Positions 1 through 64,000 of a stretch of 64,000 nt of DNA are shown piece by piece; positions within the stretch are counted from its first letter, which is position 1, and each line of letters opens with the position of its first letter. The stretch comes from Natranaerobius thermophilus JW/NM-WN-LF (lineage in GTDB: Bacteria; Bacillota; Natranaerobiia; Natranaerobiales; Natranaerobiaceae). The notes under the pieces are model-generated. The model made no database searches. It was not told the origin of the DNA and worked only from the letters and a program-made list of their open reading frames with translations. The stretch is from contig NC_010718.1 of NCBI RefSeq assembly GCF_000020005.1, positions 1,121,001 through 1,185,000 of the forward strand, given 5' to 3'. The translations under genes and the position numbers were made by a program.

Positions 1-362
1 CAGGACCATCAAAGATTACCCATTTGGAAGAAAATATTGGTGGTAGTGGTTGGCAATTAAAATCAGAAGATTTAGCTGAACTTGATGATTTTCTTAGAGC
101 AGAACAAAAAAATTTAGAGGTTAAACAAAAAGAAACTATAAATAATATACTAGGGAAATCTTTGCCAAAAGATGTTGAACAGTCTTTTGTAGATTTAATA
201 TATGTAATTGAAACTTCAATAAAGCTGAAATTAATAACTGAGAAGGACATACTGCCCATTTTTTACGATTTGTTTGCCCTAAAGTCAAACCTTGCCAAAG
301 ATGATATTTCAGAGTTGGAACAGATAAAATTTAAATTACAAAATTTAATAGAAACAAAATAA
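1..362 (+). CDS. 3' end of a gene, probably aldo/keto reductase C-terminus with helical extension (partial)
   Basis: The frame is open to the left edge of the window (codons begin at base 3), so the start lies outside; the TTG at 24 is only the first start-like codon inside. The first residues (PSKITHLEENIGG, then LKSEDLAELDDF) resemble the C-terminal end of aldo/keto reductases, where a conserved EEN-(A/G)-LG stretch is followed by a short 'S-x-E-D-L' helix. In that family the protein normally ends soon after; here about 90 further residues follow, charged and predicted helical, with no motif I know. The reductase assignment rests on about 30 residues and is an inference. No terminator is obvious before the next gene at 441. 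Confidence 0.5.
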   Translation, partial: GPSKITHLEENIGGSGWQLKSEDLAELDDFLRAEQKNLEVKQKETINNILGKSLPKDVEQSFVDLIYVIETSIKLKLITEKDILPIFYDLFALKSNLAKDDISELEQIKFKLQNLIETK

Positions 363-440
363 AGAAAAAATAACAGGTATGTAGCAAATAAGTGTTATAT
401 GCCAGATTAGTTAGTATAGAAAGGGAAAGGTGACTTGAAA

Positions 441-1298
441 ATGAGAATTTTGACTTTATTATTGAATATTTTTATTGTTATAACTGGTTTTATAGGTTGT
501 ACTGAAGATGTTGAAGAAATATCAGATGATAAAATTATAAATCTTGAACAAGTAGAGACAGCAATTGAAAATGAAGGGTTAGATATAAGCATTATAGAAG
601 AAACTTCACCTGAAGAAATTTCTATATCTCATGATACATTTCAAATACCAAAACAAGAGGAAGTATCTGTATCCCATGAGGCATATCAAATTAATGAGGG
701 AAAGGAAAAAATATATATTTATGAATTTGATACTATTAAAGAAAGAAAGGAATATTTTCCAGATAATTTAGGTGGCTTTTCTGTTGAAGGTGATGAGAGT
801 ACCAGATATTCTTCATATGCCACTAAGAATGTTGCAATCATATATGAATTAACTGATGTATCAGGAACGGAAATATTAGAAACTACGACAAAACTAGGTG
901 AGGCTGTGTTTTATAACATGCATGAAACTAAAAATAAAAAATTTCAAGGTGAAGGTGACTACTGGGATATTAATTTTGATATGGAATTTTTTGAATATCA
1001 ATGGGAAGATGAAAAAGGAGATAAGAATCTTGAATTTTTTGGATACTATAATTTTGAATTAGAATATTTAGACCAAGATCCTGAAGAAGTTTCTGAAATT
1101 GCTTTAGAATATTCATTTCATGAACATTATGGTTCAGGAAGTTCGGCGAGCACGAAGGATGGAAGTAGTATACTAGAAGATGAAAGTTTTTATAATACAG
1201 GTGGTCACATTGATAAACCGATAGAAAAAGAAAAGATAAAGACTACTGTGAAATGGTTTGATAAGGAAGAAGAGATTGATTTAAAAGAAATTAACTAA
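441..1298 (+). CDS. Acidic lipoprotein of unknown function
   Basis: A 285-residue protein with a classic lipoprotein signal: basic start, hydrophobic stretch and the lipobox TGFIGC, so Cys is probably lipidated and the protein sits on the outer face of the membrane. The mature part is rich in Glu and Asp and has no recognisable catalytic motif. Near its start two similar segments recur (EISISHDTFQI and EVSVSHEAYQI), a short internal duplication. I prefer ATG 441 to the upstream in-frame TTG at 435 because the AAAGGTGA ribosome site is 8 bases from the ATG and too close to the TTG. Family not recognised. Confidence 0.7.
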   Translation: MRILTLLLNIFIVITGFIGCTEDVEEISDDKIINLEQVETAIENEGLDISIIEETSPEEISISHDTFQIPKQEEVSVSHEAYQINEGKEKIYIYEFDTIKERKEYFPDNLGGFSVEGDESTRYSSYATKNVAIIYELTDVSGTEILETTTKLGEAVFYNMHETKNKKFQGEGDYWDINFDMEFFEYQWEDEKGDKNLEFFGYYNFELEYLDQDPEEVSEIALEYSFHEHYGSGSSASTKDGSSILEDESFYNTGGHIDKPIEKEKIKTTVKWFDKEEEIDLKEIN

Positions 1299-1635
1299 AT
1301 TATTTCTAATTGATTTTTATGTCTGGGTACAGCTATAGCTTAAGTAAAGATAGATTTTAAAGTCGAATAGGGTTATTTAAAACCGAACTTTGTGGTCCTA
1401 TCGGACGATGGTGGAGGATGATCGTATGGGTAATTTAAAAAGACGGAATATAAAACGAAGAGTGGGAAGTCTGTACTCATAAGGAATGCAGAAACAAACA
1501 CAATATGATGAAAGAAATGATCATTGAGCAATTTGATTTAGGAATTAATATAAATAAATAATATTGGCTGAGAGTCTGTTAAGTTGTTATGAAAAATAAG
1601 CTCATTTGCTCGCAAGATTTCAAAAGATTTGGCAG

Positions 1636-2697
1636 TCAAGCGGCATTATTACTATGTAAAAGCCAAAAAGTCCTATTACGATTAGAGTAATTAATCCCAG
1701 CAACTTGAGCAGGAGTAGACTGATTCAAAACATTGCTTGTCCTAACAAAGTTAAAAGCAAACACAAATACCGCAATCAACTTGTTGGCTGACTGGAAAGA
1801 AGCAAATCCTCTGCGTTGCTTAACCCAGCTTTTGAAAATCTGAAAAAAAGATTCAATTAAGTTATTAGAGATATCATCTTGAAAAGACTCGACTCTGATG
1901 TGATTAGAGTTTGGAAACAGAACTTTAATTGGAGCATTGTAAGCCCAGTATCTATCTGTAACGATACTATGAGGCTGTCCAAAATGTTTCTTAGCATAGT
2001 TCAGCACTTTAAAAGCAGCCTGGCTATCTCTGTAAGGAGATAGATGAAATGCAAGCACAAATCTAGTTTCAGCATCAATAACAGTCCAGGCGTAGAATCT
2101 TTTGCCTTTAATTTTAATTACAGTTTCGTCGACATGCCACTCATCAGAAGAGTCAAGATCTATTGGCTTTAGATATCTAGAGATATAAAGAAACAGAGGA
2201 GCAAACTTTTTAGTCCAGTCAGCAATAGTAACATGAGATACTTTAATTCCTTCACAATCAATAAGGAACTGTGAGACACCTCTAGTAGAGCTACCATTGA
2301 TAAAGTACAGGTAAAGAGCTCGAATAACAGTATGAAGAGAATGTCTCATGTTAGAGAAGTCTACTTTGCCGTCAATATCAAGTTGCGAAGGTTCAGGAAT
2401 ACTTTGAGGTTTAGGGACATAGAAAGAATGATTACAGCTTTTGTCCCAACACCTCAAATTAGAATAAAATTCATAGTCGTGATGTAAAAATGTAGCTTTA
2501 CCGCATTTAGGGCAAGAGGGATATTTACGAGGTTTATTAGGACCTCTTTTATCCCCGCCTTTAGAAAGTGTCTTAGGTGCAAACTGACTAAAACATTCTT
2601 GACATTGATACTTTTGATGACCATGATTATCAAAACCAAACCTATAAAACTTGTCAGAGCAGTTATTATTGCATCTAGGGCATACAACTTTAGTCAT
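1636..2697 (-). CDS. IS6/IS240-like DDE transposase with N-terminal zinc ribbons
   Basis: A 353-residue transposase. The N-terminus has CxxC pairs (CPRCNNNC, CQEC, CPKCGKATF, then CWDKSC), consistent with two zinc-binding DNA-recognition modules. The catalytic core shows the three acidic residues of the IS240-type DDE fold: Asp in DEWHVDET, Asp in IVTDRYWAY, and Glu in NNLIESFFQIFK, followed by WVKQRRGF, which matches the family's usual K/R-rich sequence after the Glu. The reading frame is intact, so the element may still be active. The ATG at 2697 has a GGAGA ribosome site that is part of a long inverted repeat. Confidence 0.9.
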   Translation of the reverse strand: MTKVVCPRCNNNCSDKFYRFGFDNHGHQKYQCQECFSQFAPKTLSKGGDKRGPNKPRKYPSCPKCGKATFLHHDYEFYSNLRCWDKSCNHSFYVPKPQSIPEPSQLDIDGKVDFSNMRHSLHTVIRALYLYFINGSSTRGVSQFLIDCEGIKVSHVTIADWTKKFAPLFLYISRYLKPIDLDSSDEWHVDETVIKIKGKRFYAWTVIDAETRFVLAFHLSPYRDSQAAFKVLNYAKKHFGQPHSIVTDRYWAYNAPIKVLFPNSNHIRVESFQDDISNNLIESFFQIFKSWVKQRRGFASFQSANKLIAVFVFAFNFVRTSNVLNQSTPAQVAGINYSNRNRTFWLLHSNNAA

Positions 2698-2698
2698 G

Positions 2699-2770
2699 GA
2701 TCAGTCTCCTTTCTCCCGGAGGGTTTTGATTTCTGTCTAAAACTATCTTAACTCCGGGACGGAGACTGAT
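2699..2770 (-). promoter_or_regulatory. Inverted repeat able to hide the transposase ribosome site
   Basis: Bases 2700-2709 pair with 2761-2770 (10 bp) and 2713-2721 pair with 2752-2759 (8 bp). In a transcript reading into the element from outside, the GGAGA in front of the transposase ATG would be locked in this stem. A promoter inside the loop or near arm would escape it. Known IS elements use this arrangement to prevent read-through expression; that role here is inferred. Confidence 0.5.
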
Positions 2771-2820
2771 TCAAATATCATATAACTTAACAGAACTTTG
2801 GCTGACGAAAGGAGATTAAT

Positions 2821-3189
2821 ATGGAAAAGATAGAGCAAAACACTTCTTTAATAATAGAAGGCGAACATGAGTATTTAGAAAATAAATTGAATAGCTTTTT
2901 AGAAAAGCATAAAATGAAAATTGTAGAAAAAACAACTAATAAAATATTTCTTAAACAAGGCTCATATTTGATTACAAGATTATTAGGAACATGGCTTGCT
3001 CCAACGAAATTGCTCCCCAAACAAGCCATTATTGAGATGGAGTACTTAGAAGAAAATAAAATTAAAATAAATGCACAAATTGAGGAAAGTATAGGGGTTA
3101 ATACAACAAACTATAGTCTTAGACATAAATACATGGAGTTTTTTGAGTTTTGGCTATATGATTTTGAAAAACGCATTAAGGATACTTAA
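2821..3189 (+). CDS. Hypothetical protein, 122 aa
   Basis: Starts at ATG 2821 behind GAAAGGAGATTAAT, a strong ribosome site that directly follows the IS6-like element's right target duplication. The product is soluble, charged, without signal peptide or membrane segment. The pattern of alternating beta-like and helical segments, with a helix-rich C-terminus, suggests a small alpha/beta domain, but I recognise no family. The insertion just upstream means its original promoter is likely lost, or replaced by one within the element. Confidence 0.65.
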   Translation: MEKIEQNTSLIIEGEHEYLENKLNSFLEKHKMKIVEKTTNKIFLKQGSYLITRLLGTWLAPTKLLPKQAIIEMEYLEENKIKINAQIEESIGVNTTNYSLRHKYMEFFEFWLYDFEKRIKDT

Positions 3190-3260
3190 TTTAGATACTT
3201 AATTTAGAGTTACTGCTTCTGCTTTTAATATTCATATTTAGTGCAGGTGGGAGGGGTTAA

Positions 3261-4028
3261 ATGAAACAAGAAGAGGCAATTGAAAGCATTTTACCTCATG
3301 TGAAGAATGATGAAGCTGTTGAAGCGGTTTTTCTTAAGGGGTCAATTGCTAGAGGAGAATATGATGAGTATTCAGATGTAGACTTTTATTGTTTGGTTAA
3401 AGAGGATAAAAAGGCTGACTTTCTAGAAAAACGTTTTGATTACTTAAGAAAGTACCGAAATCTAATTTTTTGGTCTGAATCAAACTTTGTTGGACCACAG
3501 ATAGTTGCAGTTTTCGATAATGGTCTTCATTTTGATTTTTATACTGTAACCGAGCCTACCTTACCAGAAAAAGATGAAATAAAGGTACTATATGATCCAA
3601 AGCAATTACTAAGTGATTATAAACCTAAAAGCTTATCGTTTACTTCGAAACAAATAATCAAATTATTTAATAGTTTTACATTTTCTTTACTAGAATTTGA
3701 GACAGCTTATCTAAGAAAAGATCTGATGTGGGCTTCTAGATTAGGAGGACATTTGATTAGTGATCTATGTGTAATTGTAAGATATATTAACAATCCTTCT
3801 AAAGCACAATTGGGAATTAAGAATTTGAATAACTATATTGATGAAAACCTAAATAAAAAACTTATTGATATTTATAATAATATCTGTCCCGAGAGATTAC
3901 CGCATGGTGTGAAACAATTACTAGATGTAGCAGATGAGATGATACCCAAACTGCCAGAGGAAGTAAGAGCCGGTATTAATGAATTTTTTTATAATTACAT
4001 GTCTAAAAAGATAAGAGATCTAGATTAA
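3261..4028 (+). CDS. Nucleotidyltransferase-fold protein (aminoglycoside nucleotidyltransferase-like)
   Basis: A 255-residue protein with the polymerase-beta nucleotidyltransferase signature at its N-terminus: LKGSIARGEYDEYSDVDF, that is G27-S28 followed by the metal-binding Asp39-x-Asp41 pair. Members transfer a nucleotide from NTP to small molecules, such as aminoglycosides, or to proteins. The C-terminal half is helical, as in the antibiotic-modifying enzymes and their relatives. The substrate cannot be read from the sequence. Start at ATG 3261 has GGGAGGGG at good spacing. The gene stands alone between the IS-disrupted region and a stretch holding a gene fragment. Confidence 0.75.
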   Translation: MKQEEAIESILPHVKNDEAVEAVFLKGSIARGEYDEYSDVDFYCLVKEDKKADFLEKRFDYLRKYRNLIFWSESNFVGPQIVAVFDNGLHFDFYTVTEPTLPEKDEIKVLYDPKQLLSDYKPKSLSFTSKQIIKLFNSFTFSLLEFETAYLRKDLMWASRLGGHLISDLCVIVRYINNPSKAQLGIKNLNNYIDENLNKKLIDIYNNICPERLPHGVKQLLDVADEMIPKLPEEVRAGINEFFYNYMSKKIRDLD

Positions 4029-4053
4029 TTTTTACATACATATTAGGAGTTTA

Positions 4054-4119
4054 AGGTTTCAGAAATTAATCTTTTATTTTTAATTATTGTTATTGTATTA
4101 ATTTTTTAGGCATATGTTC
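4054..4119 (+). pseudogene. Fragment copy of the start of the membrane-protein gene at 6588
   Basis: About 66 bases here align without gaps to 6590-6655, the first codons of the membrane protein at 6588, at roughly 85% identity by eye. The copy has a TAG where the intact gene has the TGG (Trp) codon, and the similarity ends soon after, so it cannot encode the protein. It is a decayed partial duplicate. The rest of the 4029-4460 gap holds a terminator-like hairpin and AT-rich sequence without a gene. Confidence 0.65.
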
Positions 4120-4135
4120 TGTATTTGATTTTGTT

Positions 4136-4170
4136 ATACTGCTCCGCCTACAAAAGGTGGGCAGTATTTT
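4136..4170. terminator. Hairpin, probable terminator
   Basis: ATACTGC (4136-4142) pairs with GCAGTAT (4161-4167), with an inner CGCCT/AGGTG pairing, followed by TTTTATATT. It lies after the nucleotidyltransferase gene and the gene fragment. Confidence 0.5.
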
Positions 4171-4460
4171 ATATTGTTGTTGAATATCAAAAGATTGGAC
4201 AATTAATGACAAAATTATACAATAAATTTTAAATTTAATCCGTTGCTGCAAAATTTGCGGTGTTATAAAGTATAAATACACAGTTTTTAAGAATAATTCG
4301 ATGTAGTATTGATAAAAAGCATTATATATAAATAAAGTATACTAATTATTATTTAACTGTTTACGGAAAAGTGTAAATTGCAAGATAACAGAGTTTAGAT
4401 CTGCTAGTTCTTTTTACTGGCAGATTTAATAGTAATTTAAACTAAGGAGGTTTTATTTAA

Positions 4461-6152
4461 ATGTCTTCAGATCAAATTTTTAAGGGTGTAGTTTCTACTG
4501 CCATTGCGTTGGTGATGGTGTTCAGTGTTAGTGTTGGTACAATGCAGGCAAGGTCTGATGAAACAGCGGATTTGATTCTTAAGAATGGAGAAATTTACAC
4601 AGTAGATGAAAACAATTCGGTGGTAGAAGCTGTTGCAGTTAATGATGATACAATTATAGAAACAGGAAGTTATGATGATGTAGATCAATTTATGGGTCAA
4701 AAAACTGAAGTGATTGATTTGGAAGGAAGGGCAGTTACTCCAGGTTTAGCAGATGGTCATATGCATCTTTATAGTATGGCAACAATAGCTTTAGGGGTTG
4801 ATGTTTATTGGTTAGAAAAATCAGAGTTATTAGAAAATGTAGAAGAGGAAGTAGAACAAACAGAACCAGGGGAATGGGTACTAGGACGTGGTTATAATGA
4901 AGCCCTATGGGACGATGCAGAACCTCATCGAGAAGTCCTTGATGAAATCAGTACTGAGCATCCTATAGCTCTTACGAGGTATTGTGGCCATCAGTTGTGG
5001 GTGAACAGTAAAGCATTGGAATTGTCTGGTATAGATGCTGAAACTGAAGTGGAAGATGGTACTTTAATACGTGATGACGATGGCGAACCCACAGGATTGT
5101 TATTAGGGGCAGCTATGGGAGAAATAGATAGACCAGGTTATGAAGAAGAGGAGATTATGCAAGGTATTGCAGAAGTAACAGAATTGGCTGCTAGCTATGG
5201 TTTGACTTATTTACATGATGCTTCAGCACATTCCTTAGACCGCATTGATAATATGAAAGAACTTTATGAGAACGGAAAAATAGATATCAGAGTCAATGAT
5301 ATGGCTAGTTATGATGCAGCCATGGAGATGGGAACACCAGAAAAAGGGTTATATAACAATAAATACAGTATTCAATCTGTAAAATTTCAGATTGATGGAT
5401 CTCTTGGAGCAAGAAGTGCAGCTTTTAAAGAGGATTACAGTGATGACCCGGGCAATGACGGCTTAACATATTATGAAGAAGATGAGTTAACCGAAAAAGT
5501 AGCAGACTTATATGAAATTGAATTTCAACCACGAACTCATGCAATTGGAGATTATGGCAATCATAAAACATTAAATGTTTATGAAAGAGCCCTTGAACAA
5601 GTTAACAACGATTTTGTTGATGATCACAGATCAGCTATTGAACATTCTCAGATAATAGATTTTAAAGATATTCCCAGGTTTGCTAAACTGGACATTATTG
5701 CTTCCTGGAATCAGATTCACGCTACAGAGGATATGCTATTTGCTGAAGATCGTGTAGGAGAAGAGAGAATTCTTGGCGCTTATGCATGGCAAACTATGGA
5801 AAGCTTGGGTGTTGTTGGACTTGGTGGTTCTGATGCAGCTGTTTCACCACTGAATCCTTTTTATGGAATTCATGCAGCTGTAACCCGTCAAGATCGTGAT
5901 AACAATCCAGAAGATGGGTGGTACGGTGATCAGGCACTAACCAGAGAGCAGGCTTTAAGACAATATACTTACAATAATGCTTATGCCGCATTTCAAGAAG
6001 ACTTACTAGGATCAATTGAACCAGGGAAGCTTGCAGATTTTACTGTTCTTGATCAAAATATAATGGATGAAGAAGAGGTTCCTGATGAGAAGATATGGAA
6101 AACAGAACCCATTAAAACTATAGTAGGAGGAGAAATAGTATACGAACAATAA
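4461..6152 (+). CDS. Exported amidohydrolase, YtcJ-like (amidohydrolase family 3)
   Basis: A 563-residue metal-dependent hydrolase. Residues 1-30 form a signal peptide ending near TMQA, so the enzyme is secreted, which is unusual for a family whose members are mostly cytosolic. After a beta-sandwich segment (DLILKNGEIYTVDE) comes the metal motif DGHMH (His100, His102); later motifs RTHAIGD, IEHSQI and GGSDAAVSPLNPF supply the remaining ligands and the catalytic Asp. The C-terminus (GKLADFTVLD, then VGGEIVYE) is the usual closing strand of the family. Substrate unknown, probably an amide or similar small molecule. ATG 4461 has AAGGAGG. The protein is acidic, as expected for an exported enzyme of a halophile. 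It appears monocistronic, with a strong terminator at 6253. Confidence 0.85.
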   Translation: MSSDQIFKGVVSTAIALVMVFSVSVGTMQARSDETADLILKNGEIYTVDENNSVVEAVAVNDDTIIETGSYDDVDQFMGQKTEVIDLEGRAVTPGLADGHMHLYSMATIALGVDVYWLEKSELLENVEEEVEQTEPGEWVLGRGYNEALWDDAEPHREVLDEISTEHPIALTRYCGHQLWVNSKALELSGIDAETEVEDGTLIRDDDGEPTGLLLGAAMGEIDRPGYEEEEIMQGIAEVTELAASYGLTYLHDASAHSLDRIDNMKELYENGKIDIRVNDMASYDAAMEMGTPEKGLYNNKYSIQSVKFQIDGSLGARSAAFKEDYSDDPGNDGLTYYEEDELTEKVADLYEIEFQPRTHAIGDYGNHKTLNVYERALEQVNNDFVDDHRSAIEHSQIIDFKDIPRFAKLDIIASWNQIHATEDMLFAEDRVGEERILGAYAWQTMESLGVVGLGGSDAAVSPLNPFYGIHAAVTRQDRDNNPEDGWYGDQALTREQALRQYTYNNAYAAFQEDLLGSIEPGKLADFTVLDQNIMDEEEVPDEKIWKTEPIKTIVGGEIVYEQ

Positions 6153-6587
6153 TCAAAAGATGTAGGATATAATTGTAAACATTTATCGTAAATAATACAA
6201 ATTGGGCTGCCTTTTTAAGATAAAGAGAATTAAAAAAGCCGCTGATACAGAAGTTGACCTCTGCCATGAACAGGGGTCAACTTTTTTTATTCTATTGGTA
6301 TCGATATTATTACATGTCTTTAATGTCTTCATCTTTTTAAGATGTCCAAAAAATGATTTTGGGGCGTTATTTCAACACGATTTCCTCTTTTCTTGCAATT
6401 TTTCAAGGGAAAGCATGGTCGTTTGTAGAAAATACAGAGTGGCAGTTCATTCCTTTTCCATTTAATAAAAATTCCCACGAATTGTGCCTTCAAAATTATG
6501 CCAAGAAAATTGAAAATTAAAAACAGCAGGATAATTAATATAAGGATCAATAAGATTTAATAAGAACTGATAAGGGGCGGTGTTAAA
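6153..6587. other. 435-base gap without a convincing gene
   Basis: Contains the terminator at 6253-6288 and AT-rich sequence. Open frames on both strands (6202-6465 and 6329-6550) lack ribosome sites and have no protein-like conservation I can see. Direct signals for the next gene are limited to the GGGGCGGTG ribosome site near 6575. Confidence 0.5.
6253..6288 (+). terminator. Rho-independent terminator after the amidohydrolase gene
   Basis: GTTGACCTCTG pairs with CAGGGGTCAAC (one G-T pair) across a 7-base loop, followed by seven T residues. Confidence 0.9.
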
Positions 6588-7049
6588 TTGGTTTCTGAAA
6601 GCTCTCTTTTATTTATAATTATTGCCATAGTATTAATTTTTTGGGCATATGTTCATTTCAGATTTGGTGATCTACCATTGTCTAAGAATCTCTATTCATT
6701 ACTATTTTTATTACTTTTTACTGTTGGATTAGTGGTAATATATTTTGTTGCTTCCTTTTTGATAGCTCATGCTACCAGCTATAGTGAAGCATACATTTAT
6801 ACAGGAATAATAGGTGTACTTGTGTTAGCGGTATTAAAGAAACATAGAATTTTAGCAGCTTATTTTGTAGGACATATTTTGGCTATTTTAACAATTAATA
6901 TTATTAATAAATATAATTTAGCTTATACAGGAGGACTTGGAGATTATTATTCAGTAATGTCAGTTCCATATTTATTGATAATTTTTTCAATAATAATTGG
7001 CGTTTTTTTAGAATATCTTAAAAGGCTTAGCCAATGGAGAGCTGATTGA
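6588..7049 (+). CDS. Small integral membrane protein, unknown
   Basis: A 153-residue protein, mostly hydrophobic, with about four membrane-spanning segments (near residues 5-20, 30-52, 62-80 and 115-140). It starts at TTG 6588 after AAGGGGCGGTG. No conserved catalytic motif is visible and I cannot name the family. A broken copy of its first codons lies 2.5 kb upstream at 4054, so the gene or its 5' end has been duplicated in the past. It is followed closely by two further genes for membrane-anchored proteins, possibly one transcription unit. Confidence 0.65.
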   Translation: MVSESSLLFIIIAIVLIFWAYVHFRFGDLPLSKNLYSLLFLLLFTVGLVVIYFVASFLIAHATSYSEAYIYTGIIGVLVLAVLKKHRILAAYFVGHILAILTINIINKYNLAYTGGLGDYYSVMSVPYLLIIFSIIIGVFLEYLKRLSQWRAD

Positions 7050-7097
7050 CTAACTAAAATCTATGAATTAAGGGTTAATATCTTAGGAGGAAGCAAT

Positions 7098-7439
7098 ATG
7101 AATAAGAAAAAAATATCTTTCATATTATTAATAACATTATTTGGTTTAATTATATTGTGGATGAACAGGTTTTGGGCTGTATGGGCTTTTACTCATATTT
7201 TGCCATCGGAAGATGAAGTGAGATATTTAAAACTTGAAGAACTAGATATCAATTACTATTTTGTAGATCAAGTACGAAAAAATAACGGCAGTGAAATATT
7301 TGTAAATTTTATGGAAGCCAGAGGCTGGGACTGGCAAGAGGAGGAACAATTAGGGTCAATGTGGATTTTTGAAAACGAAGATGGTGAGCAACTAAAATTT
7401 AGAGGAAAAGGAAATAGGTATTATGTTGTTTTTAAATAA
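7098..7439 (+). CDS. Membrane-anchored small protein, unknown
   Basis: 113 residues, with one N-terminal membrane segment (about residues 7-32) and an acidic C-terminal domain of about 75 residues containing several Trp residues (WDWQEEE, MWIFENEDGE). The start is ATG 7098 behind TAGGAGGAAGC. It has no lipobox. It follows the membrane protein at 6588 by 48 bases and precedes the lipoprotein at 7546, so these three may act together at the membrane, but nothing in the sequence shows how. Confidence 0.65.
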   Translation: MNKKKISFILLITLFGLIILWMNRFWAVWAFTHILPSEDEVRYLKLEELDINYYFVDQVRKNNGSEIFVNFMEARGWDWQEEEQLGSMWIFENEDGEQLKFRGKGNRYYVVFK

Positions 7440-7545
7440 AAGCTGTATTAAGCTAAATATTGATAACCAGGATTTTACGATAAACAGCATCATAAAACCA
7501 CTGCTTTAGTTTTGAGAGCATATCAAAGGGAGGACTATACGCTTT

Positions 7546-8718
7546 ATGAAATATCAATGGAAAGAATTTACAAAAGTATATTATATATTATTTTTAGTTG
7601 TGTCGACTTTATTGATTATTATTTTGCCTGGTTGTTTAGAAGGTTCCCATAATGATAATAGTAAACCTAGTGAAAAAGAAGAAAAAGTAGATAAAATAAT
7701 TAAGACTATAGAAAACCAGGGCGCTAGAGAAGCCAAAAACCAATTTTTCCAGATAGCAGAAAAAGACCAAGAAAAAGCAATGTCAATCATGGATAAAGTA
7801 GAGGAAACCCTAGAGATTGATTTTGAAAAATTATATGAAAAGGAAAGACAAAATAGAATTAATGAAAATATTACCGAGAAAATTGAATTTGAAGATAAAG
7901 AACTATTAAGTGATTATGGTTGGACTGTTTCAGAGGCGATTAATTCATTTAATCTAAGGCTTCCTGAGAGTTTTGAGCATAAACCCGGAGAATTTCCAGA
8001 AGTAATTTACTGGGCATATAATAACGAATTGAACAAGGATATCGGCAAGGATTTAAGACCTTATTTAGGAAATGAGGTTACCGTTAATCTTTACGACATA
8101 GAGGAAGATTTGCCAGAGTTTATGAGTCCTAGAGAAGATTCGGGTAGGGCAATTGTAGTCCGAGACCAAAATGAAATAATTGGTGCTTGGCTAGGTGCAG
8201 GCAGTCATGATGATTTTGCTTGTTCACTAAGAGGAAAACAAAGAGAAGAAATAACGGGAGAAACATGGGAAGAATGGGTTGACTCAATTATTGATGCAGA
8301 TAATCCAAAAGAAAGAGAGCTTAACAAGTTAGGAGCCCAAGAAATTATTGAAAAATATTGGGAGGCAGCAGATAAAGGTGAATATAGCAAAGCTTATTCT
8401 CTTCTAAGTAGATGTAATTTAAGAAGTTATCTATTTTCAAATATGGATAATCGGGAACTATATAATCAAAGTTTTAATCAAGGAGTAATAGGTGGGCTTT
8501 ATAATATTGAATCAGTAGAATTACTAGAGGTGGAAAAACAAGAGCATTATGAAACTAACCATGATTCTAGAGACAAAAAGCAATTTAAAGTAACAGTTGA
8601 TAAAACAGTAAAAGATAAAATTACTCATGGCAGCGGAAAACAACCACGTTTTATGACTTTAGTTAGAGAAACTCCTGAAACGGGATGGCGAATTTCTGGT
8701 ATAGGTACAGGCCCATAG
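7546..8718 (+). CDS. Lipoprotein, possible DUF4829-like C-terminal domain
   Basis: 390 residues. The signal segment ends in the lipobox ILPGC, so it is an outer-face lipoprotein. The N-terminal third is charged and helical; a middle domain (about 120-250) is of unknown type. The C-terminal part begins LGAQEIIEKYWEAADKGEY and continues with AYSLLSR, a pattern like the NTF2-type DUF4829 domains of Firmicutes lipoproteins, which are non-enzymatic and have no established role. That likeness is from memory and moderate. The ATG has AGGGAGGA about 12 bases upstream, a slightly long spacing. No terminator is obvious before the nitrilase gene. Confidence 0.7.
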   Translation: MKYQWKEFTKVYYILFLVVSTLLIIILPGCLEGSHNDNSKPSEKEEKVDKIIKTIENQGAREAKNQFFQIAEKDQEKAMSIMDKVEETLEIDFEKLYEKERQNRINENITEKIEFEDKELLSDYGWTVSEAINSFNLRLPESFEHKPGEFPEVIYWAYNNELNKDIGKDLRPYLGNEVTVNLYDIEEDLPEFMSPREDSGRAIVVRDQNEIIGAWLGAGSHDDFACSLRGKQREEITGETWEEWVDSIIDADNPKERELNKLGAQEIIEKYWEAADKGEYSKAYSLLSRCNLRSYLFSNMDNRELYNQSFNQGVIGGLYNIESVELLEVEKQEHYETNHDSRDKKQFKVTVDKTVKDKITHGSGKQPRFMTLVRETPETGWRISGIGTGP

Positions 8719-8813
8719 GAGCTTTTTAAATCACTGGGCTAAGTTATAAACTTGTCATAAAATATATTTGGGGGATAATATTAAAGTTATGATTAACTTG
8801 GGAGGAATATAAA

Positions 8814-9743
8814 TTGAAAACCAATCAATATGTAAGAACAGCAGTAATTCAAGCAGCACCAATTATAATGGATAGAGAGAAAACTTTAAATAAAGCTTTG
8901 GATTTAATCAAAGAAGCGAAAAATGAACAAGCTGAAATAGTGGTTTTTCCTGAAGCCTTTATACCCGCTTATCCACGAGGGCTTTCCTTTGGATATTTAG
9001 TAGGAAGTCGGACAATGGAAGGAAGAAACGATTTTTTGAGATATTATAAAAATGCTGTCCCAGTTCCTGGTGATACTACTGAAAAATTGGGAGAAGCAGC
9101 AAGAAAAGCAGGAATTTATTTAGTGATTGGAGTTACGGAAATTGATACTGAAAAAAATAATAACACTTTATATTGTACAATTTTGTACTTTGGCCCCGAT
9201 GGAAGACTTTTAGATAAGCATCAAAAATTAAAACCTACTGGGTCTGAAAGACTTATATGGGGAGAAGGGGATGGTAGTACGCTATCAGTTGTAAATACTC
9301 CCCATGGTAAATTAGGTGGTTTGATTTGCTGGGAAAATTACATGCCTCTTGCACGAACCGCTATGTATCAAAAAGGTGTCAGTTTATATGTTGCTCCCAC
9401 AGCAGATGCCAGATCAGTTTGGCAATCAACTATTAGGCATATAGCCTTAGAAGGCAGATGTTATGTGCTGTCTTGTAATCAGTTTGTAACCAAGGATATG
9501 TATCCTGATGATCTTGAATATTATCATGAACTACAAAATCAGCCCAATATTATGTGTTCAGGAGGTAGTGCCATAGTCAATCCTATGGGTGAATATGTAG
9601 TGGAACCTGTGTATAATAAGGAAGAAATGTTGTTGGCAGACTTGAATATGGATCTAGTTATAAAAGGAAAGATGGACTTTGATGTAGTTGGTCACTATGA
9701 CCGAACTGATGTATTTCAGCTGAAAATAAATGAAAATGAATAA
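8814..9743 (+). CDS. Nitrilase (carbon-nitrogen hydrolase superfamily, branch 1)
   Basis: 309 residues covering the whole nitrilase fold. The catalytic triad is visible: Glu47 in FPEAF, Lys138 in HQKLKPT and Cys172 in GLICWENY. The CWEN context after the catalytic Cys and the IPAYPRG segment are typical of true nitrilases and cyanide hydratases, which turn nitriles into carboxylic acid and ammonia. The protein is cytosolic, with no signal peptide. It starts at TTG 8814, eight bases after GGGAGG. The natural substrate cannot be deduced from this context. Confidence 0.88.
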   Translation: MKTNQYVRTAVIQAAPIIMDREKTLNKALDLIKEAKNEQAEIVVFPEAFIPAYPRGLSFGYLVGSRTMEGRNDFLRYYKNAVPVPGDTTEKLGEAARKAGIYLVIGVTEIDTEKNNNTLYCTILYFGPDGRLLDKHQKLKPTGSERLIWGEGDGSTLSVVNTPHGKLGGLICWENYMPLARTAMYQKGVSLYVAPTADARSVWQSTIRHIALEGRCYVLSCNQFVTKDMYPDDLEYYHELQNQPNIMCSGGSAIVNPMGEYVVEPVYNKEEMLLADLNMDLVIKGKMDFDVVGHYDRTDVFQLKINENE

Positions 9744-9818
9744 GAAGTAGTTATTCTATAAGTAAGGCCAATTCTAAGGTCAATTTAGTCAATTTAAGCT
9801 ATTTGAGATCAATCAGTT

Positions 9819-10091
9819 TTACTTGGATTTGAGATTTAAAGTATTTGATTGCTTTTTATAAATTAGATTTAGTTTTTCCTGTCGGCTCATCTTTTTTATT
9901 GCTCTTTCTCTTTTCATAGCTTCTGACTTAGTGCTGAATTTTTCGTGGTATTTTAGTTTAACAGGAACTCTAAATTTTGTGTATTTAGCAGCTTTACCTT
10001 CATTGTGTTTTTTTATCCGATAAGTAATATCGGTTGTATAACCAGTGTATAGTGTGCTATCGGAACATTCTATTATGTATGTAAAATACAT
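9819..10091 (-). CDS. GIY-YIG domain protein (UPF0213 / YhbQ-like)
   Basis: 90 residues made of a single GIY-YIG nuclease domain: FTYIIECSDSTLYTGYT gives the paired 'YII' and 'YTG' strands, followed by the conserved Arg in DITYRIKKHN, and the family's KYTKFRVPVKL and SEAMKRERAIKK segments. Stand-alone proteins of this kind are widespread and thought to act on DNA, without a settled role. Starts at ATG 10091 behind AAAGAGGT. Single gene, transcribed against its neighbours. Confidence 0.88.
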   Translation of the reverse strand: MYFTYIIECSDSTLYTGYTTDITYRIKKHNEGKAAKYTKFRVPVKLKYHEKFSTKSEAMKRERAIKKMSRQEKLNLIYKKQSNTLNLKSK

Positions 10092-10249
10092 TATTTCTAC
10101 CTCTTTCCTTAGTCTACTAATTTTTTATCTTTAGTAATTAGAGAGTCTACTGATATTTTATATTAGATATCTGGATAAGTAAAACGGGACTTTAGCACAA
10201 CCATTAGAAAATAAGAATGTATGGATAAACAAGTAAAGGAGAGAAAGGA

Positions 10250-10441
10250 ATGACTAGAATTAACAGGAAAGATATCAATTCAGGTACACGTGTTCAAGTA
10301 GTTCAAAAACAAGATCAAAATTCAGGAAAATTAACAGAAGGAATTGTTGATTCAATCCTTACAAAATCCTCTTCACATCCTCATGGTATTAAGGTAAGGT
10401 TAACATCCGGGATAGTAGGTAGGGTTAAAAAAATACTATAA
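10250..10441 (+). CDS. ywbE: YwbE family protein
   Basis: 63 residues, matching the small YwbE family (DUF2196) from end to end: a basic start (RKDINSGTRVQVVQKQDQ), the central GKLTEGIVDSILTKS, and HPHGIKVRLTSGIVGRV. Function unknown; the beta-rich sequence suggests a small nucleic-acid-binding or KOW-like fold, which is inference. Start at ATG 10250 with GGAGAGAAAGG. It ends just before a bidirectional terminator shared with the tRNA gene. Confidence 0.88.
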   Translation: MTRINRKDINSGTRVQVVQKQDQNSGKLTEGIVDSILTKSSSHPHGIKVRLTSGIVGRVKKIL

Positions 10442-10470
10442 TTTATTTAACATAATTGCGATTTGAATCA

Positions 10471-10506
10471 AAAAAACCTAGGGGATATCACCCTAGGTTT
10501 TTTAAA
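10471..10506. terminator. Bidirectional terminator between ywbE and tRNA-Leu
   Basis: AAAACCTAGGG and CCCTAGGTTTT arms, with A-run before and T-run after, serving the + strand ywbE and the - strand tRNA gene. Confidence 0.9.
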
Positions 10507-10510
10507 GTTT

Positions 10511-10595
10511 TGGTGCCGAAGGTGGGATTCGAACCCACACGGGAAAGCCCACGCGATTTTGAGTCGCGCGCGTCTGCCAATTCCGCCACTTCGGC
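10511..10595 (-). tRNA. tRNA-Leu (anticodon CAA)
   Basis: On the minus strand the 85-base gene begins GCCGAAGTGGCGGAATTGG and ends with the matching acceptor strand and an encoded CCA. The anticodon arm CGCGA / TCGCG encloses loop CTCAAAA, giving anticodon CAA for the leucine codon TTG. The T arm GTGGGTTCGAATCCCAC is canonical, and there is a long variable arm as expected for tRNA-Leu. An unpaired-looking but complete gene, with no intron. Confidence 0.96.
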
Positions 10596-10730
10596 ATGGC
10601 AATAACCATTATAGCAAGAAATTAGCTTATAATCAAGGGCTTTATTAAATGAGATTAATATTTTATAAATCACACAATTTGGGAAATAATAAAACCAGCC
10701 AAAAACAGTACAAAAAGGAGAGCTAATAAA

Positions 10731-11318
10731 ATGAATTTTAAATTACCGGATCTGCCTTATAGTTATAATTCACTGGAACCTCATTATGATCAACAGACCT
10801 TGAAACTTCATCATAGTAAACACCATCAATCCTATGTTAATGGTTTAAATAATGCTCTAGAAAAATTAAAAGTTGCTAGAGAAAACAATGATTATAACGG
10901 TATAAAGCACTGGCAAAGAGAACTAGCCTTTCATGGATCTGGCCATATTTTACACACTTTATTCTTTAATAATTTGGGTCCGGAACAAGGAAATCTATCA
11001 AAGAGTCTGCGGGATCAGATTAACAAAGATTTTGGCAGTTTTGAAATGTTTGCAGCTCAATTTACCAATGCTGCTAAAACCGTTGAAGCTTCGGGTTGGG
11101 CTGTCTTAGCATGGAACGATGTTTTAGAGCAATTGCTGGTACTGACATTAGAAAAACATCAAAATCTAACTGTGATTGGTGCTAAACCTCTATTGGTGAT
11201 TGACATGTGGGAACACGCTTATTATCTTCAGTATCAGAATGATCGAGCTGCTTATATTAATGCTTGGTGGGAGATTGTCAATTGGAATGAGGTTTCTAGA
11301 CGATTTGAAAATCCTTAA
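10731..11318 (+). CDS. sodA: Superoxide dismutase (Fe/Mn family)
   Basis: 195 residues, full length for the family. It converts superoxide to oxygen and peroxide in the cytosol. Metal ligands are visible: His in LKLHHSKHHQSYV, His in AFHGSGHILH, then Asp and His in VIDMWEHAYYLQY. Whether iron or manganese is used cannot be read with certainty. It starts at ATG 10731 with AAAGGAGAGC. The gene has its own terminator. Together with rubrerythrin at 51156 it gives this anaerobe two oxygen-protection enzymes. Confidence 0.94.
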   Translation: MNFKLPDLPYSYNSLEPHYDQQTLKLHHSKHHQSYVNGLNNALEKLKVARENNDYNGIKHWQRELAFHGSGHILHTLFFNNLGPEQGNLSKSLRDQINKDFGSFEMFAAQFTNAAKTVEASGWAVLAWNDVLEQLLVLTLEKHQNLTVIGAKPLLVIDMWEHAYYLQYQNDRAAYINAWWEIVNWNEVSRRFENP

Positions 11319-11379
11319 AAATTAATCAAATATTGTTTAAACTTAACCTTACCCTGTAAAAAGCATTTATAAACAAAAC

Positions 11380-11420
11380 AGTACGTGCCTAAGAAAATAT
11401 CCAAGGCACGTACTTGTTTG
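11380..11420. terminator. Terminator between sodA and brnQ
   Basis: AGTACGTGCCT pairs perfectly with AGGCACGTACT; T-rich on the + side and A-rich before it, so it can serve both convergent genes. Confidence 0.88.
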
Positions 11421-11488
11421 TTATCTGCCATACTTAAATATAATTAATATAATTCATGGTACTTAAAGACTTTTAAGAAGTAAATAAA

Positions 11489-12787
11489 TTAAAACATGTT
11501 TTCAGATGTTAGTTTTTTAGCAACTGAAGCCAGTATAGCGCACACAATTGCTGGTGTAATCCAAGGCATACCGTATTCGGCTAAGGGGAGGTTAGACATA
11601 AAAATTTCTATAGTTTTGGGGTTCAAATCTAATGTTCTAAAAGCATCCATCAAACCAATTAAAAAGGTTGCTACAACGGCCCCTCTATAGGCGATTTTGT
11701 CATTAATGTATTTATCAAACAATGACATAATAATCAATACAATGGCTGTTGGATAGATAGTAATTAAAATTGGCTCTGCTATAGTTACAATTAATTCTAC
11801 ACCGGCATTAGCAAAGAATAGGCTAAATAGTACAGTACCGATCACGAGATGGTTATATTTTAATTTACCTTCAGATAAATCATTGAAATATTTTCCTACC
11901 GTAGTAGTTAATCCAATAGAAGTAGTTAAGCACGCTAAGAAAACGCTTATTCCTAGAATAGCAGTGCCAAGAGAGCCGAGTAAATTACCACTGATACCAA
12001 TTAATAAATCTGTTCTGTGAATTCCGGCATCAAACACTCCGCTAGCAGTACTTCCTAAGTACACAAGTCCTCCATAAATTAACCCGAGTCCAGTGGCTGC
12101 AATAGCTCCCGCCCTAATTGTCAAGGAGATCTGATCTGATACAGTTTTATATCCCCGGTCGATTAAGCTTCCAATAACAATACCGGCAAAAAGAATTGAA
12201 GCCAGTGCATCCATAGTTTGATACCCTTCGGTAAAACCTATGGTAAAGGTATTTTCAGAACTCACATCTTGTGGTGCTCCAACTGGGCTGATAAAACCAA
12301 CTATGACTATAATACCTAATACTGCAACCAATGTTGGTGTGAGATACTTCCCAATCCGATCAATCACTGTTGATGGATTTAGAGAAAAATATAATGTTAT
12401 TCCAAAAAATATTGTTGTTGCTATTATTGAAGTAATTATTGTTTCCTCAAGAAAGGGAGCTATCCCTAACTCAAAAGCTGTTGCCCCTGTTCGTGGAATG
12501 GCCAAGAGTGGGCCAATAGTTAAAACTATTACTGAGCCGAAAAGTTTACCGAAGTTTTTACTGACATTTTTAGCTAAGTGGTCGACAGTGCCACCAGCTA
12601 CAGCAACAGCGATGATACCAAGTAAGGGTAGTCCAACACCAGTTAACAAAAAACCGATCAAGGCAGGCAACCAGTCGGTACCAGAAGAATGACCTAAAAA
12701 CGGTGGAAAAATTACATTTCCTGCCCCCAAGAACATGGCAAAGAGTGCGAAACCGACCACTACTGTATCAGTATATTTTTTGTTCAT
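11489..12787 (-). CDS. brnQ: Branched-chain amino acid transporter (LIVCS family)
   Basis: 432 residues with about 12 membrane helices. The N-terminal FALFAMFLGAGNVIFPP is the family signature; members import leucine, isoleucine and valine with Na+ or H+. A sodium-coupled mode would suit a salt-loving host, but the ion is not shown by the sequence. Start at ATG 12787 has GGAGGGTCAGTA. The upstream region (12788-13317) shows no T-box or leucine leader. The gene is monocistronic. Confidence 0.93.
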   Translation of the reverse strand: MNKKYTDTVVVGFALFAMFLGAGNVIFPPFLGHSSGTDWLPALIGFLLTGVGLPLLGIIAVAVAGGTVDHLAKNVSKNFGKLFGSVIVLTIGPLLAIPRTGATAFELGIAPFLEETIITSIIATTIFFGITLYFSLNPSTVIDRIGKYLTPTLVAVLGIIVIVGFISPVGAPQDVSSENTFTIGFTEGYQTMDALASILFAGIVIGSLIDRGYKTVSDQISLTIRAGAIAATGLGLIYGGLVYLGSTASGVFDAGIHRTDLLIGISGNLLGSLGTAILGISVFLACLTTSIGLTTTVGKYFNDLSEGKLKYNHLVIGTVLFSLFFANAGVELIVTIAEPILITIYPTAIVLIIMSLFDKYINDKIAYRGAVVATFLIGLMDAFRTLDLNPKTIEIFMSNLPLAEYGMPWITPAIVCAILASVAKKLTSENMF

Positions 12788-13317
12788 TACTGACCCTCCT
12801 ACTGGATAATATTTAAGCTATTTTTTCTCCTTTATTTCGACGAATAAATGAATTAATTTATTTATAACTACTATAGATCTTAAAAGTTATTTTAGTAACA
12901 AATTCGTGAAAAAGCAATAAATATGGATAAACTCAAATAATGTTTTTATATTGCAACTATTTACAAATATACAAAAAGAGCAAAAGCTAACAATAAAATG
13001 AAAATTCGTAAAGAGATAGTTGAAAGTATTCTGTGTGTATATCTATATTAGGAAAACAAAATTATCTCTATTATAAAAAGTGCTATTTGGTGAGATCTCA
13101 TGAAATTTTACTTAAAACTCTAGGTGCCAAGGCTATTAATTGAAAATGAAAATGGCATAGGGTGGAATAAAATTACATTCAGTTTTTTTGTCAATTTTTG
13201 AAACTTTTCCGGAAAAATGCTCGTCTATTATATAAAAGCTAATCCAAAAAAATCTATCATTTTGTGAAATCTGTAAAATGTACCAAATTTAAGCACTAAT
13301 CAAGGGGGCGAAATTAA
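12788..13317. other. 530-base divergent intergenic region
   Basis: AT-rich promoter region shared by brnQ (minus) and the cell-wall amidase (plus). I find no open frame with a ribosome site, no RNA gene and no recognisable riboswitch. Its length is more than two promoters need, so an undetected small RNA or operator cannot be excluded. Confidence 0.5.
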
Positions 13318-15291
13318 TTGAAAAAAGTTGTAACTTTAGTTATTGTTGTTTTCATGCTAGTAATAACAACGAACTATGCAGCTGGTCAAGAAAATGTTGA
13401 TGTTTTTGTAGACGAGGATCTGGTGAATTTTCCTGACCAAGAACCTTACATAGACGAAAACAGCAGAGTTCAAGTACCAGTACGTTTTGTCAGTGAAGCC
13501 CTCGGAGGTTATGTGGAATGGGATGGCAGTACTCAAACAGTCAATATTAAACTGGATAAAAAGGAACTATCCTTAGAAGTGGGACAAGAAATTTACTTAA
13601 TTGATAATAGTGAAAAAGAAATGGATACAGTTCCACAAGTTTCACAACAGGGCCGAACCATGGTACCTCTGAGATTTGTAAGTGAAGGTTTGGGTGCTGA
13701 AGTAGATTGGCTAGGAGAGGAAGAGTCTGTTTATATTAATACAAAAGAGAGTCAAGAAGAAAAAGAGAATGAAAATAACGAGAATAATCCGTCTGATGTT
13801 CCTTCACAAGAAGAATTGGAGAACAGTGAAGCTATGGCTGAAATTAAAGCGAGCAATCTAAATGTAAGAACAGGACCAGGAATGGACTATTCAGTAGTTG
13901 ATAATTTACAGGCAGGAGATTCCTTTCCTATTTTGGACAAGCACCATAATGAAAATGAGGAAGAATATCAAGACTGGCTGAAAATTGATTTAGAGGATGA
14001 ACAAGATGATGTTTGGGTTAGTGCAGATTTTATAGAGATTAGTTTTCTAGAAGAAAGTGAAGAAGATGAAGACAAGGAACAAAAAGACGAAGAAAAAGAA
14101 GAAATAGAAGAACCAGAAGAAGATGAAAGAGATAGACCGGAAATACCACAAGAATACGATGATATTTTAGGTGAGATAGTTATAGATGCCGACAATTTAA
14201 ATGTTAGGACAGGGCCAGGGTTGGACTATGATAGTATCACCCAAGTTGATGAGGGTGAAGACTATGACATCATAACTATGGCAGCTATGGAAAATCATCC
14301 CACCTATGAAGAGTGGTTTAAAATCGACTTAGATAAAAGAAACTTAGATGTGGAAGACAGAAATGAAGCCAAGGGTTGGGTTGCTGCAGAGTATGTCAAA
14401 AGAGATAATATAGATTTGATGAATAATTTAGAGGAAATAAATTATATAAATTGGACCGAGAACTCTAACAACACTGAAATCACCCTGGGACCAGTACAAA
14501 GGATTCCCTTGGAGTCCTTTACGAGAGAAGACCCTGATAGACTTGTTCTAGACTTTGAAGGAATAGCTCTAGCTACTGATGAGACTGCTTGGCAAGTCGA
14601 AACATCTACTTTGCAAGGTATAAGGGCTCATGAACACAATGGAATGACAAGGGTTGTTTTTGATTTGAATTCCAAGGAACACTACTCTATAGATTGGGAA
14701 GATGCTCATTTAAATGTCAGATTATATGACGATAATCCATTATCTGGTAAGAAAATATTTATAGATCCAGGACATGGAGGTAGTAATAGTGGAGCTATTG
14801 GACAAAATGGTCTTAAAGAAAAGGAAGTGGCTCTAGACGTCTCTTTAAGAACTAGGGATATGTTGGAGGAATTAGGTGCTGATATCTATATGAGCCGCGA
14901 ATCGGATATTCAAGTTTCTCTGGACGAGCGAGTTGAAATGGCAACTGATTCAAATGCTGATATTTTTGTAAGTGTCCATGCTAACGCTCATCCCAATAAT
15001 GATATTCACGGTACAGAAACCTTTTATTCTTCAGAACGGAGTCCTTTAGATTTTGAATTAGCTGAAGCCTTACAGAATAGCTTATTACACAGTCTTCAAA
15101 GAAATAATAGAGGGGTGAAAGATAGCAGTTTTAGAGTACTAAGAAATGCTACTATGCCTGCAGCTTTAGTTGAATTGGCCTTTTTATCCCATGAAAAAGA
15201 AGAAGAATTACTTAAAAAGGATGAATTCCGCGAAAAGGCTGCTGAAGCAATTGTAGAGGGTATTTTAAATTATGATAAAACTGTCCGTTAA
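13318..15291 (+). CDS. Multidomain N-acetylmuramoyl-L-alanine amidase (cell-wall hydrolase)
   Basis: 657 residues, secreted. Order: signal peptide (1-23); copper-amine-oxidase-N-like domain (about 28-142, with two VPVRFVSEALG / VPLRFVSEGLG repeats); SH3-type domain (175-240, NLNVRTGPGMDYSVV); acidic Glu/Asp linker; second SH3-type domain (283-355, NLNVRTGPGLDYDSI); AMIN-like domain (370-455); Amidase_3 catalytic domain (462-655). Zinc-site residues are seen in DPGHGG, in LKEKEVAL and in SVHANAH, with the catalytic Glu in ALVELAFLS. It cleaves the amide bond between muramic acid and the stem peptide. Start is TTG 13318 behind AAGGGGGC. The acidic linker fits a high-salt environment. Confidence 0.9.
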   Translation: MKKVVTLVIVVFMLVITTNYAAGQENVDVFVDEDLVNFPDQEPYIDENSRVQVPVRFVSEALGGYVEWDGSTQTVNIKLDKKELSLEVGQEIYLIDNSEKEMDTVPQVSQQGRTMVPLRFVSEGLGAEVDWLGEEESVYINTKESQEEKENENNENNPSDVPSQEELENSEAMAEIKASNLNVRTGPGMDYSVVDNLQAGDSFPILDKHHNENEEEYQDWLKIDLEDEQDDVWVSADFIEISFLEESEEDEDKEQKDEEKEEIEEPEEDERDRPEIPQEYDDILGEIVIDADNLNVRTGPGLDYDSITQVDEGEDYDIITMAAMENHPTYEEWFKIDLDKRNLDVEDRNEAKGWVAAEYVKRDNIDLMNNLEEINYINWTENSNNTEITLGPVQRIPLESFTREDPDRLVLDFEGIALATDETAWQVETSTLQGIRAHEHNGMTRVVFDLNSKEHYSIDWEDAHLNVRLYDDNPLSGKKIFIDPGHGGSNSGAIGQNGLKEKEVALDVSLRTRDMLEELGADIYMSRESDIQVSLDERVEMATDSNADIFVSVHANAHPNNDIHGTETFYSSERSPLDFELAEALQNSLLHSLQRNNRGVKDSSFRVLRNATMPAALVELAFLSHEKEEELLKKDEFREKAAEAIVEGILNYDKTVR

Positions 15292-15323
15292 TATGAACTA
15301 GTTAATATGAATTTTATTAAAAA

Positions 15324-15371
15324 GGCAACCGAAGCCTATAGATTTTTAAGGCTTTCGGTTGCCTTTTTTCT
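15324..15371 (+). terminator. Terminator after the amidase gene
   Basis: GGCAACCGAAGCC pairs with GGCTTTCGGTTGCC (one bulge), followed by TTTTTT. Confidence 0.93.
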
Positions 15372-15473
15372 TGCTACAACTCCCAATTAATATTTTTAGA
15401 TCAACCGTAATTTCCCGAGACAACTGTAGTAAAAGCGTGATTTTTAGGTAACAATAATTATGAGGTGATGAAA

Positions 15474-16523
15474 TTGGTTGCAGGTCAAAAAAGTATTATA
15501 TATGTTAGTTTGATTCTCTTAAGTTTATTTCTTGTTTTTGGGATGACGGGGTGTCAAGAGGTGCCAGATAAAGAAGATGACGAAGAAGATGCCGAAGAGG
15601 AAGTTGAAGAAGCAGAACAGGAAGAAGTTTTTGCTGAATTATTGAGAATGCATGAAACAACTTTAGCTGTTATAGAGGGAGCTGAATCCACAGTTGAAGA
15701 ATCAGTTTTAGATCAAATTGTATCAATTGAAAAAGAATTTGAGGAAGAAGAAAATGACAATGGTGAAGAAAACAATAATGAAGAAAACCAAAACAATGAA
15801 GAAGATAATAACGATGAAGATGAAAAAGAAACAGATTCTCCAGATGAGATTTGGGATAAAGTACAAGATGATACTGCTAATCTTCATGAAATGTGGGATG
15901 ATATTGCCCCTGATATTGCCGAAGAAGACATTGCACAAGAAGAAATTGACTCCTTTGAGGAATTACTAGACGATTTAAACAGTACTGTTAATGGTGAAGA
16001 ATTTTTACCTACAATAGAAAATGCCAATCAGGTTACCAGAGATATTTCGACTTTCATGATGCCTTTTAGTGAGGAAATTTATCCTGAAATTTTTGAAGCT
16101 AGATATCATACGAGAGCCATAGTTCTATTATCTTCTCAGGAAAATTTTCAAAAAGCCCAAGAAAACTTTGATTCCTTAGATGAGTTAACAGAGCTAATTG
16201 TTGAAGACCTTGAGGAAGCGGCAGAGGAAGCGCAAGAGGATGAGGATGAGGAAAATGATGAAGAAGAGAATGAAGAGGATGAAGAGGATGAAAACAATGA
16301 AAATGAGGATGAAGAAAATAATGAAGATGAAGGAAACGAACCGGGAGAAGATGTGGCCGCACAATTAGAAAAATCCGTAAAGAATTTAGGAACAGCTCTT
16401 GAAAATGATGAGCTAGAAACTGTTAATATTAAAGCGAATTTAGTTATGGAAAATCTTATGGAAGCAATTGTAGCTGCAGGCGAAGAAGCTGAAGACGAAA
16501 ATGGTTTAGATACTAGCATGTAA
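15474..16523 (+). CDS. Hyperacidic lipoprotein, unknown
   Basis: About 350 residues, with a signal peptide ending in lipobox MTGC. The mature chain is extraordinarily rich in Glu, Asp and Asn, with two low-complexity acidic tracts (near codons 95-125 and 245-290) separating helical segments such as SLDELTELIVEDLEEAAEEA. No catalytic motif. I choose TTG 15474 because GAGGTGAT precedes it at the right distance; upstream in-frame GTG 15465 and ATG 15468 overlap that site. Likely an extracytoplasmic, salt-adapted helical lipoprotein; family unknown. The left end of an IS256 element is inserted 36 bases past the stop. Confidence 0.7.
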   Translation: MVAGQKSIIYVSLILLSLFLVFGMTGCQEVPDKEDDEEDAEEEVEEAEQEEVFAELLRMHETTLAVIEGAESTVEESVLDQIVSIEKEFEEEENDNGEENNNEENQNNEEDNNDEDEKETDSPDEIWDKVQDDTANLHEMWDDIAPDIAEEDIAQEEIDSFEELLDDLNSTVNGEEFLPTIENANQVTRDISTFMMPFSEEIYPEIFEARYHTRAIVLLSSQENFQKAQENFDSLDELTELIVEDLEEAAEEAQEDEDEENDEEENEEDEEDENNENEDEENNEDEGNEPGEDVAAQLEKSVKNLGTALENDELETVNIKANLVMENLMEAIVAAGEEAEDENGLDTSM

Positions 16524-16559
16524 AATATTAACACCATAGCTAAGTTATTATTTATTTAG

Positions 16560-18034
16560 GAGTCTGTCAAGTAATTGGTGTAAACAATCCGATTATGACC
16601 TATAGGAACAACTTAAATACAGTGAAGAAATCGAGGGAGTTTCCTGTGTGGGAAGATCATCTCCCTCGATTTTTCATTTTTGAGATTTTGTGGTAATAAG
16701 TGGGTATAGAATCCCCTGGTACTAGCTATCATCAATCAAAAAAGTTAAAAAGTTTTAAATTCTTCCTTCAAAGTAAATACTCAATTGTCCCAGAATCTGA
16801 GCCCAGTTTTTTGTTCTCATAGTCCATTTTTTAGTGATATCCATTGTAGCAAGATAAAGCATTTTTAATAAGGATTCGTCGGTAGGGAAGATACTTTTTG
16901 ATTTGGTAACTTTTCTTAATTGTCGGTTGTAGCTTTCCATAGAATTGTTTGTATAAATTAGTTTTCTAACTTCTTCTGGATATTTAAACATAACAGAGAG
17001 CTTGTCCCAATTATTTCTCCACGATCTAATGGAAATCTCATATTTATCTCCCCATTTTTCTTCGAGTTTATCTAGCTCTATTAAAGCGACTTCCTCAGTT
17101 GGGGCTCTATAAACATTCTTAAGATCACTACAGAATTCTTTTCGATCTTTGTACGATATATATCTTGTGCTATTTCTAATCTGATGAATTATGCAGCTTT
17201 GAATTTCTGTTTGCGGATAAACAGCATGTATTGCATCTTCAAACCCTTTTAAACCATCTATTGATACAATTAAAATATCTTCTACGCCTCGATTTTTTAA
17301 CTCGTTAATTATCTTCAACCAGTATTTCGAACTTTCATTTTCTCCAATCCAAATGCCCAAAACATCCTTCATGCCATCTAAATCAATTCCTATAGCCATA
17401 TAAGCTGCTTTGTTGACTATTCTACCATCTTGCCTCACTTTGTAATGGACAGCATCCATAACTACATGAGCATAGATTCTTGATAGCGGTCGGTTTTGCC
17501 ACTCCTTAATTAGAGGAACTATTTTGTCTGTAATTCCGGAAATGAGTGTAGGAGAAGCATCCACTCCATAAAGCTCTTGTAAATGAGTCTGTATATCTCT
17601 TACTGTCATGCCTTTTGCATACATGCTTAGAACCTGATCATCGATGCTTGAAACGTCTCGTTGGTTCTTTTTAACTACTTGTGGTTCAAATTCACCTTCT
17701 CGGTCTCTTGGTACTTCTATTTCTAAATTACCATAATTCGATTTGAGTTGTTTTTCTCTCTTCCCGTTTCGACTGTTGGTAGTTTCTTTTTCTCGATAAT
17801 CATACTTCGAGTAGCCTAATTCATGGTCAAGTTCGCCTTCCAGCATTTCTTCTATCAGCTCGCCAAACTGTTCCTTCAGTAAGTCTTGAATATCATTCAC
17901 ATCTTTCAACTTTCCTTCCTTCATCATTTCTCTGACTTTCTTTTTGTCAATTAAATTCATAACGGTGCAAACCTCCCATCCTTTTTTTATTATACATCAA
18001 TTCGGAAGGTTTACACCGTTTATTTTACACCCTC
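16560..18034 (-). mobile_element. Complete IS256-family insertion sequence with 8-bp target duplication
   Basis: 1475 bases flanked by direct repeats TTATTTAG at 16552-16559 and 18035-18042. The ends form an imperfect inverted repeat: left GAGTCTGTCAAGTAATTGGT, right (read inward) GAGGGTGTAAAATAAACGGT, both continuing GTAAAC..TCCGA. The single transposase gene is intact. A terminator-like hairpin (16630-16670, TCGAGGGAG / CTCCCTCGA) lies inside the left end downstream of the transposase. Confidence 0.93.
16755..17960 (-). CDS. IS256-family transposase
   Basis: 401 residues, the usual length for the mutator-type IS256 family. The DDE residues are seen in VMDAVHYKVR, SIDGLKGFEDAI and TNNSMESYNRQLRK, the last being the family's characteristic Glu context; CIIHQIRNS is another hallmark segment. 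N-terminal helices probably bind the inverted repeats. The frame is complete and the ends are intact, so the element could be mobile. ATG 17960 is preceded on the minus strand by GGGAGG. Confidence 0.96.
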   Translation of the reverse strand: MNLIDKKKVREMMKEGKLKDVNDIQDLLKEQFGELIEEMLEGELDHELGYSKYDYREKETTNSRNGKREKQLKSNYGNLEIEVPRDREGEFEPQVVKKNQRDVSSIDDQVLSMYAKGMTVRDIQTHLQELYGVDASPTLISGITDKIVPLIKEWQNRPLSRIYAHVVMDAVHYKVRQDGRIVNKAAYMAIGIDLDGMKDVLGIWIGENESSKYWLKIINELKNRGVEDILIVSIDGLKGFEDAIHAVYPQTEIQSCIIHQIRNSTRYISYKDRKEFCSDLKNVYRAPTEEVALIELDKLEEKWGDKYEISIRSWRNNWDKLSVMFKYPEEVRKLIYTNNSMESYNRQLRKVTKSKSIFPTDESLLKMLYLATMDITKKWTMRTKNWAQILGQLSIYFEGRI

Positions 18035-18064
18035 TTATTTAGCGAAAATCTAATATGTTATACA

Positions 18065-18104
18065 AAAAAGGTCCTTACCCATTCTTTAGGGTGAGGACCT
18101 TTTT
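18065..18104. terminator. Bidirectional terminator
   Basis: AAAAAGGTCCTTACCC pairs with GGGTGAGGACCTTTTT. It serves the FMN-binding lipoprotein gene on the minus strand. Confidence 0.92.
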
Positions 18105-18175
18105 GTAGACTTTCTAGTATATCAAATAAATTGTAAATATTTGTAAGAAACTTTATCAGGACTCATTTTTTAAAA

Positions 18176-19075
18176 TTACTCTTCTTCGTCATCATTTTCG
18201 TCCTGTTCATCATTATTGCCCTCTTCTTCTTGTTGTTCTTCATCATCTTCCTGGTCATTGTCTTCGTCAGCATCGTCTTCGACATCTTCTGCGATACCTG
18301 CTTTTTCAAGGGCATCTTTGACGGCTTCTCTCCACATTTCTGAACTTTGGGTAGCACCAGTGTAAATATCTACATCCCATGTATTTTCATCCTCAAACCA
18401 ATCGGGCATAGTTTCTCTGGCTTCTTGCCAATCTTCCCAGTCATAATCGTCGTCTTTAAATTCATACTTGTCTTCTTCATCCTCCTCTTCGTCTGCAACC
18501 GTGACTTCTTCTAGTTGTACTTCAGTTATTTCCTCATCTTCTACCACAACCCAAGCAACTCCCCAACCTAAATCTTTATCTATTTCGGAAGTTCCCATAA
18601 ACGTGCCATCAAAAGTTTCTTGGCCTTCTGACTTTTGTATTGCTTTATCTACTGCTCCCATTGCTTTATTTGATGTAGTGGTAGCTTCACTGTAAGCTTC
18701 AATTTCGGAAGAATTCGCTTCAACAAATCGGTCAGGAAGTTCATCCATTGCTTCATGCCAAGGTTCCCATCCGTAATCTTCGCCTTTGGCAAGGCCTTTG
18801 TCGTTAAATTCTGTCAGTTCCACATCGGTGATTTGATCGTTTTCTAAAGTTACTTCTGCATAAACATAACCTCTATCATCAGCTTCAGAAGCTGCAGAAA
18901 ACATTCCATCTTCTCCATTAGTAGGTTCTCCTTCGTCCTCTCCATCACCAGGGGTACCATTTTTAGGTTCATCTTGGTCACCGTCATTGCAAGCTGTTAA
19001 TGTGAAAGTTGCTAATAAGGCCAGGGTGATTAACAAAAGCAAATATTTGTTTTTCCGTGAATATATTTTACGCAC
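18176..19075 (-). CDS. Lipoprotein with two FMN-binding-type domains
   Basis: 299 residues. Lipobox TLTAC puts Cys29 at the outer membrane face. Two FMN-binding-type domains follow: the first (about 58-150) ends with the altered motif YSEATTTS, the second (about 155-250) with YTGATQSS, which matches the [ST]-G-A-T motif to which ApbE attaches FMN through threonine. The first site lacks the Gly and may not be flavinylated. The C-terminus is a 45-residue acidic tail. It is transcribed away from the Rnf operon, which codes for a multi-FMN RnfG with the same motif. A role as an electron carrier outside the membrane is inferred. Start GTG 19075 with GGAGG. Confidence 0.78.
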   Translation of the reverse strand: MRKIYSRKNKYLLLLITLALLATFTLTACNDGDQDEPKNGTPGDGEDEGEPTNGEDGMFSAASEADDRGYVYAEVTLENDQITDVELTEFNDKGLAKGEDYGWEPWHEAMDELPDRFVEANSSEIEAYSEATTTSNKAMGAVDKAIQKSEGQETFDGTFMGTSEIDKDLGWGVAWVVVEDEEITEVQLEEVTVADEEEDEEDKYEFKDDDYDWEDWQEARETMPDWFEDENTWDVDIYTGATQSSEMWREAVKDALEKAGIAEDVEDDADEDNDQEDDEEQQEEEGNNDEQDENDDEEE

Positions 19076-19416
19076 TGTTTATACCTCCTTGAAAAATCAT
19101 AATTAGTTTTTACACATGCTAAGCTAATTCATAACACATTTTTTTGAACTCACTTTGTTCAAAAATCAAGAGATAATAAAAGAACAAAGTAATTGAATTC
19201 AATTTGTATCATGTACTACTAAAGACAATAATATACAGTGTTTCCTGCCTATAAGTTTGACATTACCTAAACAAAAGTAAATTTTTGCTAGCATAACAAA
19301 CAACCTTATATTGCTCGAATTTAAATGGTATAAAATAACGCTCCCAGTAAAAATTAAAAACAAGAGCATATGTAGTTCAAAATTTAAGTAACAAGTTATA
19401 GCGAAGGAGGAGTATA
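19076..19416. promoter_or_regulatory. Divergent promoter region, FMN lipoprotein / rnf operon
   Basis: 341 AT-rich bases with no gene. It holds a perfect 9-bp inverted repeat, TTTTTGAAC (19141-19149) / GTTCAAAAA (19157-19165), that could be an operator, and a TTGACA at 19257 as a possible -35 element of the rnf operon. No clear -10 at ideal spacing, so promoter placement is uncertain. Confidence 0.45.
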
Positions 19417-20742
19417 ATGGCCCAGTTAACCTTTAGGGGAGGTGTGGAACCTGGTGACTATAAAAATACCGCAGACCACCCTATAGAACAGATGGCATTA
19501 CCCGACAAAGTTTATATTCCCCTAGAACAACATATCGGAGCACCTTGTGAACCTATTGTTGATGTAGGAGATAAGGTTAAAACTGGTCAAAAAATTGCAG
19601 AAAGTGAAGCTCCGGTCTCGGCACCTATTCATGCAAGTATTTCGGGGGAAGTTATAGATATTACTGAATACACCCATCCAATTGGAGAAAAAGCCAATAC
19701 AATAATAATTGAAAATGACGGAAAAGATGAATTGGATTACGAAGAAAGCGAGGGATTAGATTCCCCCGATAATATTACAGCTGATGAAATTAAAGAGAAA
19801 GTGAATGCAGCTGGAATTATTGGTATGGGCGGAGCTGCTTTCCCTACTCATATCAAAATCTCTCCAGATAAAGAAAAACCTATTGATACAGTTATCTTAA
19901 ACGGGGCTGAATGTGAACCTTATTTAACAACTGATTACAGAATGATGTTGGAAGCAGAAGATTATGTGTTGTTTGGCTTAAGAGCTATTATGAAAGCAGT
20001 TAACTGTGAAAATGGAGTTATTGCTATTGAAAATAATAAGCCCCAAGCTATCGAGAAAATGCAAAATATTGTAGCAGATGACGACAGACTACAGGTGATG
20101 ATATTTGAATCAAAGTATCCCCAGGGGGCAGAAAAACAGTTGATAAAAACGGTTACAGGAAGAGAAGTGCCTTCTGGAGGATTGCCTATGGATGTAGGAT
20201 GTATCGTAAATAATGTAGGAACAGCTGTAGCTATAGCTGAGGCTATTAAATTAAATAAACCTTCTTACGAAAGAGTTATGACAGTAACAGGTCCAGGAAT
20301 CAACCGACCAGGTAATTTTTTAGTAAGAATAGGGACACTAGCATCTCATATTATTTCTGAATGTGGTGGAGCAAAGGAAAATACAAAAAAAGTTATCATG
20401 GGCGGTCCTATGATGGGGCTGAGCCAACCGACAGTTGAGTTTCCAGTTATTAAGGGAACTTCAGGGATTTTATTATTAACAGGATCAGAGGTTAAAGTTT
20501 TTGAAGAAAAACCCTGCATTAATTGTGGCAGATGTGTAGACGATTGTCCTGCCTATTTACTTCCCAATGTAATAGCCCATTATATGGAAAATGGCAGGGT
20601 AAATGAGTCAGAAGACTATAACGCCATGGATTGCATAGAATGTGGTTGCTGTACTTATATATGCCCTGCTAACAGACCACTGGTGCATTATATTAGAATG
20701 GCCAAGGCCGATATCATGAAAAAGCGAGAAAAAGAAGGATGA
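19417..20742 (+). CDS. rnfC: Rnf complex subunit RnfC
   Basis: 441 residues. RnfC is the soluble NADH-binding subunit of the membrane complex that couples ferredoxin oxidation by NAD+ to Na+ or H+ export. The N-terminal biotinyl-lipoyl-like and SLBB-type portions (about 30-110 and 320-350) flank the flavin/NADH-binding region, which includes GIIGMGGAAFPTHIK (about 131-145) and LNGAECEPYLTTDYRMM. Two 4Fe-4S sites lie at the C-terminus: CINCGRCVDDCP and CIECGCCTYICP. First gene of rnfCDGEAB; ATG 19417 has a strong GAAGGAGG site. Confidence 0.96.
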   Translation: MAQLTFRGGVEPGDYKNTADHPIEQMALPDKVYIPLEQHIGAPCEPIVDVGDKVKTGQKIAESEAPVSAPIHASISGEVIDITEYTHPIGEKANTIIIENDGKDELDYEESEGLDSPDNITADEIKEKVNAAGIIGMGGAAFPTHIKISPDKEKPIDTVILNGAECEPYLTTDYRMMLEAEDYVLFGLRAIMKAVNCENGVIAIENNKPQAIEKMQNIVADDDRLQVMIFESKYPQGAEKQLIKTVTGREVPSGGLPMDVGCIVNNVGTAVAIAEAIKLNKPSYERVMTVTGPGINRPGNFLVRIGTLASHIISECGGAKENTKKVIMGGPMMGLSQPTVEFPVIKGTSGILLLTGSEVKVFEEKPCINCGRCVDDCPAYLLPNVIAHYMENGRVNESEDYNAMDCIECGCCTYICPANRPLVHYIRMAKADIMKKREKEG

Positions 20743-20794
20743 CGATTGATAAGACGGATTAAAAAGACTAGTTTTTGATAGCAGGAGGTATAAG

Positions 20795-21742
20795 ATGAAA
20801 GAGAAACTTGTGGTGTCTTCTTCACCTCATCTCAGGTCACCAGAAACTATAGATAGTATTATGAGAGATGTGTTAATAGCTTTAATACCACCTTTTATTG
20901 TAAGCATCTGGTTATTTGGTTGGACATCTATCATTGTTGTTGCAGTGGCAACTGCAGTATCTATGATAACTGAATCTCTTATAGTCCATAAATCATTGGC
21001 TCCAAGGAAACTTAAAGGAGATTTAAGTGCTGCAGTCACAGGGGTTATTTTTGGACTGAGTTTGCCCCCTGGGACGCCCTGGTGGGTAGTAGCTTCAGGC
21101 GCTTTTGTTGCTATTTTCATTGCAAAACAGATATTTGGAGGGATTGGATATAATATTTTCAATCCCGCTTTAGTAGGTAGGGCTTTTGTAGTAGTAGCTT
21201 GGCCCTCTTATTTAACTCATTGGACAGAACCCTTTGAACCTGTTGATGCTGCTTCTAGGGCCACCCCATTGGCATTCCCGGGTATGACAGAGGGTTCACC
21301 CTTTGAAATAGTTCCCTTTACTGACTTGTTTGTAGGAACCATTGCTGGTTCACTTGGTGAAACCTCGGCTTTAGCAATTACAATTGGTGGAATATTTCTA
21401 CTAATAAGAGGACATATTGATTTCAGAGTGCCTCTCGGTTTTTTGGGTGCCTTGGCTTTAGTTGTTTCTATTGCAGGCGAAAATGCATTGTTCCATTTAG
21501 TTAGCGGTAGTGCTTTTTTTGGAGCTATTTTTATAGCCACTTGCATGGTCACCTCTCCTTATACAAAAACTGGAAAACTAATTTTTGGGATAGGTTGTGG
21601 TGCCATAACTGCCATTTTAAGGATGTACGCAGCAATTCCCGCTGGAGTAACCTATGCGGTGCTATTGATGAATGCATTAGTACCCTTTATTAATGTTTAT
21701 ACTAAACCTAGAGTCTATGGGGAGGTTAATAATAAAAAATGA
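20795..21742 (+). CDS. rnfD: Rnf complex subunit RnfD
   Basis: 315 residues, about nine to ten membrane helices. RnfD holds covalently attached FMN in the membrane. The attachment motif here is ASRATPLAFP with Thr157, where most relatives have S-G-A-T; the Gly is replaced by Arg. The sequence otherwise matches the family (GGIGYNIFNPALVGRAF, TPWWVVASG). Start at ATG 20795 has GCAGGAGG. The gene ends four bases past the start of rnfG, indicating translational coupling. Confidence 0.94.
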   Translation: MKEKLVVSSSPHLRSPETIDSIMRDVLIALIPPFIVSIWLFGWTSIIVVAVATAVSMITESLIVHKSLAPRKLKGDLSAAVTGVIFGLSLPPGTPWWVVASGAFVAIFIAKQIFGGIGYNIFNPALVGRAFVVVAWPSYLTHWTEPFEPVDAASRATPLAFPGMTEGSPFEIVPFTDLFVGTIAGSLGETSALAITIGGIFLLIRGHIDFRVPLGFLGALALVVSIAGENALFHLVSGSAFFGAIFIATCMVTSPYTKTGKLIFGIGCGAITAILRMYAAIPAGVTYAVLLMNALVPFINVYTKPRVYGEVNNKK

Positions 21743-22845
21743 AAGCATCCAACGTACTTCGTCTATCAATGATTTTAACTTTAGTTACACTTTTGGCAGC
21801 TACTGTCTTGGGTTTCTCATTTGTATATACAGAGCCTCTAATTTGGGAACAAAGGATGGAACAGTTAGAAGATGCCATGTTTAAATTCTTCCCAGAAGCT
21901 GATCAATTTGAAATAGAAGAGGTTAATGACGATGAATTTTATGTAGTAGAAAAAGATGATGAAACAATTGGAGCTGCTGCTTTAACCAATCCAAGTGGAT
22001 ATGGTGGAGAAATAGAGATGATGGTAGCAGTAGATATTGATGGTGAAATTAGAGGAATAGAAATTTTAGGCCATTCGGAAACTCCAGGATTAGGAGACAA
22101 AATTGAAAACGAAGAGTGGCAGACCCAGTTTATTGGCTTAACTGTAGTAGATGAAATTCAAATAGGTGTTGATGTAGATGTTATTTCAGGCGCCACTGTA
22201 AGTAGCCAGGGAGTAACTAGAGGAGTAGAAAAAGGGGTTGAAAAAGTTGCTATAACCTATTTTCAAAAGGATCCAGAGGAGCTTGAAGAGATTGAAGAGG
22301 CTCCAAAAGTATTAGAAGATGGAGTATTTACCGGGGAAGGCACTGGTCGTAATCCGGGAATTGAAGTGGAAGTTACTGTAGAGGAAGGGGAAATTACAGA
22401 TATTGAACTTCTTGATCATGATGAATCCGATGCATATATGGATGAAGCCTGGGAAGGAATGGTTGATAAAATAAAAGAAGCAAACTGCCCTGATGTGGAC
22501 TCGGTATCAGGTGCCACCCAGTCCAGTGTTGGTATAAAGGATGCAGTAGAAGATGCCATTGAAGAAAGAGAAGAAGAATTTGAAGATGGAGTAGCGAGAG
22601 GTGAAGGAACGGGAAGAAATCCAGGTGTTGTTGTTGAGGTGACAGTTCAGGATGGTGAAATAACCGAACTGGAACTCCTTGAACATGATGATTCTGACTC
22701 ATACATGAATCAAGCTTGGGATGATATGCGTGAAAGAATTTTAGAAGAACAGTCTACTGATGTAGATACTGTATCTGGAGCTACCCAATCAAGTGTTGGA
22801 ATTATTAACGCAGTAGAGGAAGCTTTAGAACAGGAGAGTGAATAG
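21739..22845 (+). CDS. rnfG: RnfG with three FMN-attachment domains
   Basis: 368 residues; ordinary RnfG is around 200. One membrane helix (about 9-30) anchors it. The conventional RnfG domain carries SGATVSS with Thr153. Two extra, nearly identical domains follow: about 195-275 with SGATQSS (Thr260) and about 285-365 with SGATQSS (Thr349), each opening with GEGTGRNPG. ApbE attaches FMN to the Thr of this motif, so the protein could carry three FMNs in a row outside the membrane. Overlaps the end of rnfD by four bases. Acidic linkers separate the domains. The extra domains probably arose by tandem duplication. Confidence 0.93.
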   Translation: MKASNVLRLSMILTLVTLLAATVLGFSFVYTEPLIWEQRMEQLEDAMFKFFPEADQFEIEEVNDDEFYVVEKDDETIGAAALTNPSGYGGEIEMMVAVDIDGEIRGIEILGHSETPGLGDKIENEEWQTQFIGLTVVDEIQIGVDVDVISGATVSSQGVTRGVEKGVEKVAITYFQKDPEELEEIEEAPKVLEDGVFTGEGTGRNPGIEVEVTVEEGEITDIELLDHDESDAYMDEAWEGMVDKIKEANCPDVDSVSGATQSSVGIKDAVEDAIEEREEEFEDGVARGEGTGRNPGVVVEVTVQDGEITELELLEHDDSDSYMNQAWDDMRERILEEQSTDVDTVSGATQSSVGIINAVEEALEQESE

Positions 22846-22846
22846 A

Positions 22847-23464
22847 ATGAATTTTAGTCAGGCATTAGCCCAAGGGATATTAAGAGAAAATGGTTTGTAC
22901 CGGCAATTGCTGGGGCTTTGTCCTGCCCTGGCAGTTACCGGTACTGCTATTAACAGCTTAGGCATGGGAGTTGCCACTTTATCAGTTTTAGTGGCTTCAA
23001 ATATTGTTATATCTCTTATACGTAATCTGATTCCTCAGAAAATTAGAATTCCAGCTTATATAGTTATCATAGCCACTTTTGTAACCCTGGTTGATATGGT
23101 CTTAGAAGCTTTTAATCCAGAGCTCCATTCTGCTTTAGGTATTTTTATCCCCTTGATTGTAACTAATTGTTTGATATTAGGAAGGGCTGAAGCCTTTGCT
23201 TCCCGAGAAGAAATTGTACCTTCCATTGGCGATGGACTCGGTATGGGGCTTGGCTTTACCCTGGCACTTCTTTCTGTAGGTGTAGTGCGAGAACTTTTAG
23301 GAATGGGAAGTATTTTTGGGTGGCCGGTGATGGATCAGTTATTTGGATTGTTTGGGGCAGAATTTCAACCAGTTTTGATATTTGTCCAACCTGCTGGAGC
23401 TTTTTTTGCCCTGGGGCTATTATTGGCAGTAATGAATTTGTATTTTAGAAAAATTTCTGTGTAA
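22847..23464 (+). CDS. rnfE: Rnf complex subunit RnfE
   Basis: About 205 residues, six membrane helices, one of the paired half-barrel subunits (with RnfA) that form the membrane electron path and ion channel. Typical segments: LGLCPALAVTGTAINSLGMG, LGIFIPLIVTNCLILGRAEAF and DGLGMGLGFTLAL. The Cys residues in LCPAL and TNCLI are the conserved iron-sulfur ligands inside the membrane known for RnfA/E. ATG 22847 is preferred to the in-frame GTG 22838 because AGGAGAGTGA lies at the proper distance from it. Confidence 0.95.
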   Translation: MNFSQALAQGILRENGLYRQLLGLCPALAVTGTAINSLGMGVATLSVLVASNIVISLIRNLIPQKIRIPAYIVIIATFVTLVDMVLEAFNPELHSALGIFIPLIVTNCLILGRAEAFASREEIVPSIGDGLGMGLGFTLALLSVGVVRELLGMGSIFGWPVMDQLFGLFGAEFQPVLIFVQPAGAFFALGLLLAVMNLYFRKISV

Positions 23465-23539
23465 GTATGTAAACTATTTTTTTACTTGATCTTTACGAAA
23501 ACACAATAAATAAAATAAACATTGGGAAAGGGGCTTATT

Positions 23540-24118
23540 ATGATAGAGGATCTACTGGTTATCTTTTTGGGAGCAGTTCTTGTTAATAATTTTGTATTAA
23601 TAAGATTTTTAGGAATCTGTCCTTTTCTGGGAGTTTCGAAAAAAGTAGAAACAGCTTTGGGAATGGGTTTTGCTGTTACTTTTGTTATGACATTGTCATC
23701 TATAATTACATGGTTTATAGCTGAATTTATCCTCATCCCCCTGGAAGCTGAATACCTAGAGTATGTAGCTTATATTCTGGTGATTGCTTCTCTGGTACAG
23801 TTTATTGAAATGTTACTCGAAAAAGTTAGTCCGAGCTTGTATAAAGCTTTGGGAATATTTCTGCCTTTGATTACTACTAATTGTGCTATTTTAGGTTTAG
23901 TATTGATTAATATACTTGAAGATTATAATTTGTTGGAAGCTACTGTCCATGGAATTGGTGCGGGAGTTGGGTTTATTTTGGCTTTAATTTTGATGGCCGG
24001 TATCAGAGAGCGCTTGGAACTTGTTAAAATGCATGAAGTTTTTAAGGGTGCTTCAATCGCTTTTATTACCGCGGGAATTCTTGCCCTGGCTTTTTCAGGA
24101 TTTTTAGGCATAATCTAG
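23540..24118 (+). CDS. rnfA: Rnf complex subunit RnfA
   Basis: About 192 residues and six membrane helices, homologous to RnfE in opposite orientation. Conserved segments include NNFVLIRFLGICPFLGVSK, LGIFLPLITTNCAILG and GIGAGVGFILALILMAGIRE; the Cys in GICPF and TNCAI are the membrane iron-sulfur ligands. ATG 23540 has AAAGGGGC upstream; the TTG 18 bases earlier overlaps that site. It is followed by rnfB after 41 bases. Confidence 0.95.
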   Translation: MIEDLLVIFLGAVLVNNFVLIRFLGICPFLGVSKKVETALGMGFAVTFVMTLSSIITWFIAEFILIPLEAEYLEYVAYILVIASLVQFIEMLLEKVSPSLYKALGIFLPLITTNCAILGLVLINILEDYNLLEATVHGIGAGVGFILALILMAGIRERLELVKMHEVFKGASIAFITAGILALAFSGFLGII

Positions 24119-24159
24119 TGAATAATTTTAAGGATGTGATACAAAAGGAGTGTAATTAG

Positions 24160-25020
24160 ATGATTGAAGCTGTTTTAAGTTTAGGAGCTATTGCGTTTAT
24201 TTTTGGATCTGTATTAGCTTATGCCGCGGAAAAATTTAAAGTCGAGAAAGACCCACGCATAGAGGCAATTGCTGAAGTTGTGCCGGGTGCTAATTGCGGT
24301 GCCTGTGGGTATCCAGGTTGTGAAGCTTTTGCAGAAGCTGTAGCCAGGGGAGAAGCTCCACCTGAAGGTTGTACACCTGGAGGAAAGAAGGCAGCCGAAC
24401 AGATTTCAGAGATACTGTCTAATGGAGCAGGTGAGAGCAATGAGTTTAGCACCTTGGGTTATGTGAAAGAAACCAATAAAGTGATACAGGAACCTTCTCA
24501 AAAATACATTGCAGAAGTGGCTTGCTTAGGCTCTAGAGAGTATTGTAAGGAGAAGTTTGAGTATGATGGAGTCAGAGATTGCCGGGCTGCAATGATGTAC
24601 CGAAATGGTCCAAAAGCTTGTGAATTTGGGTGTATAGGCCTAGCTACCTGTGTTGAAACATGTCCTTTTGAAGCTATTGAAATGAGAGATGACGGTCTTC
24701 CTCGTATAAACCATGATATATGCAGGGGCTGTGCCACTTGTGTAAATACATGTCCTAAGAGTGTCATAAGATTGATACCGGGAGATAGGTACAAACATTT
24801 TATATATTGTAACTCTCAAGAAACGGGAGAAATTGTAAAGGAAAACTGTCAATATGGATGTCTTGGTTGTGGTATTTGCCGTGAACAATGTCCCGTTGGT
24901 GCTATAAATTTAGATAATGATTTAGCAGTTATTGATCAAAATAAGTGTGTTAACTGTGGTTTGTGTAAAGATAAATGCCCAACAGCTTGCATTGTAAGTG
25001 AATCTGAAAGACTTCAATAA
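24160..25020 (+). CDS. rnfB: Rnf complex subunit RnfB, polyferredoxin
   Basis: 286 residues. An N-terminal membrane helix (1-22) is followed by the Fe-S motif GANCGACGYPGC, then a region with several Cys and three clear ferredoxin-like 4Fe-4S pairs: CIGLATCVETCP/CRGCATCVNTCP, CLGCGICREQCP and CVNCGLCKDKCP. RnfB accepts electrons from ferredoxin, which here would be reduced by the pyruvate:ferredoxin oxidoreductase encoded convergently at 25368. ATG 24160 with AAAAGGAG. Confidence 0.95.
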   Translation: MIEAVLSLGAIAFIFGSVLAYAAEKFKVEKDPRIEAIAEVVPGANCGACGYPGCEAFAEAVARGEAPPEGCTPGGKKAAEQISEILSNGAGESNEFSTLGYVKETNKVIQEPSQKYIAEVACLGSREYCKEKFEYDGVRDCRAAMMYRNGPKACEFGCIGLATCVETCPFEAIEMRDDGLPRINHDICRGCATCVNTCPKSVIRLIPGDRYKHFIYCNSQETGEIVKENCQYGCLGCGICREQCPVGAINLDNDLAVIDQNKCVNCGLCKDKCPTACIVSESERLQ

Positions 25021-25093
25021 AAAAACGCAAAATCTGAAATTCCAAGTCAAAATCCCATAGTATGAAAACCACTTTTAATCTAGGAGGGAGAAT

Positions 25094-25255
25094 ATGAAAA
25101 AGACTAAACTGTATCGTAGATTTAAACCTGTTGAAAAGCATGATACTGCAGCATGGGCAAATATAAAGAAGTTAAAAGGAATATCCCAGGTTTCTCTTCC
25201 TGACGAGTATGAAGTAGAAAATGCCAAAGAATGGGTAGACAATAATCAAAAGTAA
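25094..25255 (+). CDS. Small 53-aa protein, DUF3787-like
   Basis: A short gene behind CTAGGAGGGAG, a very good ribosome site, with ATG 25094. The product begins MKKTKLYRRFKPVEKHDTAA and ends NAKEWVDNNQK. The pattern 'P-x-E-K-H-x-T-A-A-W-A-N-I' with 'V-x-x-A-K-x-W-V-D' matches what I remember of the clostridial DUF3787 family, reported as small spore-associated proteins. It sits 73 bases after rnfB with no terminator between, so it is probably co-transcribed with the Rnf operon. No link between its function and Rnf is known to me. Confidence 0.75.
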   Translation: MKKTKLYRRFKPVEKHDTAAWANIKKLKGISQVSLPDEYEVENAKEWVDNNQK

Positions 25256-25285
25256 TTGAAGTCACAGCGTTTTATGAAAAAAATT

Positions 25286-25341
25286 AAAACCTACCAGGCA
25301 CTATAATTTATGGATTACAATCAGTGCCTGGTAGGTTTTTT
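25286..25341. terminator. Bidirectional terminator between rnf operon and nifJ
   Basis: AAAACCTACCAGGCACT pairs with AGTGCCTGGTAGGTTTT, with T-run on the + side and A-run on the other, so it can end both convergent units. Confidence 0.94.
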
Positions 25342-25367
25342 AGTTTATTAGCTTTTTACTCTTCAAT

Positions 25368-28300
25368 TTAAAAGAGTTTATGTTCTGATAAGGTTTTATA
25401 AGTTTCATATTTGGTACGAGCATCTTGTTTGGCTTTTTCAAATAGTTTTTCTGCAGTTTCTGGGAACACTTTTTGTAAAGAAGCAAATCTAACTTCACTC
25501 ATTAAGAAATCTTGCAGTGATTCTTTAGGTTCTTTTGAATCTAAAATGAAGGGATTTTTACCTTCTTCTTTTAACTGAGGATTATAACGATAAAGATGCC
25601 AATAGCCTGAGTCAACTGCTGCTTTTTCTTGGCTGATACTAGTCCCCATACCACTTCTGATTCCGTGATTGATACATGGAGAATATGCAATTATTAGAGA
25701 AGGACCAGGGTATTGTTCAGCTTCTAAGAAAGCTTTTAAAGTCTGGTTCATATTTGCTCCCATAGAAACTTGCGCGACGTAAACGTAACCGTAGCTCATG
25801 GCCATCATACCTAAATCCTTTTTCATAGTGGCTTTGCCAGAAGAGGCGAATTTGGCCATAGCAGCAGTCTGAGTAGCTTTAGACGATTGACCACCGGTAT
25901 TTGAATAAACTTCAGTATCCATAACCAAGGTATTTACATCTTCACCTGTGGAGAGTACATGATCTAAACCACCGAAACCAATGTCATAGGCCCAACCATC
26001 ACCGCCAATTAACCATTGTGATCGTTTAATTAAATAATCTTGATATTCGGCAATATGTTTTAAAGTTGTGTTAGCGTCTAAATTCCGGTTATTTAAGAGA
26101 TTGATAAGCTTTTTAGCGGCTTCTTTGGATTTTTCGCCATCTTTTCTAACATGTAGCCACTCTTCTAAAGCTTGGTTTAAGTCTTGGTCGCCTTGTTGAG
26201 TTTCTAAGACCTCTCTTGCTAATTCTGCCAATCTATCTTGAATGTAATCTGAAGCCAAGTACATTCCGTAACCGTACTCAGCATTATCTTCGAAAAGGGA
26301 GTTGGCCCACGCTGGCCCACGTCCTTCTGAGTTAATGGTAAAAGGAATGCTGGGAGCACTAGCACAATAAATTGAAGAACAGCCAGTAGCATTGGCTATC
26401 AACATTCTGTCACCGAATAATTGGGTTAACAACCTGTAATAGGGCGTTTCACCGCATCCAGGACAGGCACCATGAAACTCAAATAAAGGCTTGACGAACT
26501 GACTCCCCTTTAAGGTTTTTGTATTGACACGATCTGTTTTTTCGGTAATGGTTTGAGCAAATTCCCAATTATCTTCTTGTTGTTCTATTTGTTCTTCAGC
26601 CGGTTCCATGATCAAAGCTTTTCCCTTGGCAGGGCAAATGTCGGCACAGTTTCCACAACCAGTACAATCAAGAGGACTAACTTGGATTCTGTAACTTAAG
26701 TCATCCATATCTTTACCGGTAGCCTGCTTAGTTTCAAAAGTTTCAGGAGCCCTTTGCACTTCTTCTTCATCAAGTAAATATGGCCGGATGACAGCGTGAG
26801 GGCAGATATACGAACATTGATTGCACTGAATGCATTTATCAATTTGCCATTCTGGTATGTTGACTGCAATACCACGCTTTTCATAAGCTGTAGTTCTTAA
26901 TGGGAAAGTTCCATCTTCCATTCCTTTAAAGGCACTAACCGGAAGATCATCTCCTTCGTGCTTAGCCATGGGTTTTTGAATGTTTGTGACAAACTCGGGT
27001 TCGGATTCACTTTCTTCATACTCTTCTTCTTGAGCATCTTTCCAGGCTTTAGGAATATCAACCTTGATTAATGAGTCTATTCCTTTATCTATAGCTAAGT
27101 TATTCATATCAACTACTTTTTGTCCTTTATCACCATAATTTTCTACTACAGACTCCTTTAAGTATTTGACAGCATCTTCAATTGGAATTACATCAGCCAG
27201 CTTAAAAAATGCTGACTGCATAATCATGTTGATTCTATTTCCTAGACCTATTTCTCCTGCAATGGATATGGCATCTATTATGTAGAAATTGATATCGTTC
27301 TCGGCTAGATATCTTTTCATAGAAGCGGGTAATTTTTCTTCGAGATCTTCCTTAGACCAGGGGCAATTCAATACGAAAGTTCCACCTGCTTTAAGACCTT
27401 GTAACAGATCGTAATTATTGACAAAAGCTGGGTTATGGCAAGCTACATAATCGGCGTTATAAACTAAATAAGGAGCTCTTATGGGTTGTTTGCCAAATCT
27501 TAAATGAGATACTGTGGTTCCACCTGACTTTTTACTGTCATAGGAGAAATATGCTTGAGCGTATAAATCTGTGTGATCACCAATTATTTTGACTGCACTT
27601 TGATTCGCCCCGACGGTACCATCGGAGCCAAGCCCCCAAAATTTACAACTAATGGTATCACTAGGTGTGATGTCCACATCTCCTGTTTCTGGTAGAGAAG
27701 TGTGGGATACGTCATCCACAATACCGATGGTGAAATTATCCTTTGGTTTATCCTCGGCCAGATTGTCAAAAACGGATATTATGTGTGAAGGTCTAGTTTC
27801 TTTGGACCCTAGACCATAACGGCCTCCGATAATTTCAGGGTTCAACTGAGAATTTTTATATGCATGAACAACATCCTGATATAAAGGTTCTCCTAAAGAT
27901 CCAGGTTCTTTAGTTCGATCCAGGACCGCTATTTTCTTGACTGTGTCGGGGATAGCTGATAGGAGATGTTCTGCAGAAAATGGCCGATAGAGCCGAACTT
28001 TAATTAAACCAACTTTTCGGCCTTGTTCGTTTAAATGATCTACAGTTTCTTCAATGGTATCGCACACTGACCCCATAGCAATAATAATATGTTTTGCCTG
28101 GGGGTCTCCATGATAATCAAATAAGTTATAACTTCTACCGATGATTTTTTCTAATTCTTGCATATAATTTTCTACAACTTCTGGTACTGCTTTGTAATAT
28201 GGGTTTGGAAGTTCCTTTCCCTGAAAGTAAATATCAGGGTTTTGGGCGGTTCCTCTGACAACTGGTTTTTCTGGACTTAAAGCTCTAGCCCTGAATTCTT

Positions 28301-28901
28301 TGATAGCTTGATAATCCACTAGGTCCTGTATATCTTCAAAATCTATTACATTGACATTTTGATATTCATGAGAAGTTCTAAACCCATCAAAAAAATGTAA
28401 AAATGGCATCCTTGACTTAATTGCTGCTAGATGAGCTAAACAACCCAGGTCCATTACTTCCTGGGCGTTGGACGCCGCTAAGAATCCAAAACCCGTCTGG
28501 CGACAGGCCATTACATCTTGATGATCTCCGAAAATGGAAAGGGCATGGGTAGCTAAGGCCCTGGCACTAACGTGAAACACACCGGGAAGAAGTTCGCCTA
28601 CCAACTTGTACATGTTGGGAATCATAAGTAGTAAACCTTGAGAAGCTGTATAGGTTGTCGTTAAAGCCCCAGCAGCTAAAGAACCATGGATGGTTCCTGA
28701 CGCGCCAGCCTCAGACTGTAACTCGACCACTCGTACCCGTTGGCCGAACATATTCTTTTTACCATGGGCAGCCCACTTGTCAGTGATTTCAGCCATGGGT
28801 GACGAAGGGGTAATAGGATAAATAGCAGCAACCTCTGTAAAAGGGTAAGAAATGTGTGCTGCTGCTTCATTACCATTGAGAGTTTTAGATTTCTGGTTCA
28901 C
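25368..28901 (-). CDS. nifJ: Pyruvate:ferredoxin (flavodoxin) oxidoreductase, single-chain
   Basis: 1177 residues, the normal length for the one-chain enzyme that oxidises pyruvate with CoA to acetyl-CoA, CO2 and reduced ferredoxin. Order: pyruvate-binding N-domain (AAIYPITPSSPMAE), domain II-III, a CoA-binding domain, two 4Fe-4S motifs (CIQCNQCSYICP and CTGCGNCADICP), and the thiamine-diphosphate domain (GACPGCGETPYYRL, GDGWAYDIGFGG, NTGGQSSKAT). Cys in ATGCSSIYCA continues the third cluster. Starts with GTG 28901. Reduced ferredoxin could feed the Rnf complex encoded next to it. Confidence 0.97.
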   Translation of the reverse strand: MNQKSKTLNGNEAAAHISYPFTEVAAIYPITPSSPMAEITDKWAAHGKKNMFGQRVRVVELQSEAGASGTIHGSLAAGALTTTYTASQGLLLMIPNMYKLVGELLPGVFHVSARALATHALSIFGDHQDVMACRQTGFGFLAASNAQEVMDLGCLAHLAAIKSRMPFLHFFDGFRTSHEYQNVNVIDFEDIQDLVDYQAIKEFRARALSPEKPVVRGTAQNPDIYFQGKELPNPYYKAVPEVVENYMQELEKIIGRSYNLFDYHGDPQAKHIIIAMGSVCDTIEETVDHLNEQGRKVGLIKVRLYRPFSAEHLLSAIPDTVKKIAVLDRTKEPGSLGEPLYQDVVHAYKNSQLNPEIIGGRYGLGSKETRPSHIISVFDNLAEDKPKDNFTIGIVDDVSHTSLPETGDVDITPSDTISCKFWGLGSDGTVGANQSAVKIIGDHTDLYAQAYFSYDSKKSGGTTVSHLRFGKQPIRAPYLVYNADYVACHNPAFVNNYDLLQGLKAGGTFVLNCPWSKEDLEEKLPASMKRYLAENDINFYIIDAISIAGEIGLGNRINMIMQSAFFKLADVIPIEDAVKYLKESVVENYGDKGQKVVDMNNLAIDKGIDSLIKVDIPKAWKDAQEEEYEESESEPEFVTNIQKPMAKHEGDDLPVSAFKGMEDGTFPLRTTAYEKRGIAVNIPEWQIDKCIQCNQCSYICPHAVIRPYLLDEEEVQRAPETFETKQATGKDMDDLSYRIQVSPLDCTGCGNCADICPAKGKALIMEPAEEQIEQQEDNWEFAQTITEKTDRVNTKTLKGSQFVKPLFEFHGACPGCGETPYYRLLTQLFGDRMLIANATGCSSIYCASAPSIPFTINSEGRGPAWANSLFEDNAEYGYGMYLASDYIQDRLAELAREVLETQQGDQDLNQALEEWLHVRKDGEKSKEAAKKLINLLNNRNLDANTTLKHIAEYQDYLIKRSQWLIGGDGWAYDIGFGGLDHVLSTGEDVNTLVMDTEVYSNTGGQSSKATQTAAMAKFASSGKATMKKDLGMMAMSYGYVYVAQVSMGANMNQTLKAFLEAEQYPGPSLIIAYSPCINHGIRSGMGTSISQEKAAVDSGYWHLYRYNPQLKEEGKNPFILDSKEPKESLQDFLMSEVRFASLQKVFPETAEKLFEKAKQDARTKYETYKTLSEHKLF

Positions 28902-29042
28902 CTAAAGTCCTCCTTTAACTTTAAGTCTGTTAAATATAAATATTTTAAAGAAATAGTTGTAATTTTATTGTTTGGAATTTGTCTGCTATAAATTCATTTA
29001 TAAACCATAAAACATAAAACTTTTGTTTTCATGAACAACAAA

Positions 29043-29072
29043 AAATAAGGGCTCCTATATAGGAGCCCTTAA
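29043..29072 (-). terminator. Terminator after the uracil permease gene
   Basis: AAGGGCTCC pairs with GGAGCCCTT; on the minus strand it is followed by ATTTTTTG. Confidence 0.88.
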
Positions 29073-29094
29073 CAAAGAGAATTTATTTCTGACA

Positions 29095-30387
29095 TTATTT
29101 TGATTTATTTGGAGCCACTTTTTCAGTGGAGTTATACCCTTCATTTGAAGGGATAATATTTTCAATTGCTGATATTTTGGGCAAAATAAATTCGAAAACT
29201 GCATTTAATGATATCCCTAGCAGGGCAGCTAAACTTAACCCTTCAAGACTAGCGTATTCTGTCAATTGAATAGTTGCAAGATTTTCTTCTCCTTGTAAAT
29301 ATGAGATTCCTACTATTAATATTATGAATACTACACTTGAGTTTCTCAAATTAGACAGATCAGGACCTGAATCAACTAATGTTCTAACTCCAACGCTGGC
29401 AATCATGCCGAAAAGTACGAAGCTAACTCCGCCCATTACTGGTTCTGGGATAGTCATGATGAATGCTCCAAGTTTACCAATAAAACTGAAACCAATGGCT
29501 AGTACTGCCGCTATTCTTATGATGGCTGGGTTATAGTTTTTTGTTAGGGCTAATACTCCTGTATTTTCACCGTATGTGGTGTTAGGAGGTCCTCCTAAGG
29601 CACCACCTACGATTGTAGCAATTCCGTCACCGATTAATGTCTTGTGTAGGCCAGGATTTTTAAAAAAGTCTTTACCTACTACAGCACCGTTGGTGGTAAT
29701 GTCCCCAATATGCTCAATAACGGTTACCAATGCAATAGGGATCATAATTTTTAACGCATCCATGGAAAACTCAGGAGCCATGAATTCAGGAAATCTCAAC
29801 CAAGCTGCATCTCGGATAGGATCAAAATCAATTATTCCGAACAAAACACTAGCTACGTAACCTGTGGTGATTCCAATTAAGATGGGGATTATCTTTAAAA
29901 ATCCTTTTCCCATAATCCCTGTAGTTAATACTGCCACTATTGTAATGAGTGCGATACCCCAATGTTCTGCAGCCATTTCTATGGCATTAGGTGCTAGGAT
30001 AAGACCTATTACTATGATAATTGGGCCAGTAACTATTGGAGGAAAAAGACGCCTGATATTATTTATTCCAATTAATACTACAGCTCCCGCTATTAACAGA
30101 TAAACAACACCAACTGCTATCAGAGACCCAGTGGCATGGGCTAGTCCAAAATTAGCGTTTACTGCTTGGATACCTGCGATAAAAGCAAATGACGAACCTA
30201 AAAAGACTGGAACCTTTCCTCCCGTTACTAAGTGAAAGATGAGAGTTCCCAATCCGGCTGTAAACAAAGCTACAGAGGGGTTCAGCCCAGTAATGAAAGG
30301 GACTAAAACTGTAGCCCCAAACATGGCAAATACGTGTTGAAAAGCCATGGGAAGTTGGGTTAGTAATTGGTTTGTGTTAGTTTTCAT
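29095..30387 (-). CDS. uraA: Uracil permease (NCS2 family)
   Basis: About 430 residues and 12-14 membrane helices. Signature segments are FAMFGATVLVP, FLGSSFAFI, and the substrate region TVIEHIGDITTNGAVVGKDF with GGALGGPPNTTYGENTGVLA. It imports uracil with protons. ATG 30387 is chosen over TTG 30393 because GAAGGAGG is eight bases from the ATG. Expression is controlled by the PyrR-type leader directly upstream, which also supports uracil as the substrate. Confidence 0.95.
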   Translation of the reverse strand: MKTNTNQLLTQLPMAFQHVFAMFGATVLVPFITGLNPSVALFTAGLGTLIFHLVTGGKVPVFLGSSFAFIAGIQAVNANFGLAHATGSLIAVGVVYLLIAGAVVLIGINNIRRLFPPIVTGPIIIVIGLILAPNAIEMAAEHWGIALITIVAVLTTGIMGKGFLKIIPILIGITTGYVASVLFGIIDFDPIRDAAWLRFPEFMAPEFSMDALKIMIPIALVTVIEHIGDITTNGAVVGKDFFKNPGLHKTLIGDGIATIVGGALGGPPNTTYGENTGVLALTKNYNPAIIRIAAVLAIGFSFIGKLGAFIMTIPEPVMGGVSFVLFGMIASVGVRTLVDSGPDLSNLRNSSVVFIILIVGISYLQGEENLATIQLTEYASLEGLSLAALLGISLNAVFEFILPKISAIENIIPSNEGYNSTEKVAPNKSK

Positions 30388-30512
30388 TAGCAAGTTCCTC
30401 CTTCATAGAATTTTTTGGCCTTTAGGATAGTGTTACAGCTGCAGGATTTGGTTCATGAAATCTTGTTAATAGTTATTGAAATGGATGCTGTATTGTTATG
30501 GGCTACAGGGTC

Positions 30513-30668
30513 AAAAAAAACACCTTATTTTGACGCTAATAAGGTGTTTGTAGTCATACCTACTTGACCCTTATTAGCCTCACTGGACTAATGTTAAAGG
30601 GATTCGCTTCCTATGATGTTTTAAGTAACAATTATCTGGTTCCCTTACTAGTCTCTCGGGACTAGCTT
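30513..30668 (-). promoter_or_regulatory. PyrR attenuator leader with two PyrR boxes
   Basis: Read on the minus strand. Two hairpins with the PyrR-binding consensus occur in a row: AGTCCCGAGAGACT (near 30649-30666) and AGTCCAGTGAGGCT (30576-30589). Next comes a terminator: AACACCTTATT pairs with AATAAGGTGTT and is followed by seven T residues (30513-30549). GCTAATAAGG, the 3' side of the second PyrR hairpin, is complementary to CCTTATTAGC in the terminator arm, giving the competing antiterminator. With UMP, PyrR stabilises the first form and transcription stops; otherwise uraA is read. Confidence 0.9.
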
Positions 30669-30685
30669 AAAGGCCATTCTTTTAC

Positions 30686-30714
30686 ATTATAAAGAGGTGA
30701 GAATGATTAGTCAA
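30686..30714 (-). promoter_or_regulatory. Promoter of the uraA leader
   Basis: On the minus strand TTGACT (30709-30714) and TATAAT (30686-30691) are 17 bases apart, a near-perfect vegetative promoter placed just before the first PyrR box. Confidence 0.88.
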
Positions 30715-30721
30715 TGATTTT

Positions 30722-31600
30722 TTATTCTTCAGGTAGCCACTCCTCAACTATATCTTGGTTTTCATCAATCCATTGTTCTGCGGCTTCTTGTTCATCATCC
30801 ATTTCATCAATCATAGCCATAATTTCTCCCAATTCTTCCTCTTCTAGATAAAAGTTTTCTAGTAGTTGATTGACATCTGGTTGGTCATCATCAAAATTTT
30901 CTCTTACCATCACATGAATATCTTCGGCTTCCCCGTAAACTTGTTCTGGATCCTCTAAAAATTTAAGATCCCATTCAGCAAATTTCCAGTGGGGGGTCCA
31001 ACCAGTAACGACAATCCATTCTTCATTGTTTATAGCAGTACCTAGTTCTCCTGTCATTGCTGCGTCGGAACTCTCAGTAAGGGTGTAATTCTCCAGGCTT
31101 TCATAAGTTTCTAGTGCTTCATCTGTTGATCCCATTATCCCTGCCCCTGCATCAATTCCTACTATTTCAGTATCAAATTCTTCTTCGTATTCGTCCATTT
31201 CTTCTATACTATCTATTTCTTCAAGATATTCTGGTACAACGAGTCCGATTCTCGCTCCTTCGTATACTGGGCCGAGATCTACTATATCATCACCGTAATC
31301 TTCGTAATAACTTTGATGGGTAACAGGGAGCCAAGCTGAAACAAAAGCATCTTGATCTCCTGCGGCCACATCTGCGTAGACTGGTCCCGCATCGGCCATG
31401 GTTAATTGAGTGTCATAATTCATTTCATTTTCTAACACAGCTGAGATAGTATGAGTTTTAGCAACCGAACAAGCCCAGTTTACAAACCCGAATTCTATCG
31501 TATCTTCTGCCTCTCCGTTATCTCCAAAATCATTGGTAAAGATGAAGAAGGCCCCAATAACAGCTGCAGCTACTACTAAAATGATTGCAGTTCTTGACAT
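30722..31600 (-). CDS. Glycine betaine/proline-betaine-type substrate-binding protein (OpuAC-like)
   Basis: About 292 residues, using ATG 31600 with GGAGGG; the upstream extension of the frame has no ribosome site. The N-terminus is a membrane anchor or signal (AIILVVAAAVIGAFFIF) without a lipobox. The mature domain has the OpuAC features: VNWACSVAKTH, DAFVSAWLPVTHQSYY, GIDAGAGIMGST and TGWTPHWKFAEWDLKFL, whose Trp residues form the aromatic cage for the quaternary ammonium. It is very acidic. No ATPase or permease gene is adjacent, so it must serve a transporter encoded elsewhere. Confidence 0.88.
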   Translation of the reverse strand: MSRTAIILVVAAAVIGAFFIFTNDFGDNGEAEDTIEFGFVNWACSVAKTHTISAVLENEMNYDTQLTMADAGPVYADVAAGDQDAFVSAWLPVTHQSYYEDYGDDIVDLGPVYEGARIGLVVPEYLEEIDSIEEMDEYEEEFDTEIVGIDAGAGIMGSTDEALETYESLENYTLTESSDAAMTGELGTAINNEEWIVVTGWTPHWKFAEWDLKFLEDPEQVYGEAEDIHVMVRENFDDDQPDVNQLLENFYLEEEELGEIMAMIDEMDDEQEAAEQWIDENQDIVEEWLPEE

Positions 31601-31681
31601 ATGTATCCCTCCATTGTGGTTTTTAAGGTTTATAGCTCCTTTATAGTTTAACCAAAAGGGAAATTTCTTTATACAAACTAC

Positions 31682-31746
31682 TTGACAGTGAAGCAAAAAA
31701 AGTTTAGAGTTATAAATAACTTGAACAACTAAAAACCTAAAGGTTT
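31682..31746 (+). promoter_or_regulatory. Promoter and palindrome upstream of cysK
   Basis: TTGACA at 31683 with TAGAGT 17 bases later forms a plausible promoter. Downstream, AAACCT-AA-AGGTTT (31733-31746) is a perfect palindrome placed between promoter and ribosome site, a possible repressor operator. Confidence 0.5.
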
Positions 31747-31775
31747 ATAGGGGAATAAAAAGGAGAGGATTAAAT

Positions 31776-32687
31776 ATGAGTGCTTTAAAATTAATAGGTA
31801 ATACACCTTTGATTAGAATGAGCCGGAATATAGTGGGCACTGAAGCTGAGGTTTTTGCAAAACTAGAAATGTTTAATCCAGGAGGTAGCGTAAAAGATAG
31901 AATTGCATTAAGTATGATTAACTCGGCCGAACAAAACGGGCATTTATCACAGGGAGGAACAATTCTAGAACCGACCAGTGGAAACACTGGGATCGGATTA
32001 GCTATTGTAGCTGCTGTTAAAGGATATCAATTAATTTTGACTATGCCAGAGAGTATGAGTGAAGAAAGACGGGCATTATTAAAATCTTATGGAGCAGAGC
32101 TTGTACTGACGCTAGCAGATAAAGGTATGGGAGGAGCTGTTGAGAAAGCTAATCAAATTAAAAGGGAAAATCCGGATTACTTTATCCCTCAACAATTTAA
32201 TAACATCAGTAATCCAGAAATACACAAACAAACTACTGCCAGGGAAATTATTTCAGAATTAGATTCAGATATAGATGGATTAGTACTCGGTGTTGGTACT
32301 GGCGGAACAATTACAGGTGTAGGTGAAGTTTTAAAACACAAAAATCCTAATTTAAAAATCTTTGCAGTTGAACCAAAGGAATCACCGGTACTGTCTGGAG
32401 GGAATCCAGGTCCTCATAAAATTCAAGGGCTAGGGGCAGGTTTTGTACCTCAAGTATTAAAGACAGAATTGATTGATGAAGTAATTCAGGTTGATAGTTC
32501 TGAAGCCTATGATATGAGCAATCAATTGGCAAAACAGGAAGGTTTACTGGCCGGAATATCTAGTGGTGCTGCATTGAAAGGGGTATTAAAGGCTTTAAAA
32601 CAATTACCATCAGGGGCAAGAGTAGTGACAGTTTTCCCTGACACGGGAGAGCGTTACTTGAGCATGGCTCCTTATTTTAACTTATAG
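31776..32687 (+). CDS. cysK: Cysteine synthase (O-acetylserine sulfhydrylase type)
   Basis: 303 residues, a PLP enzyme that forms cysteine from O-acetylserine and a sulfur donor. The PLP Lys is Lys40 in NPGGSVKDR; PTSGNTG binds the substrate and GVGTGGTITG the phosphate of PLP. It heads an operon with an E1-like activating enzyme, a JAMM protease, a siroheme reductase-TusA fusion and a ThiS-like carrier. In comparable clusters (CysM-CysO-Mec in mycobacteria) the sulfur comes as a protein thiocarboxylate rather than free sulfide. ATG 31776 has AAAAAGGAGAGG. Confidence 0.93.
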   Translation: MSALKLIGNTPLIRMSRNIVGTEAEVFAKLEMFNPGGSVKDRIALSMINSAEQNGHLSQGGTILEPTSGNTGIGLAIVAAVKGYQLILTMPESMSEERRALLKSYGAELVLTLADKGMGGAVEKANQIKRENPDYFIPQQFNNISNPEIHKQTTAREIISELDSDIDGLVLGVGTGGTITGVGEVLKHKNPNLKIFAVEPKESPVLSGGNPGPHKIQGLGAGFVPQVLKTELIDEVIQVDSSEAYDMSNQLAKQEGLLAGISSGAALKGVLKALKQLPSGARVVTVFPDTGERYLSMAPYFNL

Positions 32688-32733
32688 AAAAAATTACTTG
32701 CTTGAAACTATCACAGAAAAGTGGGGTGAACTG

Positions 32734-33552
32734 ATGAACTTTAATGAAGCACAACTAGAACGTTATTCCAGACAAATCATTTTATCCGAGGTGGGTGTCG
32801 AGGGACAGCAGAAATTGCTAGACTCAAAAGTGTTAATCATTGGCACTGGAGGCCTTGGGGCGCCTGCAGCCATGTATTTAGCTGCTCTGGGAATTGGTAC
32901 AATTGGTTTGGTAGATGGTGATAAAGTCGAACTTTCAAATTTACAACGTCAAATTATTCATCAAACTAAAGATATAGGTAAACTTAAAGCGGAATCAGGA
33001 AAGGAAACAATACTACACATGAATCCAGATGTAGAAGTTATTCCGCATAATACCTGGATTAATTCACAAAATATCCAGGATATAATTGAAGACTATGATT
33101 TCGTTATTGATGGCACAGACAATTTTGCAGCCAAATTTTTAATTAACGATGCATGTGTAATGTCGGAAAAACCTTTTTGTCATGCGGGTATAATTCGATT
33201 CCAGGGTCAAGTGATGACTTATGTTCCAAATGGTAATGGGGTTACTCCTTGTTATAGATGTGTTTTTAATGAGCCCCCGCCTGACGGGGTGGTTCCTTCT
33301 TGCCAGGAAGCTGGTGTCCTTGGACTTCTAGGGGGAGTGATTGGTGGCTTACAAGCTACAGAAGCGGTTAAATACTTATTAGGAATAGGAGACAATTTGA
33401 CAGGTGAATTATTAGTTTATGATGCTTTAAAAATGGATTTTAGAAAAATTGAATTACATTCAGACAGGGATTGTAAAATTTGCGGAACTAACCCAGAAAT
33501 CAAAGACTTGGTTGACTACACGGGTCCTAAATGTAACCTACAAACAAAGTGA
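32734..33552 (+). CDS. E1-like sulfur-carrier activating enzyme (ThiF/MoeB/HesA family)
   Basis: About 272 residues from ATG 32734, which has GGGGTGA; the upstream TTG extension is unlikely. It has the nucleotide-binding motif LIIGTGGLGAP, the RQIIH segment typical of MoeB/ThiF, and the loop VVPSCQEAGVLG with the conserved Cys. Zinc is bound by CYRC and CKIC. It adenylates the C-terminal Gly-Gly of a ThiS-like carrier so that sulfur can be added as a thiocarboxylate. The partner is most likely the small carrier at 36456. No rhodanese domain is attached. Confidence 0.9.
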   Translation: MNFNEAQLERYSRQIILSEVGVEGQQKLLDSKVLIIGTGGLGAPAAMYLAALGIGTIGLVDGDKVELSNLQRQIIHQTKDIGKLKAESGKETILHMNPDVEVIPHNTWINSQNIQDIIEDYDFVIDGTDNFAAKFLINDACVMSEKPFCHAGIIRFQGQVMTYVPNGNGVTPCYRCVFNEPPPDGVVPSCQEAGVLGLLGGVIGGLQATEAVKYLLGIGDNLTGELLVYDALKMDFRKIELHSDRDCKICGTNPEIKDLVDYTGPKCNLQTK

Positions 33553-33567
33553 TTAAAGGGTGTTTAT

Positions 33568-34038
33568 ATGAAAATATGGATTTTACAGACAGAATATCAG
33601 AAAATGTTAGAACATGCTAAAAAAGAGTTTCCCCTTGAATGTTGTGGCCTCATGGCAGGTTTTAAAAAACCAAAGGGCTATGTGATTACAAATATTTATG
33701 AAATGACTAATATGGAACAAAGCAGTACCAAATACTCTCTAGATCCTCAAGAGCAATTTTCCGTTATCAAAGATATTAGAAATCATGGATTAGAATTAGT
33801 AGGGAATTATCATTCTCATCCCTTTACGGGTTGTCGCCTCTCAGATGAAGATTTTAGATTAGCATACGATAACGACTTGGTTTATGCAATAATTTCCTTG
33901 AAAGGTGAGTTACCAGTATTAAAATTTTTTTTAATAAAAGAGAATTTAAAAAATGCAAGCCAAGAACTAAATGTTCAATTACTTGTAAGTAAAGATCAAG
34001 TTATCAATTCAAATACAACAGATGAAGGAGGGTTGTAA
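33568..34038 (+). CDS. JAMM/Mov34 metalloprotease (Mec+-like)
   Basis: 156 residues. The zinc protease signature is complete: Glu24 in FPLECCGLMAG and YHSHPFTGCRLSDED with His82, His84, Ser92 and Asp95. Bacterial relatives next to ThiS-type carriers cut after the terminal Gly-Gly, either removing extra residues from the precursor or releasing cysteine from the carrier. The carrier in this operon ends in GGGH, so one residue has to be removed before activation. ATG 33568, 15 bases after the E1-like gene. Confidence 0.9.
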   Translation: MKIWILQTEYQKMLEHAKKEFPLECCGLMAGFKKPKGYVITNIYEMTNMEQSSTKYSLDPQEQFSVIKDIRNHGLELVGNYHSHPFTGCRLSDEDFRLAYDNDLVYAIISLKGELPVLKFFLIKENLKNASQELNVQLLVSKDQVINSNTTDEGGL

Positions 34039-34040
34039 AG

Positions 34041-36431
34041 TTGCAACTCAATGTACCGGAAGAAATTATTCGAGATTTAAAAAGTTATCAGGATAAAGTT
34101 ATGGATTTTCAGAAAGGTGACTTGGATGAGTTCAGGTTTAAACCGTACCGGGTTGGGAGGGGAGTTTACGAACAGAGAAATGGTAAATATATGATTAGAA
34201 CTAGATTGCCCGGGGGAGAACTAACTTTAGAACAACTAAAAGTTATCAAGAAATTGGCTGAAGCATACGCAGAAAATTTAATACATTTAACAACCAGACA
34301 GGATATCCAGTTTCACAATGTGGAGCTTTCTGATTCACCTAAAATTATAGAGGAACTATTACAATGGGGTATCTTGACTAAGGGTTCCGGGGGAAACACA
34401 CCAAGAAATGTGGTGGGTTCGCCTTTGTCTGGAGTATCTAAGGATGAAGTATTTGATATTAGACCTTTTGTCAAATATACAACGGATTATTTGTTACAAG
34501 ATGAAAGTGCTTTCAATTTACCAAGAAAATTTAAAATTGCTTTTTCTAATTCTCTGGCTGATACTGCTAACGCTACCATTTCTGATTTGGGTTTTATAGC
34601 TAAAATCAAAGATGGCCAAAAAGGTTTTGAAGTATATGGAGCTGGTGGTTTGGGAAATGAACCTTCTAAAGCGATTAAGTTATTTAATTTTATAACCGAG
34701 GATCAAATCTTATTTCATGTAGAAACTATGAAAGAGTTATTTCAGCAGAAGGGAGATAGACTTAACAAAAACAAAGCACGAATCAGACATATAATGTCTA
34801 GGCTTGGACAAGATCAATTTAAAGAGCTATATTATAAATTATTAAAACAAATCAAGGCTGATCATCCGGAGTTGTCTTTATGGGATAAAATTTCAAATCA
34901 TCTAGATATAAATGATGAGAATAAAGATAGTTTTGATAATTTTCAAATAGACAGTCAAGGACAAGCGTACCGAGAAAACAGGTATTCCGAAATTTCCAAT
35001 CAAAGGAAGATACAGCGGTTATCAATAGAACAAAAACAGGCCGGAGCCTATTCGGTCTATTTTCATCCCGAAAAAGGCGACTTAAACACTAGGGATTTAC
35101 AATTATTAATAACAACCATAGAACAAATGAATGATAATATATCGTTTCGAATTTCTAATACCCAGGGTTTTTATCTATGTAATTTGTCCTTTTCAGAAGG
35201 TGAATTACTCATTAATAAACTTGATTATCTTATTCCGGAATACCAGGTAGAGTGCTCAGTTTCGTGTCCAGGAGCTGCTACCTGTAAACTAGGTCTTTGT
35301 TTATCTCAAAAAATGTTAATTCAAACTCTAGATGAATTAAAGCAAAGTGATACTGAAGCACTTAAAGAACTTCCTCGGCTATACATTTCTGGTTGTCCTA
35401 ATTCATGTGGCCAGCATCAAATTGGCCTACTAGGTTTATCCGGAAAAGCTAGTAGGACAGAGGACGGACTTGTACCTGCTTATACAGTGTATATGGGAGG
35501 TAAAACCGAGGCAAACAAAGGACGATTGGCTACGGAATTTGGTGAAATACCAGCTCAAAAGGTTCCTGTATTTTTAAAAGAACTGGCTAAATTAAAAGCT
35601 CAAAATGGATATAAAGATTTTGAAGAATTTGTTTATAATTCAAATAAAAAAATTACCCAACTTATTACAGTTTTTTCAACTTTAGAAAGTTATCAAGAAA
35701 ATCCCGGTTTATATTTTGATTTCGGGTCTAACAAACAATTTTCCCTTGAAGGTAGGGGTCCTGGTGAATGCGGTGCTGGAGTGCTAGACATAATCAAAAT
35801 AGATATCAACAACGCCGAAAGCAGGTTACAAGACTATCAAAACCTAGTTGATACCCGGTTATTGTACCAGGCAGCTTTATCGGGAGCTAGGGCTTTATTG
35901 GTTTTAAAAGGTATCGATACCAATAAAGATAGAGAAATTTTTAATGAATTTATTAAACACTTTGTAGATACGGGCTATGTTCGAGATAGTGTAATAGATT
36001 TAGTAAATAATTTAATGGATTTTAAAATGGGAGACTTGTCAGACTTGAGTTCTTATTATGATGAAGTAATTTATCTTGTTCAAAGAGTTAAAGAGATTTT
36101 TCAATCTCTTAACTCTAGGTTAGAAATTACCGCAGCTAAAGTAGCAAATGAATCAGAGCAACAGACTCAGAAGAGTACAAATAGTGGTGAAGAATCACAA
36201 GGCGAAGAAAGTGATGTGGTGGATTTAAGAGGTGTTAAATGCCCTATGAATTTTGTAAAGGTGAAAATGGCTCTGTCATCTCTTCAAAATGGCGAAATAC
36301 AAGCTTTTTATCTTGACAATGGTGAACCCATGGATAATGTACCTCAAAGTGTTAGGGATGAAGGACATTTCATAAAGGATATAGTTAAGTATAGTGACTA
36401 TAGCAAAATATTAATTAAAAAGTCTGATTAG
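34041..36431 (+). CDS. Siroheme sulfite/nitrite reductase fused to a TusA domain
   Basis: 796 residues, three parts. Residues 1-545 are a siroheme/4Fe-4S reductase: VGRGVYEQRNGKYMIRTRLP, then LTTRQDIQFHNV and the cluster ligands CPGAATC (409, 415) and CPNSC (452, 456). Residues about 555-710 form a helical domain (GECGAGVLDIIK onward) I cannot name. Residues 725-796 are a TusA/SirA-like sulfur-transfer domain with Cys734 in VKCPMNFVKVKMAL. The reductase is expected to make sulfide from sulfite (or ammonia from nitrite); the operon of cysteine-forming genes favours sulfite. TTG 34041 has GAAGGAGGG. No electron-donor gene is adjacent. Confidence 0.88.
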   Translation: MQLNVPEEIIRDLKSYQDKVMDFQKGDLDEFRFKPYRVGRGVYEQRNGKYMIRTRLPGGELTLEQLKVIKKLAEAYAENLIHLTTRQDIQFHNVELSDSPKIIEELLQWGILTKGSGGNTPRNVVGSPLSGVSKDEVFDIRPFVKYTTDYLLQDESAFNLPRKFKIAFSNSLADTANATISDLGFIAKIKDGQKGFEVYGAGGLGNEPSKAIKLFNFITEDQILFHVETMKELFQQKGDRLNKNKARIRHIMSRLGQDQFKELYYKLLKQIKADHPELSLWDKISNHLDINDENKDSFDNFQIDSQGQAYRENRYSEISNQRKIQRLSIEQKQAGAYSVYFHPEKGDLNTRDLQLLITTIEQMNDNISFRISNTQGFYLCNLSFSEGELLINKLDYLIPEYQVECSVSCPGAATCKLGLCLSQKMLIQTLDELKQSDTEALKELPRLYISGCPNSCGQHQIGLLGLSGKASRTEDGLVPAYTVYMGGKTEANKGRLATEFGEIPAQKVPVFLKELAKLKAQNGYKDFEEFVYNSNKKITQLITVFSTLESYQENPGLYFDFGSNKQFSLEGRGPGECGAGVLDIIKIDINNAESRLQDYQNLVDTRLLYQAALSGARALLVLKGIDTNKDREIFNEFIKHFVDTGYVRDSVIDLVNNLMDFKMGDLSDLSSYYDEVIYLVQRVKEIFQSLNSRLEITAAKVANESEQQTQKSTNSGEESQGEESDVVDLRGVKCPMNFVKVKMALSSLQNGEIQAFYLDNGEPMDNVPQSVRDEGHFIKDIVKYSDYSKILIKKSD

Positions 36432-36455
36432 ACCAATTTTTATGGAGGGATTCAA

Positions 36456-36662
36456 ATGGATATCAATTTGAATGGGAAAAAAAGACGATTTGAACAAACG
36501 AGATTGTCAGTAACGGATTTAGTCAAAGAATTAGACATAAATCCTAAAATTGTTCATGTTCAACTGAACGGTGCAATGTTAGATAGAGCTCACTTCGATG
36601 ACACTTTTATCAACGAAGGAGACGAAGTTGAAATTATAACTTATATGGGAGGGGGCCATTAA
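36456..36662 (+). CDS. ThiS-like sulfur carrier ending in GGGH
   Basis: 68 residues with the beta-grasp fold of ThiS/MoaD: MDINLNGKKRRFE, then TDLVKELDI, VQLNGAML and GDEVEIITYMGGG. Carriers must end in Gly-Gly to be adenylated; this one has an additional C-terminal His, so it is a precursor. The operon's JAMM protease is the obvious processing enzyme, as described for HcyS/HcyD in Wolinella. The charged carrier would give sulfur to CysK. ATG 36456 with TGGAGGGA. Thiamine biosynthesis genes are not nearby, so a thiamine role is less likely. Confidence 0.9.
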   Translation: MDINLNGKKRRFEQTRLSVTDLVKELDINPKIVHVQLNGAMLDRAHFDDTFINEGDEVEIITYMGGGH

Positions 36663-36719
36663 CAATGGCTCTTCTCCCTTCCTGATAAATAAAAGTTTCT
36701 ATGTAAAGGGGGAATACAA

Positions 36720-38012
36720 GTGTTGAGAAAGGATGATTGGTGGGCCGTTTGGTTAGGTCTATTTTTAATACTTATTACAGGTCTGGGATTATTAACTGAA
36801 ATCCCTGGACTAGAGGAGTGGACCCACAATCCTCTAAACAGCTTATCGTTAAGTACAGTTTTAGAACTGACGGTTTTAGGAACGGGCCTGGCATTGTTAA
36901 CAGGGATTGCAGTTTATTATATACAAGGAAAGTCATTTGCCAATAATTATCTAAAAGCTTTTCCTTGGGTATTTATGATTGCAGTAATTTCCTATGTGTT
37001 ATCAGAACAATCTCTTGCTTCACATTATGGCCTGGGGTATGTAGTTTGGGCATTAGCTTTGGGTCTATTTATAAGCAATGTTATAGGAGTTCCAGAATTT
37101 ATAAAACCTGCCATTAAGAGTGAATTATTTATAAAAACTGGACTTGTACTTTTAGGTGCTGAAATTTTGTTTGACCGCTTGTTGGTTTTGGGTATTTATG
37201 GAATAGGTGTTGCTTGGATTGTCACACCAATTGTTCTAGTGTCTATGTATTTTATCGGAACTCGGCTTTTAGGAATTAATAATAAATCATTAGTCGTTAC
37301 AATTAGTGCTGCCACTTCTGTATGTGGAGTTAGTGCTGCAATTGTAACAGGAGAAGCTTCCAAGGCTACTGAAGAACAAATGTCTTTAGCTGTTACAATA
37401 ACTTCAGTTATGACGGTATTGATGATAATTTTCATGCCGCTATTGATTACTTTTCTTGGAATAGATCCATTGGTTGGTGGTGCGTGGGTCGGTGGTACCA
37501 TTGATGCCACAGGTGCCGTTGTTGTGGCTGCTTCAGTATTAGGTCAAGAGGCAGTAGAAATCGCTGCTACCATTAAGATGATCCAAAATGTTTTAATAGG
37601 TGTTATCGGTTTTATAATTGCTTTTATCTGGGTGAAAAACTCAGAAGGAATTGAAAATTTACAACAAGAAGGGGAAAAGTCTGTTTCTTGGACAAAGGTA
37701 TGGACAAGATTTCCTAAATTTATAATAGGATTTGTTATAGCTTCTTTGTTATTTTCTTTTGTTTTCACTCCTTATTTAGGGAGTTCTTGGGTTGATAGCA
37801 CATTAGACTTAACTAGTGGGCTTCGAGGCTGGTTTTTTGTACTGGCTTTTGTGAGTATTGGATTAAATGCCCGGTTATCTCGAATGAAATATTTGTTTGA
37901 GAAGGGGAACCCTTTAAAACTATATCTTGTTGGACAAACCTTGAATATTATTGCTACTTTTGTAATGGCTTGGATCTTATTTAGTGGGGTAATATTTCCC
38001 CAACCATTTTAG
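36720..38012 (+). CDS. YeiH/UPF0324-type membrane transporter (putative sulfate exporter family)
   Basis: 430 residues, about 11 membrane helices. Segments ALGLFISNV, LLGAEILFD, SAATSVCGVSAAI and GAWVGGTIDATGAVVVAAS match the YeiH family (Cons_hypoth698), often labelled putative sulfate exporters although direct evidence is thin. As last gene of the sulfur operon it probably moves a sulfur oxyanion or related compound, perhaps sulfite for the reductase or sulfate out. GTG 36720 follows AAAGGGGG. Confidence 0.85.
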   Translation: MLRKDDWWAVWLGLFLILITGLGLLTEIPGLEEWTHNPLNSLSLSTVLELTVLGTGLALLTGIAVYYIQGKSFANNYLKAFPWVFMIAVISYVLSEQSLASHYGLGYVVWALALGLFISNVIGVPEFIKPAIKSELFIKTGLVLLGAEILFDRLLVLGIYGIGVAWIVTPIVLVSMYFIGTRLLGINNKSLVVTISAATSVCGVSAAIVTGEASKATEEQMSLAVTITSVMTVLMIIFMPLLITFLGIDPLVGGAWVGGTIDATGAVVVAASVLGQEAVEIAATIKMIQNVLIGVIGFIIAFIWVKNSEGIENLQQEGEKSVSWTKVWTRFPKFIIGFVIASLLFSFVFTPYLGSSWVDSTLDLTSGLRGWFFVLAFVSIGLNARLSRMKYLFEKGNPLKLYLVGQTLNIIATFVMAWILFSGVIFPQPF

Positions 38013-38123
38013 TTAGTCCACAATGACATAATATTAACTCATTCATTGATAAATAATAAATACTAACTACTCATAGCAGGAACATATCCCTATAATGTCA
38101 AATATTTATTTATGATCACAGTC

Positions 38124-38155
38124 ATGCGTGTTTAAATACTCGTTTAAATACGCAT
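38124..38155. promoter_or_regulatory. 32-bp imperfect palindrome, probable operator of copZ
   Basis: ATGCGTGTTTAAA and TTTAAATACGCAT are inverted repeats matching at 12 of 13 positions, separated by TACTCG. It also reads as a direct repeat of GTTTAAATAC. Located 38 bases before the copper chaperone start. Confidence 0.5.
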
Positions 38156-38193
38156 CAGAAATTATTGTAAAATTCTTATTGGAGGTGGGAAAA

Positions 38194-38427
38194 ATGGCGA
38201 ATTGTTGTGGCGGTAATAATCTAGAAAATATTACCCTAAAAGTAGAAGGAATGGCATGTGAACACTGTAAAAAGGCAATAGAAAAAGAACTTAATAATTT
38301 AGATGGCGTGGATAAAGCAGAAGTTGAGCTTTCTAAAGGACAGGTTGATGTGTCTTTCAATCCAGATAGAGTGACAAAAGAGGACTTGGTTAATGCAATT
38401 ACCGAGGCTGGATATCAAGTTAGATAA
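38194..38427 (+). CDS. copZ: Copper chaperone, HMA domain (CopZ-like)
   Basis: 77 residues from ATG 38194 with TTGGAGGTGGG. The heavy-metal-associated domain has the Cu(I) site in VEGMACEHCKKAIEKEL. Two more Cys at the N-terminus (MANCCGGNN) add a possible second metal site, seen in some clostridial CopZ proteins. It delivers Cu(I) to a P-type ATPase, not encoded in this window. A palindrome upstream suggests metal-responsive control. The upstream in-frame ATG at 38128 lies inside that palindrome and lacks a ribosome site. Confidence 0.88.
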   Translation: MANCCGGNNLENITLKVEGMACEHCKKAIEKELNNLDGVDKAEVELSKGQVDVSFNPDRVTKEDLVNAITEAGYQVR

Positions 38428-38430
38428 ATA

Positions 38431-38482
38431 AAAACCCTTCTATTCTATTGAACATTGTATGAATAGAATAGAAGGGTTTTTT
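38431..38482. terminator. Bidirectional terminator
   Basis: AAAACCCTTCTATTCTATT pairs with AATAGAATAGAAGGGTTTT, followed by TT; serves copZ and the convergent PurL-like gene. Confidence 0.95.
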
Positions 38483-38493
38483 GAATTTAAGAA

Positions 38494-39600
38494 TCACTCG
38501 GATTGTAAAGCATTTAAAATTTCATCACTGGGTTGATTGGGAATTGTGGCTATTCGTTCCCCTTGATATTTGAATATAGACTGGTTTTCAGCGGTTATTT
38601 CACCAATTACGGCACCTTGGCCATTTTTTGCTGAAATTGCTTCTAATACTTCATCGACATTTTCGGGAGCAACTTGCAGGAGCATACGACCTTGAGTTTC
38701 ACAAATTAATCTTTCTTCAGGGCTGATATTCTCTGTTTTTACAGGAGCTTTATCTAGCTCAACTTCAGCACCTAGTCCGCCAAATCGAGCTGATTCGCAT
38801 ACTGCAGCACCTATCCCTGCTGCTCCTAAGTCAGAACAGGCTTTAACTTTACCAGTTTTGAAAGCAGATAAAGTAGCTTCCATAGTGGTTTTTTCCTCCT
38901 CAAAAAGTGCCTGGGCAGGAAGGAGTTCCGAAACTAGTCCGGCTCTATACAAGGTGTCATTTCCATCTACACCTGTTTCTCCAATAATGATAATTTTGTC
39001 ACCTGCTTCTTTAGCAGGTTTAGTGAGGGGTTCTTCTGTGATTTGTTGACCGATGACCGTTAAGACTACGGCTGGGACTATATCGCTAAATGAGGTTGAA
39101 AATCCACCACCCGCTACAAAAACATCCATTGTACTACACATATCTTTTATACCTTTTAACATGATATTTAGCCTTTCCTGGCTAGTCATCGTTTCACAGT
39201 TACCGCAAGTACACTTTTCTTGGAAACCGCATGGCCCTACTATAACTTCTTCTTCTAAGGGCCTGGTTCCGACAAAATCCATAATAAATAATGGTCTAGC
39301 ACCCATGGCTACTACGTCTCTCATGGCGCCTCCAGCCCCTGTGGCTGAACCATCATATGGTCTGGGGACACAAGGAGAACAGTGACTCTCCATTTTTGCA
39401 GCTATCAGATTACCATCATCTGAGGTCTGCACAACAGCTGCGTCATCGTTAGCATCAGGACCGACTTTCAAATAATTCGGCCATGTGTTATCTACCTTTT
39501 GGTTTAATTCCTTAAACTGGCCAAAATCGATGGCTTTGTCGATATTGTGGTGTAAGTGAATAAAAAGACCGTGCATTAGAGCTTTTTCAACTTGGTTCAA
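38494..39600 (-). CDS. PurL-like / AIR-synthase-related protein with altered active-site motif
   Basis: 368 residues of the PurM/PurL/SelD/HypE ATP-binding superfamily. It follows PurL closely in places: ATGAGGAMRDVVAMGARPL and CSDLGAAGIGAAVCESARFG. PurL has ESHNHPS at the catalytic site; here it is ESHCSPC with Cys74 and Cys77. A cluster of four Cys (124, 130, 132, 135; PCGFQEKCTCGNC) replaces another PurL segment. These Cys could bind a metal or carry sulfur. It is too short and too changed to be the purine enzyme. It diverges from ahcY, which suggests no firm role. TTG 39600 with GGAGG. Confidence 0.75.
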   Translation of the reverse strand: MNQVEKALMHGLFIHLHHNIDKAIDFGQFKELNQKVDNTWPNYLKVGPDANDDAAVVQTSDDGNLIAAKMESHCSPCVPRPYDGSATGAGGAMRDVVAMGARPLFIMDFVGTRPLEEEVIVGPCGFQEKCTCGNCETMTSQERLNIMLKGIKDMCSTMDVFVAGGGFSTSFSDIVPAVVLTVIGQQITEEPLTKPAKEAGDKIIIIGETGVDGNDTLYRAGLVSELLPAQALFEEEKTTMEATLSAFKTGKVKACSDLGAAGIGAAVCESARFGGLGAEVELDKAPVKTENISPEERLICETQGRMLLQVAPENVDEVLEAISAKNGQGAVIGEITAENQSIFKYQGERIATIPNQPSDEILNALQSE

Positions 39601-39847
39601 TCAAGTTTCCTCCTTTCGGTTTAAGAAAAATAAGAAACCTACTATAATTTCTTATATAATAGATTACGATAAAAAACGAATAAATCCTTTAATTTTTTTA
39701 AAATGTTCATAAATATTATATAGAATCATAAATATCTTTTGTAGGTTGAAGGGGAAAATATGTAATAAAGTTTATCGTTGAGTCATTTATTATTATAGAG
39801 GAGAATTTGGTCAAGTAATGGAATATTTATAAAAAAGGGAGGTTTTG

Positions 39848-41107
39848 ATGGATATGACAGAAAAGATTAACACTGAGTTAGTGGAGCAGGGGAAAAACAA
39901 AATAATGTGGGCAAGAAACAAAATGCCAGTTATCAGAAATATTTCCGAGCGCTGGAAACGTGAACAACCCCTGGCCGGGATCAGGGTAGCAGCGTGTTTA
40001 CACGTGACCTCAAAAACTGCGAATTTATTAATAACTTTGAAGGATGGTGGGGCTGAAGTAGCCCTTTGTGGCTCAAATCCCTTAAGTACACAAGATGACG
40101 TGGTAGCGGCTTTGAATGAAGTTTATGATGTCCCAACTCATGCCAAACGAGGAGAAGACAAAGATTCCTTTTATAATCGTATTTTAACCGTATTAGACTT
40201 GCAACCTCATATCACAGTAGATGATGGTGCTGATTTAATCACTACATTACATAGCCAGAGAAAAGAATTACTGGATTCAGTACTGGGCGGTACCGAAGAG
40301 ACTACTACAGGTGTTACACGTTTAAAAGCAATGGCCAAAGATAATTATTTAAAGTATCCTGTGATTGCTGTTAATGATGCCATGACTAAACATATGTTTG
40401 ACAACCGTTATGGTACAGGCCAGTCAACTATTGATGGTATTATGAGAGCTACGAATTATTTATTGGCAGGGGCTCATTTTGTAGTAGTCGGTTATGGTTG
40501 GTGCGGACGAGGTATTGCAAAAGATGCTAGCGGCATGGGTGCTCGGGTAACAGTGGTGGAAGTAGATTCAGTCAGAGCTTTAGAAGCTGCTTTAGATGGT
40601 TTCGAAGTTTCTAGTATGGATGAAGCTGCGGAAAAAGCAGATTTTATAGTGACAACAACGGGGAATAAAAATGTGGTTGATAAGAAACATTTAGACAAGA
40701 TCAATGATGGTTGTATATTATCTAATGCCGGTCACTTTAATGTAGAAATTAATTTGCAGGCCTTAGAGGAAATGACTAAGGAACAGCGAGAAGTTCGTCC
40801 TGATGTGCAAGAGTATTCCTTCAAAGATGGGCGAAAGGTATATTTGATTGGGGAAGGTAGATTGGTAAATCTAACTGCTGGTGAAGGACATCCGGCTGAT
40901 GTCATGGATATGAGTTTTTCTAATCAAGCCTTATCTGTAGAATATTTAGCCAAAGAACATGAACAATTAGCTAAAGATGTTTATCCAGTTCCACGGCATT
41001 TAGATGAGAGTATTGCTAAGTTAAAACTTAAGTCAATGGGAATGGAGCTTGAACAGTTAACTGATGAACAAATTGATTATCTTAACTCTTGGGAAATAGG
41101 TACTTAA
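39848..41107 (+). CDS. ahcY: S-adenosylhomocysteine hydrolase
   Basis: About 419 residues. It splits S-adenosylhomocysteine into adenosine and homocysteine with bound NAD+. Motifs: AACLHVTSKTANLL and VALCGSNPLSTQDDV in the substrate domain; VVGYGWCGRGIA as the NAD-binding loop; NAGHFNVEI; and LTAGEGHPADVMDMSF near the C-terminus. ATG 39848 has GGGAGG; the TTG three bases earlier is too close. No SAH riboswitch is visible in the 247 bases upstream. Confidence 0.95.
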   Translation: MDMTEKINTELVEQGKNKIMWARNKMPVIRNISERWKREQPLAGIRVAACLHVTSKTANLLITLKDGGAEVALCGSNPLSTQDDVVAALNEVYDVPTHAKRGEDKDSFYNRILTVLDLQPHITVDDGADLITTLHSQRKELLDSVLGGTEETTTGVTRLKAMAKDNYLKYPVIAVNDAMTKHMFDNRYGTGQSTIDGIMRATNYLLAGAHFVVVGYGWCGRGIAKDASGMGARVTVVEVDSVRALEAALDGFEVSSMDEAAEKADFIVTTTGNKNVVDKKHLDKINDGCILSNAGHFNVEINLQALEEMTKEQREVRPDVQEYSFKDGRKVYLIGEGRLVNLTAGEGHPADVMDMSFSNQALSVEYLAKEHEQLAKDVYPVPRHLDESIAKLKLKSMGMELEQLTDEQIDYLNSWEIGT

Positions 41108-41146
41108 TAAGCTAGCTGTTACGGATGAGTAGGGAGTGGATTTTTC

Positions 41147-41872
41147 ATGAAAGAATGGAATAAAATATTTTATATTTTTGTTGCAGTATTTGGCTTGATA
41201 GCTTTTGGAACCTTTGGATATTATTTATTAACAGATTTATCTTTATTTGATTCTCTTTACATGACAGTGATCACTATTTCTACTGTGGGATATAAAGAAA
41301 TTGGAGAACTAAGTTCTACCGGAAGATTATTTACGATTATTATCATATTTGCCGGTTTAAGTATTGTATTTTACGCTTTTACTAATATAACTACTTTTGT
41401 TATTGAAGGTGAATTTAGAGATTATTTTAGGAGGCGAGCAATGAATAATAAAATTTCCCAGGTTTCAGGTCATTATATACTTTGCGGTGCTGGTGAAACT
41501 GGATTTAGTGTTGTAGAGCAATTTGAAAAAAGTGAATTACCACTGGTGGTAATAGAAAAGGATGAAAATAAAGTTAATAAATTACTCGATCAAGGAATTA
41601 TGGCCATTGAAGGCGATGCCACCTTAGAATCAACCCTCAAAAAAGCACGGATTGAACATGCTAGAGGCTTGGTTACCTCCCTTTCTAGCGATGCTGATAA
41701 TGTACTAGTGGTCTTGACTGCCCGGGAATTAAACAAGGATCTATTCATAGTTTCTCGGGCTATTGAGAAAAATGCTAGCATGAAATTGAAAAGGGCAGGA
41801 GCGGATAACACCATTTCTCCGAACGTATTAGGAGGAGCTAGATGGCATCTATTATGTTACGGCCTACAGTAG
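41147..41872 (+). CDS. Potassium channel, N-terminal part (frameshifted): pore plus TrkA-N domain
   Basis: 241 residues. Two membrane helices (5-28 and 62-85) surround the pore with the K+ filter TVGY (46-49) in ITISTVGYKEIGELS. The following TrkA-N/RCK domain has the nucleotide loop ILCGAGETG and continues to NVLGGAR, after which relatives read MASIMLRPTVVSFLD. Here the frame is lost by one base and ends in an unrelated WHLLCYGLQ. The missing C-terminal part is in the next, overlapping frame with its own ribosome site. It may be a damaged gene, a sequencing error or a working split channel. Confidence 0.82.
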   Translation: MKEWNKIFYIFVAVFGLIAFGTFGYYLLTDLSLFDSLYMTVITISTVGYKEIGELSSTGRLFTIIIIFAGLSIVFYAFTNITTFVIEGEFRDYFRRRAMNNKISQVSGHYILCGAGETGFSVVEQFEKSELPLVVIEKDENKVNKLLDQGIMAIEGDATLESTLKKARIEHARGLVTSLSSDADNVLVVLTARELNKDLFIVSRAIEKNASMKLKRAGADNTISPNVLGGARWHLLCYGLQ

Positions 41873-42153
41873 TTTCATTTTTGGATGTAATAACAGAAGT
41901 GGGCGAAGAATTATTAGAATTGGAAGATGTAATTGTTTGCAAAAAATCTGAATTATTAGGACTTACACTTAAAGAAGCTAGAATACCAGAAAAAACCGGC
42001 TTGATAATTCTGGCATTAAGGAATCAAGGGGAAGATCAATTAGTCTTTAATCCCGGGCCTGAGGAAGTTCTGGAAGAAGGGGATACTATGATGGTTTTAG
42101 GGAAGGTACATCAAATTGACCAGTTAAGACAGATGGCCTGTGATGTCAGATAG
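41842..42153 (+). CDS. Potassium channel, C-terminal part: TrkA-C domain in the +1 frame
   Basis: 103 residues starting ATG 41842, 31 bases before the stop of the upstream frame. It completes the RCK domain (MASIMLRPTVVSFLDV) and adds a TrkA-C ligand-binding domain (CKKSELLGLTLKEARIPEKT to VLGKVHQIDQLRQMA). AGGAGG lies six bases upstream of the ATG, formed by the Gly-Gly codons of the upstream frame, so this part can be translated on its own. A terminator follows at 42168. Confidence 0.82.
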   Translation: MASIMLRPTVVSFLDVITEVGEELLELEDVIVCKKSELLGLTLKEARIPEKTGLIILALRNQGEDQLVFNPGPEEVLEEGDTMMVLGKVHQIDQLRQMACDVR

Positions 42154-42167
42154 CTTTGAGAACTTAA

Positions 42168-42206
42168 ATATTCCGGGTAATTTAGATTTACCCGGAATAT
42201 TTTTTG
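42168..42206 (+). terminator. Terminator after the channel gene(s)
   Basis: ATATTCCGGGTAA pairs perfectly with TTACCCGGAATAT, followed by TTTTT. Confidence 0.93.
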
Positions 42207-42631
42207 GCTGTATTAAAGATTCTTCTGTTCACTTGTTAAGATCTACTGTCAAACCCGCCTAATCACTCAATTGAAAGTTTTACAGTATCAACTACTAAAT
42301 ATAACAGCGACTTTTTAATAAAAATTTATTAACACCGGCAGGATTCCACGAAAATTTGGTGAATAATCATTTAATGAATAATTTCAAAAAGACTTTTGTA
42401 AAACACTTGCTTTAATGATGAATAATATAAATTGGAGTGATACAATTATTTTGACGTGTTTTGAAAGATATTATATAATCAGGTGCAAACATCTCTGAGT
42501 AACTTTATCGCAACCGCCAAGGCGGTTGTTTATTTATAAATTCTGACACCTTTTACCTGGCACTATTATTTATGTTATAATGTGGAGGTATTAATTGGAC
42601 ATGATTACAATTAAAGAAGGAGGAAGTATAA
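42207..42631. other. Intergenic region upstream of tig with a dispersed repeat
   Basis: No gene found. It holds one copy of a 26-base motif (42282-42307) that also occurs at 46151 and 58405, and a hairpin AACCGCC-AA-GGCGGTT (about 42508-42523) followed by GTTTATTT that may be a terminator or leader structure. TTATAAT near 42574 is the likely -10 of tig, with a poor -35. No CtsR or HrcA (CIRCE) site is visible. Confidence 0.5.
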
Positions 42632-43972
42632 ATGAGCAGTACTTGGGAAAAGATAGACAAGAACAAAATCAAGCTGTCTGTTGAAGTTGATGAAAATAGG
42701 GTTGAAGACGCCCTGGAGCAAGCTTACAAAAAAGTAGTCAAACAGGTGGAAATCCCTGGGTTCAGAAAGGGGAAAGTGCCCAGAAAAATCTTAGAAAATA
42801 GGTTTGGACCAGAAGTTCTATACGAAGATGCTATAGAGATACTTGTTCCTGAAGCTTATCAGGAAGCGTTAGAGGAACATGAAATTGAGCCCGTGGATCA
42901 ACCTGAAATTGATATAGACCAAATGGAAAAGGGGCAACCTTTGAAGTTTAATGCCACTGTAGAAGTAAAACCAGAAGTTGAACTTGGTACTTATAAAGGA
43001 CTAGAAGTAGAAAAGGAAAAAGTCGAAGTTACTGAAGAAGATGTGGAAAATGAATTGAAACAAATGCAAGAACAACATGCTGAATATGAAGATGTTGAAG
43101 ACGGTGAAGCGGAAAATGGAGATAGACTGGTTATCGATTTTGAAGGCTATGTGGACGGAGAACCCATTGAGGGTGGTCAGGCCGAAAATCATAATATAGA
43201 GCTAGGATCAAATCAGTTTATTCCTGGATTTGAAGAACAATTAGTAGGTAGTAAACCTGGAGAAGAGAAAGAAGTAAAAGTAACATTTCCTGAAGACTAT
43301 CAAAACGAAGAATTAAAAGGGAAAGAAGCTACTTTTAATGTAAAAGTTAAAGAAATTAAAAAGAAAAACCTATTACCTATAGATGACGAATTTGCAAAAG
43401 ATGTTAGTGATTTTGATACATTAGAAGAATTTAAAAATGATATAAGAAATAGGCTAGAAGAAGAAGCTGAAAGGGCTGCCGAACAACAAGTTGAAGAACA
43501 GGTTGTTACTAAAGCCCTGGAAAATGCCGAAGTAGAAATTCCACAACCTATGATTGACCAAGAAGTAGATAATATGCTTAAAGAGTTTGAACAAAACTTA
43601 TCATATCAGGGATTGAATTTAGACACTTATTACAAATTGGCAAATACAGACGAAGATGCTATGAAGGAACAATTTAAGGGGTCAGCTGAAACTCGAGTAA
43701 AAAGAAATCTTGTTTTAGAAGCCATCAAAGATGAGGAAGGAATTACAGCCACTGAAGAAGAAATAGATGAAGAAATCAACAAAATAGCTGAACAGGCACA
43801 ACAAGAAGCTGATAAGATTAAGGAATTCCTAGAAATGCAAGGTAGAATGTCTCAATTGAAAAATGAAATAGCTATAAGAAAGTCAGTTGATTTGCTGAAA
43901 GACGAAGCAAAGGTCACTGTAGTTGAGAAAAGTAATGATTCTGAGGAAGAAACTCAAGGGAACACAGAATAA
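42632..43972 (+). CDS. tig: Trigger factor
   Basis: 446 residues. A ribosome-bound chaperone and prolyl isomerase that meets nascent chains. The N-terminal ribosome-binding signature is GFRKGKVPRKIL (about 44-55); the FKBP-type isomerase domain starts NGDRLVIDFEGYVDG (about 155-240); the C-terminal helical chaperone arms fill the rest. The C-terminus is acidic. ATG 42632 has GAAGGAGGAAG. It leads the common order tig-clpP-clpX-lonB-ysxC. Confidence 0.96.
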   Translation: MSSTWEKIDKNKIKLSVEVDENRVEDALEQAYKKVVKQVEIPGFRKGKVPRKILENRFGPEVLYEDAIEILVPEAYQEALEEHEIEPVDQPEIDIDQMEKGQPLKFNATVEVKPEVELGTYKGLEVEKEKVEVTEEDVENELKQMQEQHAEYEDVEDGEAENGDRLVIDFEGYVDGEPIEGGQAENHNIELGSNQFIPGFEEQLVGSKPGEEKEVKVTFPEDYQNEELKGKEATFNVKVKEIKKKNLLPIDDEFAKDVSDFDTLEEFKNDIRNRLEEEAERAAEQQVEEQVVTKALENAEVEIPQPMIDQEVDNMLKEFEQNLSYQGLNLDTYYKLANTDEDAMKEQFKGSAETRVKRNLVLEAIKDEEGITATEEEIDEEINKIAEQAQQEADKIKEFLEMQGRMSQLKNEIAIRKSVDLLKDEAKVTVVEKSNDSEEETQGNTE

Positions 43973-44094
43973 TAAAACTAAAAATCTTAACTATAAGGTT
44001 TTCAACTATCAGCCAAATTGATAAAAGTTATTAGTTTAAAAAGGGAGACCTAAAGACAGAAATATGTTATTATAAAGCAAAAGGGGGTTATAAT

Positions 44095-44688
44095 ATGAAT
44101 TTAATACCCATGGTAATAGAACAAACCAACAGAGGTGAAAGATCCTACGATATATATTCTCGTCTGTTAAAAGATCGGATAATATTCATTGGAACAGGCA
44201 TAAATGATGATATTGCAAACTCAGTAATAGCCCAAATGCTATTTTTAGAATCAGAGGATCCTGATAAGGATATTCATTTGTATATTAATAGTCCTGGCGG
44301 TCATGTGCACGCAGGTTTGGCAATTTATGACACTATGCAATATATTCGATCAGATGTTTCAACAATTTGCGTTGGAATGGCTGCAAGCATGGGTGCTGTA
44401 CTATTAGCTGCTGGGAATGAAGGTAAGAGATTCTGCTTGCCAAATTCTCGAATCATGTTGCATCAACCTATGGGTGGTGCTCAAGGGCAGGCAGCTGACG
44501 TTGAGATCCATGCTAGAGAAATAATGAAGACAAAAGAGCGCTTGAATCAGATTTTAGCCCACCACACAGGACAGCCAGTTGAGCAAATAAGTAAAGATAC
44601 AGATAGAGACTTTTTCATGTCTAGTGAAGAAGCTCAAAAATATGGTGTAATTGATGATGTTTTAAAAAGGCCACCTGAAAATAGTTAA
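44095..44688 (+). CDS. clpP: ATP-dependent Clp protease proteolytic subunit
   Basis: 197 residues, full length. Catalytic triad Ser98 (GMAASMGA), His123 (MLHQPMGG) and Asp172 (DTDRDFFMS). Forms the barrel protease that works with ClpX, encoded next. ATG 44095 with AAAGGGGG. Located between tig and clpX as in most Firmicutes. Confidence 0.97.
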
Positions 44689-44742
44689 TTTTTAAAGTGG
44701 TATTTAAAGAAAAAGAAGAGGTTACTAGAGAGGTGATTGTGA

Positions 44743-46005
44743 GTGTTTAAATTAAACGATGAAAAGGGACGCTTAAAGTGTTCCTTTTGCGGTAAGACCC
44801 AAGAACAAGTTAAAAAACTTGTAGCGGGTCCAGGTGTTTATATTTGCGACGAGTGTATCGAACTATGCAATGAGATAATAGAAGAAGAACTTAATGATGA
44901 TAGCGATATGGGCTTTTCTGAAATTCCTAAACCTCAAGAAATATACGAAATTCTCAATGATTATATCATTGGGCAGGAAGAAGCTAAAAAAGCCCTATCA
45001 GTTGCTGTTTATAACCACTATAAACGTGTAAATAACGAAGCCAAAAAGAAAGACGATGTTGAGATTCAAAAAAGTAATATCTTATTACTTGGTCCAACTG
45101 GTGTAGGTAAAACTTTGTTGGCTCAAACCTTGGCAAAAATATTAAATGTTCCCTTTGCCATGGCTGATGCTACTTCATTAACCGAAGCTGGTTATGTAGG
45201 TGAAGACGTAGAAAATATCCTGCTAAAATTAATTCAATCAGCGGATTATGATGTTGAAAAAGCTGAAAAAGGGATAGTTTATATCGATGAAATTGATAAG
45301 GTTGCAAGGAAGACTGATAATCCATCTATTACTCGAGATGTTTCAGGAGAAGGGGTACAGCAGGCACTGCTTAGGATTTTAGAAGGAACAAAAGCAAGTG
45401 TACCTCCTCAAGGTGGTAGAAAGCATCCACATCAAGAATTTATCCAAATAGATACCACCAATATCTTGTTCATTTGCGGTGGAGCTTTTGATGGTATTGA
45501 CAAGATTATTCAGAACAGGATTGGAAAGAAAGGTCTAGGTTTTGGAGCCGAGGTACAAAGTGCTAAGGATGAAGGTATAGGTGAAATCCTATCAAAAGTT
45601 CTACCTCAAGACCTTCTGAAGTTCGGGTTGATTCCAGAGTTTGTAGGGAGAATTCCTGTAATCTCGTCTTTAGATGCCTTGGATGAAGATGCCTTAGTAC
45701 GAATCCTAGTTGAACCCAAAAATGCTTTAGTTAAGCAGTATCAAAAGCTATTTGAGATAGATGGTGTAGAACTGGAAATGCAAGAAGATGCACTAAGAGC
45801 TATAGCTCGAGAGGCCATTGAGAGAAATACAGGAGCCAGAGGTTTAAGAGCTATAGTTGAAGAACATCTGAATGATATTATGTACGATCTACCATCTATG
45901 GATGATGTCAATAAATGTATCATCACAGAAGAAGTGATTGAAAAAGATGAAAGACCTATGTTAGTAAAGGATAATCAAGGTGAGAAAAAGCATGAGTCTG
46001 CATAG
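44743..46005 (+). CDS. clpX: ATP-dependent Clp protease ATP-binding subunit
   Basis: 420 residues. N-terminal zinc domain with CSFCGKT and CDECIELC (four Cys), AAA+ domain with Walker A GPTGVGKT, Walker [10 protein letters not shown], the pore loop GYVGEDVE, and sensor Arg in [10 protein letters not shown]. It unfolds substrates for ClpP. Starts at GTG 44743 with GAGAGGTGAT. Confidence 0.97.
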
Positions 46006-46029
46006 AAATATAAAAAATTATTAACTATA

Positions 46030-46071
46030 ATGCCCTGCCTTCGCTTTTAAGTGAAGGCAGGGCATTTTTTC
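46030..46071 (+). terminator. Terminator after clpX
   Basis: ATGCCCTGCCTTC pairs with GAAGGCAGGGCAT, then TTTTT. Confidence 0.95.
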
Positions 46072-46150
46072 TGTTTTTTGTTGCTATTTAGCTCTATTCT
46101 CCTCTTCACTCATTAATACTATCAAATCCATGATCCGTTCAATTGTTTTC

Positions 46151-46176
46151 ACAGTATCAACAACTAAATATAACAG
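46151..46176. repeat. Dispersed 26-base motif, copy upstream of lonB
   Basis: ACAGTATCAACAACTAAATA followed by TAACAG; it differs by one base from the copy at 42282-42307 and is related to the one at 58405-58429. Confidence 0.6.
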
Positions 46177-46268
46177 GTCCTTTGTTAAATCTAACAGTTC
46201 AGGAATAAAATGCAAGATGCTTCCGCATAATAAGGTTAGGTTGAACTCTGTAGTGAGAGGGGGATTAC

Positions 46269-47882
46269 ATGGAAGGAATAGCCGGTCTCTTAGCAATGGT
46301 ACAATTCTTCTTTGCAGTAGTTATCGGCCTTTATTTTTGGAATCAGTTAAGAAGCCAGCAGTCAAGTAAAGCTACTGTTGAGCGTGAATCGGAAAAACAA
46401 ATGGAAAAGCTCAGAAAAATGAGAAGAATATCCTTAGCAGAACCTTTAGCAGAAAAAACACGCCCCCAAAAATTTCAAGAAATTGTTGGTCAAAAGGAAG
46501 GGTTAAAAGCACTGAGAGCAGCTCTTTGTGGACCTAATCCACAACATGTGATAATTTATGGTCCACCCGGTATAGGAAAAACTGCAGCAGCTCGCGTAGT
46601 ATTAGAGGAAGCTAAAAACAATCCACGTTCCCCTTTTGGTGAGCATTCTGAATTTGTGGAAATTGACTCCACTACTGCCAGGTTTGATGAAAGAGGGATT
46701 GCTGATCCATTAATCGGTACTGTTCATGACCCTATATATCAAGGTGCTGGAGCCATGGGAATACATGGTATCCCCCAGCCTAAACCTGGAGCAGTAAGTA
46801 AAGCCCACGGAGGAGTCTTATTTCTTGATGAGATTGGAGAACTTCATCATATACAGATGAATAAACTGTTAAAGGTCCTGGAAGACAGAAAAGTTTTTTT
46901 AGAAAGTTCATATTACAGTTCGGAGGACCCCAACTGTCCCCAGTATATACACGAGATTTTCCAAAAAGGCTTACCTGCAGATTTTCGACTTATCGGTGCC
47001 ACCACTAAAGGACCAGAAAGTATTCCTGAAGCTATTCGAAGTCGTTGTGTTGAAGTATTTTTTAAGGGTCTAACTCCTGAAGAACTTGTTGGAATAGCGA
47101 AACATGCTGTTAAAAGACTGGGATTTGAGGTAGAACAAGGGGCCATTGAAATAATCAAAAAATATGCTGAAAATGGTAGGGAAGCTGTTAACCTAATTCA
47201 AATAGCAGCAGGTCTTGCCCAGACAGAAAAACGCTCCAATTTAACCCAAAAAGACCTGGAATGGGTTATTAACACAAGCCAAATTTCACCTAGACCAGAT
47301 AAACTGATACCCGCCAGATCTCAAGTTGGGCTAGCCAATGCATTAGCAGTGCTAGGACCTAGCCGAGGAACACTCTTAGAAATCGAAGTGTCTTCAATCC
47401 CTTGTAAAGAAGGTGAAGGTGAAATAAACGTAACTGGACTTGTGGAAGAAGAGGAAATGGGGGGACATTCCCGAGTAGTTCGGCGCAAAAGTATGGCAAA
47501 AGGTTCAGTTGATAATGTGTTGACAGTACTAAAGCATTATCTAGACGTTAATCCTAGGGATTACGACATCCATATAAATTTTCCAGGTTCAATCCCAATA
47601 GATGGTCCTTCTGCAGGAGTAGCCATAGCCACAGCAATATATTCATCTTTATCAAATAAGCCGATTGACCATAAAGTTGCCATGACAGGAGAAGTTTCAA
47701 TTAGAGGAGAAATAAAACCTGTAGGAGGCGTTTCCACAAAAATAGAAGCAGCTAAAGAGGCTCAAGCCAGTAAAGTTTTAATTCCTAAAGAAAACTATCA
47801 AAAAACCTTTGAAGATGAAGAGTCTCTAACAGTGTCGCCAGTTGAGGACTTAAAAGAAGTACTAAGAGAAGTCACCTTGTAG
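46269..47882 (+). CDS. lonB: ATP-dependent protease LonB
   Basis: 537 residues. An N-terminal membrane helix (6-26) anchors it; AAA+ domain with Walker A YGPPGIGKT and Walker B VLFLDEIGEL; the Lon-type protease domain has catalytic Ser in DGPSAGVAIA and Lys in STKIEAAKEA. In Bacillus, LonB is a forespore protein, so a link with sporulation is possible but not shown here. ATG 46269 with GAGAGGGGG. Its own upstream region separates it from clpX. Confidence 0.95.
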   Translation: MEGIAGLLAMVQFFFAVVIGLYFWNQLRSQQSSKATVERESEKQMEKLRKMRRISLAEPLAEKTRPQKFQEIVGQKEGLKALRAALCGPNPQHVIIYGPPGIGKTAAARVVLEEAKNNPRSPFGEHSEFVEIDSTTARFDERGIADPLIGTVHDPIYQGAGAMGIHGIPQPKPGAVSKAHGGVLFLDEIGELHHIQMNKLLKVLEDRKVFLESSYYSSEDPNCPQYIHEIFQKGLPADFRLIGATTKGPESIPEAIRSRCVEVFFKGLTPEELVGIAKHAVKRLGFEVEQGAIEIIKKYAENGREAVNLIQIAAGLAQTEKRSNLTQKDLEWVINTSQISPRPDKLIPARSQVGLANALAVLGPSRGTLLEIEVSSIPCKEGEGEINVTGLVEEEEMGGHSRVVRRKSMAKGSVDNVLTVLKHYLDVNPRDYDIHINFPGSIPIDGPSAGVAIATAIYSSLSNKPIDHKVAMTGEVSIRGEIKPVGGVSTKIEAAKEAQASKVLIPKENYQKTFEDEESLTVSPVEDLKEVLREVTL

Positions 47883-47894
47883 TTTCAAGCTTTG

Positions 47895-47931
47895 CTTCGC
47901 CTCCATTTTTTTTGGCAGGCGAAGTTTTTTT
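47895..47931 (+). terminator. Terminator after lonB
   Basis: CTTCGCCT pairs with AGGCGAAG, followed by TTTTTTT. Confidence 0.85.
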
Positions 47932-48056
47932 ATGTTAGGCGCACCTAAACATCTTTAAGTGAAATTGAGATTTTATATTATCAACATTCAACTTTAACAT
48001 AGCTTTATGTTAAAATTAATCTTGGTACTTTATAATGAAGGTGGAGGTGACTGTTA

Positions 48057-48638
48057 ATGAAAGTGACTAATGCAGAATACATGGCAAGTGCTTATTTATC
48101 CTCGCAATTCCCTAGTGAAATGTATCCTGAAATTTCCTTTATAGGTCGATCTAATGTGGGGAAATCATCTTTAATCAATACTTTGATTAATAGAAAAAAT
48201 TTGGCTTATACAAGTAAACAACCGGGTAAAACTCGGACAATAAATTTTTTCTTAATCAATAAGAGTTTATATTTTGTAGATTTGCCAGGTTACGGATTTG
48301 CTAAAGTTTCTAAGACTATGCAAAAAGATTGGGAGCAACTAGTCAATGCTTATTTATCCCAGAGAAATACATTAAAACTATCTATACTAATTATTGATGG
48401 TAGACACGGTCCTAAAGATGCAGATATAGATATGTTTGATTATCTGTTAGATTTTGAGCGCCCTGTATTGTTGGTTGCAACTAAGATGGACAAAGTAAAA
48501 GCGAATAAACGAAAACAGAGAATAACCGAGATGAGATCTGCTCTTGAACTGGATCAAGATGATGAACTGATAACTTTTTCTAGTGCAACTGGGGAAGGAA
48601 AAAATGAATTATGGCAAATTATAGAAGATTTACTATAG
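48057..48638 (+). CDS. ysxC: Ribosome biogenesis GTPase YsxC/EngB
   Basis: 193 residues. A small GTPase needed for late assembly of the large ribosomal subunit. GTPase motifs: FIGRSNVGKSSLI (G1), GKTRTINFF (G2), FVDLPGYGFA (G3), VATKMDKV (G4). ATG 48057 behind GGTGGAGGTGAC. Position after lonB matches other Firmicutes. Confidence 0.96.
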   Translation: MKVTNAEYMASAYLSSQFPSEMYPEISFIGRSNVGKSSLINTLINRKNLAYTSKQPGKTRTINFFLINKSLYFVDLPGYGFAKVSKTMQKDWEQLVNAYLSQRNTLKLSILIIDGRHGPKDADIDMFDYLLDFERPVLLVATKMDKVKANKRKQRITEMRSALELDQDDELITFSSATGEGKNELWQIIEDLL

Positions 48639-48703
48639 ATTAACAGGAAATTATCTTAATTGTAATTTCACATCTTCATGTTGACTTGGACGGAGGGATG
48701 ATT

Positions 48704-50614
48704 GTGTCGTCTCAATGGGAGGAACTGGATCAGATTTGGGAAGACTTACAGCATCATATCGATAAATTCGAAACTAGAGAAGGACAAATAGATATGAGCC
48801 TTGGGGTTTTAAAAGCTCTCCAAGATGGAGGGCATTTTGTAGTAGAGGCAGGAACTGGTACAGGAAAGTCCCTGGCCTATCTGTTGCCTGCAGTTCAGCT
48901 GGCACAGGATGAATTTAGAATGGTTATCTCTACAGCTACCATCGCCTTACAAGAACAACTACTTCAGAAGGATATCCCTTTGGTTGAAAAAATTATTGGG
49001 AGAACCCTGAGAGTTGAAGTGATTAAAGGTAGAAGCAATTATCTTTGTAAACAGAAATTTAATCAACATTTTGGACAAACAAGCTTTGTTAACTCAATTC
49101 AAGAGCGTGAACTGATTGAATGGGTAAATGAAACAGAGACGGGTGATCGCAATGAACTCCAAACAATGCCGGAAATTTGGGAAAAAGTTTGTTCTCAAAG
49201 CGAAAGTTGCTTGGCTATGAGATGTCAATTTTACAGTGAATGCTTTGTGGTTAAATTGAGAAAAAGGGCAGAAACTGCAGAACTGTTAGTAACTAACCAT
49301 CATTTATATTTTAGTGATCTTAATCTAAGAATAGATTCAGATGGGTCTATGTCTATTTTCCCTGATTATGAAGGAGTTATTTTTGATGAAGCTCATCATA
49401 TACCTGATACGGCCACTAAATCTCTCGGAAGGGAAGTGAAATATTCCCGGGTAATAAAATTATTTAAAGAAGTGACCAGCTATTTAAAACAAAAATTTCA
49501 AGCTCAAGTGAATTTAGTCCAAGAGGCGGAAGCCAGTGCCGTTAAGGCTTTTAATAAACTTTCTGATTTCAGAGAAAGTGATTATTTATTAAGGGAATTA
49601 GATTCATTTATCTCCCTAAAGGAATTTAGAAAAAAGTTATCTAAATTAGCACAACATGTGGAGGAATGTGCGTTAGAAGAAATGGATCGACCAGAACAAC
49701 CAAGAATGTTGGCTTCTAGATTAAATAAGACAAAGCTTGACTTGGATTTGATATTAGATTTAGAGGAAGAGGACTATATTTCATGGGTTAATCAGCAATC
49801 ATCGGACATTTCTTTATCAACAAATCCTGTATTTGTTCATAAACAGTTAAGGGAATTTTTATTCGATAATGTAGACAGGATTATTATGACCTCGGCAACT
49901 TTGTCTATAAATGGAAAGTTTGCTTATTTTAAAAACAGGGTGGGGCTTAGTCAAGATGCCCAAACATATCAAATAGAATCTCCATTTAACTATCAAGAAC
50001 AATCCAATATATATATTCCTAAGAATTTTCCAGAACCCAGGTCAGGGGAGTATAACAGGCAGTTAGCAGATACCATTGAACAAATTATCGATGCAGCTGG
50101 TGGAAGAACTTTAGTGTTATTTACAAGCTATTCTACACTTAATAGTATATATAATCAGCTTAAAGATAAAGTCCCCTATGAAATTTATTGTCAGGGGATT
50201 CATCCAAAAAATAAAATTTTGTCTTGGTTTCAAAACGATGCCAGTTCCGTTCTCATGGCTACTAATAGTTTTAGAGAAGGTGTAGACGTACCCGGTAGTT
50301 CACTGCAAGTAGTTATTATGGATAAATTACCCTTTGCAGTACCCGATAATCCTTTAATAAAGGCTAAAATTGAAAAACTGCAACAAGAAGGACAAAATAG
50401 CTTTATGAACTATCAGTTGCCAGAAGCTGTATTGGCTGTAAAGCAAGGGTTCGGTAGATTAATAAGGCATAATAATGACTGTGGAATCTTTGCCCTTCTG
50501 GATCCTAGAGTTTTTACTAAATCTTATGGGCGTCACTTCATAAATTCTCTCCCTAATGCACCCCTTATATCAAATTGGTCGGAATTAGAAGCTAAAATAA
50601 AAACCTTACCTTAA
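48704..50614 (+). CDS. DinG/XPD-family ATP-dependent DNA helicase
   Basis: About 636 residues. A superfamily-2 helicase: Walker A VEAGTGTGKSLAYLLP, DEAH-type box FDEAHHIPD, and C-terminal motifs FREGVDVPG and QGFGRLIR. Four Cys between motifs I and II (NYLC, ESC, AMRC, YSEC) mark the 4Fe-4S domain of the XPD/DinG family. No exonuclease domain is attached, unlike B. subtilis DinG. Likely unwinds DNA in repair. I choose GTG 48704 because GGAGGG lies six bases upstream; the TTG 18 bases earlier has no such site. Confidence 0.9.
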   Translation: MSSQWEELDQIWEDLQHHIDKFETREGQIDMSLGVLKALQDGGHFVVEAGTGTGKSLAYLLPAVQLAQDEFRMVISTATIALQEQLLQKDIPLVEKIIGRTLRVEVIKGRSNYLCKQKFNQHFGQTSFVNSIQERELIEWVNETETGDRNELQTMPEIWEKVCSQSESCLAMRCQFYSECFVVKLRKRAETAELLVTNHHLYFSDLNLRIDSDGSMSIFPDYEGVIFDEAHHIPDTATKSLGREVKYSRVIKLFKEVTSYLKQKFQAQVNLVQEAEASAVKAFNKLSDFRESDYLLRELDSFISLKEFRKKLSKLAQHVEECALEEMDRPEQPRMLASRLNKTKLDLDLILDLEEEDYISWVNQQSSDISLSTNPVFVHKQLREFLFDNVDRIIMTSATLSINGKFAYFKNRVGLSQDAQTYQIESPFNYQEQSNIYIPKNFPEPRSGEYNRQLADTIEQIIDAAGGRTLVLFTSYSTLNSIYNQLKDKVPYEIYCQGIHPKNKILSWFQNDASSVLMATNSFREGVDVPGSSLQVVIMDKLPFAVPDNPLIKAKIEKLQQEGQNSFMNYQLPEAVLAVKQGFGRLIRHNNDCGIFALLDPRVFTKSYGRHFINSLPNAPLISNWSELEAKIKTLP

Positions 50615-50709
50615 ATTGTTGACAATTATTATTAATTTGAATAAAATATAATCATAACCAATTATCAATAATAGTTACTAATACTAGTAACAATAAGGGG
50701 GGAAAGGGC

Positions 50710-51135
50710 TTGCTTGAAGAGGTGAATTTTGTCAAAGTTTATAAAAACACCGATAAGTGCTGTCAGGAATGTAATGATTGTCAGACAAATGAATGTTTAA
50801 TTGGTTTTTGTAAACAACTAATTAGTGAGGCCATGGAAAAAGATGAATTTTATGTGAATAATGGTGTTGATTGTATTCCCACCCACGACTTAAAGGCTTA
50901 TGATAAACAGGATATTTTGGAAGCGGTGGGAGAGATTTTAAAACAATGTAAGAACTGCAAATTATACCATGATGAAGATTGTTTAATAAACGTCAGCAGA
51001 TCAGCTCTAGAGTACATACTGACTGGTCAAACTTTTGAATACGAAGGTAGTGCATTTGTATATCTAAACGATATCAGACAAAGTGATCAGGAGTTAGGAG
51101 AATCCCTGGCACAAATATACATGAAAGATTCATAA
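50710..51135 (+). CDS. Cysteine-rich protein of unknown function
   Basis: 141 residues. N-terminal Cys cluster (CCQECNDCQTNECLIGFC) and a second CKNCKLYHDEDC around residues 80-90, in all 11-12 Cys, suggesting bound Fe-S cluster or zinc. The rest is acidic and helical. It starts at TTG 50710 after AAGGGGGGAAAGGG. It is immediately followed by rubrerythrin, so a link to oxidative stress or iron is possible but unproven. Family not recognised with certainty. Confidence 0.7.
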   Translation: MLEEVNFVKVYKNTDKCCQECNDCQTNECLIGFCKQLISEAMEKDEFYVNNGVDCIPTHDLKAYDKQDILEAVGEILKQCKNCKLYHDEDCLINVSRSALEYILTGQTFEYEGSAFVYLNDIRQSDQELGESLAQIYMKDS

Positions 51136-51155
51136 AGAAAGAGGAGGACTGCATT

Positions 51156-51587
51156 ATGGTCGAACAAAAAAATTTAACTACTGAGAATGTGTTGGGAGAA
51201 GCCAAAGGTTCTGATCTGGAAAGACCTGTAAAACAAAATTTTCAAGGCGAAACATCTGAAACGGGTTTGTATCTTGCCATGGCTCGACAAGCTCAAAGAG
51301 AAGGCTATCCTGAAATTGCAGAGAGTCTTAAAAGAATTGCCATGGAGGAAGCAGAACATGCCGCAAGGTTTGCTGAATTAAATGGTATGATTAATGATAG
51401 TACTGAGGAAAATTTAAAAGAAATGCTTGAAGGAGAAATCTTTGCTAATCAAGATAAAAAGAAAGCGGCTGAAAAAGCAAAAGACCAAGAATTAACTGAA
51501 ACTTACACTTATTTTATTGAATCCTCCAAGGACGAAGCTAGGCACGCAAAAATGCTTGAGGGTTTAGTTAACAAGTATTTTGGATAA
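51156..51587 (+). CDS. Rubrerythrin-like ferritin-fold protein without rubredoxin domain
   Basis: 143 residues with four-helix diiron ligands: Glu in GETSETGLYLAM, EEAEHAARFAE and DEARHAKML. Rubrerythrins reduce peroxide in anaerobes; the C-terminal rubredoxin domain of the full-length type is absent, so electrons must come from a separate partner. Starts ATG 51156 with GAAAGAGGAGG, 20 bases after the Cys-rich gene, probably co-transcribed with it. Confidence 0.92.
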   Translation: MVEQKNLTTENVLGEAKGSDLERPVKQNFQGETSETGLYLAMARQAQREGYPEIAESLKRIAMEEAEHAARFAELNGMINDSTEENLKEMLEGEIFANQDKKKAAEKAKDQELTETYTYFIESSKDEARHAKMLEGLVNKYFG

Positions 51588-51591
51588 ACTA

Positions 51592-51621
51592 TTGACAACT
51601 AAGACCCAAAATATGTATTAT
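51592..51621 (+). promoter_or_regulatory. Promoter of the valS leader
   Basis: TTGACA (51592-51597) and TATTAT (51616-51621) with 18-base spacing, just upstream of the T-box. Confidence 0.75.
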
Positions 51622-51627
51622 ATAAAT

Positions 51628-51921
51628 ACAATTCTATACTTTTAAATCATTGAAACATCTCGGAACGGGAGGAGTAGGCGGTTCAGATCTTGAAAGAGAG
51701 GAGTGCCATGGCTGAAAGCACTCTAAGATCTTTCCGTTGAATGTCGCCCGGGAGATGGTGGCCTGAACATTTATCCATGAATAATGATAGTAGGGCCATC
51801 CGGCTGTAGCCGTTATTTTTATGAGGGTCCCCAGCTACGGAAATTAGGTGTAGGGGGAAAAAAGGTGGTACCGCGGAATAAAGCCCTTCCGTCCTTTTAT
51901 GGACAGAAGGGCTTATTTTTA
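51628..51921 (+). promoter_or_regulatory. T-box leader of valS (specifier GTC)
   Basis: Contains the T-box core AAAGGTGGTACCGCGG (about 51861-51876) followed by the terminator AAGCCCTTCCGTCC / GGACAGAAGGGCTT with a T-rich tail. Stem I is seen in the preceding 150 bases, and its specifier segment GAATGTC gives the valine codon GTC. Uncharged tRNA-Val would pair with it and the UGGU-like loop to block the terminator. The open frame across this region is not a gene. Confidence 0.94.
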
Positions 51922-52065
51922 TATTTTGCTATAGCACTGTTATATTTAGCTGTTGATAACTTATAATCTTCAATTAAGTAAATTGTTGTAGCTTGATTGT
52001 AAATCTTGAAGAGCAACAAAACAAACAAGAGAATCTGAGCCAAATAAAAGAAAGGAGTGAATACT

Positions 52066-54723
52066 ATGAGTAAAACAAATTTATCAAAGGTTTACGAACC
52101 TGAAAAAGTTGAACAAAAATGGTATCAGAAATGGTTGGATGCTGATTCCTTCAAAGCTTCCTGCGATCACAGGGATAAATTTTCTGTAGTAATTCCACCA
52201 CCAAATGTCACGGGTTCACTGCATATGGGCCATGCCCTGGATAATACATTACAGGACGTAATTGTGCGATTTAAGAGAATGCAAGGTTATGATACTTTGT
52301 GGATGCCTGGTACTGACCATGCCGGTATAGCAACTCAAACTAAAGTGGAGGAACATCTTGCCCAAGAAGACGGTGTATCTAAATACGACTTGGGTAGGGA
52401 GAAGTTCCTTGAAAAAGTTTGGGCTTGGAAAGAAACCTATCACGATAGTATTACTAATCAATTAAAAAAATTAGGGGTATCCGTTGATTGGTCTAGAGAA
52501 AGATTTACTATGGACGAGGGATGTAGTAAAGCTGTTAGAGAAGTTTTTGTATCACTTTATGAAAAGGGGCTAATTTATCAAGGTGATTATATTATCAATT
52601 GGTGCCCGAGATGCTATACTGCCCTCTCAGATATTGAAGTAGAGCATATGGAAGATCAGGGAACTCTCACTCATATTAAATATCCCTTGACTGATGGATC
52701 AGGTTCTATTTCTGTGGCTACAACGCGACCTGAGACTATGCTTGGAGATACTGCTGTAGCTGTTCACCCAGATGACGAACGATATAGTCATTTAATTGGT
52801 AAAACTGTTATGCTACCGTTAATGGATAGAGAAATCCCAATTATAGCTGACGAGTTTGTTGACCCTGAATTCGGATCTGGTGCTGTCAAAGTTACACCAG
52901 GTCATGATCCTAATGACTTTGAAATGGGAGAACGTCACACTTTAGAAAGTATTGCTGTAATAGGTAAAGACGGACAGATGACTAATGAAGCACGGCGATA
53001 CTCGGGAATGGACAGATATGAATGTCGAAAATCTGTAATTCAAGATTTGAAAGACCAAGGTTATTTACTGGAAATTGAAGATCATAATCACTCTATCGGT
53101 CACTGTCATAGATGTGATACTGTAGTCGAACCCCTGGTTAGTAAACAGTGGTTTGTAAAAATGAAACCATTAGCGGGACCAGCTATAGATGTGGTTGATA
53201 AGGGAGATGTAAAATTTGTTCCCGCTAGATTTGAAAAAATCTACAGAAATTGGATGGAGAATATTAGGGACTGGTGTATTTCTCGTCAGATCTGGTGGGG
53301 CCATCGCATTCCAGCCTGGTATTGCCAGTGTGGTGAAATTATAGTTAGCAGGAAGGATCCCGATTCTTGTCCTTCATGTGGAGAATCAGGTTTAGAGCAA
53401 GACCCCGATGTACTAGATACCTGGTTTAGCTCAGCTCTCTGGCCTTTTTCCACTATGGGATGGCCTGACGAGACAGATGATTTACAGAAATTTTATCCCA
53501 CAGATGTCCTTGTAACGGGATATGATATTATTTTCTTCTGGGTAGCTAGAATGATATTTATGGGATTAGAGTTCATGAAGGAACGACCATTTGACGATGT
53601 ATTTATTCACGGATTAGTTAGAGATGCTCATGGCAGAAAGATGAGTAAGTCCTTGGGCAATGGAATCGATCCCCTAGAAATAATTGATGAATACGGTGCA
53701 GATACTTTAAGATACACCTTGGTGACTGGAATTACACCAGGAAATGATATGCGATTTTCTTATGATAAAGTAGAAGCCAGTAGAAATTTTGCCAATAAAA
53801 TTTGGAATGCGTCTAGGTTTGCAATTATGAACTTAGATAACTATCAACCTATGGAACTGTCACCAGAAGATGATAGGTTGAGCCTGGCGGATAAGTGGAT
53901 TCTTCATCGCATGAATGAAGTTATAGATGATGTGACCAGGCTTATGGACAAATATGAACTAGGAGAAGCATCAAAAACTCTGTATGAGTTCATCTGGTCT
54001 GAATTCTGTGACTGGTATATTGAGATGGCTAAAATTAGGCTTTATCAGGGTAGTGAAGAAGAAAAATCATTGACCCAAGAAATACTAGTACGTGGCCTTG
54101 ATACAATCTTGAGACTGCTTCATCCTTTTATGCCATTTCTGTCGGAAGAAATTCGGTCTCATTTGCCCCATACCGATGAATTGCTAGTTACTTCAAAATG
54201 GCCAGAAAAAGAGGAGTCTTTCTCAGATGAAACTAGCAAAAAAGCCATGGAACAAATCATGGAAGGCGTACGGGCTGTGAGAAATCTCAGGCGAGAGCTT
54301 GACATTGTACCACAGACCAAGTCAGCGATCACAATCCTAGCTTCTGACGCATCAGATTACGATAACTTTAACAGCAATCAGGAATACTTCCGAGCTCTAG
54401 CTAATGCATCACCGGTAGAAGTCGTAGATAATCTAGAAGAAAAACCTAAAAAAGCACTAACAGCTGTTGTACGTGGTGCCGAAATTTTCTTACCCTTAGA
54501 AGGTCTAGTAGACTTAGATGAAGAGATAGAAAGGCTTCGGGGACAAAAAGCGGAACTAGATAAAGAAGTGGCTCGTGTGGAAGGTAAATTAGCCAATGAC
54601 AACTTTGTAAATAAAGCACCTCAGTACGTAGTTGACAAGGAGCGAGAAAAGGAAAGAGACTATAAAGAAAGGTTAGCTAAAGTTCAGGAACGTCTTGATA
54701 CTTTATTAGCAATGAAGGAGTGA
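52066..54723 (+). CDS. valS: Valyl-tRNA synthetase
   Basis: About 885 residues. Class I synthetase: HIGH-type motif GSLHMGHALDN, KMSKS in GRKMSKSLGNG, the editing domain (about 190-330, TTRPETMLGDTAVAVHP), and a C-terminal coiled coil (LDEEIERLRGQKAELDKEVA). The zinc site is visible in CQCG...CPSCG. ATG 52066 is chosen because AAAGGAG overlaps the in-frame GTG at 52057. Controlled by the T-box leader. Followed seven bases later by folC. Confidence 0.97.
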   Translation: MSKTNLSKVYEPEKVEQKWYQKWLDADSFKASCDHRDKFSVVIPPPNVTGSLHMGHALDNTLQDVIVRFKRMQGYDTLWMPGTDHAGIATQTKVEEHLAQEDGVSKYDLGREKFLEKVWAWKETYHDSITNQLKKLGVSVDWSRERFTMDEGCSKAVREVFVSLYEKGLIYQGDYIINWCPRCYTALSDIEVEHMEDQGTLTHIKYPLTDGSGSISVATTRPETMLGDTAVAVHPDDERYSHLIGKTVMLPLMDREIPIIADEFVDPEFGSGAVKVTPGHDPNDFEMGERHTLESIAVIGKDGQMTNEARRYSGMDRYECRKSVIQDLKDQGYLLEIEDHNHSIGHCHRCDTVVEPLVSKQWFVKMKPLAGPAIDVVDKGDVKFVPARFEKIYRNWMENIRDWCISRQIWWGHRIPAWYCQCGEIIVSRKDPDSCPSCGESGLEQDPDVLDTWFSSALWPFSTMGWPDETDDLQKFYPTDVLVTGYDIIFFWVARMIFMGLEFMKERPFDDVFIHGLVRDAHGRKMSKSLGNGIDPLEIIDEYGADTLRYTLVTGITPGNDMRFSYDKVEASRNFANKIWNASRFAIMNLDNYQPMELSPEDDRLSLADKWILHRMNEVIDDVTRLMDKYELGEASKTLYEFIWSEFCDWYIEMAKIRLYQGSEEEKSLTQEILVRGLDTILRLLHPFMPFLSEEIRSHLPHTDELLVTSKWPEKEESFSDETSKKAMEQIMEGVRAVRNLRRELDIVPQTKSAITILASDASDYDNFNSNQEYFRALANASPVEVVDNLEEKPKKALTAVVRGAEIFLPLEGLVDLDEEIERLRGQKAELDKEVARVEGKLANDNFVNKAPQYVVDKEREKERDYKERLAKVQERLDTLLAMKE

Positions 54724-54730
54724 GCAGTCG

Positions 54731-56128
54731 GTGGCTATTAGTGGTGATGAAGCTATTAAATGGATCCAAAATCTCGACAAATTCGGTTCTAAACCCGGAC
54801 TGGAGAGAATTAACTGGCTGTTAACTGAATTAAATCACCCTCATAATCACTATCCTGTCATTCACGTGGCAGGAACTAATGGGAAAGGTTCTACCTGCTC
54901 CATACTAGAAAGTCTTCTTTCTAGTATGGGGTATCAGGTAGGTCTGTTCACCTCTCCTTTTATTGATGATTTTGCTGAACGAGTCACTTGTAATTCTAAA
55001 CCAATTACTAAAACTGAACTGGGTGAATTGGTCTGCGAAATAAAACCTATAGTAGAAGCGGCTGAAGCCAAAGGTTTAGGACACCCAACCCAATTCGAGG
55101 TTATTACAGCTTTGGCACTGCTTTATTTTCAAAAAAAGTCGCCTGATATGGTAATCCTTGAAACAGGCTTAGGAGGTAGATTGGATGCAACCAATGTAGT
55201 AACCCCAGTACTTTCTATTATCACTAGTATAGGTTACGACCATATTAATGTTTTGGGAAACACCCTTACAAAAATAGCCGAAGAAAAAGCTGGAATTATC
55301 AAAGAGAATATACCGGTGATTACTGGACTACATCAGGATAAAGCTAGTATTGAAGAAGATACACAGGAGCAAGCATTTTCAGTAATTGAGGAAAAGTGCC
55401 AGAAGAAAGGGTCTCCTTTATATGCCAGCGAACGGAACTGGAATTATCGAATAAAAGCTTTTTCATCCACCGGTTATTGCTTTGATTATTTTGGTTTAGA
55501 AGCTGAATTTATTAATCTTAAGTTACCATTACTCGGGGAATCACAGATAAAAAATGCTTCTATGGCTTTATGTGCCTTAGAATTATTAAAAAAACAAGGT
55601 TGGAATGAGATTGATTGGAATGATATGAGAAAAGGAATGGTTAGGGTCAATATACCAGCTAGAATGGAATTTTGGCCTGCAGATTCCGGGGAAAAAACTA
55701 TTACCGGTTCTAGAGCTGAAAAACAACCAGATGTGTTACTAGATGCTTCGCATAATCCTCCAAGTGTCCAAAATTTGATGAGCTGTATAAGACGTTTGGA
55801 TACCAATAGGAAATGGAATAAAATAGTGTTTGTTACTGGAGTATTACAAGATAAACCGATGGAAAAAATAGTTGCCAACTTCAGCTTGATCCCTGATGAG
55901 ATTGTTGTAACAGAACCCCAAAATACTAGAGCCCTTTCAGCTCATTGTTTGCTGGACTATATTACTGATCAATTACCAGATACCAATATTTCTGTGGAAA
56001 GTGATCTTTACAAGGCAGTTCGAATGGGAATCTCAAAAGCTGGCAACGGAAGTTTGTTAGTGATCTTTGGTTCTTTTTACTTAGTAGTAGAAGCTCGGCG
56101 ATATTTGAAGACAGATATACTTGCTTAA
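54731..56128 (+). CDS. folC: Folylpolyglutamate synthase / dihydrofolate synthase
   Basis: 465 residues. Mur-ligase fold: P-loop VAGTNGKGST, GLFTSPFIDDFAERV, ETGLGGRLDATN and SIGYDHINVLG. It adds glutamate to folates; family members may also make dihydrofolate from dihydropteroate. A short insertion around GSRAEKQPDVLLDASHNP interrupts the C-terminal domain a little compared with relatives. GTG 54731 follows GGAGTGAGCAGTCG within the valS tail. It overlaps the stop of the convergent recombinase gene by four bases. Confidence 0.94.
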   Translation: MAISGDEAIKWIQNLDKFGSKPGLERINWLLTELNHPHNHYPVIHVAGTNGKGSTCSILESLLSSMGYQVGLFTSPFIDDFAERVTCNSKPITKTELGELVCEIKPIVEAAEAKGLGHPTQFEVITALALLYFQKKSPDMVILETGLGGRLDATNVVTPVLSIITSIGYDHINVLGNTLTKIAEEKAGIIKENIPVITGLHQDKASIEEDTQEQAFSVIEEKCQKKGSPLYASERNWNYRIKAFSSTGYCFDYFGLEAEFINLKLPLLGESQIKNASMALCALELLKKQGWNEIDWNDMRKGMVRVNIPARMEFWPADSGEKTITGSRAEKQPDVLLDASHNPPSVQNLMSCIRRLDTNRKWNKIVFVTGVLQDKPMEKIVANFSLIPDEIVVTEPQNTRALSAHCLLDYITDQLPDTNISVESDLYKAVRMGISKAGNGSLLVIFGSFYLVVEARRYLKTDILA

Positions 56129-56694
56129 ATTTTTAGCCATTTTAATTTTGAAGGTGAAACTCTTGTATCCACGATTTTTAAATATTCTTCAGTAGTTGAA
56201 CGAAAGCGATGACCGAGAAGTTCTTGAACTTTATCTAAGTCTCCAGTCTTTTTATAGGAGTCTACTGCAAACACATGCCTTAGAATATGGGGAGTCAGAC
56301 GCTTGGAAATACCTGCTTTTTGTGAATATCTTTGTAAAATTGATTCAATATAAGATCCACTAATGACATTTCCCGATAGAGTAGTGATCACATAAGAAGT
56401 TGAAAAGTACTGATTTTGCGTGTCCTTCCATGTATTTAACAGTTTATAATCGGCCAAACGTAATTGCAGTTTCCTACCAAAAGATCCTTTACTCTTAGGT
56501 ATATATATCATATTGGCATGAAGGTCTAAATTATCCCACCTCAATGATCGCAATTCATAAAGTCTTAATCCGTAATTTAGGATTAAGTTCATAATAATGA
56601 GATCTCTAAGTCCCATAACAGTATTTCGTTCTGGAACTCTTAACAAGGAATTTTGTTCTTCTCGATTTAAAGCAACAGGTACAGTTTGGGGCAT
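56125..56694 (-). CDS. Tyrosine recombinase, catalytic domain only
   Basis: 189 residues. It holds the catalytic residues of the XerC/D-phage integrase family: Arg in YGLRLYELRSLRW, HxxR in TPHILRH, His in LLGHRF and Tyr in TEEYLKIV. The N-terminal DNA-binding domain (about 100 residues) is absent; the frame upstream meets a TAA seven codons before the ATG. The 5' end may have been removed by the IS110 element just beyond, or this may be a short recombinase by nature. Its tail overlaps folC. Confidence 0.78.
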   Translation of the reverse strand: MPQTVPVALNREEQNSLLRVPERNTVMGLRDLIIMNLILNYGLRLYELRSLRWDNLDLHANMIYIPKSKGSFGRKLQLRLADYKLLNTWKDTQNQYFSTSYVITTLSGNVISGSYIESILQRYSQKAGISKRLTPHILRHVFAVDSYKKTGDLDKVQELLGHRFRSTTEEYLKIVDTRVSPSKLKWLKI

Positions 56695-56775
56695 GAATAT
56701 CCACCACCTCGTCTGTTATAGTTATTTATAGAAGGGCAGGAAAGTCCCTCTTGGATCACGTAATAATAAAGTAAA

Positions 56776-56930
56776 GGTGGCCATCCGGGGAAAGACCATC
56801 ACCTCCTAGCCAGTGTGACTGCTTATTTAAGAAATGTCTTCCCCGGATACCATAAGTAGCAGTTACGGACTATAGAGAAGTTGTGCCTCGAGCACCGATG
56901 CTAGACGAGGATCACCACTGCTACTAAATA
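56776..56930 (+). ncRNA. Candidate IS110 bridge RNA
   Basis: Two large hairpins lie between the left end and the transposase start. First: ATCCGGGGAAAGAC (56783-56796) pairs with GTCTTCCCCGGAT (56836-56848), enclosing about 40 unpaired bases. Second: AGTAGCAGT (56855-56863) pairs with ACTGCTACT (56917-56925), with inner CCTCG/CGAGG and a big internal loop. Position in the 5' non-coding end and the two looped stems match the bridge RNAs of IS110 elements, whose loops recognise target and donor DNA. Assignment of target and donor loops is not made. Confidence 0.65.
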
Positions 56931-56954
56931 CCATCACCTAAAGGAGGTCTTAAG

Positions 56955-58154
56955 ATGTACTTTGTTGGGATTGATTGGGCTGATACAAAACATGATATCC
57001 TGGTCATGAGTGGCGATGGTAGAGAACTAGATAACTTCACTATTCAACATTCTCAAGATGGATTTGAAACTTTAGAAACTAAACTTTTGAAACATGACGA
57101 TAATCCTGAAAACTTCTGCTGCTTAATTGAAACCAAACATGGACTTTTAACTCAATATCTTTTAGAAAATAACTTCACTGTTTATTCTGTTAACCCCAAG
57201 CTAGTTGATGCTAGACGAAAAGCTTCCGGGGCTAAAACTGACTTTATTGATGCTAAAATACTAGCTAATATGGGCAGATCAGAGCTCCATGACTTACATA
57301 AGCTAGAGCCTGATTCGGAACATATCCAAGAGCTTAAAGTACTCACCAGAGATCAAGACGCCCTTATACAAGAAAGTACTAGGCTAACAAATAGGCTGAT
57401 TTCAACACTGAAAGAATACTATCCTGTAGCTCTTGAATTATTTTCTAAAATAACTCTACCTATCTCTCTAGCTTTCTTAAGAAAATATCCTACTCCAAAA
57501 CAGGCTCGTAAAGCTAGCAGAGATGATATCTACAAGTTTTTGAAAAAGCAAAATCATCCTAACCCTTTATCTAAAGCTAATGAAATATTCACAAAGCTTC
57601 AAAGACGTAATTTAGAAGGTAACAGGGCTATTTGTTCTGCCAAGTCTAAGTTTTTATTTACTATCCTTGATCAGCTAGAGCCTTTATTAGAGCACATTAA
57701 AGAGTATGACAGGGAAATTGAAAAACTTTTTAAGTCCCACTCTGACAGTAAACTTTTTGAAAGCTTGCCAGGTGCCGGTAAGCGTATAGCACCGAGGCTG
57801 CTGGCAGAGTGGGGAGATGATAGAAGCCGTTATGCTGACGCCTCGGTAGTCCAAGCCCTTGCGGGAACTTCACCAGTACTACATCAAAGTGGCAAAATGC
57901 GTATTGTGAAAAGGCGGCATTCTTGTATTAAACCTTTTAGAAACGCTTTGCATCAATTTGCTCTTCAAACTGCGAGGTGGGTCCCCTGGGCCAGAGATTA
58001 TTACCTCAGAAAGCGAAAAGAAGGCAAACAGCATCATGAGGCTGCAAGGGCTCTAGCTAATATTTGGGTCAGGATACTCTATGCTATGTGGCTGAACAAA
58101 GAACCCTACAATGAAAACAAATTCTTAAAAGCTAGAGAAAAACACGCTGCTTAA
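56955..58154 (+). CDS. IS110-family transposase (DEDD recombinase)
   Basis: 399 residues. N-terminal RuvC-like DEDD domain: Asp7 (FVGIDWAD), Glu59 (LIETKHG), Asp96 and Asp99 (GAKTDFIDAK). C-terminal Tnp_20 domain: SLPGAGKRIAPRLLAEWGDD and ALAGTSPVLHQSGK with the likely catalytic Ser312. A coiled-coil-like linker lies between. Complete frame. ATG 56955 follows AAAGGAGG. Works with a bridge RNA encoded just upstream in family members. Confidence 0.93.
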   Translation: MYFVGIDWADTKHDILVMSGDGRELDNFTIQHSQDGFETLETKLLKHDDNPENFCCLIETKHGLLTQYLLENNFTVYSVNPKLVDARRKASGAKTDFIDAKILANMGRSELHDLHKLEPDSEHIQELKVLTRDQDALIQESTRLTNRLISTLKEYYPVALELFSKITLPISLAFLRKYPTPKQARKASRDDIYKFLKKQNHPNPLSKANEIFTKLQRRNLEGNRAICSAKSKFLFTILDQLEPLLEHIKEYDREIEKLFKSHSDSKLFESLPGAGKRIAPRLLAEWGDDRSRYADASVVQALAGTSPVLHQSGKMRIVKRRHSCIKPFRNALHQFALQTARWVPWARDYYLRKRKEGKQHHEAARALANIWVRILYAMWLNKEPYNENKFLKAREKHAA

Positions 58155-58504
58155 TTTAGTTTTTAAAAGAGCAAAATTTTAGCTTTGGATTACTACATCC
58201 CTGATTTCCAAAATTTTACATCAGTTTACCCTTTACATAGAGAATCTTAAATTAATTTTAGTGATGATATATCAATCAAACAACATTCTTGTATCTTATT
58301 TTAACCATATTGATATGCCTTTGACAACTATTACTATGAACAATTTTAATACTTTTTAAAAAAGTTGTATAAAGATTGGATGTTGATACTATGAAATTTC
58401 ATTTACAGTATCAACAACTAATATAATAGTGTTATAAAATAAAAAGGATATTTAATAGAATAAAGAGAATTATATAATTACTATATTTAGGGGGTTATGT
58501 AGTA
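58155..58504. other. Region between IS110 element and comEA
   Basis: 350 AT-rich bases, no gene. It holds a possible promoter (TTGACA at 58321, TTTAAT 18 bases later), the third copy of the dispersed motif (58405-58429), and an inverted repeat TGTTGATACT (58381-58390) / AGTATCAACA (58407-58416) that uses part of that copy. The right end of the IS110 element is somewhere in its first part. Confidence 0.5.
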
Positions 58505-59164
58505 ATTAACATAAACAGGACAAATAGACCGTTAATAATTGTGATAGCAGGTGTAGCCCTGCTTTTTGTTTATGGTTGGATTTTTGGATTGCCTGGTTCG
58601 AATAACTCTTTGGTAATTGATTTGGATCAAGATGAAACTATTTCTGATAAAGAAAATGATGAAGGTTTAAATCTTCAGGACAATATTAATACTGATGATC
58701 AAATTAAAGAAAAGTCTAAAGACAGTGGAACAGAAGAATTAGTGGTGTACATATCTGGTGGGGTGAAAGAACCTGGAGTTTACACTCTCCCCTATGGTAG
58801 TAGGGTATATCAATTAATTGAACTTGCGGGTGGGGAGCTGGAAGATTCTTTATTGGAATTGTTAAACTTGGCTTCACCTTTGGAGGATGGTCAGCATATT
58901 CATATATACAGAGAGGGAGATGACATTGACTATGAATCACAACTAGTCCCTGATAACAAATCCCAAGGTGATACTAAAATAAATATCAATACAGCTGATA
59001 TCACTTTACTAGAAAGCCTACCAGGTATAGGGCCTGTACGGGCGGAAAGTATTATTAAACATCGAGAAAAAGTAGGTGAATTTACTAGCATTGAACAAAT
59101 AATGGATGTTAACGGTATTGGACCAGGAATATTTAACCAAATTAAAGAGCTAATAGTAACATAG
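58505..59164 (+). CDS. comEA: Competence protein ComEA-like DNA receptor
   Basis: A membrane-anchored DNA-binding protein: one N-terminal helix (LIIVIAGVALLFVYGWIFG), an acidic linker, a SLBB domain (VVYISGGVKEPGVYTLPYG) and a C-terminal helix-hairpin-helix pair (ININTADITLLESLPGIGP, then DVNGIGPGI). It binds incoming double-stranded DNA at the cell surface. The start is uncertain: GTG 58541 has no ribosome site and would cut into the helix; AGGGGGT at 58490 is suited to an in-frame ATT at 58505. An ATG-TAG pair lies between. comEC is not in the window. Confidence 0.8.
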   Translation: MNINRTNRPLIIVIAGVALLFVYGWIFGLPGSNNSLVIDLDQDETISDKENDEGLNLQDNINTDDQIKEKSKDSGTEELVVYISGGVKEPGVYTLPYGSRVYQLIELAGGELEDSLLELLNLASPLEDGQHIHIYREGDDIDYESQLVPDNKSQGDTKININTADITLLESLPGIGPVRAESIIKHREKVGEFTSIEQIMDVNGIGPGIFNQIKELIVT

Positions 59165-59239
59165 TGTTTTGTATTGCTGTTCTAATTAAGGAATAGGTAT
59201 AAATCTCCCTTAGTTTAAAGTTTAGAGAAGGGGGGAGAA

Positions 59240-59259
59240 GCTACTAAATCTTTAGTAGC
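59240..59259 (+). promoter_or_regulatory. Hairpin between ribosome site and start codon
   Basis: GCTACTAAA and TTTAGTAGC form a 9-bp stem with a 2-base loop. It separates AAGGGGGGAG (59228-59237) from ATG 59266. With the hairpin folded out the gap shrinks to about eight bases, an ideal spacing. An in-frame TAA at 59245 rules out an upstream start. Confidence 0.5.
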
Positions 59260-59265
59260 TATAGC

Positions 59266-59454
59266 ATGAGTTACAAGTTCAAGTGTTACGATTGTGATAC
59301 AGAGTTTTTTCCTAGATGGTGGCAAGGGACTTTGGGAAAAAAGGAATTCTGTCCTGACTGTGGGAGTAATCAATTTCAGCTAATGCCTATGTATTCAGAA
59401 GAATTAAATGAAATTATACTAAAAAAAATGCCTTCTAATTGCAAAAAGGGTTGA
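59266..59454 (+). CDS. Zinc-ribbon small protein
   Basis: 62 residues. Two CxxC pairs, CYDC and CPDC, in a rubredoxin-like or zinc-ribbon layout, with FFPRWWQGTLGKKEF between. The small size and Trp-rich turn are typical of regulators or small zinc-binding proteins of unknown role. It ends in UGA at 59452, followed two codons later by TAA. Lies between comEA and selB; no close partner visible. Confidence 0.7.
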   Translation: MSYKFKCYDCDTEFFPRWWQGTLGKKEFCPDCGSNQFQLMPMYSEELNEIILKKMPSNCKKG

Positions 59455-59455
59455 G

Positions 59456-59488
59456 GTTAACTGCCCCAACGGCGTTGGGGCAGTTAAC
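59456..59488 (+). terminator. 15-bp perfect hairpin after the zinc-ribbon gene
   Basis: GTTAACTGCCCCAAC pairs fully with GTTGGGGCAGTTAAC around loop GGC. The tail TTGTTAGG is poor in T, so termination is likely but not certain. Confidence 0.65.
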
Positions 59489-59649
59489 TTGTTAGGTGTA
59501 TTGTTGGTGTTTATTGACATGGGGCACATACTAAATTAAGATGAAAATAACTGGAATTTTTATTGAAAAGAATCAACTTTACAAATACTGTTTTCTGATT
59601 TTTGAATGACAAATAAAATTAAAAATTAATAAACGGCAGGTGATCCGTC

Positions 59650-61551
59650 ATGCATCATGTGATAGGTACAGCAGGCCATGTGGATCATGGAAAAACTAAG
59701 TTGATAGAGGCGTTAACGGGAGAAGATACCGACCGCCTACAAGAGGAAAAGGATCGAGGGATTTCCGTAGACTTAGGATTTGCTCCATTTAAGCTTCCTA
59801 GTGGTAGCATAGCTGGGGTGGTTGATGTTCCCGGACATGAAAAATTCATTCATAATATGCTTGCTGGAATTGCAGGAATAGATTTGGTTATTTTAGTAAT
59901 TGACGTGAATGAGGGAATCATGCCTCAGACTAAAGAACATATTGCAATTATGGAGTTACTGGAAATTAAATCTGGTATAATTGTTCTCACTAAAGTAGAT
60001 CAGGCAGAAGAGGAATGGATTGAACTTATGCAGGAAGAAGTCAGAGAAAGCTTATCCCAAACATTTCTAAAAGATGCCCCTCTTATAAAGACCTCTGTGG
60101 TTTCAGGAAAAGGAGTTTCAGAGTTAAAAGAATTAATTGACGATAAATTGCAGCAAGTCCCTCCTAAGGATGAAGGTGGGCCTGTTCGCATGCCTATTGA
60201 CAGGGCATTTAAGATATCTGGGTTTGGAACTGTAGTAACAGGCACTCTGTTTTCAGGAACCATAGATAAAGGTGATGAACTTGAGATAGTTCCTAGTGAG
60301 ACTAAAACACGAGCAAGGCAGATTCAAGTCCATGGGAAACAAGTCGATAAAGGACGGGCAGGACAGAGATTAGCCATTAACATTCCCAATGTTTCGGCGG
60401 AGAATTTGGAAAGGGGCTATGTATTATCGGAACCAAGTTATTTTAAGGAAGTGTCAAAATGTGATGTCAGAGTGAATATGCTACAAGATATAGATTGGGA
60501 ACTTAAAAATGGTTCACCTGTACATCTTCATGTAGGAGCGGGAGAGACCGTGGCCAGAATATACTTTTATGGGCAGAAAAAATTACAACCGGGGGAGAGT
60601 TCATTAGCACAATTGAGATTGGAAAAGCCCCTTGCTATATTTAGAAAAGATAGATTTATTATTAGATCATACTCTCCTGTTACCACTATCGGTGGCGGAT
60701 TAGTTTTAGAGCATGATGCTAACAAAAAACCTTTAAGTTCACAAAAAGTTATTGATCACTTACTAGCTCTGGAGAAAGGTGATCCTAGTGAATTAGTTAA
60801 TCAAGTTGTCAAAACTAAAAAAATTGTTTCTTTGGATAAAATCGCTAAAGAAACAGGTGTTTTAGGTGAAGATCTTAATTCTATTGTTAAAGGACTATCT
60901 GAAGGTCAAAAATTGGTTACTTTAGGGGACTACGTGATTGATTTCGAGAAAATCCAGTATTTAACTCAGCAGATAATTGAATCCCTCAATGAATTCCAAA
61001 AAAATTATCCCTTACGTCCTGGGAAGCCAAAAGCAGAGATTATAAGCTTCCTGGTCAAATCTGGTATGGATGAGAAAGCATCCATGATTTTATTAGAACA
61101 GCTCCAAAAAGACAGTAAGATAAAGGTGGAAAATGATCATATTAGCTTACCAGATTTCAAACCTGAACCAACTAATGAACAAAAACAGTTACTGAAAGAA
61201 ATTGAAGATAAATATGCAAACCAAGGTTTTCGTCCTCCAGCTTTAGAAGATATCTCTAATGATTTGAAAATATCTAAGGATATGACAAGAGAATTGTTTG
61301 AATACCTGGTAATGGTGGGGACAATGATAAAAATTACCGATAATTATTATATGCTAGCTCAAGATGTAGACAAAGCCAAACAGCTGCTGAAAGATCATTT
61401 TTCTGATCAAGATACACTGTCCATTGGAGAATGGAGAGATATATTGGATACTACTCGAAAGTACGCCTTACCTTTACTGGAATATTTTGACAGAATAAAA
61501 CTAACTAGACGTCAGGAAGATGTTAGAGTCTATCTGGGAAACAACGAGTAA
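59650..61551 (+). CDS. selB: Selenocysteine-specific elongation factor SelB
   Basis: 633 residues. Binds Sec-tRNA and the SECIS hairpin and delivers it to UGA codons. N-terminal GTPase: GTAGHVDHGKTKLI (G1), DVPGHEKFIHNM (G3), VLTKVDQ (G4); EF-Tu-like domains 2 and 3 (to about 345); then winged-helix repeats (about 375-633) that read the SECIS RNA. ATG 59650 with GGCAGGTGA. Adjacent to selD, which needs it for its own synthesis. selA and selC are not seen here. Confidence 0.96.
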   Translation: MHHVIGTAGHVDHGKTKLIEALTGEDTDRLQEEKDRGISVDLGFAPFKLPSGSIAGVVDVPGHEKFIHNMLAGIAGIDLVILVIDVNEGIMPQTKEHIAIMELLEIKSGIIVLTKVDQAEEEWIELMQEEVRESLSQTFLKDAPLIKTSVVSGKGVSELKELIDDKLQQVPPKDEGGPVRMPIDRAFKISGFGTVVTGTLFSGTIDKGDELEIVPSETKTRARQIQVHGKQVDKGRAGQRLAINIPNVSAENLERGYVLSEPSYFKEVSKCDVRVNMLQDIDWELKNGSPVHLHVGAGETVARIYFYGQKKLQPGESSLAQLRLEKPLAIFRKDRFIIRSYSPVTTIGGGLVLEHDANKKPLSSQKVIDHLLALEKGDPSELVNQVVKTKKIVSLDKIAKETGVLGEDLNSIVKGLSEGQKLVTLGDYVIDFEKIQYLTQQIIESLNEFQKNYPLRPGKPKAEIISFLVKSGMDEKASMILLEQLQKDSKIKVENDHISLPDFKPEPTNEQKQLLKEIEDKYANQGFRPPALEDISNDLKISKDMTRELFEYLVMVGTMIKITDNYYMLAQDVDKAKQLLKDHFSDQDTLSIGEWRDILDTTRKYALPLLEYFDRIKLTRRQEDVRVYLGNNE

Positions 61552-61612
61552 CAGCAATATTGAAAGAACTGCATCTACTACTAAAGATTCTCTACGTAAA
61601 GGAGGTGAATTT

Positions 61613-62734
61613 ATGGGTGAAGAAAAAAATAAGCAAGCAGAAAATAAGGAGTTAAAGTATCAAAATGGACAAGATCATGAGTCCGAATCGAGTTGTCGCC
61701 TGACTTCTTACAGTAGTAAATCTGGTTGAGCAGCGAAACTAAGTCCGGCGGACTTAGACAATATGCTCTCTTCACTAAAGGTTGAAGCTGTAGATCCGAG
61801 CTTACTAGTCGGTTTAGAAACTTCTGATGATGCTGGGGTGTATAGATTAACAGATGATGTTGCTCTGGTACAAACTGTAGACTTTTTTACTCCTGTAGTA
61901 GATGATCCCTTTACATTTGGTCAGTTGGCTGCTTCTAATGCCTTGAGTGATATTTATGCCATGGGTGCGGAACCGGTTACCTGCATGAATTTATTAGGCT
62001 TCCCCATTGATAAGTTGAGTAGTGAGATTCTTAATGAAATTTTGCGGGGTGGACATGACAAGATCCAAGAGTCAGGTGCAGCCCTGGTAGGTGGACACTC
62101 CCTTGAAGATAATGAGCCTAAATACGGTCTGTCAGTTACAGGCACAGTAAGCCCCGATAAAGTTTGGACAAATAGTGGTGCTCGGTCAGGAGATGTCTTG
62201 ATTTTGACAAAACCTTTAGGTACAGGTATTGTGACAACAGCTATCAAAGGAGAACTTGCAGAGCCCCACCATGAACATTCAGTTGTTGAGGCTATGGTGA
62301 CCTTAAATAAAACTGCTAAGAGAGTCCTGGAAGATTTTAATGTAACTGCCTGTACCGATGTCACGGGTTTTGGACTCTTAGGGCATGCCCTTGAAGTAGC
62401 CAAAGCTAGTAGTGTTGATATAGAGCTGTGGGAAGAAAATATACCTTTACTACCCGGTACTCAGGAATATGCTGAGCAAGGTTTGATTCCGGGCGGTACT
62501 TACAAAAATCTATCATTCTTTAATGAGGTATGTTCTTTTAATGAAAGGATTTCCGAAACAAAGAGGTTGATTTTGGCTGATGCTATCACTTCTGGAGGTT
62601 TACTTGCTTGTGTTCCGAAAGAACAGATCAACCAAGTGGAAAATGTTCTAAAAGAAGCAGGTTGCCTGGCTTATCATCAAGTGGGTCAGGTTAAGGATAA
62701 ACAAGAAAAAGAAAGTAAAATTTTACTGCCTTAA
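61613..62734 (+). CDS. selD: Selenide, water dikinase with selenocysteine (UGA at 61727)
   Basis: About 373 residues, read through an in-frame UGA at 61727-61729 (residue 39). Upstream RLTSYSSKSG and downstream AAKLSPADLDNML match the SelD motif where Cys or Sec follows the Gly; SelD makes selenophosphate from selenide and ATP. Downstream motifs: TSDDAGVYRLTDDVALVQTVDFFTP, CTDVTGFGLLGHALE and PGGTYKN. ATG 61613 has AAAGGAGGTG. The apparent stop would cut off the whole enzyme, but both sides fit the family without gap. Confidence 0.93.
61730..61757 (+). promoter_or_regulatory. SECIS-like hairpin in selD
   Basis: CTAAGTCC (61739-61746) pairs perfectly with GGACTTAG (61750-61757) around loop GGC. 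It starts nine bases after the UGA, and the loop is 17-19 bases after it, the range expected for bacterial SECIS elements read by SelB. Confidence 0.8.
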
Positions 62735-63426
62735 CAAAACAGTTCGGGAAAATCTGTAATTATCCCGAATATTTCGTGGCTTTTAGCCAGTTTGATTGCC
62801 TCTTCTCTGTTATTAACAGGCCAGGGTAATACCCTGGCCTGTTTTTTATGGGGTTTTTTATAATCTAAGGAATTATGAGGATGAATAGTATAAAAATCCA
62901 CCTTATTCTCTAACTTGTTTGTATTTGGTCTAGATTGGTCATACAATAATCCTAATTTTACTCTAGAGTCGAGGCGACTAACTTTAAACAAACTATTATG
63001 ATTAAAAGAAGAGACAATTACTCGTTCAAATAAATTAAAATAATCAATCAAAGAAATGACTTTTTCTTCTAAACCAGGATATTGTATATTGTCATTTTTC
63101 AATTCCACATTAATTATGAGTTCATTAGATTTAAAAGTTCGAAAAACTTCTTTTAGAGTAGGAATGGATTCATTTAAATAAGAAGTTGAAAACCAGCTAC
63201 CAGCGTCAAGCTTTTGTAGCTCCGTATGATTGAAGTCCCTCACAGCACCCATTCCGTTGGTTGTTCTATCCAAGTACTCATCATGTATTATTACGGGTTC
63301 GCCATCTCTAGATAGTTGTACGTCCATTTCAATTCCATCTGCACCTAATTGTAATGCTTTGTTAAAAGAAGATAGTGTGTTTTCAGGTGCTAGATTATTA
63401 GCACCTCTATGTGCGATGATCAGCAC
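62731..63426 (-). CDS. ugpQ: Glycerophosphodiester phosphodiesterase
   Basis: 231 residues. Shows the GDPD motifs: IIAHRGANNLAPENT, GIEMDVQLSRDG with the metal-binding Glu and Asp, and IIHDEYLDRTTNG with the catalytic His. It splits glycerophosphodiesters into glycerol-3-phosphate and alcohol. No signal peptide, so cytosolic. GTG 63426 with AAAAGGAGG. Its stop overlaps the end of selD by four bases (convergent). Confidence 0.93.
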   Translation of the reverse strand: MLIIAHRGANNLAPENTLSSFNKALQLGADGIEMDVQLSRDGEPVIIHDEYLDRTTNGMGAVRDFNHTELQKLDAGSWFSTSYLNESIPTLKEVFRTFKSNELIINVELKNDNIQYPGLEEKVISLIDYFNLFERVIVSSFNHNSLFKVSRLDSRVKLGLLYDQSRPNTNKLENKVDFYTIHPHNSLDYKKPHKKQARVLPWPVNNREEAIKLAKSHEIFGIITDFPELFC

Positions 63427-63586
63427 TGTATTGCCTCCTTTTGCGAGTTTTGCATTGTATTACTATGTTAACAAGTGGCCGCAGATTTCAAGGAAATTAG
63501 TAATTACAATTCCTGTGAATGCTACGCCAGTTCCCTATCATGCCTACGGATATAATTGGGAAGAACCTCGTTTACAATAAACATTT

Positions 63587-64000
63587 TCAATTTTCAAAAT
63601 CGGCTTTAATCCGGTCAATTAGCTCCGGTTGAACTAACAAATCGGCACCAGTCATTGCTAGAGCTTTGGCTCCCAATAACATGCCTTGTTTACCTTCCTT
63701 AGAGCCAGCTGCTTCTTTAAAGGCATCTGTATGTGCTGCAATATCTCGAGAACTTATTGAAATGAAAGGGTGGATTGAGGGTGTGACGTGGCTGACATTA
63801 CCCATATCTGTTGATCCAAAATTACCCCCTGGGGCGTGGATTACTGCACCCAGTTCTTTTAAATTTTGTTGAAATGAATCTGCCAGGGTTTTGTTAGTTA
63901 TCATGTTATCGAAGGATAATTCAAAATAATCATATTCATATTGACAGCCTGTAGCTTGGGCAGCACCACTGGCACAATTAATCACCTTTGAAACCACTTG
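63587..64000 (-). CDS. M20-family amidohydrolase, C-terminal part (partial)
   Basis: The 3' end of a gene that continues beyond base 64000. The visible ~137 residues match the C-terminal catalytic part of the M20 peptidase/AbgB-like amidohydrolases: GNFGSTDMGNVSHVTPSIHP supplies the metal ligands and dimer contact His, followed by AAHTDAFKEAAGSKEG. These enzymes hydrolyse amide bonds, e.g. in aminobenzoyl-glutamate or N-acyl amino acids. The substrate cannot be told. The start is outside the window. Confidence 0.88.
   Translation of the reverse strand, partial: QVVSKVINCASGAAQATGCQYEYDYFELSFDNMITNKTLADSFQQNLKELGAVIHAPGGNFGSTDMGNVSHVTPSIHPFISISSRDIAAHTDAFKEAAGSKEGKQGMLLGAKALAMTGADLLVQPELIDRIKADFEN

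Follow-up and report, generated by a model that had tools for sequence, protein, structure and literature searches.

The window, a stretch of 64,000 nucleotides of Natranaerobius thermophilus DNA, contains a complete rnfCDGEAB operon. Many anaerobes conserve energy mainly through the Rnf complex, which is usually pictured as a closed loop between ferredoxin and NAD. N. thermophilus inhabits salty, alkaline hot lakes. In the window's operon, rnfG sits between rnfD and rnfE, overlapping each by a few bases, and its product carries three FMN_bind domains. The features are as follows.

18176..19075, minus strand: divergent FMN_bind lipoprotein, with an LTAC lipobox and two FMN_bind stretches
19417..20742, plus strand: rnfC (TIGR01945, 552 bits)
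20795..21742, plus strand: rnfD (TIGR01946, 299 bits), flavin site D-A-A-S-R-A-T
21739..22845, plus strand: rnfG, 368 aa, three FMN_bind domains (ORF list, Pfam, TIGR01947)
21763..21828, plus strand: N-terminal membrane anchor of RnfG, residues ~9-30 (alignment to 7zc6_G; hydrophobic stretch)
21994..22248, plus strand: domain 1, RnfG-type FMN_bind, residues 86-170 (Pfam; groups with domain 1 of other RnfGs)
22195-22197, plus strand: codon for Thr153, domain 1
22318..22569, plus strand: domain 2, free-standing-type FMN_bind, residues 194-277 (Pfam, 8p2b_A match, domain tree)
22516-22518, plus strand: codon for Thr260, domain 2
22585..22836, plus strand: domain 3, free-standing-type FMN_bind, residues 283-366 (Pfam, 8p2b_A match, domain tree)
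22783-22785, plus strand: codon for Thr349, domain 3
22838..23464, plus strand: rnfE (TIGR01948, 250 bits)
23522..24118, plus strand: rnfA (TIGR01943, 276 bits)
24160..25020, plus strand: rnfB (TIGR01944, 136 bits)

The rnfG product scores 121.2 bits against TIGR01947, the curated model for RnfG (cut-off 102), and matches, in three stretches, the FMN_bind family PF04205 (E 1.7e-49 for the whole protein). Pfam and a motif check place the flavin sites exactly where the first-pass annotation had put them in its 368-residue RnfG: the motifs DVISGAT, DSVSGAT, and DTVSGAT contain acceptor residues Thr153, Thr260, and Thr349, and each retains the leading Asp. ApbE acts on the motif D-x-x-[S/T]-G-A-[S/T], whose seven residues alone suffice for flavinylation (PMC12052999), so all three sites are canonical. 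Three covalent flavins are the most likely prediction for this protein.

Canonical RnfG proteins with a single flavin (solved structures 7zc6, 8ahx, 9eri) share with the window protein the membrane anchor, domain 1, its motif, and the position in the operon, but have no C-terminal FMN_bind extension. A single-sequence AlphaFold model of RnfG has a pLDDT of only 44, too low to build on. The FMN_bind fold has three strands and then two helices, with the flavin held between the helices; in this low-confidence model, domains 2 and 3 show the order strand-strand-strand-helix-helix. A Pfam match to YqgF fell below its own cut-off and was disregarded, and an Rfam search matched nothing near rnfG. Elsewhere in the operon, the Gly of the RnfD SGAT site is highly variable among sampled RnfDs (A, S, T, R, or Q) and the A-T pair is constant. 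A 50-base stretch of 74% identity is common to rnfE (23132-23181) and rnfA (23846-23895).

The first-pass annotation had also connected RnfG with the neighboring lipoprotein. This link is weak: one of the lipoprotein's two motifs is degenerate (EAYSEAT in its domain 1, with SEAT for SGAT; DIYTGAT in its domain 2 is intact); its domains group with those of other lipoproteins from the same genome; and in neither of the two nearest relatives do the 11 kb surrounding the rnf operon contain a further FMN_bind gene. The lipoprotein is no more than a possible partner of Rnf. Beyond its gene lies a 401-aa transposase-like ORF (16755-17960, minus strand), of the IS256 type by appearance.

Rnf loci and FMN_bind genes across the genome

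PF04205 matches at 27 places in the N. thermophilus genome. These include secreted FMN_bind proteins additional to RnfG, some with three and four motifs. One FMN_bind protein (L012:3355-5532, minus strand; 725 aa) joins Cu_amine_oxidN1 to several FMN_bind domains, a pairing shared with the "three-petaled flower" class (PMC11334425). A search for apbE, suggested by the first-pass annotation, found a single copy (C2:534749, E 6.6e-91).

Besides the window's operon, the genome has one more complete rnf operon (here L015, C2:520000-530000), in which RnfG is 177 aa long with a single motif. Their RnfC, D, E, A, and B proteins are 56-77% identical. Two further RnfG genes lie elsewhere.

L009:4565-6307 (G000:C2:675564-677306), plus strand: five-domain RnfG, 580 aa, open frame in an otherwise decayed rnf locus
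L010:5321-5878, plus strand: orphan RnfG, 185 aa, single domain, adjoining a prismane/hydroxylamine reductase (Hcp) gene

RnfGs with one, three, and five flavin domains thus coexist in this one genome. In the five-domain protein, the domain 2 motif reads SRAT. Decay of its locus is evident on both sides: upstream of rnfG, rnfD is split in two fragments; downstream, an in-frame deletion joins rnfE and rnfA into an 86-aa ORF. The 50-base repeat of the window's rnfE and rnfA corresponds to the region of this junction. Two rnfC-rnfD pairs occur without the remaining rnf genes (L024:1813-4986 and L025:2633-5883), each preceded by a multi-4Fe-4S protein and the former additionally by a molybdopterin oxidoreductase (formate-dehydrogenase-like). 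These pairs are possibly half-Rnf electron inputs.

Origin of domains 2 and 3

The relationships among individual domains were evaluated in a tree of 91 FMN_bind domains, whose finer branching is unsure because the alignment has only 82 columns. Domain 1 groups with domain 1 of other RnfGs. A branch with SH-aLRT support of 100 parts it from domains 2 and 3, which fall among the extra domains of other RnfGs and free-standing lipoprotein FMN_bind domains; on that side, they and the extra domains from the five-domain paralogue form a group. Moreover, both match 8p2b_A, domain 1 of CbFMN4 (E 1.1e-8 for domain 2, 7.7e-10 for domain 3), whose crystal structure has FMN bound covalently (PMC10339131). 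The tree grouping and the 8p2b matches together indicate that a free-standing-type FMN_bind domain joined the RnfG carboxyl terminus by fusion, and was later duplicated.

The tree rules out, in the window's clade, that the extra domains are copies of RnfG's own domain 1. Such own-domain duplication does fit another group, which includes L139 and L164 and in which the second domain is of RnfG type. A second type of long RnfG, with an RnfG-like added domain, occurs in other families (L139, L140, L141, L143, L144, and L164), and looks like a separate origin. A motif has been lost in some of this group (ITMAT in L140).

Aligned with 8p2b, domains 2 and 3 lack the flavin-stacking Tyr11 (their GTGRNPG replaces GYG--G), and Leu40 and Thr37 give way to Tyr and Ser, respectively. 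From this alignment, their flavin pocket would be similar to that of 8p2b but not identical.

Between domains 2 and 3, identity is 64% in amino acids and 68% in DNA. With silent sites close to saturation (pS 0.72), the dN/dS ratio of about 0.09 is only rough. The divergence, the saturated silent sites, and the low ratio point to an old duplication held by purifying selection, and not to a chance or assembly repeat. The first-pass annotation had named an assembly artefact as one outcome that would undo its reading. That an assembly or sequencing error doubled one domain is now a negligible prospect: the two copies differ at about a third of their bases, and related operons of other genomes have the same architecture.

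Distribution and history of multi-domain RnfG

RnfG (threshold E <= 1e-15) is present in 162 of 300 genomes drawn from the phylum. By a hand tally, about 46 of 148 RnfG frames among the matches listed are at least 270 aa long. At least two FMN_bind domains were found in 36 of 40 fetched loci, which were chosen mostly for long frames. Together with further loci, the sample includes 22 complete rnf operons, not counting the window's, with an RnfG of two to five domains; others are RnfG-like proteins without adjacent rnf genes. The first-pass annotation had called tandem fusion into RnfG "less often noted", which understates the case. It had also proposed counting motifs in homologues; related operons carry two to five, not one.

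RnfG-like proteins with two or three domains and no adjacent rnf genes occur at L129-L134, L136, L137, L142, L145-L147, L154, L157, L161, and L167. Neighbors of these stand-alone genes encode PSP1 and tetrapyrrole methylase, and, at L161, a DsbD-type membrane protein. A plasmid search returned only remote RnfGs, with alignment limited to domain 1, and a domain-1 pattern scan of named genomes returned mostly single-domain RnfGs.

For operon history, RnfC, D, E, and A of 75 operons were concatenated and a tree was built. The sample favored long RnfGs, but about 50 single-domain operons were included, only two of which fell in the window's clade. That clade comprises 19 operons (SH-aLRT 99), 17 of them with an RnfG of two to five domains, so the window RnfG is typical of its group. 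A careful tree of 32 operons reproduces the clade (support 99/99, including bootstrap 99). A topology that unites the 17 multi-domain operons to the exclusion of the two with a single domain is rejected (AU p 1.2e-6).

The simplest reading of these trees is one gain of extra domains and two losses, in L015 and L211, where the domains apparently have been lost. Most simply, then, the ancestor of this clade of Rnf complexes would already have had a multi-domain RnfG. On the same reading, the L015 RnfG with its single flavin is probably derived, by secondary loss.

This history draws support from two sides: the grouping of window domains 2 and 3 with the five-domain paralogue, and a relic in the sister genus (G001). 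There, between the rnfG stop and rnfE (L138:6200-6480), lies a dead third FMN_bind domain with stops, frameshifts, and SEAT for SGAT; the intact part of the RnfG has two domains. The sequence of this locus indicates a third domain that is being lost. A recent independent gain in the window operon was considered, and is disfavored by the operon tree, by the domains shared with the five-domain paralogue, and by the G001 relic.

Possible roles of the extra flavins

Multi-flavinylated RnfGs in RNF clusters were described by Meheust et al. in 2021, who proposed a second electron path from such RnfGs to extracytosolic acceptors (PMC8238504). Like theirs, the window RnfG belongs to an RNF cluster and has several FMN_bind domains. 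The text of that paper neither names Natranaerobius nor gives a domain history (PMC8238504); the clade, the fusion origin, and the losses were worked out here. Judged against that text, the multi-flavin RnfG and the outlet idea are already published, and the clade, the fusion origin, and the decayed loci are new. (A literature search for RnfG with tandem FMN-binding domains, so worded, found no match; the 2021 survey uses other words.)

Two other systems offer comparison. SaFMN3 and CbFMN4 also have tandem domains with ApbE motifs, and window domains 2 and 3 are homologous to CbFMN4 domain 1 (8p2b); unlike the window domains, these proteins are secreted and have no RnfG part (PMC10339131). In Methanosarcina acetivorans, the multi-haem cytochrome MmcA is necessary for AQDS reduction (PMC6703419). 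Like the proposed flavin chain, MmcA is an Rnf-associated outlet that is extracytosolic and has several cofactors. The likeness is analogy only: MmcA carries haem instead of flavin, is a separate protein, and belongs to an archaeon (PMC6703419).

Our leading reading, to which we give about an even chance, is that the extra flavin domains tethered on RnfG relay electrons between Rnf and extracytosolic partners. By homology, domain 1 (Thr153) would keep the normal RnfG role, passing electrons from the RnfA/E iron-sulphur center on to RnfD. The predicted topology would place domains 2 and 3 beyond the membrane, held by short acidic linkers and most likely flavinylated by the genome's single ApbE. 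There they may act as tethered relays between the Rnf electron pool and extracytosolic partners, in one or both directions. Candidate partners are secreted FMN proteins or small acceptors.

This outward or inward branch is favored by three observations: domains 2 and 3 are kin to secreted flavin domains, they are conserved, and the genome has many other secreted FMN proteins. Domains of the free-standing or lipoprotein type, as opposed to domain 1 copies, suit an outward partner role. Moreover, the five-domain rnfG stays open although its rnf locus has decayed. Counted against the branch, the finding that other FMN_bind domains are commoner in genomes of the multi-flavin clade is not robust, since it depends on the three Natranaerobia genomes (p 0.0095, uncorrected for kinship; p 0.067 without them). 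The extra domains also appear dispensable for Rnf, given the apparent losses and the decay in the sister genus, and domains 2 and 3 lack the flavin-stacking Tyr of 8p2b. No neighbor that might serve as acceptor is conserved beside multi-domain rnf operons in the fetched loci. On balance, an extra electron route from Rnf outward is plausible.

The same observations bear on what else domains 2 and 3 might be. They could be flavinylated yet trade electrons only with domain 1, as a nearby electron store that evens out Rnf turnover or keeps domain 1 poised, with no outward acceptor. The lack of a conserved partner adjoining the operon agrees with such a buffer, as does the three-flavin SaFMN3, whose flavins share one potential (-184 mV) with no direction built in (PMC10339131). 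We nonetheless consider a buffer fairly unlikely: the extra domains are kin of secreted and lipoprotein FMN domains, not of domain 1, and the genome encodes many other secreted FMN proteins. The domains might instead be passengers of an ancient fusion, weakly selected and drifting in copy number, in a complex that works equally well with one domain. One clade does contain RnfGs with one, two, three, four, and five domains, and the two inferred losses and the dead third domain of the sister genus also fit. Such neglect is rather improbable for domains whose dN/dS ratio is so low, whose motifs are both intact, and which 17 of 19 operons, across many families, have kept.

Loss of flavin without loss of fold is a very improbable account, in which domains 2 and 3 serve in the cell as binding or spacer modules. 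It can point to the stacking Tyr11 position of CbFMN4, not conserved in either domain, and to the one SRAT motif of the five-domain paralogue. Against this, the motifs of the window protein are canonical; the Tyr14Ala change in SaFMN3 domain 2 did not prevent flavinylation (PMC10339131); and the seven-residue motif is by itself enough for ApbE (PMC12052999).

If the tethered-relay reading holds, a conserved flavin extension on the outer Rnf subunit would give electrons an exit or entry that bypasses NAD, and therefore a cytochrome-free route to extracellular acceptors. A bolder proposal is possible, although we lean against it: that in one clade of anaerobes Rnf is ancestrally two-outlet, with a flavin chain to a secreted flavoprotein network beside the ferredoxin-NAD path, and that species and paralogues tune this outlet through gain and loss of flavin domains. 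The evolutionary trees show that multi-domain RnfG is no oddity of one genome; within a clade, Rnf usually has it. Moreover, N. thermophilus is in itself a natural comparison set: one organism with two complete Rnf operons, whose RnfGs are predicted to carry one flavin and three.
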